A stretch of 64,000 bases of DNA from Qipengyuania sp. ABI-127-1. GTDB taxonomy: Bacteria > Pseudomonadota > Alphaproteobacteria > Sphingomonadales > Sphingomonadaceae. The stretch covers positions 496,001 to 560,000 of the forward strand of contig JALJCR010000001.1 in assembly GCA_022953095.1 (NCBI GenBank), written 5' to 3'. The notes beneath the pieces are model-generated. The model saw only the letters and a list, made by a program, of their open reading frames with translations. It made no database searches and was not told the origin of the DNA. Of this stretch, positions 1 to 64,000 are shown piece by piece; positions within the stretch are counted from its first letter, which is position 1, and every line of letters starts with the position of its first letter. Position numbers and translations under genes: made by a program.

Positions 1-2
1 CA

Positions 3-1886
3 AACGCGCTCATCGGGGCAGAGCTTGCGGTTCGGTTTGAACGGTTCGCAGAAGGACCGGATCAAGGAATCGATGGTCGATACGCCGAGAGCGACCGCAG
101 CGTCATTCTGCAGGCAAAGCACTATCTACGCTCGGGCTTTTCCAAACTGAACTCGGCGATGGCGAGCGAGCGCGCCAAGATCGATCAGCTCGCGCCTAGC
201 CGCTATCTTCTGGCAACATCATGTGATCTAACACCAACTCGCAAACAGACGCTCGCCGAGAAGATCGGACCCGCGCTCCAGTCTCCCGGTGATATTTTCG
301 GTCCTGCGGATCTAAACGCCCTGCTGCGCAAATTTCCTGAGATCGAGAAGGCTCATCCGGCGCTGTGGCAGGGGTCGACCGCAGCCTTGCGGTCCATCGT
401 CTCCGACGCAGTGGTCGAGGCGCTGGGTACCAAGCAGGATATCCCAGAAATCTTCTCAGACCTGCTTGGTCAATCAATTGCCGCGAAAGGCGAAGGAGAA
501 AAGGCGTCGAATTTCGAACGCAGCGTGTTGTTTCTGATCAAGACCCATCCCGCCGACGACGAGTTCGCGCTCTGGCTCGCTCCCAAGCTCGAGGCGGAGG
601 GATATACTGTCTTTGCTGATATCCTCTCACTTGAGCCTGGAGATAGATGGCGACGCGAGGAGGGCTTGGTCCTGCAACATCGTGCAGCCAAGGCCTTGCT
701 CTGCGTCTCGGCGGCGGCAACCGCAGACACAAACGTTCAGGACAATATCGATCTCGCTCTGGAAGTGGCGCAAGCGATCGATGACAGTCGCTTCATCATA
801 CCATTGAGACTTGAAGCGACCAATCGCATCAAGGGGATCGGGGATGCTCGGCCGGTCGACTTCGTGCGCGGATGGGGTGAAGGACTGCAGACCCTTCTGG
901 AGACTTTGCGCAGGCAGAAGGTGCCTCGGCGTACCGAAGGTGTTGCGATCAACCTGAATTGGGAATTGTTTCGGCGGCGTCGCAGCATAGAATTGTCGAC
1001 CGATCCCGAGCCCTTAACCTCGAACTGGCTCAGGGTTCTCGAGGCTCCCGACACACTCCGCTTTTTTTCCGCAATGGGTGCTCAGGCCGAACAAACGAGT
1101 GCCATCGCCGCCAAAACCCTTTCTTACCCGGCAATTGCTCAACGCGGGGGGATCATCAGTATGGCGGACTTAGACGACATCGAGGCAGAGCTCGCCTCGA
1201 TCGGCCGTTTCGAGCTCACCGCTGAGTTGCCGATTGATGAATTTGCTGAGCATGGTTGGGCCGAACTCGCGATCGTGCGGCAGGTCGCGCAAAACATGCT
1301 GGTGCAAATGTTCGGCGAGGCTTGGATCAGCTACTGTAGTGAGCGAGGTCTGCTGCAATACAATTACTCCAGTTCAATCGGTTTCCATGCGTCGCCAGAA
1401 CTAGCGCCGATAGGAAAACTGATCCCTTGGGGTCGGCAAGGCGAGCGACGCGCTTCGATGCTCCGCAACATTGCCAAGGGCCATATCTGGCAGTTCGGCG
1501 TGACCGCCACGCCAGTCTTGTGGCCCTTCTGGCATCTAAGACTCAAATCCCGCGTTCTATTCGCGGAGGACAACGGCACCCCCGAAGGCTTGCAGATCGA
1601 CGATGCGAAGAAGATGCATCGATTGCGCAGATCAATCTGCAAGGGCTGGCGCAACAAGCAATGGCATGGCCGATTGCTCGCCTTCCTCGAACTGCTCTCG
1701 GGCGAGTCCGCCTATATCCGCCTCAAGCTTGGCGGTACGCGCTCGCTCATGCTCGATGCCTCTCCGATCCTGTTTACCTCGCCTGTCAGCACGGTCCTTC
1801 CAGACCTGCTGGACCCGGACGCTGAGGAAACTGACGCCAGTACGCTCGGGCGACCCGAGCTGTCGCTGGAAGAGGATTCGGCATGA
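3..1886 (+). CDS. Mrr-TIR-APAZ effector of a short-Argonaute system (5' end outside window)
   Basis: The frame is open from the window edge, so the start is missing; the ATG at 159 is internal. Visible order: the end of an Mrr-type PD-(D/E)xK nuclease (Asp of GIDG at nt 72-74, QAK at 111-119), an Mrr-associated linker (about nt 190-500), a TIR domain (about 515-930) and an APAZ region to the stop. From memory, the TIR and C-terminal parts align well with the characterised SPARTA TIR-APAZ protein, including a matching KxWxNxxW..LLAF block. At the position of the SPARTA catalytic Glu (E77) this protein has Asn (codon 744-746). APAZ binds the pAgo partner, whose gene overlaps the stop by 4 nt. 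Inference: the N-terminal nuclease is the effector and the TIR is structural or altered. Which nuclease residues lie upstream cannot be seen. Confidence 0.85.
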
Positions 1887-3439
1887 GGTTCCCGGAGACG
1901 CAACTCAAGGTTGAGCACCTCGCTGAACCGCAGCTTGAGTTCGCTTTCGGCCAGCATAGTCCGCATCCAAAGGACGGGCTGTTTCTCTACGGCCCGCTGG
2001 CCAAAGCCAAGAAGACGAAGGAAATCAGGGTCGGCGTGGTCGGCACGCCCGAAGGTCTCGCGCATTTCCGGAGCTGGTCGCGTTCTTTACTCCGCTCGGT
2101 TGAGGTTCCGCCGCCGGGAAAAGGGGAAAAGGCGGACCGGCTGCATCTGGCAAATTTCCCCGGGCTCGAAGAGGCATTCGGCATTTCCTTCGATCCAGAC
2201 GAATGCAGCGTGCTGTCAATTCCGCTCGCGGATATCGACAGGGCCACACGCGTCACCAACCTCAATGAGGCGGTCGACCAGGTGGCCAGTCTCTACATCG
2301 ATCGCGTGCAAAAGTATCTGCGCAACGAGGAGAAGGCGATCGATGTCTGGGTGCTGGTCCTGCCCGAAATCGTCTATGAGCGCTGCCGTCCGGAATCTCG
2401 CCGCACCGGTTTGCCCTTGGTCAAGGGAGAATTCGGCAAAAAGCAAAAGTCTCGCGCAGACCTGCCGCTCCTGTCAGGGGCGGGAATCATCGACCAGAGC
2501 GGCGAGCGGATCTTCGAAGATGTCCCGGACTTTCACCGCCGTATCAAGGCAGAGTTCCTAAAGATCGCCCCCACTCAGCTAGTGCGCGAAACGACGCTCG
2601 CTCCAGGGGCATTCCTGAACAAAGCAGGCTACCCGATCCGCAATACGCAGGATGCCGCGACCACTGCCTGGAATCTGGCGACAGGCCTCTATTACAAGAC
2701 CCAGCCAAAGCCACCCTGGCGCCTAGCCGAAGTGCGCCCGGGCGTCTGTTATATCGGGATGGTTTACAAGAGCCTGCCTAACGATCCTGACGGTCATGCA
2801 TGCTGCGCCGCACAGATGTTTCTCAACGAAGGTGACGGCGTCGTCTTCCGCGGAGCCAATGGCCCTTGGAAGACAGGCGACCGCGAGTTCCATCTCAAGC
2901 CGCGGGCGGCCCGAGAGCTCATGGAACTCGTCCTCGAGACCTACATCGAAACACATGGAGCCCCGCCAGCTGAACTATTCATTCATGGGCAAACGACATT
3001 CAACGACGAAGAGTGGCAGGGCTTCGTCGCGGCAGTGCCGGATGAAACCAACCTTGTAGGGGTCAGAATCCGATCAACTGGCGGTGAAACAAAGCTTTTT
3101 CGCGATGGGGATTATCCGGTCCTGCGCGGCACGGCACTTTTGCTTGACGACCAGACCGCCTACCTTTGGTCGTCAGGCTACGTGCCCCAGCTGGATACCT
3201 ATATAGGTCCGGAAACACCCAATCCGCTTCACATTACTGTGCTGCGAAGCCGATTCGCCAAACCTAATATCCTAACGGTGCTACAAGACATCATGGGACT
3301 GACCAAGATCAACTACAATTCCTGCAACTTCAATGACGGCCTGCCCGTAACTGTGCGGTTCGCCCGTATGGTCGGCGATGTCCTTACCATGGGCTCGGCA
3401 AAGGGAGAGGAGAAGCAGCCCTTCAAGTTCTATGTCTGA
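1883..3439 (+). CDS. Short prokaryotic Argonaute (MID-PIWI)
   Basis: A 518-residue protein without N or PAZ domains, the usual size of short pAgos. The C-terminal half has typical short-pAgo blocks ([62 protein letters not shown]). Where a slicing PIWI carries its first catalytic Asp this one reads YIGMVYK (Gly about residue 292), so it should be slicer-inactive, as known for short pAgos. The ATG at 1883 overlaps the stop of the APAZ gene (ATGA), so the two are translationally coupled and should form one complex that loads a guide and senses invader nucleic acid. The assignment is secure; the activity of the complex is inferred. Confidence 0.93.
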
Positions 3440-3440
3440 T

Positions 3441-3511
3441 TGTTGCGGCACATTCTTCGCGAGATGTCCTTTTGGCTGTCCGCTATTGGGATATCGTCGC
3501 GAGCCGCAACA
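3441..3511. repeat. 9-bp inverted repeat downstream of the pAgo gene
   Basis: TGTTGCGGC at 3441-3449 is repeated inverted as GCCGCAACA at 3503-3511, with TTCGCGAG and GTCGCGAG between the arms. It starts two bases after the pAgo stop and lacks a T run, so it is a poor intrinsic terminator. It may be an operator, a module boundary or a single-strand hairpin ahead of ardC. Confidence 0.5.
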
Positions 3512-3556
3512 GGTCCGAAACGAAGACGCATAGCGGCAATCATTAATGAGAGGGGA

Positions 3557-3571
3557 GAGAGCTTTGCTCTT
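3557..3571. promoter_or_regulatory. GAGC-TTT-GCTC hairpin ahead of ardC
   Basis: AGAGC (3558-3562), TTT loop, GCTCT (3566-3570). A near-identical hairpin (GGAGC-TTT-GCTCC) lies ahead of ssb at 6660-6672, which suggests a shared regulatory element of the leading-region genes. Confidence 0.4.
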
Positions 3572-3614
3572 CCTGAACCGGGACAATTCCGTCTCGGCGA
3601 TCAGGAGAACTCCC

Positions 3615-4544
3615 ATGAAGAAGTCCCGTCGCGCTGCATCGACTTCGCCAGCCCAGCGCATCACCGCTGCCATCATCGAAAAGCTTGAGCAGGGCACCAA
3701 GCCCTGGGTCAAGCCATGGCGCGGTGTGCCGGTCTCGCGGCCCTTGCGCTCTTGCGGGACGCCCTATCGCGGCATGAACACCTTCTGGCTGTGGATGGTG
3801 GCCGATGGCTGTGGCTTCGCCTCACCCTACTGGATGACATATCGCCAGTGCCAGAAGCTAGGCGGACAGGTCCGCAAGGGTGAGAAATCGACCATCGCGA
3901 TCTTCTACAAGAGCTACACCAAGAAGGTCGAGAACGCCGAAGGCGAAGCTGACACCGAAAACCGTCGCGTGCTCAAGGCCTATGCGGTGTTCAACGCGGA
4001 TCAGTGCGACGGCCTTCCCGAGTTCTACTATCCCAAGCCACTCATTGCAGCGCTTGAGCCCGACGGACGCGAAGACCATCTTGATGCCTTCTTTGTCCAT
4101 ATCGGCGCCGATCTGCGTCATCATGGCGCGCAGGCCTATTACGAGCCGCTGCGCGACCGCGTCACCATGCCGCCAGCCGAACTGTTCGAAGCTTATGACC
4201 ACTACTACGCGACGCTCGCACACGAGCTGTCGCACTGGACGGGTCATTCTTCGCGGCTCGACCGTGATCTCAAGAACCGTTTCGGCAGCGACGCCTATGC
4301 CGCCGAAGAACTGATCGCCGAGCTGTCCTCGGCCATTCTCGGGGCCGAATTGGGTCTACCGGTTGCCCACCTCGACCATCACGCCAGCTACATCGCGTCT
4401 TGGCTCAAGATCCTCAAATCTGATGAGCGCGCGATCCTCACCGCTGCGGCCAAGGCTGAAGAAGCAGCCAGCCTGCTCCTCGAACTGGGTGGTCACCAAT
4501 CCAGCAAAAGCGAGAGCGATTTCGATCTCGCTGATGCGGCCTGA
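3615..4544 (+). CDS. ArdC-like antirestriction protein with zincin metallopeptidase domain
   Basis: 309 residues. The N-terminal half is the ArdC N domain (DUF1738-like: ITAAIIEKLEQGTKPWVKPW, then YRGMNTFWL), which binds single-stranded DNA in the family. The C-terminal half is a polyvalent-protein metallopeptidase with HELSH (HExxH) and a downstream AEELIAEL block. ArdC of IncW plasmids protects incoming DNA from restriction during conjugation. The start at 3615 is chosen because AGGAG lies just upstream (GATCAGGAGAACTCCC); the 23 extra upstream residues of the longest frame look non-coding. First gene of the putative leading region. Confidence 0.9.
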   Translation: MKKSRRAASTSPAQRITAAIIEKLEQGTKPWVKPWRGVPVSRPLRSCGTPYRGMNTFWLWMVADGCGFASPYWMTYRQCQKLGGQVRKGEKSTIAIFYKSYTKKVENAEGEADTENRRVLKAYAVFNADQCDGLPEFYYPKPLIAALEPDGREDHLDAFFVHIGADLRHHGAQAYYEPLRDRVTMPPAELFEAYDHYYATLAHELSHWTGHSSRLDRDLKNRFGSDAYAAEELIAELSSAILGAELGLPVAHLDHHASYIASWLKILKSDERAILTAAAKAEEAASLLLELGGHQSSKSESDFDLADAA

Positions 4545-4558
4545 GCAGGAGACTGGTG

Positions 4559-4999
4559 ATGGGACGTTCCGTCAGCTATCCAACCGGCTCCGTGGTGGCC
4601 TTTCGCCTGCTTGATGACGGCGAAGACGACGATCTCGACTGGGTTTACGAGTGTCTCGTCGACGAAATCATCGATACCACAAAGGCGGCCTTTCCTTCCT
4701 TTCAGCGCTTCGATGGATGGCGCGGCCGCGAGGACCGTATCCTCCTTCGCAATGCCTTCGCCGATTGCGGCATATCGACCTATTGCGGGCTCGCCGCGAT
4801 CTGGCTCGCCGAACGCGACGATGCCCGGTACTGGGAGGCCGATTTCTACATCCCAAGAACGGCAAGGGCACGGCACTGGCTCGCCCAGGTGTCAGGAAAG
4901 TTCATCGACCTGTTTGGTGAGCTGCGCCTGGTCGGTCGGTTCTCAAATGGTGAAGCGATCTTCGAGCGCTCCCGATCCACCTGCGACACCGGGTCCTGA
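4559..4999 (+). CDS. Conserved-looking hypothetical protein of the leading region
   Basis: 146 residues, acidic N-terminal third (LLDDGEDDDLDW) and aromatic-rich middle (CGLAAIWLAERDDARYW). No family recognised. An ATG at 4559 is preceded by AGGAG; a GTG at 4556 is the alternative start. It begins 14 bases after the ardC stop and the same SD leader type is used (CAGGAG), so it is probably co-transcribed with ardC. By position it is a candidate for a protein acting early in the recipient, but nothing in the sequence shows a function. Confidence 0.7.
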   Translation: MGRSVSYPTGSVVAFRLLDDGEDDDLDWVYECLVDEIIDTTKAAFPSFQRFDGWRGREDRILLRNAFADCGISTYCGLAAIWLAERDDARYWEADFYIPRTARARHWLAQVSGKFIDLFGELRLVGRFSNGEAIFERSRSTCDTGS

Positions 5000-5218
5000 T
5001 CCTGCCTCATCCCAGTCCGCCGGGAGAGGCCCTTGGGCCGGTCGGGGCGCGCCGCAACCTGCGGCCCGTCGGCCCGTGTTGCCCGCGCCAGCCTAGGGCC
5101 GCAGGTTTCCCGCTACGCGGTGCGTCGCGCCCCTTTTCCCGGCCCTGATCGGGCTCCGGCGGACAGGGCCGAGGCAATGGTGCCTCCTCTCCTTGTCTGC
5201 TCGATCAGGAGACACCCC
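5000..5218. other. Non-coding stretch with a large nested inverted repeat
   Basis: No convincing gene. It holds a nested inverted repeat (5044-5133) and a small hairpin over the ribosome-binding site of the next gene (TCTCCT 5188-5193 with AGGAGA 5207-5212). The apparent upstream extension of the next reading frame through this stretch is rich in Arg, Ala and Pro and unlike protein. Confidence 0.6.
5044..5137. repeat. Nested inverted repeat ending in TTTT
   Basis: Outer arms GGGGCGCG (5044-5051) and CGCGCCCC (5126-5133); inner perfect 11-bp arms ACCTGCGGCCC (5057-5067) and GGGCCGCAGGT (5096-5106); TTTT follows. The fold could be a terminator, a structured leader or a single-strand promoter hairpin. 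Confidence 0.55.
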
Positions 5219-6154
5219 ATGTACGACAGCTTCATCGACCAGTTGAGCGGCCTTGACCTTTCGGGCCTCAGCATCAAGCCGGCTCCCTTCAACGCGACCG
5301 ACTTTCCCTGCGAGGACGCGATCGATCAGACGCTTGGCGCCGTATGGTCCGACCTCTTCGCGATGTTTTCCGACACGGCCCTGGAGGCCGATGCCGAGGA
5401 TATTGCCTGGGGTATGGTCAACCTCTTCCACCGCGCCGCCAGCCGCAAGTCGGCTCAACTTGATCGGGCCAGCGACGAGATCCGGGTCCTCCTCGCATCA
5501 GCCGATGGATCCGAAGTGCATTCGAGCAATCTGGAAGAGCAGGTCGAACGCGCGCACGCTGCCGAAGCCAGCATGCTGGCCTTCGAGCAGATGCGCGAGG
5601 CTGCAGCAGCACTTTACCGCGACGAGACCGGTTCCTCGTGGAAGCCCGTTTCCGGCTCGCGCACGAGCCATTCGCGGGGGCTCACATCTGCGGTGATCGA
5701 TGCCCGCGATTTCCTTCGCGCACGCGCGGAGAACAGGCGTCATGCTCTGATTCCGGAAGGAACTCCGGTCCTTTTTGCCGGTGGTCGTCAGAGCTTCGAG
5801 AGCGCAGAGGACGCGCGCGCTTATGCCGACAATATCTGGGCGACGCTGGACAAGGTTCGCGATGTGGTTCCCGACCTCTTTCTGGTCCATGGGGGCGATG
5901 GCAAGGGTGCCGATCGCCTGGCAGCGAGCTGGGCTGAACGCCGCGAAGTCCAGCAGCTGACCTATTCGCTCGATCGTCGGCTTGGCGCCCGCGCCGGCTT
6001 CAAGCGCAACGAGCAGATGCTTGCGCTCAATCCGCGTTATGTCGTAGCCTTTCCGGGCAATGGCGTGACCGAACGGCTGGTGATCGATGCCAAGTCGCGC
6101 CGGATCACCGTGGTCGATCGTCGCGGCCTCTTGGGCACCTCTCCTGGGTCCTGA
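5219..6154 (+). CDS. DUF2493 (YspA-like SLOG) domain protein
   Basis: 311 residues. The N-terminal half is helical with no recognised domain. The C-terminal part (about residue 180 on) is a DUF2493/SLOG Rossmann-like fold: LFAGGRQSF, then LVHGGDGKGADRLAASWA and VVAFPGNGVT, with the GGxxGAD nucleotide-binding motif intact. SLOG domains bind nucleotide or ADP-ribose-type ligands; a cellular role is not established for this subfamily, which is common on conjugative elements. The start at 5219 follows AGGAG (GATCAGGAGACACCCC); the SD itself pairs with an upstream TCTCCT, so initiation may be regulated by RNA structure. Confidence 0.85.
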   Translation: MYDSFIDQLSGLDLSGLSIKPAPFNATDFPCEDAIDQTLGAVWSDLFAMFSDTALEADAEDIAWGMVNLFHRAASRKSAQLDRASDEIRVLLASADGSEVHSSNLEEQVERAHAAEASMLAFEQMREAAAALYRDETGSSWKPVSGSRTSHSRGLTSAVIDARDFLRARAENRRHALIPEGTPVLFAGGRQSFESAEDARAYADNIWATLDKVRDVVPDLFLVHGGDGKGADRLAASWAERREVQQLTYSLDRRLGARAGFKRNEQMLALNPRYVVAFPGNGVTERLVIDAKSRRITVVDRRGLLGTSPGS

Positions 6155-6224
6155 GAGGCCCTTCGTCATCCATATCTGAAATGCCTGGATGTGCATTCGG
6201 CGCCGACCCGACTATGGAACGGTC

Positions 6225-6494
6225 ATGCAACTTGACGATCTGCTGCAGCGCTACTTTGCCACCACCGACCTCTCCGGGATTGCTCCCGACACCTTTGCAG
6301 TCGGCATCGAGCATTGCCGGGTCGATCTCGGCCTTGAGGAGGACCGGGGCAAGCGCTTTGCACTGTGGTCGTTCCTGCACATGTTCGGGTCCGCCCCCGA
6401 TCTCGATGTGGCGTTCGAGAACGAGGAAGATCGGGAAGCAGCACGCAACTTCATGGATCTCCTGGCGGCATCGGAGGGCGATGGGGCAGGCTGA
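6225..6494 (+). CDS. Small hypothetical protein
   Basis: 89 residues from the ATG at 6225, acidic (LDDLLQRYF at the start, AFENEEDREAARNFMDLL near the end). No family recognised. The start is preceded by only a weak SD (GGAACGG); an in-frame upstream Met at 6189 is possible but the intervening residues are Arg-rich and unlike the rest. It lies 70 bases after the DUF2493 gene and in the same direction, so it may be part of the same transcript. Confidence 0.6.
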   Translation: MQLDDLLQRYFATTDLSGIAPDTFAVGIEHCRVDLGLEEDRGKRFALWSFLHMFGSAPDLDVAFENEEDREAARNFMDLLAASEGDGAG

Positions 6495-6760
6495 TTGCAG
6501 CAGGGTCTTGGCACCTTCAGACCCGCACCCGATACCCATCCGGCTTTCTTCGCGAACAGTCCTGAACCAGGTCAGCTGAGGACAGCAACCCGTTCCTTTC
6601 CGGCCGTGTTGGCAGCTTCGCTGCCTGCCCGCACCACCCGTCATGAACGGGTTCCCCTTGGAGCTTTGCTCCTGCGGTGCAGTCCCCCCATGCCCTGCTT
6701 TTTCTGGATGTTCGCAAGCCGGAGATGGTCTCCGGTTTGAAGAACTGAAGGACTTACATC
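6495..6760. promoter_or_regulatory. Hairpin-rich non-coding region ahead of ssb
   Basis: No gene seen. Inverted repeats in order: AACCCGTTC (6587-6595) with GAACGGGTT (6645-6653), enclosing GGCAGC-TTC-GCTGCC (6611-6625); GGAGC-TTT-GCTCC (6660-6672); CCGGAG-ATGGT-CTCCGG (6719-6735), 25 bases before the ssb ATG. This density of hairpins ahead of an ssb gene is what single-strand (Frpo-like) promoters of conjugative leading regions would look like; that reading is inference. Confidence 0.5.
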
Positions 6761-7159
6761 ATGACCAATATCGCAATCCTCACCGGCCGCATCGCTCGCG
6801 ATCCCGACACCCGCGAGACCAAGGGCGGCACCAATGTGACCGGGATCACCGTCGTCACCGATCGCCCCGCACGCGACAAGGATGGCAAGACCTACAAGGA
6901 CGAGAACGGCTACACCGCCAAGGAAAGCGAGTTCCACCGGGTGACCTGCTTCAACGGCCTTGCCAAGACCGTCGGGCAGTACTGCTCCAAAGGCCAGCTG
7001 GTTTCGGTCCAGGGCCGCATCCACTACACCCAGTGGGAGGACAAGGACGGGGTCACGCGCTACGGCACCGAGATCCTCGCCGACAAGGTCGACTTTCTCT
7101 CCCGCGGCAACGGATCAAGCGACGACAACGACAACACCGACGCTCCCGATATCGACTGA
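6761..7159 (+). CDS. ssb: Single-stranded DNA-binding protein
   Basis: 132 residues with an N-terminal OB fold typical of SSB (NIAILTGRIARDPDTRETK, EFHRVTCFNGLAKTVGQYCSKGQLVSVQGRIHY). It is short, with a brief acidic tail ending APDID; the usual terminal aromatic (DIPF in E. coli) that recruits partner proteins is absent. SD AAGGA lies 9 bases before the ATG. Element-borne SSBs coat incoming single-stranded DNA and blunt SOS induction; the location in the leading region next to ardC fits that role. Confidence 0.95.
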   Translation: MTNIAILTGRIARDPDTRETKGGTNVTGITVVTDRPARDKDGKTYKDENGYTAKESEFHRVTCFNGLAKTVGQYCSKGQLVSVQGRIHYTQWEDKDGVTRYGTEILADKVDFLSRGNGSSDDNDNTDAPDID

Positions 7160-7185
7160 CCTCGATCCCGATCGTCGCCCCTACG

Positions 7186-7223
7186 AAGAGGCTCTGCCGC
7201 AAGCGGCAGGGCCTCTTCTTCTG
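7186..7223 (+). terminator. Rho-independent terminator of ssb
   Basis: Stem AAGAGGCTCTGCCGC (7186-7200) with GCGGCAGGGCCTCTT (7203-7217), one G-T pair, followed by a pyrimidine run. It sits between the convergent ssb and the next minus-strand gene and could serve both. Confidence 0.8.
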
Positions 7224-7226
7224 TGG

Positions 7227-7493
7227 TTACTGGGTTCCCGGCGCAGCATTCGAAGCACGGGTTGCACCGCGCCCGGTCAGCTTCTCGATCGCGGCATCCT
7301 CGCCGAGTTTCCCGAGTTCTTCGGCAAGCTTCCTCAAGCCCTTCTTCGAGAAGCTTTCGAGGCCGCTTCCCAGGATGATTTCGCCGATTTCTTTGGCCGC
7401 TTGCACTTCAAGTTTGCGCTGTTTGGCGTCGAGTGCCTCGCGGTCCGCTTCGAGTTTTTGCAGGGCTGCAATCGCGCTCCTGTTTCGGGGCAT
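7227..7493 (-). CDS. Small coiled-coil conjugal-transfer protein (TraD-like of mobilisation regions, DUF6437-type)
   Basis: 88 residues, almost all helical and highly charged (LQKLEADREALDAKQRKLEV), followed by a Gly-rich turn and GLRKLAEELGKLGEDAAIEKL. It resembles the small proteins annotated as conjugal transfer protein TraD in sphingomonad plasmids (not the TraD coupling ATPase). The start at 7493 gives MPRNRSAIAAL; the much longer frame upstream looks non-coding. Only minus-strand gene in the block, convergent with ssb. Confidence 0.7.
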   Translation of the reverse strand: MPRNRSAIAALQKLEADREALDAKQRKLEVQAAKEIGEIILGSGLESFSKKGLRKLAEELGKLGEDAAIEKLTGRGATRASNAAPGTQ

Positions 7494-7838
7494 GTTACTT
7501 GTCCTTTTGTCCCCCTCGGATCTGCTCCCCGATTGTTTCCATGCCCGCGTCATCAGGGTGTAGGAAAGGCAATTCGCACGCAGCAGATGTTTGATATTGG
7601 GCGGAGGTGGTGGGTCCTGGCTCACGGTTCTCCCAGCATGATGGCCTTGCGCCTCCCGCCTCAAGGACGGCGGGGCCCCACCATTTTGCCCGCCACCGGA
7701 TTGCATCCGGCAGCGAACAAAATCGTTACCCCCACCGCCGCTATTGCGGTCGCCCATCCGGGCGCTCCCTGACCCGGGATGCACAAGACCATCGCGCGCA
7801 CCTCCTGTCGTCTCACGACAGAAATCAGGAGGAATATC
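7494..7838. other. Non-coding stretch with several hairpins
   Basis: No gene recognised. It contains CCGGAT-TGC-ATCCGG (7696-7710), CCGC-TATT-GCGG (7738-7749), and ATCCGGG/CCCGGGAT around 7757-7780, leading into the hairpin at 7805-7821. It serves as the divergent upstream region of the genes starting at 7493 (minus) and 7839 (plus). Confidence 0.5.
7805..7821. promoter_or_regulatory. Perfect hairpin just upstream of the SD of the gene at 7839
   Basis: CTGTCGT (7805-7811), loop CTC, ACGACAG (7815-7821), then AAATCAGGAGGAATATC and the ATG. Comparable hairpins precede ardC, the DUF2493 gene and ssb. Confidence 0.5.
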
Positions 7839-8060
7839 ATGGCTTATTCGATGCATTGCGCCGTTGCGTCCCGGAGCTATTTCGAGGCTCTGGAAACCGC
7901 CGAGAAGAGAGCGCTGCACAGCTTCTTCGATCAGCATGTTATCGAGGATGACGAACTCGGGTACTTTGCCCTCGACGAGGGTGACTACAACATGCTGCCA
8001 GCGCATCTCGCAGCGCGGGTGGTCCACACGGTCCACGGCGGTATGCTCGACGAGTTCTGA
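7839..8060 (+). CDS. Small hypothetical protein of the leading region
   Basis: 73 residues, acidic, with no recognised family (SRSYFEALETAEKRALHSFF in the middle, VHGGMLDEF at the end). The ATG at 7839 has a strong SD (AGGAGG, 7 bases away) that ranks it above the upstream in-frame Met. It is followed by a clear terminator and preceded by a perfect hairpin, so it is a self-contained transcription unit immediately beside the probable oriT. Confidence 0.7.
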   Translation: MAYSMHCAVASRSYFEALETAEKRALHSFFDQHVIEDDELGYFALDEGDYNMLPAHLAARVVHTVHGGMLDEF

Positions 8061-8071
8061 GACTACCGACA

Positions 8072-8105
8072 GGGCGGGAACCGGGAACGGTTCCTGCCCT
8101 TTTTT
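8072..8105 (+). terminator. Rho-independent terminator
   Basis: GGGCGGGAACCG (8072-8083), loop GGAA, CGGTTCCTGCCC (8088-8099), then a T run at 8100-8105. Ends the transcript of the gene at 7839. Confidence 0.9.
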
Positions 8106-8506
8106 CTTGCTCGCCGGGTAATCCAACCAAGGCCAAGAACCCGGTTCGGTCGGTTGCCCTGGCGGCCGCCGACCGCAATGCGGCGGCGCCCGATAAATGG
8201 AGCGGGGCTGTGGACGCACTCTGTCCCGCGCATCTTGCGATGCGCTCCTGAGGGTGCGGCGTGATCTGTTCTTGGGCCCCGCACGCACTTGCGAACCGGC
8301 ACCGGGTCGGGCGGCGGGAAGCTGGGGCACGCGACAGGCCCCGCTTGCCTTGCTTCCCACGCGCCCTTGGCCGCTGCCTCTTTCGCAGGTGCTGTCCTTG
8401 GCTGGAGGCGTCGAAGTGCTTTCGATCTGCATGCGGTGAGCTGCCACGCCTGGTTGCTCGCGCTCCATCGTGGAGGTCGTAAAAAATCGTCCTTGATCAA
8501 TCCCCC
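8106..8506. other. 400-bp non-coding region, part of probable oriT
   Basis: No believable gene on either strand; reading frames here are Arg/Pro-rich. Inverted repeats include CGGTCGG (8147-8153) with CCGACCG (8169-8175), and GCGCATC-TTGC-GATGCGC (8228-8245). Its place between the leading-region genes and the RHH-TraD-TraI genes is where an F-like element carries oriT. The nic site itself could not be identified. Confidence 0.4.
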
Positions 8507-8722
8507 TTATTCCTGGACCACCTCGCGCACTTGGGAACAAGGGAGCACACCGTACCCCGCGAATTCGGGAAATATCTCTCTGATATCTCTATAGAATGTG
8601 GTTTTGGGCGAAACCAACCCGTCTGCGAGTTGAGCGGCTTTGCGCCGACCCGTGGACAACTCAAATCCATCTATCGCTATGAAATATCGCCTGAATCTTT
8701 CGATTGACTGTGAGTTGTTCAT
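8507..8722 (-). CDS. Small HTH-like hypothetical protein
   Basis: 71 residues. A segment reading AAQLADGLVSPKTTFYRDI resembles a winged-HTH helix pair (compare the TIYRDI recognition helix of DeoR-type regulators), so it may bind DNA near oriT. It is divergent from the RHH gene at 8791, and the 68 bp between them hold two adjacent hairpins. No closer family recognised, and it could be a spurious frame. Confidence 0.45.
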   Translation of the reverse strand: MNNSQSIERFRRYFIAIDGFELSTGRRKAAQLADGLVSPKTTFYRDIREIFPEFAGYGVLPCSQVREVVQE

Positions 8723-8738
8723 GATTTATTCTCGTCGT

Positions 8739-8785
8739 CACCTTCCGCAAGGTGAGCCAGGTTCCGTCGGTCCGACAAGGAACCT
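8739..8785. promoter_or_regulatory. Twin hairpins, candidate oriT/operator
   Basis: First hairpin CACCTT-CCGC-AAGGTG (8739-8754). Second: AGGTTCC-GTCGG (8759-8770), T, CCGAC-AA-GGAACCT (8772-8785), 12 paired bases with an AA bulge. The second covers the SD of the RHH gene at 8791. Such symmetric elements are typical binding sites for RHH accessory proteins at oriT or of autoregulated promoters. Confidence 0.5.
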
Positions 8786-8790
8786 GTTTC

Positions 8791-9123
8791 ATGACCCGAC
8801 AAGATCGGCTTCAGACATTCGTATCTCTCTCCGTAGGTAACTGGGTTCGCCAGTGTGCGGCTGACCATGGCGTTAGTGTCAGCGTCTTTATCCGTGACCT
8901 CATTGTCGCCGCTTGGCAGCGCGATAACGAGGCGAAGGACCGCCCCGCAGGGCTCGATCCCGCGCGCCAGGCGATCTTCATCTCGGTGGCGCTCGATGCG
9001 CTTCTGGCCAGCCATCCTGATGCGAGTTTGCGCGACCGTACGCACGAGGCGTACCGGCGACGCCTCGAGCGTCTTGGCCTCCCTGTCAGCGCGAACATGG
9101 GAGGCCATTCCCATGAAGCATAA
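8791..9123 (+). CDS. Ribbon-helix-helix accessory protein of DNA transfer
   Basis: 110 residues. The start reads RLQTFVSLSVGNWVRQCAAD followed by HGVSVSVFIRDLIVAAW, the strand-helix-helix layout of RHH proteins such as TraY/MobC-type oriT accessories. The ATG at 8791 has SD AAGGAA; in-frame residues before it overlap the hairpin. The gene overlaps the start of the coupling protein gene by 11 nt, placing it in one operon with traD and traI. Inferred role: binds oriT and helps load the relaxase, and may repress its own promoter. Confidence 0.7.
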   Translation: MTRQDRLQTFVSLSVGNWVRQCAADHGVSVSVFIRDLIVAAWQRDNEAKDRPAGLDPARQAIFISVALDALLASHPDASLRDRTHEAYRRRLERLGLPVSANMGGHSHEA

Positions 9124-11425
9124 TCTCCTGAACTTCACCCGCGGGAGCCAGCTGCTCGGCCACTTCGGTTTCATGTTCGCAGCGGGGCTGAAGGGTCCTC
9201 TGATTGCCACCGGCCTGGTTGCCGTCGGCACCTGCTATTGGGAAGTGCGGTCGGCTCTGAGTGATCACCAGATCTACCTGGTCTGGATGCATATCTACGC
9301 CAGTCTCTATGCCTTCATGGAGTTCGATCCGGCCAAGCTGGTCAACCTTGAATTGCTTGACGGCGAGAGGGTCGGCCTCCCCTTTGCTATCGTTCGCGAG
9401 TTCCCGCCGATGCGCGAGGCGGTCGAGGCGTTTCGTACGGCAGTGAAGCAGGGATTGCTGGTCTCGGCGGTACTGCTGATCCCGGCCTTCGTGTTCTTCT
9501 GGTGGTTCGCCGAGCGCTTTGGCGGGCGGTCGAAGGAGCGCAAGCACGAGCGGGGCGCAATGCTTGTTTCGCTCGACGAACTCGAAGAAGAAATCGAGCG
9601 TCACAACAAGGCATTCCGGGCCGAGGAACTGGGACGCAAGTTCGGCTGGAAATGGCGGCTTGCGAGCTCGTCGGCGCTTGCCGAAGCGGGCCACTACCAA
9701 CCGGCACACCTTGCCGGCGTGAGCTGGCCGTGGCGGCTCGAACAGAGCCACGCCATGCTCATCGGCACAACCGGAACCGGCAAGACCGTGGCGCTCACCG
9801 AACTCGTTGCCGAAGCGCGCGAGCGCGGCCAGCGCGCGGTCATTTTCGACCTGACCGGCGCTTTTATCGAAACCTTTTACGACCCCGCGCGCGACATCAT
9901 TCTCAATCCGGTCGACGCGCGCTGCCCGATGTCGAGCGTGTTCAACGACTGCTCAAGCGAGGCCGAGTTTCATGCCGCGGCGGAAGCGCTCGTGCCCCAT
10001 GACGGGGGCGGTTCGGAACAGTTCTGGGTGCTCGCGGCGCGCATGCTGTTCGTCGAGATGTGTCTCCATCTTGCCCGAACCGGCACGGCAACCAACGAGG
10101 CTTTGGCACGGCGGCTGATGACCGCTGACCTGACCGAAGTGCATAAGCTGATGCGCGGCACTATGGCCGATCCGCTGACCGCTCCGGAAGCGGCCCGCAT
10201 GGCGGAATCGATCCGCGCGGTGTTCAATGCGAATGCGAAAGTGCTCAAGCTGTTGCCCTCATCCGGACCGCGCTTTTCGGTACGCGACTGGGTTAAAGGT
10301 GACTGCCAGGCGGGCTCGATCCTGTTCCTGTCTGCCCGATATGTCGACATGAGCATTGCCTCGCAGTTGCTCACTTTATGGCTCGATACGGCGATGAATA
10401 CGCTGATGACGCTCGAGCGCACGCAGGACCTGCGGATGTGGTTCCTGATCGACGAGCTCGGTGCCCTTCACCGACTACCGGCGCTTGAAAAGGGGCTGCA
10501 AACCGCGCGCAATTTTGGCGGTGCAATCGTCACCGGGGTACATGCGTTTGCCAAGCTCAAGGAAGTCTACGGCGAGAACATGGCCATGACACTGTCCTCG
10601 CTTGCGCGCACCAAGCTCATCCTGGCGACGGCCGATCGCGAAACGGCGACCTGGTGCTCTGATTTCATCGGCCACCGGCAGGTGCGCGACATGGAAGAAG
10701 GCTACAGCTACGGGTACAACAACGCGCGCGATGCAGTCAGCCTGACACCTCGGCGGCAGATCGAGCCGTTGCTCCTGCCCGACCAGTTTATGAACCTTCC
10801 GCGGTTGTCGGCCTACATCAAGTTTCCCGACGGATTTCCCGCTGCGCCGGTATCGCTCATTCCGCGCACGCGTGGTCGTATCGCCGAGGGGTTCATCGCC
10901 CGCGAGACACCGCTCATAAAGCCTGGCCAGGGTCCGACGGCAACGACGCCCAATGGGAAACCTGGTTCGAAACCGAATAGCGAGCATCCCGCGTCGAACG
11001 ACGACGGTACCGGCAAGCCCGTCGATTCAAAGCAGCTCAAACTCGACTTAGGAGGGCAGCGTCGTGTCGCCGATGAACCACAGGATCGGCAGGAGCCTGT
11101 GCGGCTTGAAAAGCTGAATGCAGGGCGCGCTGCTGCTGATCTCGGGGCGGAAGACCGTTCTGATGCTAATCTGGAGGCGTCCCCAACGCTACCTGTGGCC
11201 GCCTTGCAAACCGGTGAGGATGCTCCAGCAGTGGGCGCGGAACGGCATCAGTCTGAACCAGGAACCGCTGCCGATGACGCCCATGGCAAGGGCGGTTTGA
11301 TGCCTCAAGGCCGTTCGGCTGCCAACGAGCGCCAACCTCTCACTCCGGTCGAGAAAGACCTGCGCGAAGGTGCGGTCGCAGATCCTCCGGATAAGGATTT
11401 CGGCGAGTTCGAGCCCGACATTTGA
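9113..11425 (+). CDS. traD: Type IV coupling protein TraD
   Basis: 770 residues. Two membrane segments near the N terminus (about 25-45 and 110-135), then a VirD4/TraD-type ATPase: Walker A GTTGTGKT about residue 218, Walker B MWFLIDELGAL about 441. The last about 160 residues are low-complexity and hydrophilic, as in F-type TraD tails that bind the relaxosome. The start at 9113 (MKHNLLNFTRGSQLLGHFGF) is chosen because it opens the hydrophobic domain and overlaps the RHH gene. It links the relaxosome to the secretion channel encoded at 20.8-38.6 kb. C terminus EFEPDI. Confidence 0.93.
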   Translation: MKHNLLNFTRGSQLLGHFGFMFAAGLKGPLIATGLVAVGTCYWEVRSALSDHQIYLVWMHIYASLYAFMEFDPAKLVNLELLDGERVGLPFAIVREFPPMREAVEAFRTAVKQGLLVSAVLLIPAFVFFWWFAERFGGRSKERKHERGAMLVSLDELEEEIERHNKAFRAEELGRKFGWKWRLASSSALAEAGHYQPAHLAGVSWPWRLEQSHAMLIGTTGTGKTVALTELVAEARERGQRAVIFDLTGAFIETFYDPARDIILNPVDARCPMSSVFNDCSSEAEFHAAAEALVPHDGGGSEQFWVLAARMLFVEMCLHLARTGTATNEALARRLMTADLTEVHKLMRGTMADPLTAPEAARMAESIRAVFNANAKVLKLLPSSGPRFSVRDWVKGDCQAGSILFLSARYVDMSIASQLLTLWLDTAMNTLMTLERTQDLRMWFLIDELGALHRLPALEKGLQTARNFGGAIVTGVHAFAKLKEVYGENMAMTLSSLARTKLILATADRETATWCSDFIGHRQVRDMEEGYSYGYNNARDAVSLTPRRQIEPLLLPDQFMNLPRLSAYIKFPDGFPAAPVSLIPRTRGRIAEGFIARETPLIKPGQGPTATTPNGKPGSKPNSEHPASNDDGTGKPVDSKQLKLDLGGQRRVADEPQDRQEPVRLEKLNAGRAAADLGAEDRSDANLEASPTLPVAALQTGEDAPAVGAERHQSEPGTAADDAHGKGGLMPQGRSAANERQPLTPVEKDLREGAVADPPDKDFGEFEPDI

Positions 11426-11484
11426 AAGGCAAATGGGGAGGGATCACCTGGCCGCGAGGGGAGCCGTGACGAGGACCAGACTGG

Positions 11485-14400
11485 ATGCTTTCCGTCGCCA
11501 ATGTGCGCTCCCCTTCGGCTGCCGCGAGCTATTTCGCGGCAGACAATTACTACACCGGCGCCGATGCAGATCGTTCCGGAACCTGGGTCGGGAAGGGAGC
11601 GGAACGACTTGGTCTTGAGGGCCGCGTCAGCGCCGAGCAGTTCGATGCCTTGCTGCGGGGAGAACTGCCCGGCGGCATCCAGGTTGGCAATGCGGGCCAG
11701 GCCCACAGGCCTGGAACCGACCTCACATTCTCACTCCCGAAAAGCTGGTCGCTGCTCGCGCTAGTGGGCGGCGACCAGCGGATTATCGATGCCTATCGCG
11801 AGGCCGTCATCGAGACCTTGCGCTGGGCCGAAAAGAATGCGGCGCAGACCCGGATGGGCAGTCAGGCTGGTTACGGGAAGGTCGCGACCGACAACCTGAC
11901 GATTGGTCTTTTCCAGCACGACACCAACCGCAACCAGGAGCCAAACCTGCATTTTCACGCGGTCGTGGCGAATGTCACGCAAGGCAGCGACGGGAAGTGG
12001 CGCGCGCTTCGCAACGACAAACTTTGGTCTTTCAACACGCTCCTCAACTCGATGACCATGGCGCGGTTTCGTCTGGCGGTCGAGAAGATGGGCTACGAAG
12101 CAGGGCCGGTTGGAAAGCATGGCAATTTCGAAGCAACGGGCATTGCCCGCGAGCAGGTCATGGCCTTTTCAACGCGGCGCGAAGAAGTCCTCGCAGCCAG
12201 GCGCGGGAGCGGACTTGAGGCAGGGATTGTCGCAACGCTGGAAACACGCAAAGGCAAAGAGCCGGTGCGCGATCGCGAGGGCCTTCTTTCGTCGTGGCGC
12301 CAGCGAGCCGAAGAGGTCGGTCTCGATCTTGGTGGTCTGATTGACGCATCCCAGATGCGTGCCGCGGCGAAGGCCTCAGAAGGCTCGAAAGAGCAAAGCC
12401 TCCTTCATCGCGGGATTGCGAGGCTGAGGGAGTTCGCGCAGCGGATCAAGGGCGATCCGGCTGATCCACTGATCCCTGCCCATGTTCTCAAGCAGGATGC
12501 ACCGACCATCGCGGCCGCGCAGGCCGTGGCCTCTGCGGTGCGTCATCTCTCGCAGCGCGAGGCAGCCTTCCCGCGCGAAGGATTGCTGAAGGCGGCGCTT
12601 GATTTTGGGCTGCCGACGACGGTGGAGCACGTCGAAACCCGTGTGAACGCACTGGTCAGAAGCGGCGCACTCGAGCCCGGCAAAGGCGAGCACAAAGGCT
12701 GGCTGGCGAGCCGCGAGGCGCTAGACCTTGAAAGCATCATTCTCGCGAGTGTCGACCAGGGACGTGATGCGGTGTTGCCCATCCTGGATCGGGCGGACGC
12801 TGCAGAGCGGGTTCAGGCTTTTGCCGCGATCAATCACGGGATCTCGCTGAACGAAGGGCAGGAGGATGCGGCGGGACTTGTGCTCTCATCGCGTGACAGG
12901 ATCGTAGCGATCCAGGGCATTGCCGGGGCGGGTAAAAGCAGTGTGATAAAGCCGGTTGCCCAGCTGCTCCGCGAGGAAGGCAAGCAAGTGCTGGGGCTCG
13001 CCGTGCAGAACACGCTTGTCCAGATGCTCGAGCGCGACACCGACATCCGTTCGATGACCATCGCCCGCTTTCTCGCCCAATGGGGCAGGCTTCTGCACGA
13101 GCCGGGAAATGCCACGTTGCTGAGTGAGGCTCGGACCGCGCTCGGAGACCATGTCCTGGTGCTCGACGAGGCGTCGATGGTGTCGAACGAGGACAAGGCC
13201 CAGCTGGTACGGCTGGCAAACCTAGCCGAAGTCCATCGTCTTGTTTTTGTCGGCGACAAGCAACAGCTAGGCGCCGTCGATGCCGGTAAGCCCTTCGACC
13301 TCGTCCAACAGGCCGGGATCGCCCGCGCCAACATGGATGTGAATTTGCGCGGCCGCGATCCCATCCTGCGGCGAGCCCAGGCCGCCGCGCAGGAAGGACG
13401 CGTCGACGATGCGCTCCGGGCACTTGCTCCTTCAACCATCGAGGCTCGCGGGGACAGTGCGATTGTGGCTGCCGAAAAGTGGCTTTCGCTCAGCCCAGCG
13501 GATCGGGATCGGACGTCGATTTACGCGTCTGGCCGAGCCTTACGTTCTGCGGTCAACGAGGCTGTCCAGCGCGGGCTCAAGGCCAATGGAGAGCTCGGCC
13601 CACGATCGGGCCGTCTGACCGTTCATTCGCGGATGAATGTGACACACGAGGAGCTGCGATACCTTCGCACATACCAGCCGGGCATGGTCCTCAACTTTCG
13701 CTCGCGCGACAGCACCCAGAAACTCTCCAAGGGCGACTACACCGTTAAGACCATCGACCATGCGCGCAAGCAGCTCGTGCTTGAGGACAGGAAAGGGCGG
13801 CTGCGCAAGTTTAATCCCGCGCGACTGCGGCCGGGCGCAGATGGTGATCGGCTGTCGCTCTTCGAACGCAAATCGCTGTCCATCATCGAGGGTGACAAGA
13901 TCCGTTGGACCGACAACGACTACAAGCGCGGGCTGTTCAACGCCGACCAGGCGAGGATCGTGGCCATCGACACAAAGGGCGTCTTGGTGGAGACATCAGC
14001 GGGCAAGGAGCTCCGCCTGAGTCGCGGCGACCCCATGCTCAAACGCATGGACCTCGCCTATGCCCTCAATGCGCATATGGCGCAGGGACTGACCTCGGAT
14101 CGCGGGATCGCAGTGATGGACAGCCGCGAACGCAATCTAGCCAATCGGCAGACCTTCCTCGTTACGGTCACCCGGCTTCGCGACGGCCTTACGCTGATTG
14201 CAGATAATGCCGAGAAACTCGGCCGGGCCATCAAGTCCAACAGCGGCGAGAAAGCATCGGCCCTCGAAGTAACGCAAAGGCTCAAAGCGGCAGCTGCCAA
14301 GGGCCTTTCGCAAGGCAAGGATGTTGGCAACGCTTCGCCCGCAAGTGAAAAGCCCGAACTGACAAAGGAAAGGGTAAAGCCTTTCGAAATCGGCATTTGA
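11485..14400 (+). CDS. traI: MobF-family conjugative relaxase/helicase TraI
   Basis: 971 residues. The N-terminal TrwC/TraI relaxase domain has candidate catalytic tyrosines in YFAADNYYTG (about residue 15-25) and the metal-binding histidine motif in NLHFHAVVANV (about 153). A superfamily 1 helicase follows: Walker A GIAGAGKSS about residue 477, Walker B VLVLDEASMV about 557, and helicase VTVTR-type motif near the end (FLVTVTRLRDG). Shorter than F TraI (1756 aa) but usual for TrwC-sized relaxases. SD GAGGA precedes the ATG. It nicks oriT and unwinds the transferred strand. Confidence 0.95.
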   Translation: MLSVANVRSPSAAASYFAADNYYTGADADRSGTWVGKGAERLGLEGRVSAEQFDALLRGELPGGIQVGNAGQAHRPGTDLTFSLPKSWSLLALVGGDQRIIDAYREAVIETLRWAEKNAAQTRMGSQAGYGKVATDNLTIGLFQHDTNRNQEPNLHFHAVVANVTQGSDGKWRALRNDKLWSFNTLLNSMTMARFRLAVEKMGYEAGPVGKHGNFEATGIAREQVMAFSTRREEVLAARRGSGLEAGIVATLETRKGKEPVRDREGLLSSWRQRAEEVGLDLGGLIDASQMRAAAKASEGSKEQSLLHRGIARLREFAQRIKGDPADPLIPAHVLKQDAPTIAAAQAVASAVRHLSQREAAFPREGLLKAALDFGLPTTVEHVETRVNALVRSGALEPGKGEHKGWLASREALDLESIILASVDQGRDAVLPILDRADAAERVQAFAAINHGISLNEGQEDAAGLVLSSRDRIVAIQGIAGAGKSSVIKPVAQLLREEGKQVLGLAVQNTLVQMLERDTDIRSMTIARFLAQWGRLLHEPGNATLLSEARTALGDHVLVLDEASMVSNEDKAQLVRLANLAEVHRLVFVGDKQQLGAVDAGKPFDLVQQAGIARANMDVNLRGRDPILRRAQAAAQEGRVDDALRALAPSTIEARGDSAIVAAEKWLSLSPADRDRTSIYASGRALRSAVNEAVQRGLKANGELGPRSGRLTVHSRMNVTHEELRYLRTYQPGMVLNFRSRDSTQKLSKGDYTVKTIDHARKQLVLEDRKGRLRKFNPARLRPGADGDRLSLFERKSLSIIEGDKIRWTDNDYKRGLFNADQARIVAIDTKGVLVETSAGKELRLSRGDPMLKRMDLAYALNAHMAQGLTSDRGIAVMDSRERNLANRQTFLVTVTRLRDGLTLIADNAEKLGRAIKSNSGEKASALEVTQRLKAAAAKGLSQGKDVGNASPASEKPELTKERVKPFEIGI

Positions 14401-14472
14401 TCACCGACAGCCTGGACGATTTCTGAGTTACCAGGCACGATGCCTGTTCGAGAGAAGTGCGGAGCGTTGCCG

Positions 14473-15381
14473 GTGAAGGGTGTTTTCGAGATCAGCGGCA
14501 ATTCGCGCTACGACGACCTCATTACCGAGCGGTATCATTTCCCCTCGCAGTATCTCCCTCAGGCCCGCCAGCTCGATAACGACTGGATCCTCTACCGAGA
14601 AACCCGCGTATCGGGCGGCCGGATGGCCTACATCGCGACTGCTTTCGTTGAGCGGATCGATCCAGATGAGGCTGATTCAACCCATTACTACGCGCGCGTC
14701 AGGGACTATCTACCCTTCGATGATGCGGTCTCCTACCGCGACAAGGACGGACGCTTTGCCGAACGCTTCCTTCGCGAGATGGCCCGTCCACGCGATGCTG
14801 GGAGGACGCTGCGCGGAAAATCGGTGCGCACGCTCGATGGCGAGGATTTCGTCGCCATCGTCAATCAGGGGCTGAGCGAGACGCTCGACCCGGACAACCG
14901 GATCAGGCTCGAGCTCGACGAGCGGTATATCGACGATGCGACCGCCGCGCTCCTAGCCGATGAATTTGGCGAACGCCGGATCGAGCAGATCCTGGTGAAC
15001 AAGAAAATCCGTGCCGCCAGTTTCCGCAATCAGGTTCTCGATGCCTATGACAGCACCTGCGCCGTCACGGGATTACGGATCATCAATGGTGGCGGGAAAG
15101 CGGAGGCACAGGCGGCCCATATCTGGTCCGTCGCCGATGGCGGACCCGACGTCGTACCCAACGGTGTGGCACTCTCGGCTACGGCCCATTGGCTGTTCGA
15201 CCGGCATCTCATCACATTCGACGAGAACCTGTGCCTGCTCGTATCGCACAACAAGGTGCCGTCCGACCTGTTGAAGCTCTTCCCGCCTTCAGGACAGAAG
15301 ATCAGGCTTCCGGTCGATCCGCGGGATCACCCCCGTCCGGACTTTGTGGCCAAGCATCGCGCGCGGTTTGCAGGGTTTTGA
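14473..15381 (+). CDS. HNH endonuclease domain protein
   Basis: 302 residues from a GTG at 14473; an ATG at 14440 would add 11 residues. The GTG is preferred because the family, as I recall it, starts near (M/V)xGVF...YDD...YxFPxxYL. The C-terminal third carries the HNH fold: CAVTGL, AAHIWSVADGGPDVVPNGVAL, HWLFDRHLITF. The N-terminal part is a DNA- or target-recognition-like domain also seen in restriction-type HNH proteins. Located between traI and the S24 repressor, convergent with the latter. Probably a defence nuclease; target unknown. Confidence 0.8.
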   Translation: MKGVFEISGNSRYDDLITERYHFPSQYLPQARQLDNDWILYRETRVSGGRMAYIATAFVERIDPDEADSTHYYARVRDYLPFDDAVSYRDKDGRFAERFLREMARPRDAGRTLRGKSVRTLDGEDFVAIVNQGLSETLDPDNRIRLELDERYIDDATAALLADEFGERRIEQILVNKKIRAASFRNQVLDAYDSTCAVTGLRIINGGGKAEAQAAHIWSVADGGPDVVPNGVALSATAHWLFDRHLITFDENLCLLVSHNKVPSDLLKLFPPSGQKIRLPVDPRDHPRPDFVAKHRARFAGF

Positions 15382-15389
15382 TCCGGTAG

Positions 15390-16025
15390 TCAGACAGCGC
15401 GTCCGAACCAGATGACACGGCCGACCACCTGAATCTCGGACCGGTCCACATCGTCCCAGCTGGGATAGGCCGAATTATCGCTGCTAATCGTGATCTTGCG
15501 GCCACCTGGCTTGAGTGTCACGCGCTTGACCACCAGCGCGTCGTCGGCGCGCAGGACGTAGATACCGTCGCGTAGCCGCGAGCCCTGGTCTGACGCATCG
15601 ACCAGCACTTCGTCGCCATCGCTGAGTGTCGGCTCCATGGAGTCGCCCAGGACATGGATGATCGAAAGGCTGGCACTCTTTGCCCGGGTCAGCCGGGCAA
15701 GCCAGCGTTCGTCGAAACCGAAGCGGGTATGGGCGGTCTCGCTTTCGGCAATCGCTCCAAAGCCCGCCGATGCATCGACATTAAGGACGGGTATCTCGAT
15801 CAACCCGTCACGCATGGGTGCGGGCGGTCCGCCAAGCACTTGCTCGTCGACCCCAAAGAAGCTGGCAAGCGTGCGCCGGTCATCATCGTCCAGCTTGCGC
15901 GGCGAGCCGCGCTTGATGAACTGCTGAATATAGGACGAGTTTCGTCCGATCATCCGCGAGATTGAGGAATATCCGAGCCGTCGCTGCTGGATCAGGCGAT
16001 CGAGCTCCTCTCTGACATGTTCCAT
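15390..16025 (-). CDS. S24-family (LexA/cI-like) repressor
   Basis: 211 residues. The N-terminal region (MEHVREELDRLIQQRRLGYS, then IGRNSSYIQQFIKRG) is an HTH-type DNA-binding part. The C-terminal peptidase S24 domain has the catalytic Ser in VLGDSMEP and Lys in LVVKRVTLKP. Such repressors self-cleave with RecA on DNA damage and release target genes. The promoter region faces a divergent small gene, with a GAACA-N6-GAACA pair at 16095-16110. The same pair occurs ahead of the methyltransferase and in the tra promoter region, so this protein is a candidate master regulator of transfer. Confidence 0.9.
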   Translation of the reverse strand: MEHVREELDRLIQQRRLGYSSISRMIGRNSSYIQQFIKRGSPRKLDDDDRRTLASFFGVDEQVLGGPPAPMRDGLIEIPVLNVDASAGFGAIAESETAHTRFGFDERWLARLTRAKSASLSIIHVLGDSMEPTLSDGDEVLVDASDQGSRLRDGIYVLRADDALVVKRVTLKPGGRKITISSDNSAYPSWDDVDRSEIQVVGRVIWFGRAV

Positions 16026-16094
16026 CGTGTCGTTCCTTCTGTCGGCCTCAGGAGAGAAGGAAATCTCCTAGACTCGATGGAACCTTCCTACTAA

Positions 16095-16110
16095 GAACAT
16101 AACAGGAACA
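16095..16110. promoter_or_regulatory. Operator-like direct repeat (GAACA, 11-bp period), site 1
   Basis: GAACA at 16095-16099 and 16106-16110 lies between the divergent S24 repressor and the gene at 16138. An 11-bp period puts the repeats on the same helix face. Confidence 0.6.
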
Positions 16111-16137
16111 CAAGTGTTGAGTGAGTCGAGGAAGGCC

Positions 16138-16365
16138 ATGAAATTGCTGGATCGCATTGAGCGTCATCTGAAAGAATCGCACATGTCAGCGACACGGTTC
16201 GGCCGCCGCGCTGTTGGCGATCCGCGCTTCGTGCTTGATCTGAGGGCTGGCCGGAGGCCGCGTAGAAGAACCGCCGAAAAGGTGGAACGCTACTTAGCAA
16301 ATTGCGACAGCGTGCCTTGCCCCGCGCCCAAATTGGAAATAGAACATATAAAGAACATACAGTGA
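16138..16365 (+). CDS. Small basic hypothetical protein, possible DNA binder
   Basis: 75 residues from the ATG at 16138, with SD GAGGAAGG; a GTG at 16114 would overlap the operator. Very basic middle (VLDLRAGRRPRRRTAEKVERYL) after a helical start (MKLLDRIERHLKESHMSATRFGR). The pattern (a short helix-turn-helix-like SATRFGRRAVGDPRFV followed by RxRRRT) resembles small XRE-type regulators seen in sphingomonad genomes. Being divergent from the S24 repressor with a shared operator region suggests a cI/cro-like pair, which is inference. Confidence 0.6.
   Translation: MKLLDRIERHLKESHMSATRFGRRAVGDPRFVLDLRAGRRPRRRTAEKVERYLANCDSVPCPAPKLEIEHIKNIQ
16342..16357. promoter_or_regulatory. Operator-like direct repeat (GAACA, 11-bp period), site 2
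   Basis: AGAACAT-ATAA-AGAACAT: GAACA at 16342-16346 and 16353-16357. It overlaps the end of the small gene and lies about 80 bp ahead of the methyltransferase start. Confidence 0.6.
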
Positions 16366-16438
16366 TCCGCCGAAAACGTCACGGAAGGGGTTGTTCGAGC
16401 GGAACGAGTCAAGCAGAAGATCAGAAAGGGGATGGCGC

Positions 16439-18082
16439 GTGGACACACAATCAAATCGGAAGGCACGCGGCGCGTTCTTCACGCCTGCCGAGATTTCCCG
16501 CTACCTAGCTCAATGGGCCATCCAGTCCGCCAATGATGTCGTGCTTGAGCCATCGTGCGGCGAAGCGAGCTTTCTGCTTGCCGCTGGCGAGCGGTTGCGC
16601 GCACTCGATGCTCGCCCGCTGATCTGGTCGAGCCAGCTTCACGGTGTCGAGATTCACGAGGACTCGGCGAGCGCGGCTCAGGCGCTCTTGCGGGATGCTG
16701 GATTCGATGCGTCCGTCACGGTGTCCGACTTTTTCGACTTCGACGACCGCCAAAAGTTCGACGCCATAGTCGGCAATCCGCCATTCGTTCGATACCAGCA
16801 GTTTTCCGGTGCGGCGCGAACCAAGAGCCTCGAGGCTGCGCTAGCGCAAGGCGTTCGCCTGTCCGGCCTCGCAAGTTCCTGGGCCGGGTTCGTTGTCAAG
16901 GCGGCACAGCATCTTTCAGCAGACGGTAGGCTCGCACTCGTCTTGCCTGCCGAGCTGCTTTCGGTCAGCTATGCTGCCGAGGTCCGCAATTTCCTGCTGC
17001 GACGCTTCGCGCGCGTTCGGCTGATCATGTTTGAGCAGCGCGTCTTTCCCGAAGTTTTGGAAGAGGTAGTACTGCTGCTTGCTGAAGGCACTGGCGGCGC
17101 GCAGTGCTTTGAGGTCTATCAGACGCGCGATGTGCAATCGCTTAAGGCGGTCGATCTCGCGGACTGGACAGAGCATGAGCCAGCGGAAGGCGAGAAGTGG
17201 ACACCCGCCCTGGTCGCCAAGAGCGCCTTCGCAACGTATCGCGAGGTTGCCGCCCGTTATTTCGAAGAGCTAGGCGTTTGGGGTCGCACCTACCTTGGCG
17301 CCGTGACCGGCAACAACAAGTACTTCACCCTCACGGCGGACGACGTGCGTAAGCATGGCCTGACTCAAGCCGATGTGACGGCAATCTCACCGCCGGGATC
17401 GCGACACATGCGCGGCCTAACGCTGACAGAGGCGGCATGGAAGGATCTGCTGCGCGACGGTTCGCGGGCGCTTCTGTTCTATCCGGGCGAGAAGCCGTCT
17501 GATGCTGCATTGCGCTACATTCGCGCGGGCGAGAAGGCGAATGTGTCGGACGCATACAAGTGCCGCGTTCGCTCGCCGTGGTGGCGAGTGCCGCTGGTCG
17601 AGCAACCTGACCTGTTCCTGACTTACATGAACCATGATCGCCCGCGCCTCGTCACCAACACTGCGAAAGCGCAGATACTCAATTCGATCTATGGGGTGCG
17701 GCTCATGGACGGTCGCCGCAGCATCGGTCGCGATCTGCTGCCTGTGGCGAGCCTGAACAGCGTGACACTGCTCGGGGCAGAAATCGTCGGTCGTGCCTAT
17801 GGCGGTGGCTTGCTCAAGATGGAGCCGCGCGAGGCTGACCTATTGCCAGTGCCGTCGCTCGATCACATCAAGTCGGTCGAGACGGAACTTCGCGCAATCA
17901 AGCCACAACTCGCGAAGCATCTTCGGCATGGTGACGTAGAAGCAGCCGTGCAGTCTGTTGATGCCATACTATTGGCAGAAGTGGCGAACAGTGATCTAAA
18001 GGCCCTTCGTGCAGCGCGCGACGTGTTGTTTCAGCGTCGCCGCGCGAGGGGGAAAAATGGCGAGGATAGACGATCTTCTTAA
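16439..18082 (+). CDS. N6-adenine DNA methyltransferase (Eco57I/TaqI-like)
   Basis: 547 residues from a GTG at 16439, which has SD AAGGGG; an upstream ATG at 16391 is possible but reads like non-coding sequence. SAM-binding motif I is present (VVLEPSCGEASFL), and the catalytic NPPF motif of N6-adenine methylases (DAIVGNPPFVRYQ), followed by a target-recognition region. It overlaps the next gene, a probable restriction endonuclease, by 26 nt, so the pair looks like a type II restriction-modification system. GAACA repeats lie ahead of it, so it may be under the same control as transfer. Confidence 0.85.
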   Translation: MDTQSNRKARGAFFTPAEISRYLAQWAIQSANDVVLEPSCGEASFLLAAGERLRALDARPLIWSSQLHGVEIHEDSASAAQALLRDAGFDASVTVSDFFDFDDRQKFDAIVGNPPFVRYQQFSGAARTKSLEAALAQGVRLSGLASSWAGFVVKAAQHLSADGRLALVLPAELLSVSYAAEVRNFLLRRFARVRLIMFEQRVFPEVLEEVVLLLAEGTGGAQCFEVYQTRDVQSLKAVDLADWTEHEPAEGEKWTPALVAKSAFATYREVAARYFEELGVWGRTYLGAVTGNNKYFTLTADDVRKHGLTQADVTAISPPGSRHMRGLTLTEAAWKDLLRDGSRALLFYPGEKPSDAALRYIRAGEKANVSDAYKCRVRSPWWRVPLVEQPDLFLTYMNHDRPRLVTNTAKAQILNSIYGVRLMDGRRSIGRDLLPVASLNSVTLLGAEIVGRAYGGGLLKMEPREADLLPVPSLDHIKSVETELRAIKPQLAKHLRHGDVEAAVQSVDAILLAEVANSDLKALRAARDVLFQRRRARGKNGEDRRSS

Positions 18083-18794
18083 GGCGGCATTGATCGAGGC
18101 TGGCGACAAGCCCGCCGACACGGCGAAGTCGGACGAGAAGAAGGCCTACAGCGAGAAGATTTCCGCCAACATCGCCCTCGCCGTGGCAGAAGAATTGCGA
18201 CAGCGGGGCATGAGCGAGGCCCGTCCCGCACCTCCCGGCGAGCTGGGAGGCTCTGGCGCAGAACGTCGGATGGCTGGTGGTATCGGCGCCAAGAAGGTCG
18301 ATGTGACGTGGTCGACGGAAGAAAGCGGGTTGATCCTCGGCATCTCGATCAAGTCGATCAACTTCAAGGACAACCGAACAAAGAACTATCAGAAGAATTT
18401 GACCAACCGGCGCGGCGATATGCTGATCGAGGCCGTCACGCTGCATCGCCGCTTTCCGTATGCCGTTCTCGGCGGCCTGTTCATCTTCGATGCCGGTGCG
18501 GCAACCGACAACACGCCCAAGCGGCGCTCGACGTTCGAGAACGCGCATTCGCGCTTCCGGTTATTCACCGGCCGCGACGATCCAGCTGGCCGAGATGAGC
18601 AGTACGAAGCCTTCTATTTCATGCTTCTCGATGCCTCGTCGCGGCATGCCAACTACACCCTCTATCGTGTCGGCAAACATGATGAAAAGATCGAATTCCA
18701 TGATATGATTTGCGAACTTGTTGAACGAGTGGCGGTGAGAAACCCCGATTTTTACGAGTACGACGATGGCAGTTTGAGAAGCGTCAATTCTTAG
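18057..18794 (+). CDS. Probable restriction endonuclease partner of the methyltransferase
   Basis: 245 residues; the ATG at 18057 follows GAGGGGGA and overlaps the methyltransferase gene. A core reading KKVDVTWSTEESGLILGISIKSINF resembles a PD-(D/E)xK core in which Asp is followed about 14 residues later by a strand ending in xxK; the acidic residue before the Lys is replaced by Ser (SIK), a variant found in some type II nucleases. No closer family recognised. Function is inferred chiefly from gene overlap with the methyltransferase. Confidence 0.65.
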   Translation: MARIDDLLKAALIEAGDKPADTAKSDEKKAYSEKISANIALAVAEELRQRGMSEARPAPPGELGGSGAERRMAGGIGAKKVDVTWSTEESGLILGISIKSINFKDNRTKNYQKNLTNRRGDMLIEAVTLHRRFPYAVLGGLFIFDAGAATDNTPKRRSTFENAHSRFRLFTGRDDPAGRDEQYEAFYFMLLDASSRHANYTLYRVGKHDEKIEFHDMICELVERVAVRNPDFYEYDDGSLRSVNS

Positions 18795-18820
18795 GAACGC
18801 AGCTACCGTTTCACAGTGCT

Positions 18821-20131
18821 TTACTGCAAAGAGATTAGATTATCTCGAAATCCATTGCGCGCCTTGAGTGATATCCCTTGAGGTACTCCAGCCTCCAGCG
18901 CAAATTGCTCCCACTTGGATAGCGCCAAGCGGAAGTCGCCGATTATCGATTTTATTTCGCTTGCTTTCAGGTCGGCGAACTTTCCAAATTCCAGCAGATC
19001 GTCAAACTCGAAGCCGTCCGTTTTGCCGGCCAGAGACATCTGATGCTCGTTGGTCCAGTCCCCGTCAGGATTGTAGGCGTAGACGACATCGAAAGCGGGC
19101 GAGAGGCTCCAGCGACCCGAGCTATCCATGAGGAAGGCGATGTTCTTGGTGTGGTCGTCCTGGTTGCGAATGAAGACATTGAGCAGCGCGCGGCGCACCT
19201 GCTCCTTGATCGCTTCGCGTCCGAGGCCGAGCATGCGGATGGTTTCGATCGCCTGCTCGTAGCTATATGCCCGAGCGAGGTTGAAATCGAAATGGCGCAT
19301 CGCGCAAAGCGACTGCATGTGGAGCTTCTTGCCGTCAGGCGTGCGATCGAAGCGCTGGGTCATGAAGTGCGCCCGCCCACCTTCTTCGTGCAGACGAGAG
19401 CGAGCCATGTCGATGCCAGCCTCTCGGGCGAGCAGATAGCAGGCGTACTCAAGCCGGCCGAAGCCCATGGGGTCGGCAAGTTCCTTGTCAGCATTGCCCG
19501 ACACGCCGTCGAACTTGACCAGCCATTGCGTATACCCGGGCCCTGCAGTCAGCTGCCCTGAATGGAATTCTCCGGTCTCCTCATTCCAGGCGAGGACGGC
19601 CTTGGCCCGGGCGCCACCAGCAGAGGTGCCGACGCGCAAGATCTCCTGGAGTGCGCGATGATCATCTTCACCCTTGAGCACACCGGCCAGTTCTTCACGC
19701 GCGGCAATGACCCTGTTGGCGAGCTCGACAAGCGGAGCGATATCGACCGGCCGGCCCTGATCACGGCGCTCACCGGTAGCGGGCTCGAATTCGAGCGCGC
19801 CCATGCCTCGGCGACCGGTATAGCAAAGGCGCTCGACCGGATCGAAGCTGTCGGCTGTGCGGCCCTGCTCGGCAAGCCACCGGTTGATCAGGGCGTTACC
19901 AAACTTGTCGGGCAGGCTGTCGGCCAGCATACCCGGCAGCCCTTTGAAGGTCTCGTAATTCAGCGCGGGAAAGTCGTAGACGCCGCTTCGTAGGGGCATT
20001 GTGAGTGGGGCGACTTCGATGCCGCTGCGACTGAATTCCGGAGTGTATTCGAACACCCCGACATCGCGATCCTCATCCCACAGGACGGCGCCGATCTGAC
20101 GACCCCAGAGATTGACGACGGCACGTGTCAT
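18821..20131 (-). CDS. HipA-family serine/threonine kinase toxin
   Basis: 436 residues, typical HipA length. N-terminal HipA_N part (VNLWGRQIGAVLWDE, LPDKFGNALINRWL), then the kinase: activation/P-loop segment TSAGGARAKAVL with the autophosphorylatable Ser, catalytic NQDDHTKNIAFL and metal-binding LSPAFDVVYAYN. HipA kinases phosphorylate tRNA synthetases or similar targets and cause dormancy. The stop-start overlap with the antitoxin gene is 4 nt. It lies between the restriction-modification pair and the tra operon, probably as a maintenance module of the element. Confidence 0.93.
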   Translation of the reverse strand: MTRAVVNLWGRQIGAVLWDEDRDVGVFEYTPEFSRSGIEVAPLTMPLRSGVYDFPALNYETFKGLPGMLADSLPDKFGNALINRWLAEQGRTADSFDPVERLCYTGRRGMGALEFEPATGERRDQGRPVDIAPLVELANRVIAAREELAGVLKGEDDHRALQEILRVGTSAGGARAKAVLAWNEETGEFHSGQLTAGPGYTQWLVKFDGVSGNADKELADPMGFGRLEYACYLLAREAGIDMARSRLHEEGGRAHFMTQRFDRTPDGKKLHMQSLCAMRHFDFNLARAYSYEQAIETIRMLGLGREAIKEQVRRALLNVFIRNQDDHTKNIAFLMDSSGRWSLSPAFDVVYAYNPDGDWTNEHQMSLAGKTDGFEFDDLLEFGKFADLKASEIKSIIGDFRLALSKWEQFALEAGVPQGISLKARNGFRDNLISLQ

Positions 20132-20487
20132 GGGGCCTCGTCACCCCAGCTCCATTCCTCGCCAGCTTCACCTTCAGAAGACTTGCGCACCCTTTGCCGC
20201 GCTTTGCCGGTGTCGGACCGGGGATCGAGCGGGCTTAGCTTGGCGTCCGGCATGACATCCAGAAGGCGGTCTTCGATTTCAAGCGCACGCATTATCCTGG
20301 CAAGGCTATCGATGGTCCCGCCATTGCCGGCTTCCAGGCGGGCAAGCGTTGAACGCGAGATGCCAGCCATTTCCGCAAGCTCGGCCTGCTTGAGATTGCG
20401 TGATATGCGATATGCTTCGATCTGCTTCCCGAGGTCGGATAGCAGCACCGAGAGTGGGCGCAGATCTGGCGAGTTATAATGTGGCAT
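20128..20487 (-). CDS. HipB-type XRE antitoxin
   Basis: 119 residues. XRE helix-turn-helix at about 15-70 (RISRNLKQAELAEMAGISRS, TLARLEAGNGGTIDSLARIM) followed by a hydrophilic tail (ending EEWSWGDEAP). It precedes hipA with a 4-nt overlap. Two copies of TATCGAGAC lie upstream (20488-20496 and 20564-20572), the likely autoregulatory operators. Confidence 0.9.
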   Translation of the reverse strand: MPHYNSPDLRPLSVLLSDLGKQIEAYRISRNLKQAELAEMAGISRSTLARLEAGNGGTIDSLARIMRALEIEDRLLDVMPDAKLSPLDPRSDTGKARQRVRKSSEGEAGEEWSWGDEAP

Positions 20488-20572
20488 TATCGAGACATTA
20501 TCTCAAATATAGAGCTTTGTGTAGCGATTTTGCGTCTTTACATGACGATAGTTAATGTGTCAATATCGAGAC
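20488..20572. promoter_or_regulatory. Putative HipB operators
   Basis: TATCGAGAC occurs at 20488-20496 and 20564-20572, 76 bp apart in the same orientation; the first also forms GAGA-CATTA-TCTC. This is an AT-rich stretch upstream of hipB and of the divergent small gene at 20631. Confidence 0.45.
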
Positions 20573-20630
20573 GTAAATTCGCTTGTCATCGATAATGCAT
20601 CAGATTTGCTACTTTATGTAAGTCGGAGTG

Positions 20631-20840
20631 ATGGAAATGAATGACGAGAAGGGTCAAAACGACCAGACGGACTGGAAGGGCCTACGAGAGATCGACCGTG
20701 CCATCTCCGAAAATCGCCTCACGTCCTACTCATGGAAGAAGGCCTGGGCCGATAGATGGGCTCGAGCAGTGATTCTCACCGCTGCGTTCTTCTTGATCGC
20801 ATTCGTCGTCTTTGTGATTGTTCAGGACGTGATCCTGTAA
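20631..20840 (+). CDS. Small single-span membrane protein
   Basis: 69 residues: hydrophilic, acidic start, then WARAVILTAAFFLIAFVVFV as one transmembrane helix and a very short tail (IVQDVIL). Starts at 20631 (SD GGAG close by), 20628 (GTG) or 20637 are all possible. No family recognised. It is divergent from hipB and convergent with traG, the stops being adjacent. Confidence 0.55.
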   Translation: MEMNDEKGQNDQTDWKGLREIDRAISENRLTSYSWKKAWADRWARAVILTAAFFLIAFVVFVIVQDVIL

Positions 20841-23552
20841 TCACCTGTTGCCCCACTCCTTCACATCATCTGCCGCCTTCTCGCTTGCGCCCGTGGCGCC
20901 CTGCGTCTGGCGGTCCAGGTAACCTCGAACGGTACCAATCCTTCCACGACCCTGCTGGCGAACCCGCTCGACCTCATCCGTGATGCCAGACCGATCAGGA
21001 GCATCGGGCATTGAGCGACCACCCGCGGAGCCCACGGCTCCTCTTGCGCGCACCTGTCCAGCACTTCCGATCCCGGGGCGGCTGACAGGAGCGAAGTCCG
21101 GCAATGAAAGGTCTGCTTCTATGTCGTCTTGCAGCCGATCAGCATAGCTTTCGACAAACCGCGATTGCAGTTGTTGGCCGCGCGCGCTCATCTGGAACTC
21201 GATGTCGTCAAAGCGCACCGGCCCGTAATAGTCGCGATTGGCTTCGATCTCGGCCATGCCCCATTCGCGATAAGCCTGGCTCAGGTTCAGCGTGCCTGCG
21301 GCGCTGTTGGCCTCGTACCAGCTGGCCTGGTTCTCGAGGCGGCTGGCCATCTCTTCAGCCCGACGCGCCTCTCGCGTGTAGTTTTCGGCTTCGGTCAGCG
21401 ATCGGCTGAGACCCGACGAGCTGGTCGACACTTGCGATACCGAGCTTGAGCTCGTCTCGCGCAGAAAGCCTTCACGCGTGTTAGACCAGTTGCGGCTATC
21501 CGAAAGTTGACGCAGCGTTCCCATGATCCTGCCACGGTCTTCCGAGGCGATTCCGATATCGCTGTCCGTCCATGATTGATTGCGGCCGCCTCTTGCCTTG
21601 GCACCCACTTGAGCTACGCCAACATTGGCTCCAGCCCCGCCATTGACCTCGCCATTAAGGAACCAGGATACAGTAATGTCGTCGGACGCGCGCCGGGACA
21701 GGCCGAATTGCTGCTGGAGCGTCCTCGAGGCATTGTCGACTTCGCTGAATGCCGTGCCGATGCTGTCGTTCGTTCCGATGCCGCTTACCGTGTCGGAGCT
21801 CTGACCCTGGCTGTAGGCGTTGCGGATCTCGCTGAACCGGGTGAGCGCAGAGCTTGTCGATTGCTGGGCGAGATTGGCATAGGTCTCGCTCTGCGTCCGG
21901 CTCTGGCTCGCCATCGTTCCGAGGCGTCCGGTGAAGTCCTGCCCCAGCGTCGGTGTGAACGGATAGCTTGAATTCGGGACAGCAGCGAACTCGCCATCGG
22001 GGAAGCTGGTCGTCTGCGTTCCGCTGTCGCTGAAACCACGCGTCTGCGTGGCGCCATAGGCGATGTTGGGGGCAAGATTGCCCTGCGCAAATTGGCGGGA
22101 AAACACCGTTGAATTATCGATGTTCGAGTTGCCGAGCGAGACATTGCCGGTGCTCGCTTCGCGCGAGGCTTCCTCGGCCGCATTCTGGCTCGGGTTGAGA
22201 TAGCTCGTTGCCTGTCCCGAGATCGCCAGCGCACCGCGCGCCACCCCGCCCGCAAGGAACGGGATCGAGGCGACAAGATAGCCTGCCAAGATACTGATAT
22301 CGCTGTTGACGTCGCTCATGCCAGCAAAGGTCGCCAGGCTGAGACCTGTGTTGCCGCCAGCGGCCGCGACATCGCCCGCGCCTTTGAACATCAGGATCAT
22401 GTGCAGGATGACGAAGAGCGGTCCCCACGCCGCAAGGTAGAAGAAGCCGGTGACGTAACCTCTCAATGCAATCGGGCCGGTCCGCGGCATCAGGAACAGC
22501 GGGAAGAGTACCGGAAAGAGCGCGTAGAAAACCACCGTCAGCACGACATTGAGGATCGGGACCCATTTCATCGCGTTGTGCGCGATCGAGGAATAGGTCC
22601 GCTCGGTCTGAATATCGGCCCGGGTCTGCGCGAAGACGTCGATGCTGCCGGTGCCGCTCGCCCCGGCAAAGCCGTGCATGGCCTGGTTCATGGCATTGAT
22701 CGTCAGCACCTGGCGGAAGATGTCGCTCGCGCTGCGCGAGATGCCGGTGAGATACTGATAGGCAATCGGGAGGTCGGCCATGAGCTTGGCCTTGGCGAGC
22801 GCTTCGGTCTGGCGCGGATAGAGCTGCCGTCCTGCGACAAGCGTCATCTCGTCGATAAGGCTCGCCCATTGCCCCGACAGCGCGGTGTAGGCTTCGCGGC
22901 AGGTGATGATCGAGGCCGTCACGCTGTCGTCGGCCTGCCGGGTCAGGAATTTCTGCGCGCGCGCCGCGCTGCCCGGTGCGATCGTCGCCCAGATATCGTC
23001 GCTCTCGGACAGCTCCTTCATCGAATAGCGGCCGAGAAGCAGATCGTAGAACACGCATTGCCGGACATGTTCGTCGAAGTTCGCGGCGAACTCCGGATCG
23101 GAAATGCGCAAGCTTCGCGTCGATTCGAGCAGCCGCGCGCCATAGATCATGCCGTTCTTCGAGTAGTTGAGGTCGTCCGGCAGGCCGAATACGAGCTCGG
23201 CCGAGCGCGTCAGATAGTCCCCCGCCTGGCTGGTGAAACTTGCCATCAAGGCAAGCCCGAGCGGGACATTGGCCACCGTCGCGGGGGCAAGGCTGGGATT
23301 GACCCGGTCGGTCACATGGACGTCCATGCGCGGCACCATCAGGCACATGTAGATGAGCGTCGCACCGAGGAACCAGTTGAGCCAGGCGCGCCAGTCCTGG
23401 TTGAACGCGACCACGATGACCGCGAGCACCATACCCATCACCAGCGCGACCTGAATGAGGCTCTTGTAGCCGCCCGCGCCGGTCCAGGCGGCAACGGCGT
23501 TGAGGACATTGACGACGTACTCGCCGCCGCCGACCGTGAAAATCTCGACCAT
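20841..23552 (-). CDS. traG: F-type conjugative transfer protein TraG
   Basis: 903 residues. The N-terminal half has several membrane segments (for example VALVMGMVLAVIVVAF, VLTVVFYALFPVLFPLFLMP) and the C-terminal half is a long periplasmic Ser/Gln/Arg-rich domain, as in F TraG (938 aa), which works in pilus assembly and mating-pair stabilisation with TraN. Last gene of the tra operon. The C-terminal part has many RxRG and SSSS runs and no recognised enzymatic motif. Confidence 0.9.
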   Translation of the reverse strand: MVEIFTVGGGEYVVNVLNAVAAWTGAGGYKSLIQVALVMGMVLAVIVVAFNQDWRAWLNWFLGATLIYMCLMVPRMDVHVTDRVNPSLAPATVANVPLGLALMASFTSQAGDYLTRSAELVFGLPDDLNYSKNGMIYGARLLESTRSLRISDPEFAANFDEHVRQCVFYDLLLGRYSMKELSESDDIWATIAPGSAARAQKFLTRQADDSVTASIITCREAYTALSGQWASLIDEMTLVAGRQLYPRQTEALAKAKLMADLPIAYQYLTGISRSASDIFRQVLTINAMNQAMHGFAGASGTGSIDVFAQTRADIQTERTYSSIAHNAMKWVPILNVVLTVVFYALFPVLFPLFLMPRTGPIALRGYVTGFFYLAAWGPLFVILHMILMFKGAGDVAAAGGNTGLSLATFAGMSDVNSDISILAGYLVASIPFLAGGVARGALAISGQATSYLNPSQNAAEEASREASTGNVSLGNSNIDNSTVFSRQFAQGNLAPNIAYGATQTRGFSDSGTQTTSFPDGEFAAVPNSSYPFTPTLGQDFTGRLGTMASQSRTQSETYANLAQQSTSSALTRFSEIRNAYSQGQSSDTVSGIGTNDSIGTAFSEVDNASRTLQQQFGLSRRASDDITVSWFLNGEVNGGAGANVGVAQVGAKARGGRNQSWTDSDIGIASEDRGRIMGTLRQLSDSRNWSNTREGFLRETSSSSVSQVSTSSSGLSRSLTEAENYTREARRAEEMASRLENQASWYEANSAAGTLNLSQAYREWGMAEIEANRDYYGPVRFDDIEFQMSARGQQLQSRFVESYADRLQDDIEADLSLPDFAPVSRPGIGSAGQVRARGAVGSAGGRSMPDAPDRSGITDEVERVRQQGRGRIGTVRGYLDRQTQGATGASEKAADDVKEWGNR

Positions 23553-23564
23553 GCTGCCCGACCC

Positions 23565-25001
23565 TTATGGAACAATGGAGCGGGACTGCATCCCGCGCGA
23601 CCAGTCGAGCGCGGCGGCCATCGACGGCGACATCGAGACGGCGAGCATGTTCTCGATCATTGCGGTCTTCTCGATGATCTGCATGATCGCCGAGACCCGC
23701 GCCTGTCCGGTCGCTTGTCGCTGGGCGAGGCTTGACCGGACCTCGGCGACCTGCGTGCGCCAGATTGCAAGCTTTGCTTCGTCGGCCGCAATGAAGCTCG
23801 CCATCGAGCGTCCGGCCTCAGCGGTGATGCGTTCGAGGATGGCATAGAGGAGATCGATGCTGGCGATCTCGGCCAGCGTGTCGCGGTCGTCGGTTGCCAT
23901 CCCGCGGCCATAGGCCGCCTGCACGGTTAGAATCTTGTAGAGCGGCACCGATGCCACCTGGAGCAGTTCCTTCTCCTCGTCGCCAATCGCTGTGTCGCTG
24001 CGGATGGCCTCGACCATGCTGCCGATGAGCCGGGCAACGCGCGGCCGGATGGCCTTTGCGCTCGACAGGCTCATCTGCTGAAAAGTGGGGTTGAGGCACT
24101 GGTCGGGCTCGTCGCACTGGAACACCCGCACTGACTGGCCCTGCGTCCCGTCGAGCAGTGCGGTGACGAGTGTCGAGGAAGAGTCACCGGCGAAAGGCAC
24201 GAATTTGCCCGGCTCGTCGTCGCGGGGCGGCACGTAGATCACCGTGCCGATGAGCGTCATCGCATACTCGGCAAGATCGCGGTCGAAACTGCCACCTGGG
24301 TTGAAGAAGGCGCTCTGCTTGAGGACATGCCAGGTGTAATTGCGCGGCACACCGGGATTGACGTCGGCATAGTCGGCGCCGGCACCCTCATTGGTCGAGG
24401 CGCGTTGGCCGCGCGTCCCGCAGCCATGCTTGGCGGCGGCATAGTCGGTGAAGATGCCTTCAGAATTGCCGATCGCTTCGCAGATCGCCTTGTCGGCGAG
24501 ATCGCCCTTGGGCCAGACGCCGCCGACCAGTCCCTGGGCCATCTCGCAGGAGTTGATCGAGAGATTGTTCATGAGCTGCGCCTTCTGGCTGAACTCCTGC
24601 ATGATCTTCGAGCACTCGGGGCAGACGGTATCGATCGCCAGACTAAAGGCGAACCCCACCGCATTGTTGGCGACGGCCTTCAAGAGCGCGACCATCTCGC
24701 TCGCGTTGATGAAGGAGAACGACCCGGCGAAGATATCGATACCGCCGCAACCAGCGCGGGCACGCGGTAGCTGGAGATTGGCGATGTTGGTCGTCTTCTG
24801 CGGGAAGCGCGTCCAGACATTGCCAAGGCTGTAATAGCCCGCCGACTGTCCTTCGAACGCGCTTGGCCCAGTAACATTGGCCGCCGCGCCCATGTCGTCC
24901 ATGAACCGGTCCATGCTGTCGCCGACGTTTGCGGAAAGTGGGGACAGGGCCATGCTGGCGGCAGCCAAGCTGAGCGCCGCATTGCGGATGCTAGTAATCA
25001 T
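23565..25001 (-). CDS. traH: F-type conjugative transfer protein TraH
   Basis: 478 residues from the ATG at 25001, which starts a signal peptide (MITSIRNAALSLAAASMALS) and overlaps traF by 11 nt; the much longer upstream frame is antisense-like. Family features: GRxxCGGIDIFAGSFSFINA-type block, CPECSKIMQ, and NSCEMAQGLVGG. F TraH is 458 aa, periplasmic, and needed for pilus extension with TraF, TraW, TraU and TrbI. Confidence 0.92.
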   Translation of the reverse strand: MITSIRNAALSLAAASMALSPLSANVGDSMDRFMDDMGAAANVTGPSAFEGQSAGYYSLGNVWTRFPQKTTNIANLQLPRARAGCGGIDIFAGSFSFINASEMVALLKAVANNAVGFAFSLAIDTVCPECSKIMQEFSQKAQLMNNLSINSCEMAQGLVGGVWPKGDLADKAICEAIGNSEGIFTDYAAAKHGCGTRGQRASTNEGAGADYADVNPGVPRNYTWHVLKQSAFFNPGGSFDRDLAEYAMTLIGTVIYVPPRDDEPGKFVPFAGDSSSTLVTALLDGTQGQSVRVFQCDEPDQCLNPTFQQMSLSSAKAIRPRVARLIGSMVEAIRSDTAIGDEEKELLQVASVPLYKILTVQAAYGRGMATDDRDTLAEIASIDLLYAILERITAEAGRSMASFIAADEAKLAIWRTQVAEVRSSLAQRQATGQARVSAIMQIIEKTAMIENMLAVSMSPSMAAALDWSRGMQSRSIVP

Positions 25002-25806
25002 GTCCGGCTTCCTTCGAGGTGAGGAGGTAGATGCGATCCTGCAGCTCGTCGGCCGAAAGCACGCCGTATCCGATCGGGATCGGGCGCCTGGCCACGCTGT
25101 CCCACAGCACGAGCGCCGGGGTAATGCCGGGCTCGAGCCCCATCCGCGGCCGCTGGCCGCTTTCGACCTTGTAGTCGGGGAAGTGCCGGGACGGTCCGCC
25201 ATCGGTCGAGATCGCCCGGACAGTGATATGCCAGCGGTCCGCCACCGAGCGCACGATCGGGCTCATCACTTCGCACGCGCCGCAGGTCTGGGCGAAGAAG
25301 TAGAACAGGCCATAGCGTTCGGAAAGCCTGGCCATCACCGCGTCGCGGTCGGCAGCGCGCGCGTCCTGCCATTGCTTCTTGGCAAGCGCGCCGACCGGTC
25401 GTTCGAGCGTGTAGTCGAGCTCGGGATCCTGCCAGATTGCACGCTGCCAGACATCGGAGAATAGAGAAGCCCGGTCGAGCTGGGCACGCTGGAAGCGGAT
25501 ATAGGCGGTGACGTTTTCCGGCGTCGGATAGAGAATCGCGCGTGCCTTGAGCTCGCGCAGTTCTCCCGTGACCGCGTCGAGTTCTTGCGTGGCGGTTACC
25601 TGGGCCGGTGGCTGCGCCATCTGCGGCTCGTCTGTCGGCACCGGCTTTACGCAATAGAACCAGTAGCCGAGCCTGCGCTGCTCGCAGTAGAGGCTGTCTG
25701 CCGAGGCAGCTGGCTCTGCCTCACGCGCTTCCTGTGCAATTGTCGGAACGGGAAGCAGTGCAGCGAGACACATCGCTAGCACCGGAACTGTTTGGCGGCG
25801 CGTCAT
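24991..25806 (-). CDS. traF: F-type conjugative transfer protein TraF (thioredoxin fold)
   Basis: 271 residues with a signal peptide (MTRRQTVPVLAMCLAALLPV) and a C-terminal thioredoxin-like domain: FFAQTCGACEVMSPIV has a CGAC redox pair. F TraF itself lacks the CxxC, whereas TraF of many other F-like systems keeps it, so this version may be an active disulfide oxidoreductase that helps fold the Cys-rich TraU, TraN and TraH. Overlaps traN by 4 nt. Confidence 0.92.
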   Translation of the reverse strand: MTRRQTVPVLAMCLAALLPVPTIAQEAREAEPAASADSLYCEQRRLGYWFYCVKPVPTDEPQMAQPPAQVTATQELDAVTGELRELKARAILYPTPENVTAYIRFQRAQLDRASLFSDVWQRAIWQDPELDYTLERPVGALAKKQWQDARAADRDAVMARLSERYGLFYFFAQTCGACEVMSPIVRSVADRWHITVRAISTDGGPSRHFPDYKVESGQRPRMGLEPGITPALVLWDSVARRPIPIGYGVLSADELQDRIYLLTSKEAGHDY

Positions 25807-35197: not shown

Positions 35198-36510
35198 TTG
35201 GAGGGGCTCCTGACGTGGACGCCGTCGAGAAAGACGATCTCTACCTCGATGCCGGTCGGCATCTCGACGACGGGTTGGTATTGTTCGGCGCGTTCGATGA
35301 GGTATCGGCTGACGGTGTCGGCAGCCTCGCCGGCACCCTGGCCGAAGCCACCGGCGAGAATGTCGGTCGGCGACAGCGCCTCGCGCTGACCGTTGGCGCC
35401 GACCTGGCCGGTAAAAATGCCGTTGGCGTTGGCGGAAAATCCGCGGCCGAAGCCGCCCACAATCCCGGCGAGCAGCGCCTGGCTGACAAGGCTGCCTTCG
35501 CGGCTGACCACGCGGCCGCGCACGCCCGACTTTCCGGCGAAGGAGATGAACCCCTTGACCTCGCTCACCGCGAAGCGCCCACCGGGTTGCGCGCAGGTCA
35601 TGCGCACCAGCTTGACGTAGACCTTCTCCGCCGAGAGATCGCCGCGCGCCGCGCCATTGACGAGGCAGCCGGTGATATCGGTGGTGAGCAGTTTGTTGCC
35701 GCGCATCACCGAGCGGGCCGGACCGGTGATCCGGAGCACCACGGGAAGCGGATCGCTCTGGCTGGCAACGCCGGTCGAGGCATCGACACCCACGATGACC
35801 GTTGCCGGTGCGTAGCTGTTGGGCGGAAGGTAATCGCGGCTCGCTTCGAGCAACAAGGCTGGCGCAGTCTCTGCCGCACGCGGCTTGCCGTCCTTGCCCG
35901 TCTCCGCGCTGAAGCTCATCAGGCTGAGCTGTCCGCCTTGCGTTTCCGGCGCTCCTTGCGGTGGCTGGACAGCTCCGCCGGTGCCGACGCCGGGTCCATA
36001 GGCAGGTGGCGGTGGCAGTGGCGGCGCGGCGGCAGGTGCCTTCGCAGCTTCGCTCAGCTGTGATCGCAGATTGGCATTCTCGGCCGAGATCGCGTCGATC
36101 GCCGCCTGGCCGTCGGAGCGCATCTGCGCGTTCTCGCTGCGCAGGGCTTCGAGCTCCTGCTCAATCTCGGGGCGCGGCAGCTGGGCCTGCTGGAGATCCT
36201 TGATCGCGCGGCCCTGTGCATCGAGCCGGTTACCGTAGCTCGCGACGAACTCGCGCTGCGAGAGGTTACGATTGACGAGGCCGCCGGTGTCGATTGTCGC
36301 CGCACCATTGGCATCGGTGCCAGCCTCGTCGCCGTCGCCGCCGAAAATGAACATGCCGCCGCCGATGAGCGCGATGGCCCCGATCCCGGCGAGCAGCATC
36401 TTCTGGCGCTGTGCGATCTGCGAATTGAGGTTGCGCCGTCCGCTTTCTCGCGCTTCCGGCGAGCCCGGCAGAGGCCTCTTTCCGGCGTCCTTCTGTGGTG
36501 CCTCGGCCAT
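35194..36510 (-). CDS. traB: F-type conjugative transfer protein TraB (VirB10-like)
   Basis: 438 residues (F TraB 475). Cytoplasmic N terminus, one membrane helix (MLLAGIGAIALIGGGMFIFG), a coiled-coil (EIEQELEALRSENAQMRSDG), a Pro-rich stretch (PPLPPPPAYGPG) and the VirB10-like beta domain (VKGFISFAGKSGVRGRVVSR). It spans the periplasm between inner- and outer-membrane parts of the channel. Confidence 0.94.
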   Translation of the reverse strand: MAEAPQKDAGKRPLPGSPEARESGRRNLNSQIAQRQKMLLAGIGAIALIGGGMFIFGGDGDEAGTDANGAATIDTGGLVNRNLSQREFVASYGNRLDAQGRAIKDLQQAQLPRPEIEQELEALRSENAQMRSDGQAAIDAISAENANLRSQLSEAAKAPAAAPPLPPPPAYGPGVGTGGAVQPPQGAPETQGGQLSLMSFSAETGKDGKPRAAETAPALLLEASRDYLPPNSYAPATVIVGVDASTGVASQSDPLPVVLRITGPARSVMRGNKLLTTDITGCLVNGAARGDLSAEKVYVKLVRMTCAQPGGRFAVSEVKGFISFAGKSGVRGRVVSREGSLVSQALLAGIVGGFGRGFSANANGIFTGQVGANGQREALSPTDILAGGFGQGAGEAADTVSRYLIERAEQYQPVVEMPTGIEVEIVFLDGVHVRSPSK

Positions 36511-37325
36511 CAGTCGAGTCCTCCCTTGGCAAAGACTAGGAAGGCACTGGTCGCTTCACCGGGAGCGAGTGCATCGCGGCCATAGGCAAAAGCGAGCGCG
36601 CCTGCGGCACCTTCGCGCTCGGAGCCAAGCGCAAGGCTTTCCTGGCCGAGGTTGCGTACAAGGAAGCGCTGTCCGGTGAGTTCATCGCCCTGGTATTCGG
36701 CGACCAGCTGGACCTCGATCCCGCCAGTACGGCGCGGAGCGGAGAGTTCGGCGCGGGCCGTGAAACCGGGCAGGACGGCATCGCTTGCCATCGCCTCGAT
36801 CAGGCGGATCGCGGCGTCCTCCGGCCCGGTCTCGGTCTCCCATTCGGTAGCCGCGGCTTTAGCGAGCGCGGGATTGGTGATGAAGAGCTGGGTCGCTTCC
36901 TCGCCGCCGAGGCGGCAGGCGAACTTGTAGACATAGCCCGCCTTGCTGGTCGCAAAGAAGCTGACCCGGGCAGCGGCAAATTGCGGGGGCACGGAGATAT
37001 AGATGTCTCCGCGCACCGGCTCATGCGTCACCTGGAAATCGTTGTAGGGGAAGCCGCTCGCGATCTTCGAGACATTGGCAAAGCCATCATCGATGAGCGC
37101 AATCCGGGTGAGTTCGCCGCGGGCGAGTTCGCAGTCGATGGTCGCATTGTCGGCCGCTTCGACGAACTGGTCGGCATGCGCCGGGACCGGCGCGAGCGCG
37201 AAGGCGATTACGGCGAGGCCGGTCAGCTTGAGCCCGGGATCGGGGCGCCTTGTCGCGCCGATCGCGAAACAGGCAAGGCCGGTTCCGGCAAGCGCAGCAG
37301 CGAGGGGGGATGGGAGAAGGCTCAT
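36510..37325 (-). CDS. traK: F-type conjugative transfer protein TraK (VirB9-like)
   Basis: 271 residues (F TraK 242) with a hydrophobic N-terminal segment (LTGLAVIAFALAPVPAHADQ). Secretin/VirB9-like features FVEAADNATIDCELARGELTR near residue 55 and GEATSAFLVFAKGG at the end. Outer-membrane core component with TraV and TraB. Overlaps traE by 4 nt. Confidence 0.9.
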   Translation of the reverse strand: MSLLPSPLAAALAGTGLACFAIGATRRPDPGLKLTGLAVIAFALAPVPAHADQFVEAADNATIDCELARGELTRIALIDDGFANVSKIASGFPYNDFQVTHEPVRGDIYISVPPQFAAARVSFFATSKAGYVYKFACRLGGEEATQLFITNPALAKAAATEWETETGPEDAAIRLIEAMASDAVLPGFTARAELSAPRRTGGIEVQLVAEYQGDELTGQRFLVRNLGQESLALGSEREGAAGALAFAYGRDALAPGEATSAFLVFAKGGLD

Positions 37326-37891
37326 TGGCCGGAATCCTCCTTGTCGGTGGGAAGTTGCTCAAAGCCGGCGAGCGCGAGGCTGAGACCACGCTTCGACCAG
37401 CGGAAACGGAAGGAGCGGCGCTGGCTCGCGATCACCTGCGCGCCGACAAAGGTCTTGAGCGTGCCGGTGACGGTCGAGGTCAGGGCCTTGGGATCAACGT
37501 GCATTTCCGCGATCACGAAAGCCTGGCTGATGTCCGAGCCGCGCTGTTCCTCGACGATTTGGACGAGTTCGGCCTTGAGGCGGCCGTGAGCGGCGGGATC
37601 GGCGAGCTTCAGGATGTTCGCCATCCAGTAGTCGAGGCTTTCCGGGGCCCGGTTGAGGAGCATCAGCGCCGTGTCGCGGGTGACGAGCTCGAGATAAGGC
37701 GCGTCGATCCCGCCGCTCGAGACGGTGATCCGCTCGGCGGTAATCGGCACCAGCACCACCTGCTCGTCGCGGGTCACGGCGGCGCCGAGGCTGACCAGCG
37801 TGGTGACGCCAAGGACACCTGCCAGCACGGCAAAGCGGTTGCGTTGCCGCAGGTAGGTCTGCGCCTGTTCGTGCGCGAATTCTGCTCGCAT
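37322..37891 (-). CDS. traE: F-type conjugative transfer protein TraE (VirB8-like)
   Basis: 189 residues (F TraE 188). One membrane helix near the N terminus (FAVLAGVLGVTTLVSLGAAV), then a periplasmic domain with PYLELVTRDTALMLLNRAPE, a typical TraE block, and a C-terminal FRWSKRGLSLALAGFEQLP. Part of the inner-membrane assembly complex. Confidence 0.92.
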   Translation of the reverse strand: MRAEFAHEQAQTYLRQRNRFAVLAGVLGVTTLVSLGAAVTRDEQVVLVPITAERITVSSGGIDAPYLELVTRDTALMLLNRAPESLDYWMANILKLADPAAHGRLKAELVQIVEEQRGSDISQAFVIAEMHVDPKALTSTVTGTLKTFVGAQVIASQRRSFRFRWSKRGLSLALAGFEQLPTDKEDSGQ

Positions 37892-37903
37892 GGGTCGCCT
37901 CCC

Positions 37904-38191
37904 TCAGCCCGCCAGCAGGCGGCAGTGGGAGGGCGGCGTGGCTTTCAGCCCGAGAAAGCTCCCGGGCAGGTACCAGTACGCAGCATGCACCAGTGCCGAA
38001 CCGGCGCCGCGTGCCTTCGCCTTCCGCAAGGCGAACCAGGCTCCGACGGCCAGGCCGATGCCGATGAAGATATGCTGCGAGAGAATGCCCCAGGCGAAGG
38101 GAATGAGGATCCCTGCAAACTCGTCGATGGTCCAGAAGCCTATGAGCTCCGGATCGTCGAGCCGCCGTGGAACGAGGTACGTGTCGGCCAT
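37904..38191 (-). CDS. traL: F-type conjugative transfer protein TraL
   Basis: 95 residues (F TraL 91). Start MADTYLVPRRLDDPELIGFW is the family signature; two hydrophobic segments follow. The C terminus carries a Tyr/Pro-rich YWYLPGSFLGLKATPPSH. Pilus assembly component at the inner membrane; also called VirB3-like. Confidence 0.93.
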   Translation of the reverse strand: MADTYLVPRRLDDPELIGFWTIDEFAGILIPFAWGILSQHIFIGIGLAVGAWFALRKAKARGAGSALVHAAYWYLPGSFLGLKATPPSHCRLLAG

Positions 38192-38225
38192 GATGCCGCC
38201 CTCCTGTCGTGACCGGATCCGCTGA

Positions 38226-38558
38226 TCAGATGACCGCGGTCACGACCGAGGTGACGATCGGCACGCCGGTGCCGACACCGATCCCGACGCCAACCGGCAC
38301 CGCGACCTGGCCGAGCGAGAAGCGCCCGGAGGCAAGCCCGATCAGGCCGCCCGCAAGGCTGAGCACGGTGATGATCTTGCCGCCCGAACCTTCGAGGAAA
38401 TCGGTGAACTTCTGCAGCGCAGGATCGAAGGTGGTGTCGGCGCCGGCATAGGCGGCACCGGCGCAGGCCAGCGCCACGCAGGCGGGAAGAATGTAGTCGC
38501 GGCCACGAACGCGGTTGGGCGTGCGCTGCAGGGCCGGAAGGGCAGTCTTGGTGGTCAT
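38226..38558 (-). CDS. traA: Conjugative pilin precursor TraA (VirB2-like)
   Basis: 110 residues from the ATG at 38558, which has a Gly/Ala-rich cleavable N terminus (ILPACVALACAGAAYAGA) and two hydrophobic helices (KIITVLSLAGGLIGLASGRF and VAVPVGVGIGVGTGVPIVTS), the layout of F-like and VirB2 pilins. First gene of the tra operon. SD (GGAG) precedes the ATG. A GAACA pair lies about 40 bp upstream. Confidence 0.88.
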   Translation of the reverse strand: MTTKTALPALQRTPNRVRGRDYILPACVALACAGAAYAGADTTFDPALQKFTDFLEGSGGKIITVLSLAGGLIGLASGRFSLGQVAVPVGVGIGVGTGVPIVTSVVTAVI

Positions 38559-38597
38559 GGATGGAAACTCCGAGGGATTGAACATCAGCCAGCGATG

Positions 38598-38613
38598 TGT
38601 TCGCTGTATGTTC
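38598..38613. promoter_or_regulatory. Operator-like direct repeat (TGTTC, 11-bp period), site 3
   Basis: TGTTC at 38598-38602 and 38609-38613; about 40 bp upstream of the traA start, on the side expected to block or activate the tra promoter. Confidence 0.6.
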
Positions 38614-38836
38614 TTTCCTCTCCCCGGAGCCGGGCTGTAGGAAATCGGGAACTGGATTTTGGGGCTGCCGACCAAGCAAAAAGCGACATCTGAAGGTGCG
38701 ATGGCCGGGATTCGCGCAGGCTGATTGCGGAGCAGCGCCGACTGTGCCGGCTTCTGAGCGAAGCGAGCCGCGATACGCGCGCCGGCGGCCGGAATTGGCG
38801 CGAATCGTCGGAGGAAGCTGATCGTTCCTTCCTCTA

Positions 38837-38852
38837 TGTTCTCTAAATGTTC
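38837..38852. promoter_or_regulatory. Operator-like direct repeat (TGTTC, 11-bp period), site 4
   Basis: ATGTTCT-CTAA-ATGTTCT: TGTTC at 38837-38841 and 38848-38852, about 72 bp upstream of the regulator gene at 38924. Sites 2 and 4 are near-identical in core. Confidence 0.6.
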
Positions 38853-38923
38853 TTTTTGTTTTCCTACAGGCTTCCTTCGCGGTTAGCCGGAGAGTCGATC
38901 ACTCTGGAGATAAGGATTCGTCG

Positions 38924-39415
38924 ATGACCAACATGGCGCTCTTTGCCGAACAACAGGTTCGCGCCGACCTCGCCCGGCTGCTTTTGGCCGCCGTCGAAGC
39001 CAGCGGCCGTGCCCGCTGCGACATCGCTCGCGACGCGCAGATCCATAAGGATGCCCTGCGCCGTGTTCTTGCGGGCGAACGCTCGGCCAGCCTCGGCGAA
39101 GCCTTGCGCATTCTTGCCGCGAGCGGCGTCGCGCCGCACGCACACCTGCTCCTGTTCCTCGTCAGCGGCGGCGATCACGCGATTGCGTGGCTGCAATCGG
39201 ACCTCGCGCAATTCTTCGAGGACTTTTCCGGCGAACTGCCTTCAGCGCTCGAGCGTGTCTTGGGCAACCAGGTTCACGATGTGAAGCCGCGCTGGGCCAA
39301 GGGGACCGCGCACCGCGTCGCCCGCTTGCTCTCCGACCACATCGACGAGCTCGAACGCAAGGATGCGCTGCTTGGCGATGTCTTTGCCGGTGCCGAGGGA
39401 GGCCATCGTGGGTGA
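38924..39415 (+). CDS. Putative DNA-binding regulator
   Basis: 163 residues. The first 70 residues form a helix-turn-helix-like region (ARCDIARDAQIHKDALRRVL, AGERSASLGEALRILAASGV), the layout of an XRE/Cro-type domain. The rest is helical without a recognised family. It is divergent from the tra operon with operator pairs between them and is followed, with an 8-nt overlap, by an AlpA-type regulator, so it probably controls transfer. Confidence 0.7.
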   Translation: MTNMALFAEQQVRADLARLLLAAVEASGRARCDIARDAQIHKDALRRVLAGERSASLGEALRILAASGVAPHAHLLLFLVSGGDHAIAWLQSDLAQFFEDFSGELPSALERVLGNQVHDVKPRWAKGTAHRVARLLSDHIDELERKDALLGDVFAGAEGGHRG

Positions 39416-39623
39416 AGAGATAGACAAAGGAGCGACCGAAACCCGGCGGGTGACGCGGCTCATTCGCCTGCCCGAAGTTCAGCATCGCGTCGGGCTTGGC
39501 CGTTCGACAATCTATCGCTGGATGGCCGAGGGCAAGTTTCCGAAGCCCGTGCAGCTGGGTGGATATGCGGTCGCATGGGCAGAAGACGAAGTGGAGGCCT
39601 GGATTTCGGACCGCCTGAAGTGA
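39408..39623 (+). CDS. AlpA-family (MerR-like) transcriptional regulator
   Basis: 71 residues from a GTG at 39408 with SD GGGAGG. Core reads LIRLPEVQHRVGLGRSTIYR WMAEGKFPKPVQLGG, then WAEDEVEAWI, the AlpA/excisionase-type winged helix. AlpA-like proteins regulate integrase or excision genes in phages and integrative elements; no integrase gene is visible next to it, perhaps because the adjoining DNA was rearranged by insertion sequences at 41-44 kb. Confidence 0.85.
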   Translation: MGEEIDKGATETRRVTRLIRLPEVQHRVGLGRSTIYRWMAEGKFPKPVQLGGYAVAWAEDEVEAWISDRLK

Positions 39624-39799
39624 CCGCTTATTGGTCTGGAGCTGACTGGTTGGAGGCGGACGTGCCATCGACAGGGGCAGTCAAAGGCATCCTTTGCGCG
39701 GTCGCCGGATCGAAGCAGTCGGCCCGATACCCTCGAGTATTGGGAGCGCTCGTCGCTGCAAGAACCGAGCTGATTTCGGAAGCCACCGGCGCCTATTAA
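39620..39799 (+). CDS. Possible small protein, doubtful
   Basis: A GTG at 39620 overlaps the AlpA stop (GTGA) and would give 59 residues (VTAYWSGADWLEADVPSTG at the start). No family recognised and no independent SD. A single half-site GGAACATAC follows at 39800-39808. Confidence 0.25.
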   Translation: MTAYWSGADWLEADVPSTGAVKGILCAVAGSKQSARYPRVLGALVAARTELISEATGAY

Positions 39800-39832
39800 G
39801 GAACATACAATATTGAGTAGGTCGAGCCGATC

Positions 39833-40391
39833 ATGACAAAGTGCATCGAACAAGATTTCCCGTGTCAAAATCAAGAGTACGATGCGTTCGATCAAATAGC
39901 GCTCTTAGAACTAAGCCAGCCAATTTCTGCCCATGAGTTGGTGAACGAGAGCGCATTTTGTGCGGAACTGCCGGTCGACGACGAACTTCGTATTGGGAAC
40001 ATAACGTACAAGCTCTATCTTAAATTCCTCCGTGGTCAGACAGGCCTCTATCACCTGTGGGTAGACTATGACGCCTGCGACGACCATGGCAATTACACGA
40101 TGTTATGCGTGTATGTCGGGAAAGGGTTTGCTGAGCTTCGCGTTGATAGCCACGTCAAAAAAATGGCCGAAGAATGCCCAGCTATACGTGACATTCACCA
40201 GCATGGAGAATCGTCTCTCTAAGTACTACGAGCAATTGTTTCTCGATGTGTACGATTTCGAATTAAACAACATTGAGAATTCTGGCGCAGAACATCTGTT
40301 TGCGGTTTGGGATGAGGAACGCCATCACTTGGAAACGCACTTGAATGAGGTTTCCAATCTGAGCAAAATTCAAAGTTTCGACGACTGGTAA
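39833..40391 (+). pseudogene. Hypothetical gene, apparently frameshifted
   Basis: Frame 1 (39833-40222) reads protein-like up to VDSHVKKMAEECPA, then degenerates; a second frame takes over near 40175 with QLYVTFTSMENRLSKYYEQL and continues to a stop at 40391. Joined they give about 185 residues of acidic protein in AT-richer DNA than its neighbours. Either a real frameshift mutation, a sequence error, or two overlapping genes (an ATG at 40204 exists but has no SD). No family recognised. Confidence 0.5.
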
Positions 40392-40843
40392 GAAGTCGTA
40401 ATCCGACCGGCCTCAGGTCGAACGAACTCCAGTCTACAGCCCACGCCGTTACCGGTCTGGACGTCTGGTGTTTTGGCGCAGAGCGGCGGCTATATTACAC
40501 CCCAAAAGCGACCGCCGAGCACGAATATGGCCGCATGATTCTTCAAGAGATCGCACACCTGCGTGGAGCAATGAGAGCTTCCGGATCAGATCGGCTTAAT
40601 GCCTTCGAATTGGACATCGGCAGCGTGTCCCCGCCAGATGGGCCTTTCAACGTTTTCCGCCAACGCAAAGCCAAAAGATGCGAAATTCCCCAAGTGACTG
40701 AGAGCTTCGCATTGCTTAGCGATGGCCTCTACGTTGCTCGGGATCTGAGCCACCTTTTCTGGATATCGCGCTGCTCGTACGATTACCCACTCGGGTCCAT
40801 TGTCTCCGACAAATCAGATGTTCGGATCGACGTTGGGATTTGA
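40349..40843 (+). CDS. Hypothetical protein, start missing (possibly degraded)
   Basis: The frame is open from 40349 but has no ATG, GTG or TTG until the ATG at 40535. The upstream part already looks like protein (TAHAVTGLDVWCFGAERRLY, EHEYGRMILQEIAHL), so the true start may have been lost by a frameshift or deletion. The C terminus reads LYVARDLSHLFWISRCSYDY. The minimal CDS would be 40535-40843 (102 aa). No family recognised. Confidence 0.45.
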   Translation, partial: GFQSEQNSKFRRLVRSRNPTGLRSNELQSTAHAVTGLDVWCFGAERRLYYTPKATAEHEYGRMILQEIAHLRGAMRASGSDRLNAFELDIGSVSPPDGPFNVFRQRKAKRCEIPQVTESFALLSDGLYVARDLSHLFWISRCSYDYPLGSIVSDKSDVRIDVGI

Positions 40844-41054
40844 GTGAGTGGACATGATCTCGAAACCCTTCCTTTGGAGCCATTGCTTGACAACTTGAAC
40901 TGCAAAATCAAGTAGTTCCCAGTCGGTAACCTCAATGAGTTCATCTGAGGCCAGGGAAAACGGATCGACCGATTGCGCGTTTCTAAGGTCGATCAAGCCC
41001 CAACCGCCCAACTGCGGTTTCCAGCCTGTCAGCGTCCTTCCCATCGGCCAGAGG
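40814..41054 (-). pseudogene. 3' fragment of a gene cut by the IS3 element
   Basis: Protein-like on the minus strand (LIDLRNAQSVDPFSLASDEL, VTDWELLDFAVQVVKQWLQR) and open through to the IS3 end at 41055, so the N-terminal part is missing or was separated. An internal ATG at 41044 could restart a 76-residue protein. Its 3' end overlaps the previous gene by 30 bp, convergent. Confidence 0.5.
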
Positions 41055-41129
41055 TGACCTTCCCCCCGAAAAGTGGTCCGTTTTGAGAGTTAGGATTTCG
41101 GCTATTTACGGCTTGAAAGGGGCTGATGA

Positions 41130-41408
41130 ATGGCACGGAAGAGATACACGCCGGAACAGATTATCGGGATACTGCGTGAGGCCGAAGTTCGGCTCTCGCA
41201 CGGAGAGAAGATCGGGGAGATCAGCCGATCGCTGGGGATTTCGGAGCAGAGTTACTATCGCTGGCGACGCGAGTACGGTGGGCTGAAGGTCAGCCAGGCT
41301 CGGCGATTGAAGGATCTCAAGAAGGAGAACCAGCGGCTCAGGAAGGCGGTGTCTGATCTTACGCTCGATGCGCTGATCCTGAAGGAGGTTGTCGAGGGAA
41401 AGTACTGA
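41130..41408 (+). CDS. IS3-family transposase OrfA
   Basis: 92 residues with an HTH_Tnp_1-type domain (RKRYTPEQIIGILREAEV, GEISRSLGISEQSYYRWRRE) and a leucine-zipper-like end (LKKENQRLRKAVSDLTLDAL). In the family it is fused to OrfB by a -1 frameshift near its stop; OrfB here is broken. Confidence 0.9.
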   Translation: MARKRYTPEQIIGILREAEVRLSHGEKIGEISRSLGISEQSYYRWRREYGGLKVSQARRLKDLKKENQRLRKAVSDLTLDALILKEVVEGKY

Positions 41409-41962
41409 GCCCTTCACGGCGTCGGCTGGCCATCGACCATGTGCAGGAGGCATTGGATATCTGCCAGCGCCGTGCCTGCCGGGTCGTTGCCCAGCACCGC
41501 TCGACCCAGCGCAAGCTGCCCGCACCACCAGCCGACGAGAAGCCGCTGACAGCTGCAATCATCCGGCTGGCCCAGCAATATGGTCGCTACGGCTATCGCC
41601 GGATCACGGCGCTGCTGCGCAATGAAAGTTGGTTGGTGAACGCCAAGCGGGTCGAGCGGATCTGGCGCCGTGAAGGGCTCAAGGTTCCGCAGAGACAGCC
41701 AAAGCGCGGGCGTCTGTGGTTCAACGATGGATCATGCGTGAGGCTGCGTCCGCAATATAGTGGCCATGTGTGGAGCTACGACTTCGTCATGGATCGCACC
41801 CATGACGGCAAGGCCTTCCGCATGCTTACCGTGATCGACGAGTACAGCCGCCAGTGCCTGGCGATCCATGTCCAGCGCAAGCTCAAGAGCGATGATGTCC
41901 TGGCCGTGCTGACCGAGCTGTTCCAACGCCATGGTCCGCCTGATCACATCCGTAGCGATAAC
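41408..41962 (+). pseudogene. IS3-family transposase OrfB, N-terminal part
   Basis: Reads SRRRLAIDHVQEALDICQRR onward with YGRYGYRRITALL and the rve integrase core (VWSYDFVMDRTHDGKAFRML with the first catalytic Asp of the DDE triad; then DHIRSDN with the second Asp). The frame is cut at codon AAC (41960-41962), exactly where GGC GCT GAG TTC (GAEF) should follow; that codon run resumes at 43622. Interrupted by the IS110 element. Confidence 0.85.
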
Positions 41963-42009
41963 GTCCTAGGTCGGGAAGCAGCTGTGGGAAAAGGCCAGCA
42001 GGTCTCGTT

Positions 42010-42029
42010 GCGCCGATCATGATCGGCGC
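42010..42029. repeat. Perfect 20-bp palindrome in IS110 3' flank
   Basis: The palindrome GCGCCGATCATGATCGGCGC lies in the non-coding DNA downstream of the IS110 transposase gene. A strong hairpin on either strand; may end the transposase transcript or be part of the element's structural RNA. Confidence 0.6.
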
Positions 42030-42175
42030 TAATTTCTTTTTGATCCAGATGGCTTCCATCGTCAAGGAATGCGCTCTCGGCCATAGCAAACACAGGATCC
42101 AGCGGCCGCATCGGTCGTGGTCCTAACCGTCCTTAAAATGAGATGCGGATGCCAGATGGAAGGCCCGAACATTAT

Positions 42176-43468
42176 CTACAGGGTCGCAGTTGCGCCCTCA
42201 CGGCACAGCAGAGAGGGGTCCTTCCATCTGGTGTCCGCCCGTTCAAGGAACGGGCGGTACTCGGTTCCCGTCTTGATGACGGCGTGCGCGACGCGCGCCA
42301 TCTTGGCGGTGAGTGCAGTCATTGCCTTGCGGCGGCGATCAGGGTCGCTGGCGTGTCCTTCCATGTATCGACCCAGCTTATCGCGAAAGCTGTTGTCGCG
42401 TTGGCGAGCGGCAACTTGTGCGGCCATCCAGAAAGTGCGGCGCAACCGAGCATTGCCATACTTGGAAAGCTTGGTCCGACCGCGGAATGTGCCGGACTGG
42501 CAGGTGGCCAGATCGAGCCCGCAGAACTTGAGGAACTGGCGATGGTGGGCAAACCGTCGAAGGTCCCCGGCCTCGGCGAGGATGGTCAGCGCGTTGATGG
42601 GACCGATGCCAGGGATCATACGAAGCAGCTGGTAGTCACGGTTCTCGCTGAGCATGGCATGGGCGGTTCGCTCGATCTCGTCGCGTTGGCGGATCAGACT
42701 GCGCGCTTGCGCGATGACCATGCGAAACATGACAATCGCCACGGAATCCTCGTCGACCGGCAGTGCGACCGATGCGCAGGCGGTCTCGTAAATATCGTTG
42801 ATTAATCGAGCCTTGGAGACCTTGCGGCCGACCAGTGACCACGCCTCGCTCGTGAATGCTTCCTGGCCAAGCGCTGTCATGCTCGCGGGCGTCGGAAACC
42901 GCTCGAGCAAGGCAAGAAACCAATCAGACCTGCTGTTGCCGGCGAAGCGCTCGATCTCTGGGAAGTAGAGCGGCAGGTAATGGGTCAGGATCCGGTGCCA
43001 GGTCTGGGTCTTGGCCTTGGAGATGGCCTCGTGTGTCTTCGACATCTCCTGCAGATCGTTAATCCCGGCGGCAAGCGGATCGACGTACCGCTGGGTGGCG
43101 CCAATCCGCAGCATATGCAGGATCACCTGCGCGTCCTTGGAGTCGTTCTTGTCCCAGCCATTATGTAGAGCCTCTCGGGTCCGGGCCAGGGCCACGGAGG
43201 AGATCAGGCGCAGCTCGAATCCTGCTGTGAGCAAGCGGTGCGCCAAGGTGCGGTGATAGTTACCGGTCGCCTCGAAGCCGACGACAATCGGTCTGCCAAT
43301 ATCAGCCAGATCGGACGCAAGGCGGTCGTAATCGGTCTTCGTCGCCATCACTGTCATACGCCGTCGCCGCCCGCCCTCCGGGCGTTCGATGAGTACCTCC
43401 TGGCGGTGCTTGGACATATCGATGGCTACCAGCACGGCATCGGCGGGTGTAGAACTGAGCTTGGTCAT
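42176..43468 (-). CDS. IS110-family DEDD transposase
   Basis: 430 residues from the ATG at 43468 ([20 protein letters not shown]). RuvC-like DEDD domain: Asp in VAIDMSKH, Glu in [10 protein letters not shown], Asp in NDSKDAQ. The C-terminal transposase_20 domain has [20 protein letters not shown] and the serine region [19 protein letters not shown]110 transposases are recombinases guided by a bridge RNA encoded in the element's non-coding end. Confidence 0.95.
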
Positions 43469-43621
43469 GGTCGGTCTGTCTCCAAAGTGTTGAGTCGACA
43501 ACTTCACTTTAGAGACCTGATGACCGGTCATGACCGCCTTGATGAAGCCTGCGGGCGCTACGCGCCCTTGTCTCCATCAAGGCGAGCACTGCCTTCGATA
43601 GGCAGCTTTCCAATGTGCTAT
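43469..43621 (-). ncRNA. Candidate bridge RNA region of the IS110 element
   Basis: Non-coding end upstream of the transposase. Read on the minus strand (written here by plus-strand positions) it folds into CTGCCT-TCGAT-AGGCAG (43589-43605) and a larger stem GCCTTGATG (43536-43544) with CATCAAGGC (43575-43583) enclosing GGGCGC-TAC-GCGCCC (43553-43567). The order, stem-loop followed by a stem with internal loops, is what a bridge RNA requires. I could not match guide loops to the target by eye. Confidence 0.45.
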
Positions 43622-43981
43622 GGCGCTGAGTTCACTTCTCATGCCGTGCGCGACTGGCTCTGGCGGATTGGTGTGAAGACTCTCTACATCGAACCCGGAT
43701 CACCATGGGAGAATGGCTACAACGAATCCTTCAACGGCAAGCTCAGGGATGAGCTTCTCAACGGGGAGATCTTCTACACTCTGAAGGAGGCAATCATCCT
43801 GATCGAGCGCTGGCGTATCCACTACAACACCGTCCGGCCACACTCTTCGCTGGGCTACCAGCCGCCGGCCCCACAAACGATCTTGCCTCGTCCTGCCATG
43901 CTGCCTTACGCTGCGCTCCAGGCCGCCCAGCAGGGCGACCCCAACCGCCGGAACTCTAACTTAACCGGTGGACCACCCTGA
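43622..43981 (+). pseudogene. IS3-family transposase OrfB, C-terminal part
   Basis: Continues [20 protein letters not shown], then [20 protein letters not shown] with the catalytic Glu, then the family end [19 protein letters not shown]. Together with 41408-41962 it makes a complete rve transposase, so the IS110 insertion is the only visible lesion. Confidence 0.85.
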
Positions 43982-43993
43982 TGGGGCAGGTCA

Positions 43994-44042
43994 GCAGCAT
44001 GGTGGCGGCAGGCACCGCTTCGGCAGGTTTCTGTTCGGTCAT
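43994..44042 (-). pseudogene. 5' fragment of a gene (NUDIX-like start) cut by the IS3 end
   Basis: ATG at 44042 preceded by a GGAA SD; 17 codons (MTEQKPAEAVPAATMLL) before the IS3 end. The pattern PAATMLL at the start resembles NUDIX hydrolases of sphingomonads, but the fragment is too short to be sure. Downstream of, and in line with, the AarF gene, so it was probably the third gene of the MarR-AarF operon. Confidence 0.45.
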
Positions 44043-44119
44043 TTCCACTCTTCTCCCTTGATGTAGCCAATATCGGTGCCGGGCGGCCGTGGTCTAAGCG
44101 TTCATTGTGTGTGGTCTTA

Positions 44120-45706
44120 TCAGTTCCATCTAGGAATGAGTGCTATTCCCGCGAAAGCCAGAACAATTCCTGCCAGTAACAACGATTGGTCGGCCAGCAA
44201 TGCGGCAGAGATGATCAACGCTGCCACCACCGGACCCTTGACGGGGGTGCTGCGGTCCTCTTCCCGCGTCAGATGGTTCAGACTGGCTGGGTCGATGGAT
44301 ACCTGAATCGTACCTGATCGAGCGACCGAGGCAACGTTATCGATTAGCTCGGGCAGCGATGCCGAGAAATCAAGCAGGCCACTGCGGACCTTGGCCAAAT
44401 GATCCCGCGCGGCTCCGATCGAAAATCGCTCGGCAAACAATTGCATCACGATCGGCTTCGTTTCTTCGGCGATATTGTAGTCCGGCGCCAAAGAGCGAAC
44501 GAAGCCCTCTGCGGTCAGCAGGGTGCGCAGCAAAATAGCGAGGTCGGGCGGCAATACGAGGCGATAATCGCGCAACAATCCGAAAACCCGATCGAAAATT
44601 GCCGCGAATTCTATCCCGGCAAGAGCTGTGCCGCTAAATTCCGCGATCAGCTCATCCAGGTCCATCACCAATTGCGCGCGATCCACGAGTGGATTGCCTG
44701 CCCAGTCGAGCAGCAGATCGGCCACCTTGTCTATCTGTCCGTTCGCGATAGCGAAAATCAGTCGGACGATTTCCTGACGCCGCGCGCCGCTGAGAAAGCC
44801 GACCGAGCCGAAATCGATGAAGCCTACCTGGTTCCCTTCCATCCAGAAGACGTTGCCGGGATGCGGGTCGCCATGAAACTCTCCATTGAGAAGGATCATC
44901 CGTAGCACTGCATCGGCATAGCGCTTCGCGAACTGGGCATTCCCTGCCGGATCAGTTGCCGGGTGCCGCGACGCGGGCTTTCCGCCCAGGGCTTCCTGCA
45001 CATTGATCGTCAAGCCTGTGAGTTCCCAGTGGATCGCGGGCGTCTTCACCCCAAGCATCTCCAGATAACCGCCAATCCTTTCACAGGCACGTGCTTCTGC
45101 CGCCAGGTCCATCTCCCGCGCTAAATTCTTGGCGAATGTCTGAAGGAATTCCACGGGTCGATAGCGAGCAATGTCGCTTGACCGACGCTCGGCGAGGCCC
45201 GCGAGCCGTGTCAACAGCCTCATGTCCGCCTCGATCCTGGACGCCATGCCGGGTCGGCGGATTTTCACGATAGTCTCGCTTCCGTCCAGCAGGGTTGCGA
45301 CATAAGTCTGCGCGATAGAGGCTGAGGCGATCGGGTTTCTCTCGAAAGCGGCGAATTCACGTTCCCAGTCGCTGCCCCAAGCCGATACAATCACCGGTTC
45401 GATCTTATCGAACGGCAGCGGTTCCACCTGGTCGTGGAGAGTGCCGAACGCGGAAATCCAGGGTTGTGTAAACAGATCGCTTCTGGTCGCCAGGAGCTGG
45501 CCAAGCTTTATTCCGACAGGGCCGACATCGCGCAACAGCGCCACCACCGATGCAGGACGCAAGTCCTCGGTATCTGGCTCATTCTCCGAAACCGGCATAA
45601 AGCCAAGCAAGCTTCCGAGATTTTTCAGACCGTGCCGGGCGAAAATCTGACCGAGTTCTGCTAGCCGCGTCAGTTCACCGACACTGTTTTCCAGATCATG
45701 CTTCAT
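44120..45706 (-). CDS. AarF/UbiB-family protein kinase-like ATPase
   Basis: 528 residues. Family marks: LGPxxIKLGQLLATRSD-type motif (VGIKLGQLLATRSDLF), the Ala-rich nucleotide loop ASASIAQTYVA, catalytic FHGDPHPGNVFWME and FIDFGSVGFL. Two C-terminal membrane helices (VVAALIISAALLADQ, LLLAGIVLAFAGIAL). UbiB/Coq8 homologues support ubiquinone biosynthesis or lipid handling. The start at 45706 overlaps the MarR gene by 4 nt (ATGA); a TTG at 45721 is less likely. Whether it works in ubiquinone metabolism here is unknown. Confidence 0.88.
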   Translation of the reverse strand: MKHDLENSVGELTRLAELGQIFARHGLKNLGSLLGFMPVSENEPDTEDLRPASVVALLRDVGPVGIKLGQLLATRSDLFTQPWISAFGTLHDQVEPLPFDKIEPVIVSAWGSDWEREFAAFERNPIASASIAQTYVATLLDGSETIVKIRRPGMASRIEADMRLLTRLAGLAERRSSDIARYRPVEFLQTFAKNLAREMDLAAEARACERIGGYLEMLGVKTPAIHWELTGLTINVQEALGGKPASRHPATDPAGNAQFAKRYADAVLRMILLNGEFHGDPHPGNVFWMEGNQVGFIDFGSVGFLSGARRQEIVRLIFAIANGQIDKVADLLLDWAGNPLVDRAQLVMDLDELIAEFSGTALAGIEFAAIFDRVFGLLRDYRLVLPPDLAILLRTLLTAEGFVRSLAPDYNIAEETKPIVMQLFAERFSIGAARDHLAKVRSGLLDFSASLPELIDNVASVARSGTIQVSIDPASLNHLTREEDRSTPVKGPVVAALIISAALLADQSLLLAGIVLAFAGIALIPRWN

Positions 45707-46191
45707 CGGCTTTCTTCGCAAGTGTCAGCCTGCTTCTGATTCTCCGCAACTTTTCGAAGCATCGTACGCAGGAGGTCGATTTGAGGCGCAGACATTCCCT
45801 TCCAGAGAATTTCGTGGAGTCGATCAGCCGCTTCGCGCAGTTCCGGCCAGATGGTTCTTACTTGCTCGGTGAGGTGGAGGTTCCAAACCCTTCGATCGTG
45901 CGCCGCCCGCTCTCGCTCGATCAAACCTTTTTCAACCAAAACTGCGACAGCCTGTCCTATCGTCGCCGATTCAAGCTCGAGCAGGCGAGAAATCTCGGTC
46001 TGTGTTAGCGTAGGTTCTCGCAACAAGGACGCGATGATCCGCCATTGTGTTTGATTGAGGTCGAGCCCCACGATCAGAGCGTCGAAGGTCCGCCGAGCGG
46101 TCCTGTTCACCTCTTCTAGCAAATAAAGGATGTCATCCTTTTCGTTGGGGGCGTAATCACGTATCTCATCTTTCGGCATATGCTTATCCAT
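45703..46191 (-). CDS. MarR-family transcriptional regulator
   Basis: 162 residues from the ATG at 46191 (46179 also possible; a start at 46290 adds residues not shared with the related pseudogene upstream). Winged helix: LNQTQWRIIASLLREPTLTQ, TEISRLLELESATIGQAVAV, wing RAAHDRRVWNLHLT. Genes of this type often regulate their neighbour, here the overlapping aarF-like gene. A broken paralogue lies 0.3 kb upstream. Confidence 0.88.
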   Translation of the reverse strand: MDKHMPKDEIRDYAPNEKDDILYLLEEVNRTARRTFDALIVGLDLNQTQWRIIASLLREPTLTQTEISRLLELESATIGQAVAVLVEKGLIERERAAHDRRVWNLHLTEQVRTIWPELREAADRLHEILWKGMSAPQIDLLRTMLRKVAENQKQADTCEESR

Positions 46192-46496
46192 AGCGCTATC
46201 TTGGAAGGCTCGCGCATGCCTGGCGTGTTCAAGCTCAGCGTCAACCATATTCGCTAGCAGTGCCGCCATGCAAACACTCGCTGATTTCACGCTACAGCAG
46301 AAACTGAATCCGATGGTCGCTCAAGCTGATAAGGAACCGAACGGCGCTGGGTGAGTGCGGGGGCTCCGGCCACCTCGCCTGCCACGACTGCCGGGATGTT
46401 ATGATCGCATGCGCTCGGCGTCCCTCATCTGAGCATCAGACCCCCTGAAGGGCAAACGCGGGCGTGAACGCGGGGCATGGGCTCGATTTCGAGTGA
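46192..46496. other. Stretch without a clear gene
   Basis: Between the MarR gene and the MarR pseudogene. Apart from the possible N-terminal extension of MarR (to 46290) nothing recognised; no clear palindrome or terminator seen. Confidence 0.4.
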
Positions 46497-46954
46497 TTAT
46501 GGCTCGCTGCCCAGATTGTCATGCATCCTAGCCAGCGATCCGCGTAAGCGCTCCAGTTCCCCAAAACGGATCCCCCCGAGCAAGCGAGCATACATTGCAT
46601 CAGCTTCTACTCGCATCTTGGGAAGTAGCTCGATTGCGGCAGGGCGTAAATGAACCCGCCAAACGCGCCTGTCGTTCTTCGCGCCTGCGTCTTTCCACCA
46701 GCTCAAGTTCTTCCAGGCGATCAATAGTCTGGCCGATGCTAGCGCGCTCTAGCTTCAGTTCCCGAGCCAGCTCTGTCTGGGTCATGCCTGGGCTCCGAAA
46801 GATAAGCCAATATACTCCATTGCGTCCGCGTGAGCCCGAATTGTTCAACCGAAGAATCGGCGGTCCTGCGCAAACGCCGGGTCACTTCCTCCATAAGAAA
46901 GAACAGCCGATCGGTATCGGTGAGGGAACTTGCCCCCCTTTGTATCCGCGTCAT
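46497..46954 (-). pseudogene. MarR-family regulator broken by two frameshifts
   Basis: Three reading frames in succession together make one MarR protein: 46954 to about 46795 (LFFLMEEVTRRLRRT, FGLTRTQWSILAYLSE), then to about 46690 (MTQTELARELKLERASIGQT, LVERR), then to 46497 (KNDRRVWRVHLRPAAIELLP). It resembles the intact paralogue at 45703-46191. Either a decayed gene or two sequencing indels. It faces the hydrolase gene across a palindromic operator. Confidence 0.8.
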
Positions 46955-47017
46955 AGCCCGTCATGGCAGCCATCTAGGGCAACCTACCATAGCGGATCAG
47001 GAAATAAAGCCGTTTAC

Positions 47018-47033
47018 TGTAAATCGATTTACA
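47018..47033. promoter_or_regulatory. Perfect 16-bp palindrome, likely MarR operator
   Basis: TGTAAATCGATTTACA lies 16 bp before the hydrolase ATG and 64 bp before the MarR pseudogene start; size and symmetry fit a MarR dimer site. Confidence 0.7.
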
Positions 47034-47048
47034 ATATGAGGTTGCGGT

Positions 47049-47936
47049 ATGCAGTCGCAAACTTTCCATATCGGGGGAAATGGTGGCATCTCCATAGCAG
47101 CCGAAGCGACCGGAAATGCCGATGCTTTACCGGTCTTGCTCGCGCATGGGGGCGGCCAGACCCGTCACGCATGGAAACGTGTCACAGCCGATCTCGCCAA
47201 TGCGGGATTTCGTCCGATCGCAATTGATATGCGCGGTCATGGCGACAGCGAATGGTCTGCCGAGGGCGCTTACGAAACGCGCGACTTCGCTTCAGATCTC
47301 GTTGCGATCGCTTCAAAAATGGACCGCAAGCCAGCGCTCGTCGGGGCCTCCCTTGGCGGGTTGGCCGGACTGATCGCCGAAGGACACCTTGCGCCGGGCC
47401 GCTTCGCGTCGCTCACTCTCGTCGACATCGCGCCGCGTATGGAGACGGGGGGCGTTATGCGCGTAGTCGGCTTTATGGAGGAGCACGTGGAGACCGGTTT
47501 CTCTTCACCGGACGAAGCGGCAGAGGTCATCGCGCGCTACATGCCACATCGCCGCAAGCGCGGAGCCGGCAAGGGCTTACGGCGCTATCTGCGAGAGAAG
47601 GAAGACGGCCGCTACTACTGGCATTGGGATCCGGCCTTTATCCGCAACATCACACTAGCCAAGCGAAGCGATCCGGCTCATCAGGAACGCCAGTTTGATG
47701 CGCTGAACGATGCAGCCAGCAGGCTTTCGCTGCCATTGCATATTATTCGCGGCGGATCGAGCGATCTGGTTTCCGAAGACGCGGTCGCGCAATTGCTCGA
47801 ACTTGTTCCACACGCTGAATACACCGACATCGCAGAGGCAACACATATGGTGGTTGGCGATGCCAACGATGCCTTTTCGGCAGCGATACTCGATTTTCTC
47901 AAGCGTAATCACAGTCCGCAGGGAGCCGTTACATGA
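47049..47936 (+). CDS. Alpha/beta-fold hydrolase
   Basis: 295 residues. Oxyanion region LLAHGGGQTRHAWKR, then IDMRGHGDSEW, nucleophile elbow VGASLGG (Ser about residue 100), and catalytic His in EATHMVVGD near the end with an acid in between (SSDLVSED). Fits the family of small ester/epoxide/haloalkane-type hydrolases; substrate unknown. Stop overlaps the thioesterase start by 4 nt, and a MarR-type palindrome covers its promoter. Confidence 0.85.
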   Translation: MQSQTFHIGGNGGISIAAEATGNADALPVLLAHGGGQTRHAWKRVTADLANAGFRPIAIDMRGHGDSEWSAEGAYETRDFASDLVAIASKMDRKPALVGASLGGLAGLIAEGHLAPGRFASLTLVDIAPRMETGGVMRVVGFMEEHVETGFSSPDEAAEVIARYMPHRRKRGAGKGLRRYLREKEDGRYYWHWDPAFIRNITLAKRSDPAHQERQFDALNDAASRLSLPLHIIRGGSSDLVSEDAVAQLLELVPHAEYTDIAEATHMVVGDANDAFSAAILDFLKRNHSPQGAVT

Positions 47937-48346
47937 CCGATAATCTGACAAGGATCGATCCTAAGCGCCTCGAAGAGATCCTGCAGATTGCCCCGTTTCA
48001 CCGGTGGCTTGGCCTCACTTTACGGTCATGCTCGAACGAGCAGCTTGAACTGGAGATGCCTTGGCGCGACGAGATCGTGTCAAACCCGGCAATCGGTTCA
48101 GCGCATGGCGGCGTGCTCGCCTCTCTGATCGATTTAACCGGGCTCTACACCTTATTGTCGCAAGGTACAGGGGCCAAGGCGACCGCCGATCTGAGGGTCG
48201 ACTACCACCGCCCGGCAACCTCGGGACCACTCGTAGCATCGGGCAAAATAATCAAGATCGGTAAAAATATCTCGGTCGCTGAAACACGTGTATACGGTCC
48301 TACTGGCAACCTTTTGGCTAGCGGCCGCGGTGCCTACGTATGCTAA
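47933..48346 (+). CDS. PaaI-type hotdog thioesterase
   Basis: 137 residues. Hotdog fold with the catalytic region NPAIGSAHGGVLASLIDLTG (HGG followed by Asp) and LRVDYHRPATSGPLVASGKI, as in PaaI-like acyl-CoA thioesterases. Translationally coupled to the hydrolase, so they probably act on the same aliphatic or aromatic acid pathway. Confidence 0.88.
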   Translation: MTDNLTRIDPKRLEEILQIAPFHRWLGLTLRSCSNEQLELEMPWRDEIVSNPAIGSAHGGVLASLIDLTGLYTLLSQGTGAKATADLRVDYHRPATSGPLVASGKIIKIGKNISVAETRVYGPTGNLLASGRGAYVC

Positions 48347-48502
48347 CAGCGTTATCCTAATGGAACTAACTGCAGGGCGAAAATTAGCAGGTCTGTTCCT
48401 CGAAGACCTGCAAAATAGTCCCACGACTTTCAGAGCGAATTGCGTCGCGATAGCCGCCTTCCAATGAGTGACGTGACCCCCTGATCTTCCCCCCAGCCGG
48501 GA
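48347..48502. other. Short stretch without a clear gene
   Basis: 156 bp between the thioesterase stop and the first IS remnant. No gene, promoter or terminator recognised with confidence. Confidence 0.4.
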
Positions 48503-48674
48503 TTAGAGCCGAGCTGCGTTGATGCGTATGAGCGCGGTTGAAGCAATGGGCTGCGCAGCGGAGCCCGTAGGGCGTGGCGAAGCAGGCCATTGCTTATCTA
48601 GTTCGGCGGCGAACGCCGCCGGTGTCGCGTAGCCAAGGGATGAGGGCGGTCTCTCTCGGTTGTAGTCTTCCACC
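48503..48674 (-). pseudogene. IS3-family OrfB C-terminal remnant
   Basis: Minus strand reads VEDYNRERPPSSLGYATPAA then FAAEL, the family's conserved C terminus, ending at a stop at 48503. Its upstream part is replaced by the foreign IS end at 48675. Confidence 0.75.
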
Positions 48675-48825
48675 TGACCTGCCCCATCAGGGTGGTCCAC
48701 CGGTTAAGTTAGAGTTCCGGCGGTTGGGGTCGCCCTGCTGGGCGGCCTGGAGCGCAGCGTAAGGCAGCATGGCAGGACGAGGCAAGATTGTTTGTGGGGC
48801 CGGCGGCTGGTAGCCCAGCGAAGAG
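48675..48825. mobile_element. 151-bp end fragment of the same IS3 element
   Basis: Inverted copy of the right end of the 41-44 kb IS3 element (43843-43993), starting with the terminal TGACCTGCCCC and identical by eye apart from about one base. The match stops abruptly at 48825. A second, truncated copy of that element, sandwiched in an older IS3-type remnant. Confidence 0.88.
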
Positions 48826-48912
48826 GGATTCATGCAGCGAACACCGCTGCCGGCCTCTCCCTATCACATCATCGACGATATTGAGCACACGGAACTTTTG
48901 TTCGGACGCCAC
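48826..48912 (-). pseudogene. IS3-family OrfB internal remnant
   Basis: Reads ASEQKFRVLNIVDDV, the rve core of an IS3-type OrfB, then goes out of frame (RERPAAVFAA in a neighbouring frame matches the expected continuation TRECLAAV). Same decayed element as 48503-48674. Confidence 0.65.
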
Positions 48913-48935
48913 CTAGTCGTGAGCAAATAAAAGTT

Positions 48936-48976
48936 CGAAAAAGAGGGCTCGACACAGCGAAGCGCCGAACCCTCTT
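48936..48976 (-). terminator. Terminator of the TonB-dependent receptor gene
   Basis: On the minus strand AAGAGGGTTCG pairs (with one G-U) with CGAGCCCTCTT, followed by TTTCG; located 18 bp after the stop of the receptor gene. Confidence 0.75.
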
Positions 48977-48993
48977 GCAATTAGCGAGTAAGT

Positions 48994-51726
48994 TTAAAAC
49001 TTGCCGCGCACGGTGATGCCGTAAGTCCGCGGTTCCGCAAGAAAAGCGGAGAACGTTTGTTGCGGAGCCACGAAAGGCGTGTTGAAGGCCACCTGCGTAT
49101 ACCCAACGTCAAACAAATTATTGACCCATCCCTCGATCGCGAAGCGATCCGCAATATTGGTCAGACCCACACGCCCGTTCACTACGACGAAGCTGTCCTG
49201 TTCCTTGCCGAAGAGCAGGTCGGAGCCGGTGTTGTAATCACCAGCCATACGAGCGTTCACGAAGACCAGGCCTTCGAGCCCACTGTCGCCGATTGGCGGC
49301 GTCCACGTAAGCGACGATGTTGCCACGATCTCTGGTGCATTCGACAGGTTGTCGCCTGGCAGCAAGCGTAGTGCGGGGTCGAGCGGTGCCCCGGTATCGT
49401 CCCCGATAAGATTGTCTTCAAAGCTCGTATCAGAATAGGTGACGCCAAGGGTAATATCCAAATCACGAGCGGGCCGTAGATAGGTTTCGATCTCGACACC
49501 TTGAGCGATCACACCTGGTGCAACTTCATCGGAAGAGCATGCACCGGTTGTCGCGCTTGCGTCTCTGTCGGCCCCGCCGAGATCGCTATCGCAACTATTG
49601 ACCGTCTGCACAATGTAGAACGCCCCATTGAACGTGTTCAACTGGAAGTTACTGAACTCTTGCCGGAAGCCTGCAATGCTAACCCCGAACTCGCGTGTCG
49701 AGTATTTGAGGCCGATCTCATATGCATCGACTGTTTCTTCATCGAACTGCAGCGCGGCTGCCGAGATATTGGCCGGATCGAACGCAAGCGGATTTGACAG
49801 TGCAGACCTGTCGAGGTTGAAACCGCCCGCCTTGTAGCCGCGTGAATACGAACCGTAGACTAGCAGATCGGGAGTTGGCTTCCAGCTCAGGATAGCCGTG
49901 CCGGTAAACTCCTCTTCTTCGCGCGAGTCTTCGAGAGAAACTCCATCGAGCTCCGATGTCGAATTGCCTTGGCAGGAAAGGCTGATGATACCACCGGCCA
50001 GAGGTGCCAAAGTCGGAACACCCAGAAAGCCTCCGAGCAGATTGCGGTTTGTCGGACAAACCGTGTTGTCGTTGCGGAAAGTTGCGTCGAAGTCCTTGGT
50101 TTCGTTTGTATAACGAAGCCCCAGCGTCAAATCGAGCGTATCCGTGATCGCAAAGATATTATGCGTGAAGAACGCGAAGTTCTCACTCGTCTGATTGTAG
50201 ACCTCGCTGACCGTTCCCAAATCGCTGATGCTTGCAAGGTTGTTGATACCTGCGAGGATCGCCGGGGTTGCAGCGCCGAATGCCGGGCTTCCGGTCAGCG
50301 TACCGTCCAATGCCGCCACGTTGGCACCCAGGCAATTGGAAGCCCCCGGATTGACCAAAGCCGGGTTGATCGCGATAGCGATGCGGCACGCTACGAAATT
50401 GCCGTACTGGGTGCCGAACCGCAGATTGTCACGCACCTGCAGTTCTTCATTGGCGTAATACGCGCCGATCAACCAATCGAGTTTGCCATCGAAGGCCTCA
50501 CCGGTAAGGCGCAGTTCCTGAGTGAATGTTTCAAAGTCTCGAGCAAGAGCATTCTCGGTCGGAGCGCGGTAGAGAATATCGACAGTAGTGTAATCGGTGT
50601 CAGATCCCTGGCTGTTGGCATATTCACGGTAGCCCGTGATAGACGTCAACGTGACGTTCCCGAAATCCCAATTGATCTCAGCCGAAATACCGTAGTCTTC
50701 GGTTTCGCCTTCATAGCTTCTGCCCGGCGTAGGGTACAGGTCGCGGTTGAATGTATCCTGGGTGAGGGCACGCGGATCCTGCCCAAGCGCAAGCAACACG
50801 GGAACGATCGGATTTGCGGTACTCGTCAGGGCGGCCCCATCCGATGGCCTCGTAAAGGGATCAAATCCAGCGCTGATCCGTGCAAGCGGAGCAAACTCGG
50901 GCTGGACGAACGTCGCGGCACAGCACGCTTCGTCCTTTTTGGAATAATCCCCGACAAGGCGAATGGACAGGTCGTCATTGGGTTCGAACAGGAGCTGACC
51001 GCGGACCAGATAACGATCGCGATTGTTGATCGTCCCGCCGTTGGTAATATCGTTGTAGAAGCCGTCGCGCTCAAAATACACGCCGTCCACACGCGCAGCT
51101 ACGGTGTCGCCAAGCGGAGCGTTTATGCCACCTTCGACGCGGATCGCATCATAGTTGCCATAAGTGAAGGCCCCGTATGCGCTGAAATCGAACTCGGGCG
51201 GTGCGGTGTAGATATTGATCAGGCCTGCCGATGAGTTCCGCCCGCCCAGAGTACCTTGGGGACCGCGAAGGATTTCGACCCTGTCGATAGGGCCGAGCTC
51301 ACTCAGGGCGCTTCCCGAACGAGAGCGATAGACTCCATCGACAAAAACCGCGACCGAACTTTCCAGACCAGGGTTGTCGCCGACCGTGCCGATACCGCGA
51401 ATACGCGCGGAACCGTTAGCTTCGTTGCCGGTGGAAGACACCAGCAGGGACGGTGCAACCTGGTTCAGCTCACGTATGTCGCTGGCGCCCGAATTCTGGA
51501 GGGTTTCTCCGGAAACAGCTGACACGGCGACTGGAACATCCGCCAAGACCTGCGATCGCCCTTGCGCGGTAACAATGATTACGTTTTGGTCTTCGACATC
51601 GGCCCCTTCAACCAGATCCGCATCGGGTTCGCCAACATCCTGGGCGAAGGCGGCTGTCGGTGTGAAGGCAAGTGCCGCTGCCAATGCACCAAGGGCGCAA
51701 TGGTGGCGTGATGGAAATCTTTTCAT
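48994..51726 (-). CDS. TonB-dependent outer-membrane receptor
   Basis: 910 residues. Signal peptide (ALGALAAALAFTPTAAFAQD), plug domain with VTAQGRSQVLADVPVAVSAV, RIRGIGTVGDNPGLESSVAV and EILRGPQGTLGGRNSSAGLI, then a long beta-barrel ending in PRTYGITVRGKF (terminal Phe). Fits the sphingomonad type of receptor for hydrophobic or aromatic compounds rather than a siderophore-specific type. Last gene of a minus-strand set with two acyl-CoA dehydrogenases, ferredoxin and P450, so it may import their substrate. Confidence 0.93.
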   Translation of the reverse strand: MKRFPSRHHCALGALAAALAFTPTAAFAQDVGEPDADLVEGADVEDQNVIIVTAQGRSQVLADVPVAVSAVSGETLQNSGASDIRELNQVAPSLLVSSTGNEANGSARIRGIGTVGDNPGLESSVAVFVDGVYRSRSGSALSELGPIDRVEILRGPQGTLGGRNSSAGLINIYTAPPEFDFSAYGAFTYGNYDAIRVEGGINAPLGDTVAARVDGVYFERDGFYNDITNGGTINNRDRYLVRGQLLFEPNDDLSIRLVGDYSKKDEACCAATFVQPEFAPLARISAGFDPFTRPSDGAALTSTANPIVPVLLALGQDPRALTQDTFNRDLYPTPGRSYEGETEDYGISAEINWDFGNVTLTSITGYREYANSQGSDTDYTTVDILYRAPTENALARDFETFTQELRLTGEAFDGKLDWLIGAYYANEELQVRDNLRFGTQYGNFVACRIAIAINPALVNPGASNCLGANVAALDGTLTGSPAFGAATPAILAGINNLASISDLGTVSEVYNQTSENFAFFTHNIFAITDTLDLTLGLRYTNETKDFDATFRNDNTVCPTNRNLLGGFLGVPTLAPLAGGIISLSCQGNSTSELDGVSLEDSREEEEFTGTAILSWKPTPDLLVYGSYSRGYKAGGFNLDRSALSNPLAFDPANISAAALQFDEETVDAYEIGLKYSTREFGVSIAGFRQEFSNFQLNTFNGAFYIVQTVNSCDSDLGGADRDASATTGACSSDEVAPGVIAQGVEIETYLRPARDLDITLGVTYSDTSFEDNLIGDDTGAPLDPALRLLPGDNLSNAPEIVATSSLTWTPPIGDSGLEGLVFVNARMAGDYNTGSDLLFGKEQDSFVVVNGRVGLTNIADRFAIEGWVNNLFDVGYTQVAFNTPFVAPQQTFSAFLAEPRTYGITVRGKF

Positions 51727-51892
51727 GTGCCTCTCCTCTAAGAATGTGCCCCATCCTAGGCACTAGTCGATGTTAGAAACGATGCCGATAAGCGCGTTTC
51801 ATTTCAAGACTTGGTAGATGAATTGACGGATTATTTCACATTGTCGACAAGCATGTGGCAAAAATGCCATGCAGGTCACTACATGCAGGTTT

Positions 51893-52963
51893 CTAGTAGC
51901 CAGAAAGCTTGGAAAATCGGTCCTTTAACCAGCTCGACGAACCGAAGCTCTGCTCCAGCACGCGGGCGCGCTTGAGATAGAAGCCGACGTCGTACTCATC
52001 GGTCATGCCGATCCCGCCGTGCAGCTGGATGCCCTCGTTTGCCATGGTGTGCATAACGCGGTTGGCTTCCGCCTTGGCGATGGTCGCCGCGCGCGCCACG
52101 CCGAAGCCGGCATCGACGGCTTGCAGGCCCGCCTCGACCGCGCTGCGCATCTGGGCGAGATCGGCGAAGAGGTCCGCCATGCGGTGTTGCAGCGCCTGGA
52201 AGCTCGCCAGCACCTGGTTGAACTGCACGCGCTGCTTCAGATAGTCGAGCGTGTCGTCGAACACTTGCTGCGCCATGCCGAGCATTTCGGCTGCGGTGAG
52301 CACGCGCGCGCGGTCGAGCACGTCATCGAGCAGGTTGTCGCCGCCATTGGCGAGCTTCTCCGCCGCCGCGCCGTCGAAGGTGACGTCGGCATGGCTGCGC
52401 TGGTCGGTCAGCTTGCGGGTGGTGAGCGCGACGCCGTCGCCTTTCTCGACCAGGTAAAGCCCGTCCTTCGCCGCGACGACGAACAGGTCCGCACCATGCG
52501 CTTCATGGACGAAGGCCTTGGTGCCGCTCAGCTTGCCGTCGGACACACTGGTCTCGATCTTCGCAGGATCGTGGCTCGGCCCTTCGTCGACGGCGAGGGT
52601 GGCGATGGCCTCGCCGCTCGCCAGCCTGGGCAGCCACCTGGCCTTCTGCTCGTCGCTGCCGCCAAGAACGATCGCCGAGGCGGCGACGGTGTTCATCACC
52701 AGCGGGCTGGCGGTGAGCGTCTTGCCGAGTTCCTCGACGACGAGGCCCGCGGACAGGAAGCCGAAGTCCGACCCGCCATGCTCTTCGGGGATGATGACCC
52801 CGGCCCAGCCCATCTGCGCCATCGTCGCATAGGCGTCGCGGTTGAAGGCTTCGGGCTCGCCGCTGGCGCGGACCTTGCGGAATTCGGTGACCGGGCTTTC
52901 GTTGACGGTCCATTCGCGCGCCATATCTCGCAGCATTTCCTGTTCTTCGTTGAGAACGGCCAT
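51893..52963 (-). CDS. Acyl-CoA dehydrogenase, short subunit type
   Basis: 356 residues, shorter than the partner gene upstream. ACAD features: GWAGVIIPEEHGGSDFGFLS, and near the C terminus ANEGIQLHGGIGMTDEYDVG. Paired large/small ACAD genes occur in steroid and isoprenoid degradation, where they form alpha2beta2 heterotetramers (FadE26/27-like); this reading is inference. SD AAGGA. Next gene downstream encodes the TonB receptor. Confidence 0.9.
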   Translation of the reverse strand: MAVLNEEQEMLRDMAREWTVNESPVTEFRKVRASGEPEAFNRDAYATMAQMGWAGVIIPEEHGGSDFGFLSAGLVVEELGKTLTASPLVMNTVAASAIVLGGSDEQKARWLPRLASGEAIATLAVDEGPSHDPAKIETSVSDGKLSGTKAFVHEAHGADLFVVAAKDGLYLVEKGDGVALTTRKLTDQRSHADVTFDGAAAEKLANGGDNLLDDVLDRARVLTAAEMLGMAQQVFDDTLDYLKQRVQFNQVLASFQALQHRMADLFADLAQMRSAVEAGLQAVDAGFGVARAATIAKAEANRVMHTMANEGIQLHGGIGMTDEYDVGFYLKRARVLEQSFGSSSWLKDRFSKLSGY

Positions 52964-52981
52964 TGTCCTTGCTCCCCTCTC

Positions 52982-54193
52982 TTACTGGTGGTCGAGCATG
53001 CCGAGCACGCGCTTGGCGATGATGTTGTTCTGGATTTCGGTCGAGCCGCCATAGATGGTGGTCGCCTTGCCGAAGAGCCACGCGCGCACGGCCCCGAGCT
53101 CGCCGTCCGAAAAGCCGTCGCCTTCCCAGCCGAGGCCCTGCAACCCGCGGATTTCGATCAGCAATTCGCTGCGTTCCTGGCTCAGCTTGGTGCCGAGCTT
53201 CTTGAGCACAGAGCTGATTTCGGAGACGCCGCCAGCTGCCTTGCTCTCTTCCATCGCGCGGCGCGCGGTGAGCAGGAAGCTGTTCCAGCGGATTTCGAAA
53301 TCAGCGATCTTGTCGCGCAGCACCGCATCGGCGAGTTCGCCGTCGGCGCCCGTCGGCTGGTACTTCTTGGCGATATCGCCAAGGCTCTGGCCCATGAGTC
53401 GGGCGAGGCTGCCGCCGCCCGAGATGTTGGTGCGCTCGTGCTGCAGAAGGCGCTTGCCGATGGTCCAGCCCTGGCCTTCCTCGCCGACGAGGTTTTCCTT
53501 CGGGACCTTCACGTCGGTGAAAAAGGTTTCGCAGAACGGGCTGGTCCCGCTGATCATGGTGATCGGGCGGACTTCGACGCCGGGCGTGTCCATGTCGATC
53601 AGCATGAAGCTGATGCCCTTGTGCTTGTCGCTCTTGTCGGTTCGTACAATTGCAAAGCACTTGTCGGCCCATTGGCCGCCGCTGGTCCAGGTCTTCTGGC
53701 CGTTGACAAGGTAGTGGTCGCCCTTGTCCTCGGCAAAGGTCTGGAGGTTCGCGAGGTCAGAGCCGGCATTGGGTTCCGAATAGCCCTGGCACCAGCGGAT
53801 TTCGCCGCGGCAGATCGGCGGAATATGCTCCTGCTTCTGTGCCTCGTTGCCGTATTCGAGCAGCGTCGGGCCGAACATCATGACGCCCATGCCGCCGATC
53901 GGGTTGTAGGCACCCGCCTTGGCGAATTCCTGGTCGATGATCTTGGCCTGCGCCTTGGTGAGGCCGCCGCCGCCGTATTCCTTCGGCCAGGTGGGGGTGC
54001 CCCAGCCGCGCGCGCCCACGGCTTCGCGCCACTTGGTCTGCGCCGGCGTTTCATTGGTGGGGCCGTCCACGCCGGCCAGCGCGTTCGACTGGCCCTTGAG
54101 TTCGGCGGGAAAATTGTCCGCCAGAAACTGCTGCACTTCCGCGCGGAAGGCGTCTTCGTCGGTCTGGGTTGCGGGCTCGATTTGTGTGGCCAT
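52982..54193 (-). CDS. Acyl-CoA dehydrogenase, long subunit type
   Basis: 403 residues. Motifs GYSEPNAGSDLANLQTFAED and NGQKTWTSGGQWADKCF (FAD-binding region), IYGGSTEIQNNIIAKRVLGM at the C terminus. The gene lies 18 bp upstream of the 356-residue ACAD gene, probably its partner subunit. Acts on the acyl-CoA formed after P450 oxidation and activation, by inference. Confidence 0.92.
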   Translation of the reverse strand: MATQIEPATQTDEDAFRAEVQQFLADNFPAELKGQSNALAGVDGPTNETPAQTKWREAVGARGWGTPTWPKEYGGGGLTKAQAKIIDQEFAKAGAYNPIGGMGVMMFGPTLLEYGNEAQKQEHIPPICRGEIRWCQGYSEPNAGSDLANLQTFAEDKGDHYLVNGQKTWTSGGQWADKCFAIVRTDKSDKHKGISFMLIDMDTPGVEVRPITMISGTSPFCETFFTDVKVPKENLVGEEGQGWTIGKRLLQHERTNISGGGSLARLMGQSLGDIAKKYQPTGADGELADAVLRDKIADFEIRWNSFLLTARRAMEESKAAGGVSEISSVLKKLGTKLSQERSELLIEIRGLQGLGWEGDGFSDGELGAVRAWLFGKATTIYGGSTEIQNNIIAKRVLGMLDHQ

Positions 54194-54261
54194 GGGTGTT
54201 TTCTCGAAGAATCAAGGAAAGACAGATAAGAATGTAGGCTACGGGGACGAGGATCCCTCCG

Positions 54262-54588
54262 TCAGTATTGTTGTTCGGGTAGGTGAAGAACCAATCCATC
54301 CAGCATCGGCTTCATCGGAATCTGACAGGCAAGGCGACTGTATTCAGTGGTGCCTTCGGCGAACTGCAAGAGGTCGGCCTCCATTCCATCATGCATAAGC
54401 CGACCCACCTTGTCGATCCATTCGGGATCGACATGCACATGACAGGTCGCGCAAGCACATACCCCTCCGCAATCGCCATCGATACCCGGCACGTCATTGT
54501 ATAGCGCCGCTTCCCTGGCTGTCTCGCCTTCTTCTATTTCGACCTCCCGTCGCTCACCATCGCTAGCCACGAACGTAATTTTGATCAT
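54262..54588 (-). CDS. 2Fe-2S ferredoxin (adrenodoxin type)
   Basis: 108 residues from the ATG at 54588 (MIKITFVASDGERREVEIEE). The cluster loop CGGVCACATC supplies three of the four Cys ligands after DGDCGG, and a later ACQIP the fourth. Stands immediately downstream of the P450 gene, so it is the probable electron donor; a matching reductase gene is not in the window. Confidence 0.9.
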   Translation of the reverse strand: MIKITFVASDGERREVEIEEGETAREAALYNDVPGIDGDCGGVCACATCHVHVDPEWIDKVGRLMHDGMEADLLQFAEGTTEYSRLACQIPMKPMLDGLVLHLPEQQY

Positions 54589-54616
54589 CTTGAACTCCGC
54601 ATTTCGATCTCGAGAG

Positions 54617-55879
54617 TCAGCGGGCGCGGAGCCGCACCGGCAGCCTGGTGATTCCGCGGACGAGGTTTGAAAAAAGACGCTCTGGTTCACCTGTAACCTC
54701 GACCCGGGAAAAGCGCTTGTGAATTTCTTCCCAGATGATCCGCAGCTGCAGTTCCGCGAGCCGGTTTCCCATGCAGCGGTGAATGCCATAGCCGAATGAG
54801 AGGTGATGGCGCGGATTTTTGCGGTCGATGATGAACTGGTCCGCGCGCTCGATAGCACTCTCGTCGCGGTTGCCTGACAGGTACCACATCACCACCTTGT
54901 CGCCCTTCTTGATCTGTTTGCCGCCGATCTCCCAATCTTCCAGCGCGGTGCGGCGCATATGAGTGAGGGGGGTCTGCCAACGGATGATTTCCGGAACCAT
55001 TTTGCTAATGAGCGAAGGATCCGCGTCGAGTTTCGCGTACTCGTCCGGGCTTTGGTTCAAGGCGAGCACGCCGCCGCTGATGGAATTGCGTGTTGTGTCG
55101 TTTCCACCGACGATCAGCAGCATAAGATTGCCGAGAAACTCGAGGAACGGCATGTCGCGCGTGGCGGGAGAATGAGCCATCATCGAGATGAGGTCGTTCT
55201 TCGGCTCCTCGTTTATCCGTTCGTCCCACAGAGTCTTGAAATACATCGCGCAACCGATGAGTTCTTCGCGCCGCGCCTCGTAGGATTCGACGATCCCGGT
55301 TTCAGGTGCCGCAGTTGCTACATCGGACCAGCGCGTCAGCTTGCGCCGCTCCTCCCAAGGGAAATCAAACAAGGTTGCCAGCGTCATCGTCGTCAACTCG
55401 ATCGCAACCTTATCCACCCAGTCGAAATCTTCGCCAATCGGGAGTTCATCGAGAATCTCTCCCGCGCGCTTGCGGATGATCGGCTCGAGCAGTTGCAGGT
55501 TGGACGGAGCCACTGCCGGAGTCACCGCCTTGCGCTGCTGATCGTGCTTGGGCGGGTCCATCGCTATGAACATTTCAAGTTCGAGCGCGCCTTCCACCGA
55601 ATGCATGTCCTGGATTGCAATTCCGCCTAGCTTCGCTTCCGAAGAGAAGACCTTATGATTGGTGTCCACCGCCATGATGTCGTCGAACTTGGTAATGGAC
55701 CAGTAAGGGCCGACATAGCTCTCGCGGCAGTAGTGGACAGGTTCTTCGGCGCGCAACCTGTCAAAAAATAGACCGATGGTATCGTTCTGAAACAGGCTTG
55801 GCCGGGCCACGTCGATTTCCTCGATCGGAATTGACGCGATCCTCGCCGCGGCATCCGGCTCGGCGATCTGGCTGTCCAT
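54617..55879 (-). CDS. Cytochrome P450, CYP153 family
   Basis: 420 residues. Heme loop [15 protein letters not shown] (Cys ligand), I-helix [20 protein letters not shown], K-helix [20 protein letters not shown], and [23 protein letters not shown] at the N terminus. From memory it aligns along its length with CYP153A6, a terminal alkane hydroxylase from Mycobacterium, including FVFSSEAKxGGI-type region ([15 protein letters not shown]) and [14 protein letters not shown]. CYP153 enzymes omega-hydroxylate alkanes, fatty acids and cyclic terpenes. First gene of the minus-strand set; divergent from the GntR regulator. Confidence 0.93.
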   Translation of the reverse strand: [420 protein letters not shown]

Positions 55880-56080
55880 AAGAACTATTCCTTCTACATC
55901 TCAGGCCTGATCGGCCTTCAGTCATCCTTAAGGGAGACATCTCGTGCAGTCAATAAATCGTATACTCTTTTAGTCCCTTGCAGACACCAATCCCATCGGA
56001 TAGTGTGCCGATCCAACGAAGGTTTGCTAATATCCTTATACTTTTTATTCGAGAGGTGCGGGTGTGCTGATGAGTGGCGG
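55880..56080. promoter_or_regulatory. Divergent promoter region of the catabolic locus
   Basis: 201 bp between the P450 gene (minus) and the GntR regulator (plus). It is AT-richer than its neighbours and has no gene on either strand. No confident operator palindrome could be identified. Confidence 0.5.
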
Positions 56081-56809
56081 ATGTCAGCGGTGAAGAAGGC
56101 CAAGCGTGCCCTTTCTCTTGCGCAAAGCATCGTGCGGGACATCGAGGCGGGTCGCCATAACCCGGGTGACAGGCTTCCGCGCGAGGATGAAATGCTCGCG
56201 CGTTACGAGGTTGCGCGCGCAACTTTGCGGGAGGCTTTGCGGTTCCTGGAATTGCAAGGGGTCATCCATCTCCAGCTCGGCCGTGGTGGAGGTCCCGTCG
56301 TAGCCCGTCCGCAGACCGGCGATTTTGCAAGCAGTTTGTCATTGATTCTGCATTTCATGGAAGCCGATTTGCGTGGTTTGCTTGAATTGCGCGAAGCAAT
56401 TGCTCCCGATGTCGCAGGGTATGCAGCCCAGCGTGCAACTACCGCTGATCTCAGCGCGTTGGCAGGGTGTCTGGCGGAATTGAGGCATCATGAAGCCTCT
56501 GATCAATTCGAGGAACTTAATCGCAGATTTCACGACTTGTTGGGTTGGGCGAGCGGCAATCCGCTGTTCGGTTTGCTGACCTCTGCGATGCATCTGTTGA
56601 CCCGCGAGTTTTCCCATTCGCTGGGATATTCGGCACAGGAACGGGCGGTGCAGATGAAGTTTCTGGTGCGGGTGCTCGAGGCAGTGCGGACTGGCGACAG
56701 CGCCGCGGCCCGTCAAGCAATGAGCCGGTTGGTGGCCGGCTCTGCCGTCTATCTTTCGGAGCGCAGCCCCGAGCTGGTCTCGCAGCGGGTGCGGTGGGGG
56801 CAGCTGTAG
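56081..56809 (+). CDS. GntR/FadR-family transcriptional regulator
   Basis: 242 residues from the ATG at 56081. N-terminal GntR winged helix: AQSIVRDIEAGRHNPGDRLP, REDEMLARYEVARATLREAL, LQGVIHLQLGRGGGPVV. C-terminal FCD domain (LLELREAIAPDVAGYAAQRA, LNRRFHDLLGWASGNPLFGL). FCD-type regulators respond to acyl-CoA or organic acids. Position between two divergent catabolic gene sets makes it the likely local regulator. Confidence 0.92.
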   Translation: MSAVKKAKRALSLAQSIVRDIEAGRHNPGDRLPREDEMLARYEVARATLREALRFLELQGVIHLQLGRGGGPVVARPQTGDFASSLSLILHFMEADLRGLLELREAIAPDVAGYAAQRATTADLSALAGCLAELRHHEASDQFEELNRRFHDLLGWASGNPLFGLLTSAMHLLTREFSHSLGYSAQERAVQMKFLVRVLEAVRTGDSAAARQAMSRLVAGSAVYLSERSPELVSQRVRWGQL

Positions 56810-56859
56810 AATTTTCAATAGTTTGAGTGTGCGTTTAGGCAAGTGGCTGGAGAGGAAGA

Positions 56860-58002
56860 ATGGCGTTGAAGAGCCGAATATGCGAAATGCTGGGGATCCG
56901 GTACCCGATCCTGCTTGCCGGGATGGGCGGAGCGAGCGTTCCGGCGCTGGCGGCTGCGGTTTCGAATGCCGGCGGGCTCGGGGTCCTGGGTGCCGCGGCG
57001 TGTTCGCCCGATCAGTTGCGTGACTGGATTCGCCAGACCCGGGAATTGACCGACAAACCTTTCGGTGTCGATACGCTGCTCCCCGCGTCGGTCAGGCGCG
57101 GCTCTGCCCCTCAAAGCGGTGCTGCACCCCAAAATCCCATGGATCTGATGGGTGAATATCAGCAGTTCGCGCGCGACTTCATGGATCGTGAAGAGCTTCC
57201 GGAGGTCGATGCTGCCGCCGCCATGCGGGCGGCGGGCGCGCCTGAAATGGGCAAGGGCGGCCCGCAGTTGTTCTCGAAGGAATTCTTTGAGGCGCAGATG
57301 GAAGTGGTGATCGAGGAAAAGGTGCCGGTTTATGCTGCCGGCCTTGGCAATCCTGAACCGTGGATGGATCGGCTCCATGCCAATGGCACCAAGGTCATGG
57401 CGGTGATCGGCAAGGTCAAGCACGCCGAACAGGTCGTCGGGTCGGGCATCGACATGATCGTCGCGCAAGGGCACGATGGCGGAGGTCACAACTCGCCGAT
57501 CGGGACTATTTCCTTGATTCCCCAGGTGGTCGACGCCGTTGGCGATCGTGTTCCTGTCCTTGGGGCCGGCGGTATCTCGGATGGCCGGGGTGTTGCCGCT
57601 GCGATGATGCTGGGGGCAGAGGGCGCGTGGGTCGGCACGGCATTTCTCGCGACCGAGGAAGCGGGCATCGAGCGCTTCCAGAAAGAGGCGATCACCGAAA
57701 GCGGCGATGCCGATACGGTCGTTAGTCGATCGCTTACCGGCAAACCGGCGCGCATGATCCGTAACAAATGGGCCGACGCCTGGGTGCAGGCCGGAAAGGA
57801 GCCTCTGCCGATGCCCTATCAGTCGATGATCTCCGGCCCGGTCATGGCCTCCGGGATCAAGGCAGAGCGCAAGGATGTCATCCCCGGCTTCGCGGGGCAA
57901 GGCATCGGCCTGATCGATTCGATCCGGCCTGCCGCCGAAGTGATGCGCGACCTGGTCGATGGAGCCGAGAAGGCGTTGGCGTCCGCTGGTATCTACAAGT
58001 GA
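56860..58002 (+). CDS. Nitronate monooxygenase-like flavoprotein (NMO family)
   Basis: 380 residues. FMN TIM-barrel features: ICEMLGIRYPILLAGMGGAS at the start, GHDGGGHNSPIGTISLIPQV with the catalytic-type His, and GAGGISDGRGVAAAMMLGAE binding FMN phosphate. SD GAGAGGAAG. In steroid degradation clusters, proteins of this family (Rv3553-like) occur next to the ACAD and thiolase genes; the real reaction may be a 2-enoyl-CoA reduction rather than nitronate oxidation. Confidence 0.85.
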   Translation: MALKSRICEMLGIRYPILLAGMGGASVPALAAAVSNAGGLGVLGAAACSPDQLRDWIRQTRELTDKPFGVDTLLPASVRRGSAPQSGAAPQNPMDLMGEYQQFARDFMDREELPEVDAAAAMRAAGAPEMGKGGPQLFSKEFFEAQMEVVIEEKVPVYAAGLGNPEPWMDRLHANGTKVMAVIGKVKHAEQVVGSGIDMIVAQGHDGGGHNSPIGTISLIPQVVDAVGDRVPVLGAGGISDGRGVAAAMMLGAEGAWVGTAFLATEEAGIERFQKEAITESGDADTVVSRSLTGKPARMIRNKWADAWVQAGKEPLPMPYQSMISGPVMASGIKAERKDVIPGFAGQGIGLIDSIRPAAEVMRDLVDGAEKALASAGIYK

Positions 58003-58082
58003 AGCGCAGGAGGCAAGAAGATGGCTTACGCCAAAGGTCATGAATTGCGCCGCCCCGTAGAGCCTCTCAGAGCGCTGGGGCA

Positions 58083-58775
58083 ATGAGGCAGTTGATTGCC
58101 GACAAGGAGGATACGGCGCAGGTGTTCCGTATCGTCAAGGCATTGTCGGGCAATTCCTATTATCGGAATTTCAATCGCTTCATGAAGTCGAGCGATGGGC
58201 GGCGTATCGCTTCCGACCGGGCCGACCTACTTGAAACCTTGTGCGATCGCAAACGCCTTGCGACCTGTGCGTCTGGCACGCTTGGCCGAGCCTACCTCGA
58301 TTTTGTTTACGGGGAGGGTCTGACAGCAGAAGGTCTGGCGGAAGCCAGCGAGGCCGGAGGTCTGGAGGACCTCGGCGACCCCGATGTTTCCCTCTATCGT
58401 CGGCGCCTTCGCGATTCGCATGACCTGTTTCATGACGTCGCCGGATACGGCAGGGACGCACTGGGCGAATTGTGCGTGCTGTCCTTCGGAAACGCGCAAT
58501 TCTATAATCACGGGATCGCTTTCATCTTGGGCGTCGGCATTCCCAAGATGAAACTGGAAGCTGCCCAGTTGCCAGTGGCGCGCGCTGCATTTGAAGCGTG
58601 GCGCCGGGGCCGGGCTGCAGCCGATCTGACCACCTTCTACTGGGAAGAAAATCTCGATCGTCCGTTGGAGGATGTCCGCCGCGAGTTGCGACTGCGTCCG
58701 CCGGAGACCTATCAGAGGGTGCGCGCTCTTTCCGAACAGCTCGAACGCGATTACCAGGCGGTCAGGCAGGCATGA
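58083..58775 (+). CDS. Coq4-family protein
   Basis: 230 residues. The Coq4 metal motif is intact: [20 protein letters not shown] (HDxxHD). Start [15 protein letters not shown] at 58083. Immediately upstream in a different frame, MAYAKGHELRRPVEPLRALG (58021-58083) ends at a TGA overlapping the ATG (CAATGAGG); homologues, as remembered, carry an N terminus like this, so a frameshift may have split the gene. Coq4 acts in ubiquinone ring modification; its place inside a catabolic cluster is unexpected. Stop overlaps the thiolase start by 4 nt. Confidence 0.85.
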
Positions 58776-59944
58776 GCTTAAGCGACAAATCGGCCATCAC
58801 CGGAGTGGGCGAAACCGCTTTCGTGAAAGGCACCGAGAAAACCGCGGTCGACATGATGCTGGAAGCATCGCGCAAAGCCATAGCAGATGCAGGGCTGAAG
58901 CCGTCGGATATCGACGGCATGGTTCCTCCGCCGATCTACACCACCTCGGAAGAGATGGCGGCTAACCTCGGTATCGAAGTTCTGCGCTATGCCTCTACGG
59001 TCCACATGGGCGGGGCGAGCCCTACCACGGCACTCCAGAACGCCGCGATGGCAATTGCCAGCGGCTTATGCGACCATGTGCTGGTGACGCTCGGGTGGAA
59101 CGGTTATTCCGCCTTGCGGCCCAAGCCTGGCGCACCGCCGACGCGGCCGATGAACATGAACACCCTGACGAATACGATCCAAGGCTATTACATTCCGTAT
59201 GGCGTGTTCCTGCCGGTGCAGATGTATGCCTGGCTCGCCACCCGGCACTCCCGAATTTACGATATCGGCCCGGAAGCGATGGCGGCCGTTGCACTGGCGT
59301 GCCGTCGCCATGCGCAGATGAATCCGCAGGCCTTCACTTATGGCCGGGAACTGGATGCCGAAACCTACCATTCCGCGCGCTGGATATCCGAACCCTTTCG
59401 CCTCTACGATTGCTGTCTGGAGACTGACGGGGCATGCGCAGTCGTGGTTTCGCGAATAGACCGCGCCAGGGACATGCCGCATGTTCCCGTGAGCATCGCC
59501 GGTGCGGCTGAAGGGCATCCTTACCCCGCCGACGATATCCCTTCGCGTCCCGACCCCTTCAAGATCGGCCTGAGCTACGCCGCGCCGCGCGCGTTCGAAA
59601 TGGCGGGGGTCGATCGCGAAGACATGGATTTTCTGCAGATCTACGACTGCTTCACCTACGTGGTTCTCCTTCAGCTGGAGGCCCTGGGCTATTGCGAACC
59701 AGGTGGACAGGCAGAGTTCGTCGCGAATGGCCAGATCGAGCTGGGCGGGCGCTATCCCGTCAACACCCATGGCGGCCTGCTGAGCGAGGCCCATGTTTGG
59801 GGACTGAACCATGTCGTCGAGGCGGTGCGTCAGTTGCGCCACGATTGTGGGGAGCGGCAGGTCGAAGGCGCCCAGACCGGCCTGGTGACCGGCTGGGGCG
59901 ATCTGGGTGACGGCAGTATAGCGATTTTGAGGAGGTTTGCGTGA
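58772..59944 (+). CDS. Thiolase-like acetyltransferase/aldolase (SCP-x/Ltp2 type)
   Basis: 390 residues from the ATG at 58772, coupled to coq4. Thiolase-fold family: [40 protein letters not shown], and [20 protein letters not shown] with the C-terminal His. It is followed at once by a DUF35 gene; thiolase-like/DUF35 pairs act as retro-aldolases in steroid side-chain cleavage (Ltp2-type) or as acyltransferases. The N-terminal active-site Cys position is not obvious, which supports the aldolase alternative. Confidence 0.85.
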
Positions 59945-60417
59945 GCGACGAGAAAGATCTGCCGCCCAAGATGCGCCCCTCGGCGCAGGCCGCACCAGCC
60001 AAGCCAAAGCCGCGCCCGCAGGATCCGGTGGAGCAGGAATTCTGGAACCGGTGTCAGGACGGCAACCTTTACTTCCAGCAGTGCGAAGGATGCGGCAGTT
60101 TTCGGCATTTGCCGCGCTATATGTGCGCCCGATGCGGTTCTCCTGAATGGTCGTGGGAGCGTAGCACCGGCAATGGCACGCTGTTTTCCTGGACGGTGAC
60201 CCATCAGGCACTGCATCCCGCCTTCGCCGGCGAGATTCCCTTCATCGCTGCGGTGGTGGAACTGGAGGAGGGAGTGCGCATGGCAACCCGGCTGGTCGAT
60301 TGCGCGCTCGACGAGCTTGAGCTCGATCTGCCGGTCACGCTGGATTTCGAGCCGATCTCCGAAGATTTTCGCCTGCCAGTATTCCGACCCGTCGCGATCG
60401 CGCGCGCAGAAGGATAG
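59941..60417 (+). CDS. DUF35 (Zn-ribbon/OB-fold) protein, partner of the thiolase-like enzyme
   Basis: 158 residues. Zn-ribbon [20 protein letters not shown], then the OB-fold: [40 protein letters not shown]. Overlaps the thiolase-like gene by 4 nt. DUF35 proteins scaffold thiolase-like enzymes and hand over acyl-CoA. Confidence 0.9.
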
Positions 60418-60423
60418 ACCAAG

Positions 60424-61674
60424 ATGGATCTCGACTACGGACCCCAGTATGACGCGTTTCGCGAGGAAGTGCGCCAGTTCCTGCAAACCCACGGTCACCG
60501 CGCACCCGATGGCCAAGGCCGTGCCGCGCGCCCTTCCCCCGAAGCCGTCGAATGGCAAAAGCTGTTGATCCTGCATGGTTACACGGCGCGTACGATTCCC
60601 AAGGAATACGGCGGATACGGAGCCGAACCGGACATCCTGAAATCGCGGATCATTGCCGAGGAATTTTCGCGCGCTGGCATCCCCGCAGGCCTTGCGAACC
60701 AGGGCATTTCCATGCTCGTTCCCACGCTGCTGGAACTCGGAACCGAAGCCCAGAAACGGCAATGGATCGAGCCGACCCTAAATGGCGAGATAGTCTGGTG
60801 TCAGGGATATTCGGAACCTGGAGCGGGATCGGACCTCGCCGCGCTCAAGACCAGCGCCCGCGTCGAAAATGGCGACTTTGTCATCAACGGACAGAAGATC
60901 TGGACCAGCACGGCCAAGCAGGCGGACATGATCTTTTGCCTTGTTCGGACCGAACCGGACGCGCCCAAGCACGGCGGCATCTCCTACTTGATCTTCTCGA
61001 TGGACACACCAGGGATCGAGGTCCGACCACTCAAGACCATGACCGGTCATGCCGAGTTCAATGAAACGTTCTTTACCGACGTGCGGGTTCCCCTGGATCA
61101 GATCGTCGGGCAGCGCGGGCAGGGGTGGTACGTGGCCAATGCCACACTGGGCCATGAACGTGGCATGCTGGGCGACCCCGATGCACTGGAAAACCGGCTC
61201 CAGGCGCTGGTCAGGCTGATGCAAAAAGAACGCATCGGCCAGGGTTGCGCAATGGACAACGCCGTTCTGCGTGACCGGCTGGTTGCATTGCAAGCCGAAG
61301 TCGCGGCGATGAAATTCAACGGCATGCGCATCCTGTCGAACAGCCTTAGGGGGGATGCCGGCGGCATGGCGAAACTTGTCGTGAAGCTGCAGAGCTGTGA
61401 GCTCGCCCATCAGATTTCCGCGCTCGCGATCGACGCAATGGGCGAGATGGGCATACTCTATCACGGAAGCGAGCGCGAGCGCGAAGACGGTGCCTGGCAG
61501 TGGAACTACATGTTCCAGCTTGGTCTGATCATCGGTGGAGGCACCGCCCAGATCCAGAAGAACATCATCGCCGAACGCGGGCTGGAAATGCCGCGCGAAC
61601 CCAAGTTCGCAACGCCTCCCGCCGTCGAACAGGCGACGGCCGTTGCAAGCGGGCAGAATAAGGGAGCCGCCTGA
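60424..61674 (+). CDS. Acyl-CoA dehydrogenase, long subunit type
   Basis: 416 residues. GYSEPGAGSDLAALKTSARV, NGQKIWTSTAKQADMIFCLV, and GGGTAQIQKNIIAERGLEMP at the end, as in the FadE28/ChsE-type long subunits. Its stop touches the start of the next ACAD gene, so they form a pair like the one at 51.9-54.2 kb. Confidence 0.92.
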   Translation: MDLDYGPQYDAFREEVRQFLQTHGHRAPDGQGRAARPSPEAVEWQKLLILHGYTARTIPKEYGGYGAEPDILKSRIIAEEFSRAGIPAGLANQGISMLVPTLLELGTEAQKRQWIEPTLNGEIVWCQGYSEPGAGSDLAALKTSARVENGDFVINGQKIWTSTAKQADMIFCLVRTEPDAPKHGGISYLIFSMDTPGIEVRPLKTMTGHAEFNETFFTDVRVPLDQIVGQRGQGWYVANATLGHERGMLGDPDALENRLQALVRLMQKERIGQGCAMDNAVLRDRLVALQAEVAAMKFNGMRILSNSLRGDAGGMAKLVVKLQSCELAHQISALAIDAMGEMGILYHGSEREREDGAWQWNYMFQLGLIIGGGTAQIQKNIIAERGLEMPREPKFATPPAVEQATAVASGQNKGAA

Positions 61675-62765
61675 TGGATTTCGGACTTTCGCAAGACCAA
61701 GAGATGCTCTGCGACGCGATCAGCCGCACTCTTGCTGATACTTGTCCGCTCGATCATGTGCGCGAATGCGCGGAGGGCTCGGTTCCCTTCAGCGACAACG
61801 TGCGTTCGGCGCTGGGCGAAATCGGCATTTGGGGAATGATGGTTCCCGAGCAACATGACGGGCTCGGGATGACAATGCTCGATGCCGCCGCTGTGGCCGA
61901 GCAGCTCGGCTATGCCGTCGCGCCGGTGCCTTTTATCGGTGCCCATGTACTGGCACCCCTTGCGCTGGCACAGGGCGGTAGCGAGGAGTTGAAGGCGCAC
62001 TGGCTGCCGAGGATAGCGAAGGGCGAGGCGCAAATCGCCGTCGCGATCGCGGAAACGGTGGAGATCCGGGACCGGGCAGGCGTGGACTTCGACGGCGCAA
62101 AGCTCGACGGAACGGCTTTGTTCGCGCTCGACTTCCTGGAAGCCGACGCGTTTCTGGTAGCCGATACCGCCGGTCGTATGCACTTCGTAGCTGGCGATGC
62201 TGCGGGTCTGGAGAAGGTTGCTCTCAAAACGATCGACCGCACCCGGAGCGTAGGGGAGCTGCGGTTTTCTGGCGTAGCGGGCGAGGCTCTCGCGGACGAT
62301 GGTGGGGCCACAGTCAGGCGCCTGCGGGACGCCGGCCGGGTGCTCCTGGCCGCCGATAGCCTCGGTGCGGGCCAGGCTATGATCGAAAAAGCGGTCGACT
62401 ATGCCGGGCAGCGCGAACAGTTCGGACGAGTGATCGGCAGCTTCCAGGCGGTCAAGCATATGTGCGCGGAAATGGCTGCCCGCCATGAACCATGCCGTTC
62501 GCTGGTCTGGTATGCCGCCCATGCGTTCGATGCGACGCCCGACGAGGCTTCGCTGGTGGCATGCCATGCCAAATCACATACGGGCGAAGTCCACCGTTTT
62601 GTCGCCCGAACCTCAACCGAGGTGCATGGGGGGATGGGTTTTACCGATCTCCTAGGTCTGCATTTCTGGTTCAAGCGAATCGGTTTCGACCGCCAGGTTC
62701 TGGGAAGTCCCGAAGCGGTCCGGGCCGAAGCAGCGGCCTTGCAGGGGTGGACGCAGGTCGCATGA
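61674..62765 (+). CDS. Acyl-CoA dehydrogenase, short subunit type
   Basis: 363 residues, start ATGGATTTCGG overlapping the preceding stop. IWGMMVPEQHDGLGMTMLDA and the C-terminal TSTEVHGGMGFTDLLGLHFW. Second member of a paired ACAD set. Compared with the catalytic subunit it lacks the IQKNIIAER-type FAD-tail motif, typical of the partner subunits. Confidence 0.9.
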   Translation: MDFGLSQDQEMLCDAISRTLADTCPLDHVRECAEGSVPFSDNVRSALGEIGIWGMMVPEQHDGLGMTMLDAAAVAEQLGYAVAPVPFIGAHVLAPLALAQGGSEELKAHWLPRIAKGEAQIAVAIAETVEIRDRAGVDFDGAKLDGTALFALDFLEADAFLVADTAGRMHFVAGDAAGLEKVALKTIDRTRSVGELRFSGVAGEALADDGGATVRRLRDAGRVLLAADSLGAGQAMIEKAVDYAGQREQFGRVIGSFQAVKHMCAEMAARHEPCRSLVWYAAHAFDATPDEASLVACHAKSHTGEVHRFVARTSTEVHGGMGFTDLLGLHFWFKRIGFDRQVLGSPEAVRAEAAALQGWTQVA

Positions 62766-62828
62766 GACGATGAATTAGGCGCACGCTACCGACAAAATCG
62801 TGGCCACCAAGGAGAGAGGAATTAATAC

Positions 62829-64000
62829 GTGATCGACTGGAACCTTGGCGACATCCTTGATGCAATCGAACCTGCGGTCCCGGAAGATGCTCCGGCGCTG
62901 ATTCACGGCGACCGGATCATTAGCTGGCCCGAAATGTCGAAGCGTTCGAACAATTTGGCGCGCAATCTGCGCGCGCAAGGTGCAGGCGACGGGGCGAAGA
63001 TAGCCTTCTACATGCGCAACCGTTCCGAATACGGGGAATTGATGGCCGCGTGCTTCAAGGGCCGCCTCACGCACGTGAACATCAATTATCGTTACCGTCC
63101 CGAGGAGGTTTTCTACATCTTCGACGATTCCGATAGCGAGGTAATTGTTTACAGTTCCGAGTTCCGCGACTGCATTCTTGAACTGAAGGAACGGTTGACC
63201 AAGGTTCATACATTTGTAGAAATCGGCGATGCTTCGCAGATCGCTTCCTTCGCGCTTCCTTACGAAAAACTTGTAGAAGGTAACGGCGCGCCTCTCGATA
63301 TCGAGCGTTCTCCGGATGACCTGCTGTTCATATATACAGGCGGTACCACCGGCATGCCCAAGGGCGTGATGTGGCGACACGATGATATGCGCAAGGCTCA
63401 GCTCGACGCGCAAAAGCTGCTGGGTCCGGTTCCCCAGACCATGGAGGAAATGGTGGCCCTGGTGAAGCAGGGCGAGCTTGCGCGCATCACTTTGCCGGCG
63501 TGCCCGCTGATGCATGGAACCGGGTTCATTACTGCTATTGGCACGCTCATGTCGGGCGGGGCCATCGTCACGCTGTCCGATCCATCCTTCGACGCGGAAG
63601 AATTGTGGGATGCGGTGGACCAGCACAAGGTGCAGAGCATCGCCATTGTCGGTGACGCTTTTGCCAAACCCATGCTGCAGGCGCTGGACGCCCACCCGAA
63701 GCGCTGGGACACGAGCAGCCTGATTTCGATCATCTCGTCCGGCGTCATGTGGAGTAAACAGGTAAAGGCGGGCCTGTGCAAACATATCCCCCAGGTCATC
63801 CTCATGGACAGTTTTGGCGCTTCGGAAGGGCTGGGCTACGGCTTGTCGGTGACGACCGCACAGGGCGGCACCAACACCGCGAAATTCGGGATCGGGGAAT
63901 TTTGCGACGTATTCGACGAGAACGACCGGAAGGTCGAGGCGGGGAGCGGCGTGCCCGGCTTTATTGCCCGCAAGGGCGCAATCCCCACAGGATACTACAA
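62829..64000 (+). CDS. Acyl-CoA synthetase (FadD19-like), 3' end outside window
   Basis: GTG start at 62829 with SD AGAGGA (VIDWNLGDILDAIEPAVPED at the N terminus); about 390 residues are visible before the window ends. AMP-binding motif YTGGTTGMPKGVMWRHDDMR, then LMHGTGFITAIGTL and DSFGASEGLGYG. From memory, the order and wording match M. tuberculosis FadD19, a steroid-side-chain CoA ligase (including GVMWRHED- and RGxIAxKGxIPxGYY-type segments). Probably activates the carboxylate formed after CYP153 oxidation; substrate undetermined. Confidence 0.9.
   Translation, partial: MIDWNLGDILDAIEPAVPEDAPALIHGDRIISWPEMSKRSNNLARNLRAQGAGDGAKIAFYMRNRSEYGELMAACFKGRLTHVNINYRYRPEEVFYIFDDSDSEVIVYSSEFRDCILELKERLTKVHTFVEIGDASQIASFALPYEKLVEGNGAPLDIERSPDDLLFIYTGGTTGMPKGVMWRHDDMRKAQLDAQKLLGPVPQTMEEMVALVKQGELARITLPACPLMHGTGFITAIGTLMSGGAIVTLSDPSFDAEELWDAVDQHKVQSIAIVGDAFAKPMLQALDAHPKRWDTSSLISIISSGVMWSKQVKAGLCKHIPQVILMDSFGASEGLGYGLSVTTAQGGTNTAKFGIGEFCDVFDENDRKVEAGSGVPGFIARKGAIPTGYY

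Follow-up and report, generated by a model that had tools for sequence, protein, structure and literature searches.

We interpret the Coq4-like gene in a catabolic cluster of Qipengyuania sp. ABI-127-1 as a frameshift allele of a Coq4 paralogue that belongs to CYP153/acyl-CoA gene clusters. Coupled restart of translation would yield a truncated product of 230 amino acids; the allele has spread on a transferred block, and its function is probably impaired and weakly constrained. We put the probability of this reading at roughly 70%. The analysis centres on a 64,000-nucleotide stretch of the genome (the window; Table 1).

Table 1 Features in and around the Coq4-like gene, in window numbering
Feature	Position	Strand	Remarks
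Near-identical transferred block	39001–64000		Continues to about 76877 (L075:12877), 12.9 kb past the window
CYP153 cytochrome P450	54617–55879	−	Best PDB match CYP153A7, 3rwl, E = 5e-186
GntR/FCD regulator (ORF as listed)	56003–56809	+	
Nitronate monooxygenase-family gene	56860–58002	+	Upstream of coq4
Leader ORF, 21 codons and TGA	58021–58086	+	Ancestral Coq4-like N terminus, now in another frame; in-frame equivalents in L064, L105 and L050
GGGG run	58077–58080	+	One G more in intact L064 and L105 (site 58080.5)
Coq4-like frame, 230 amino acids	58083–58775	+	Starts at an internal Met (Met22 of the 251-residue intact protein)
Metal motif H113-D-L-F-H117-(x)11-E129	58419–58469	+	HD-xx-H-(x)11-E, as in PMC7615680
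D118 to A120	58434–58442	+	D118 and A120 in place of V/I and T/S of 30 other aligned sequences
Thiolase-like gene	58772–59944	+	Start overlaps the coq4 stop (ATGA); 'transporter' in plasmid annotations
ChsH2-type zinc ribbon/OB-fold protein	59941–60417	+	
Acyl-CoA dehydrogenase 1	60424–61674	+	
Acyl-CoA dehydrogenase 2	61674–62765	+	
AMP-dependent acyl-CoA synthetase	62829–64000	+	Extends past the window end

A displaced N terminus

An ATG at 58021, with AGGAGG before it, opens a leader of 21 sense codons that ends in a TGA (58084–58086), and this stop overlaps the start of the Coq4-like frame as ATGA. The initial annotation had noticed the leader and the overlap, both of which are real, but had counted 20 codons. 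It had also likened the peptide to the usual N terminus of Coq4 and proposed a frameshift. Homologues with the same gene order bear out both points and place the difference at one base. In Sphingopyxis indica (L064), genome G303 (L105) and Pacificimonas aurantium (L050), the Coq4-like protein is intact, with 251 amino acids each, and reads through the leader in frame, with the N terminus MAYAKGHELRRPV. The leader is not a chance reading frame, since members of the family have this peptide as their N terminus. L064 and L105 hold the closest intact alleles, in which a fifth G extends the GGGG run of the window; L050 differs more from the window around this run and is likewise one base longer.

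The in-frame N terminus is also recognizable in more distant records of Parasphingorhabdus, Henriciella, Hyphomonas, Sphingopyxis and Novosphingobium, and on two plasmids. Homologues thus start 21 codons earlier than the ATG at 58083, which the initial annotation had considered as their possible common start. We rejected an earlier start in the Coq4 frame of the window, as the 13 codons open 5′ of 58083 contain no ATG, GTG or TTG, just an ATT right after the stop. The one-base frameshift in this accessory Coq4-family gene is real. A frameshift and a coupled upstream peptide had been offered as alternatives; they are not exclusive, and by sequence the locus combines both.

Spread on a transferred block

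Of 25 assemblies whose coq4 exceeds 92% protein identity, 22 carry the 21-codon leader and the uninterrupted 230-residue frame (17 collection loci, L033–L049, and genomes G000, G042, G059, G131 and G156) and three are intact; an assembly fetched twice (same contig position) was counted once. The frameshift copies comprise nine distinct coq4 alleles, and intact and frameshifted alleles are 97–98% identical. The named carriers include Qipengyuania, Parapontixanthobacter, Pelagerythrobacter and Actirhodobacter, all of which are Erythrobacteraceae in the NCBI taxonomy.

The gene lies in a block of about 38 kb that, compared in 1-kb steps with pieces of 400 bases or less dropped, is 99.9–100% identical per kb to G016 and 99.8–100% identical to G032, which belong to two other species. 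The DNA before the block is 84.4–98.4% identical in the same comparison, and no match was found beyond about 76877 in the stretches taken from the compared genomes. G003 shares the block less perfectly (94.7–100%), with a dip to 98.5% at 58001–59000, the stretch that holds coq4. Over 10.7 kb around coq4 (pieces of 150 bases or less dropped), 16 of the 17 collection loci are 99.4–100% identical to the window, and the intact locus of S. indica (Sphingopyxidaceae) still reaches 99.1%; the seventeenth collection locus, L048, is 99.5% identical over 8.2 kb. This near-identity of DNA shows that one block moved recently among relatives. Because the block is near-identical and recently transferred, the 22 copies represent one spreading allele, not independent conservation, which is a caution that an odd frame conserved across many species can stem from a single recent transfer. 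All four combinations of frame status with a K/R variant in the leader occur, so either recombination or repeated deletion is needed. Sites in the variant comparison around the frameshift were defined without L050 and L106.

The right end of the block is sharp, and the flanks differ in G000, G016, G032 and G003. No integrase was recognized among the block proteins scanned (part of the block), no tRNA gene near the block in the window or L075, and no match of at least 12 bases between the ends tried (43620 and 76870; the left end was later placed at about 39000). The block also carries efflux, MlaD and catabolic genes. Two further genes within it deserve mention. An ABC1/UbiB-type atypical kinase (PF03109; 44120–45721, minus strand) is a second relative of a ubiquinone-pathway family, and an IS110-family transposase (42176–43531, minus strand) sits in a stretch of about 1.66 kb (41961–43620) that is missing from G016 and G032.

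A Coq4-family protein with altered residues beside the metal motif

The 230-residue product matches Pfam Coq4 (PF05019) at 73.7 bits, against a cut-off of 22.9. The initial annotation had described the metal motif as intact, which holds for the ligands (H113, D114, H117 and E129 are all kept) but not for the flanking residues. In an alignment that took in 31 of 38 Coq4 proteins, the 30 other rows have V (27) or I (3) at site 118 and T (26) or S (4) at site 120. The HDVAGY of the window therefore departs from the pattern H-[VI]-x-[TS]-G-Y that begins at the second His, a difference that concerns the intactness of the allele and not its descent. V118D occurs in 10 of the 22 frameshift copies, including the window, and V118 is kept in 12; T120A occurs in 13 of the 22.

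We modelled the intact S. indica protein with AlphaFold. One of five models is confident (pLDDT 91.5, pTM 0.89; the next reaches 60.8), and it matches the solved Coq4 folds 6e12 and 3msq with E values of 1.4e-6 to 1.8e-6. The best match is Alr8543 of Nostoc (PDB 6E12; E = 1.4e-6, TM 0.71/0.83), which is 21% identical in sequence and whose entry names bound oleic acid and magnesium (6E12 title; PMC9774615). Helix 1 spans residues 15–27 of the intact model, and residues 11–20 have a mean pLDDT of 93. The product of the window starts inside this helix and thus lacks a complete helix 1 (RP..A....R.L..DKEDT), again a matter of allele intactness and not of descent.

COQ4 has been shown to be a Zn-dependent C1 decarboxylase of CoQ biosynthesis in a reconstructed animal system (PMC7615680). 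The window gene resembles it in the Pfam match and the HD-xx-H-(x)11-E motif, and the intact S. indica model has the Coq4 fold. It is unlike COQ4 in its catabolic setting, in the absence of 21 N-terminal residues from its product and in carrying D118 and A120.

Selection on the frameshift background

Changes unique to the frameshift background number 7 nonsynonymous to 4 synonymous, compared with 18 to 57 among the three intact alleles (Fisher P = 0.012) and 4 to 15 between L064 and L105 alone (P = 0.047); without constraint, a ratio of 2.25:1 is expected. An excess of nonsynonymous changes among young variants is seen in the rest of the cluster too (37:42 within the spreading block, 247:730 to L050). 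The contrast between coq4 and these genes is not significant (P = 0.26; z = 1.07 for the difference of log odds ratios), although coq4 has about twice their density of variant sites. Given the raised ratios of its neighbours, we rejected relaxed selection as proof of decay, and the test for relaxed constraint is only suggestive. No further stop or frameshift was found in the coq4 frame of any of the 22 copies.

Impairment of Coq4 function in the frameshift allele is likely, although not proven. We infer impairment and weak constraint from the changes beside the metal motif and from sister clusters in which the gene is lost or missing (see below), and the gene is probably being lost, not acquiring a new role. 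The leading competitor, which we regard as unlikely, is that the 230-residue protein retains full function, the leader and the stop–start overlap serving as a coupled translation signal and the 21 N-terminal residues being dispensable. The uninterrupted frames, the retained metal ligands and the similarity of the coq4 ratio to that of its neighbours within the block all agree with full function, as does the next junction (coq4/thiolase, at 58772), which is also an ATGA overlap. Dispensability sits poorly with an N-terminal segment modelled with such confidence, with V118D and T120A next to the motif, and with the 7:4 ratio on the frameshift background.

Translation of the frameshift allele

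Returning to the truncated, probably impaired product, we propose the following course of events. By comparison with the closest intact alleles, a GGGGG run would have shrunk to GGGG; this deletion would have separated the first 21 codons from the rest of the frame, so that their TGA came to overlap an internal ATG. Ribosomes may then load at the strong Shine–Dalgarno sequence of the leader, terminate at the TGA and restart at the overlapping ATG, giving a protein that, as read from the frame, is missing the N-terminal tail together with the first half of helix 1 and is presumably damaged by this. Translation as far as the overlapping thiolase start would be preserved, and the deletion therefore need not be polar; the allele may serve as an example of how a one-base deletion can stay non-polar in an overlapping operon. 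The allele subsequently spread among Erythrobacteraceae on the block of about 38 kb, as the near-identical DNA shows.

The sequence elements expected of termination–reinitiation coupling are present: an overlapping stop and start, a strong upstream Shine–Dalgarno sequence and a weaker one at the second start. Duplex energies are −10.3 kcal/mol for the ATG at 58021 versus −4.7 kcal/mol for that at 58083, with a median of −3.1 kcal/mol for 270 plus-strand ATGs. The Shine–Dalgarno sequence of the second start, far weaker than that of the leader, is still better than those of roughly three in four plus-strand ATGs tested. Termination–reinitiation would thus be the simplest route to a Coq4 product.

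Programmed −1 frameshifting or transcriptional slippage, restoring the full-length protein, is very improbable. It would draw on the G run at the deletion site and on a downstream stem-loop (z = −2.16), but the run is just four long and no heptamer allows re-pairing in both sites (after G GGG CAA, the A-site codon would become GCA). Moreover, intact L105 is identical to the window over the stem-loop sequence (58083–58204); this structure therefore did not evolve in response to the frameshift. With GGGGCAA failing at the A site and the stem-loop common to an intact allele, we rejected a programmed frameshift.

A role for the 21-residue peptide as a selected regulatory leader in its own right is slightly less credible still. 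Across the compared frameshift copies (L048 left out), the leader varies in L049 alone, with two synonymous changes and one K/R change, as selection might produce; these changes are too few to show selection, the variants may predate the deletion, and in relatives the intact protein begins with this peptide. A sequencing or assembly error, which a one-base change in a G run might suggest, was rejected as extremely unlikely, the same arrangement being present in 22 assemblies that, by their record titles, come from many different projects, with some assemblies sharing a project.

A cluster-borne clade of Coq4 proteins

The setting of the gene in a catabolic cluster, proposed in the initial annotation, is confirmed by its CYP153, thiolase, acyl-CoA dehydrogenase and acyl-CoA synthetase neighbours. 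Because the cluster includes a CYP153, the substrate of the pathway may be a hydrocarbon or lipid-like. Past the window, the next genes encode a flavin oxidoreductase (Pyr_redox_2, with an FMO-like score of 27.5 bits against a cut-off of 22), a set of MFS, HlyD and outer-membrane efflux proteins, and an MlaD protein. Plasmids pF2 of Sphingobium yanoikuyae and pSfKp5.2 of Sphingopyxis fribergensis have the gene order of the window (FCD regulator, nitronate monooxygenase, Coq4, thiolase, OB-fold protein, two acyl-CoA dehydrogenases and ligase), with a divergent P450 and a 2Fe-2S protein. Their Coq4-like gene differs from that of the window in being uninterrupted, with 265 amino acids and 57–58% identity.

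The genome also holds a second Coq4 (G000:C1:1793429-1794070; L093:8357-9187; Pfam Coq4 55.8 bits), the absence of which the initial annotation had named as a point against its reading. This protein has the same metal motif as the window gene but is 36% identical to it, has its N terminus in frame and is placed apart from it in the tree, alongside other copies from its GTDB family (f1). The window gene itself falls within a clade of cluster-borne Coq4 proteins (13 rows; support 98/94). In several relatives, G033 (G033:C4:99929-102122), G043, G011 and G034 among them, two Coq4 genes lie about 1.5 kb apart.

This clade is of more interest than the frameshift allele. A tentative possibility, which we hold to be less probable than its negation, is that the intact clade forms a catabolic branch of Coq4, distinct from ubiquinone synthesis, that uses a metal to decarboxylate or present a lipid-like intermediate in the CYP153/acyl-CoA pathway; the window would then hold a naturally broken or trimmed version that is still spreading. 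Given that COQ4 is a C1 decarboxylase and that oleic acid is named as bound in the Alr8543 entry, an accessory role of the intact gene in decarboxylation or in the handling of lipid acids would be a fair guess, and no more than that. Should the clade prove catabolic, the chemistry of Coq4 would extend beyond ubiquinone, and the naturally occurring pair of an intact and a frameshifted allele would be ready material for probing helix 1 and V118/T120. We found no title on a Coq4 in a catabolic cluster in the open-licence literature searched.

Clusters with and without coq4

In an order-wide draw of 396 genomes, the nitronate monooxygenase was matched at E = 1e-120 or better at 25 loci in 24 genomes. 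Full-length coq4 is present at 14 of these loci (seven frameshifted and seven in frame, judged from gap length), a remnant at one, and no coq4 match at ten. A class-wide draw of 385 genomes added seven further genomes that pass the same threshold with a less close match, with coq4 adjoining in one and no coq4 match in six. The cluster thiolase was recognized in none of these seven, within short loci that extend just about 1.5 kb past the match; they may therefore be different clusters.

Absent from 10 of 25 comparable loci and reduced to a remnant at another, coq4 is at most accessory in the cluster. The initial annotation suggested that a degradative step may have recruited a ubiquinone-pathway protein. 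This idea is in keeping with the setting of the clade; it is weakened by these losses and by the possible decay of the gene in the window.

The remnant, in Qipengyuania sphaerica (L073/L135; L073:4997-5067), is a frame of 31 codons running from the leader start to a stop 7 bases short of the thiolase ATG, the deletion having spared the leader start and the last codons. G131 has, besides its frameshift copy, a second nitronate monooxygenase–thiolase junction without coq4 (L151, C1:1962739-1963875). The Blastomonas plasmid pBSY18_1 carries the cluster without coq4, and an AarF/UbiB-family gene lies about 4.4 kb from that coq4-less cluster.
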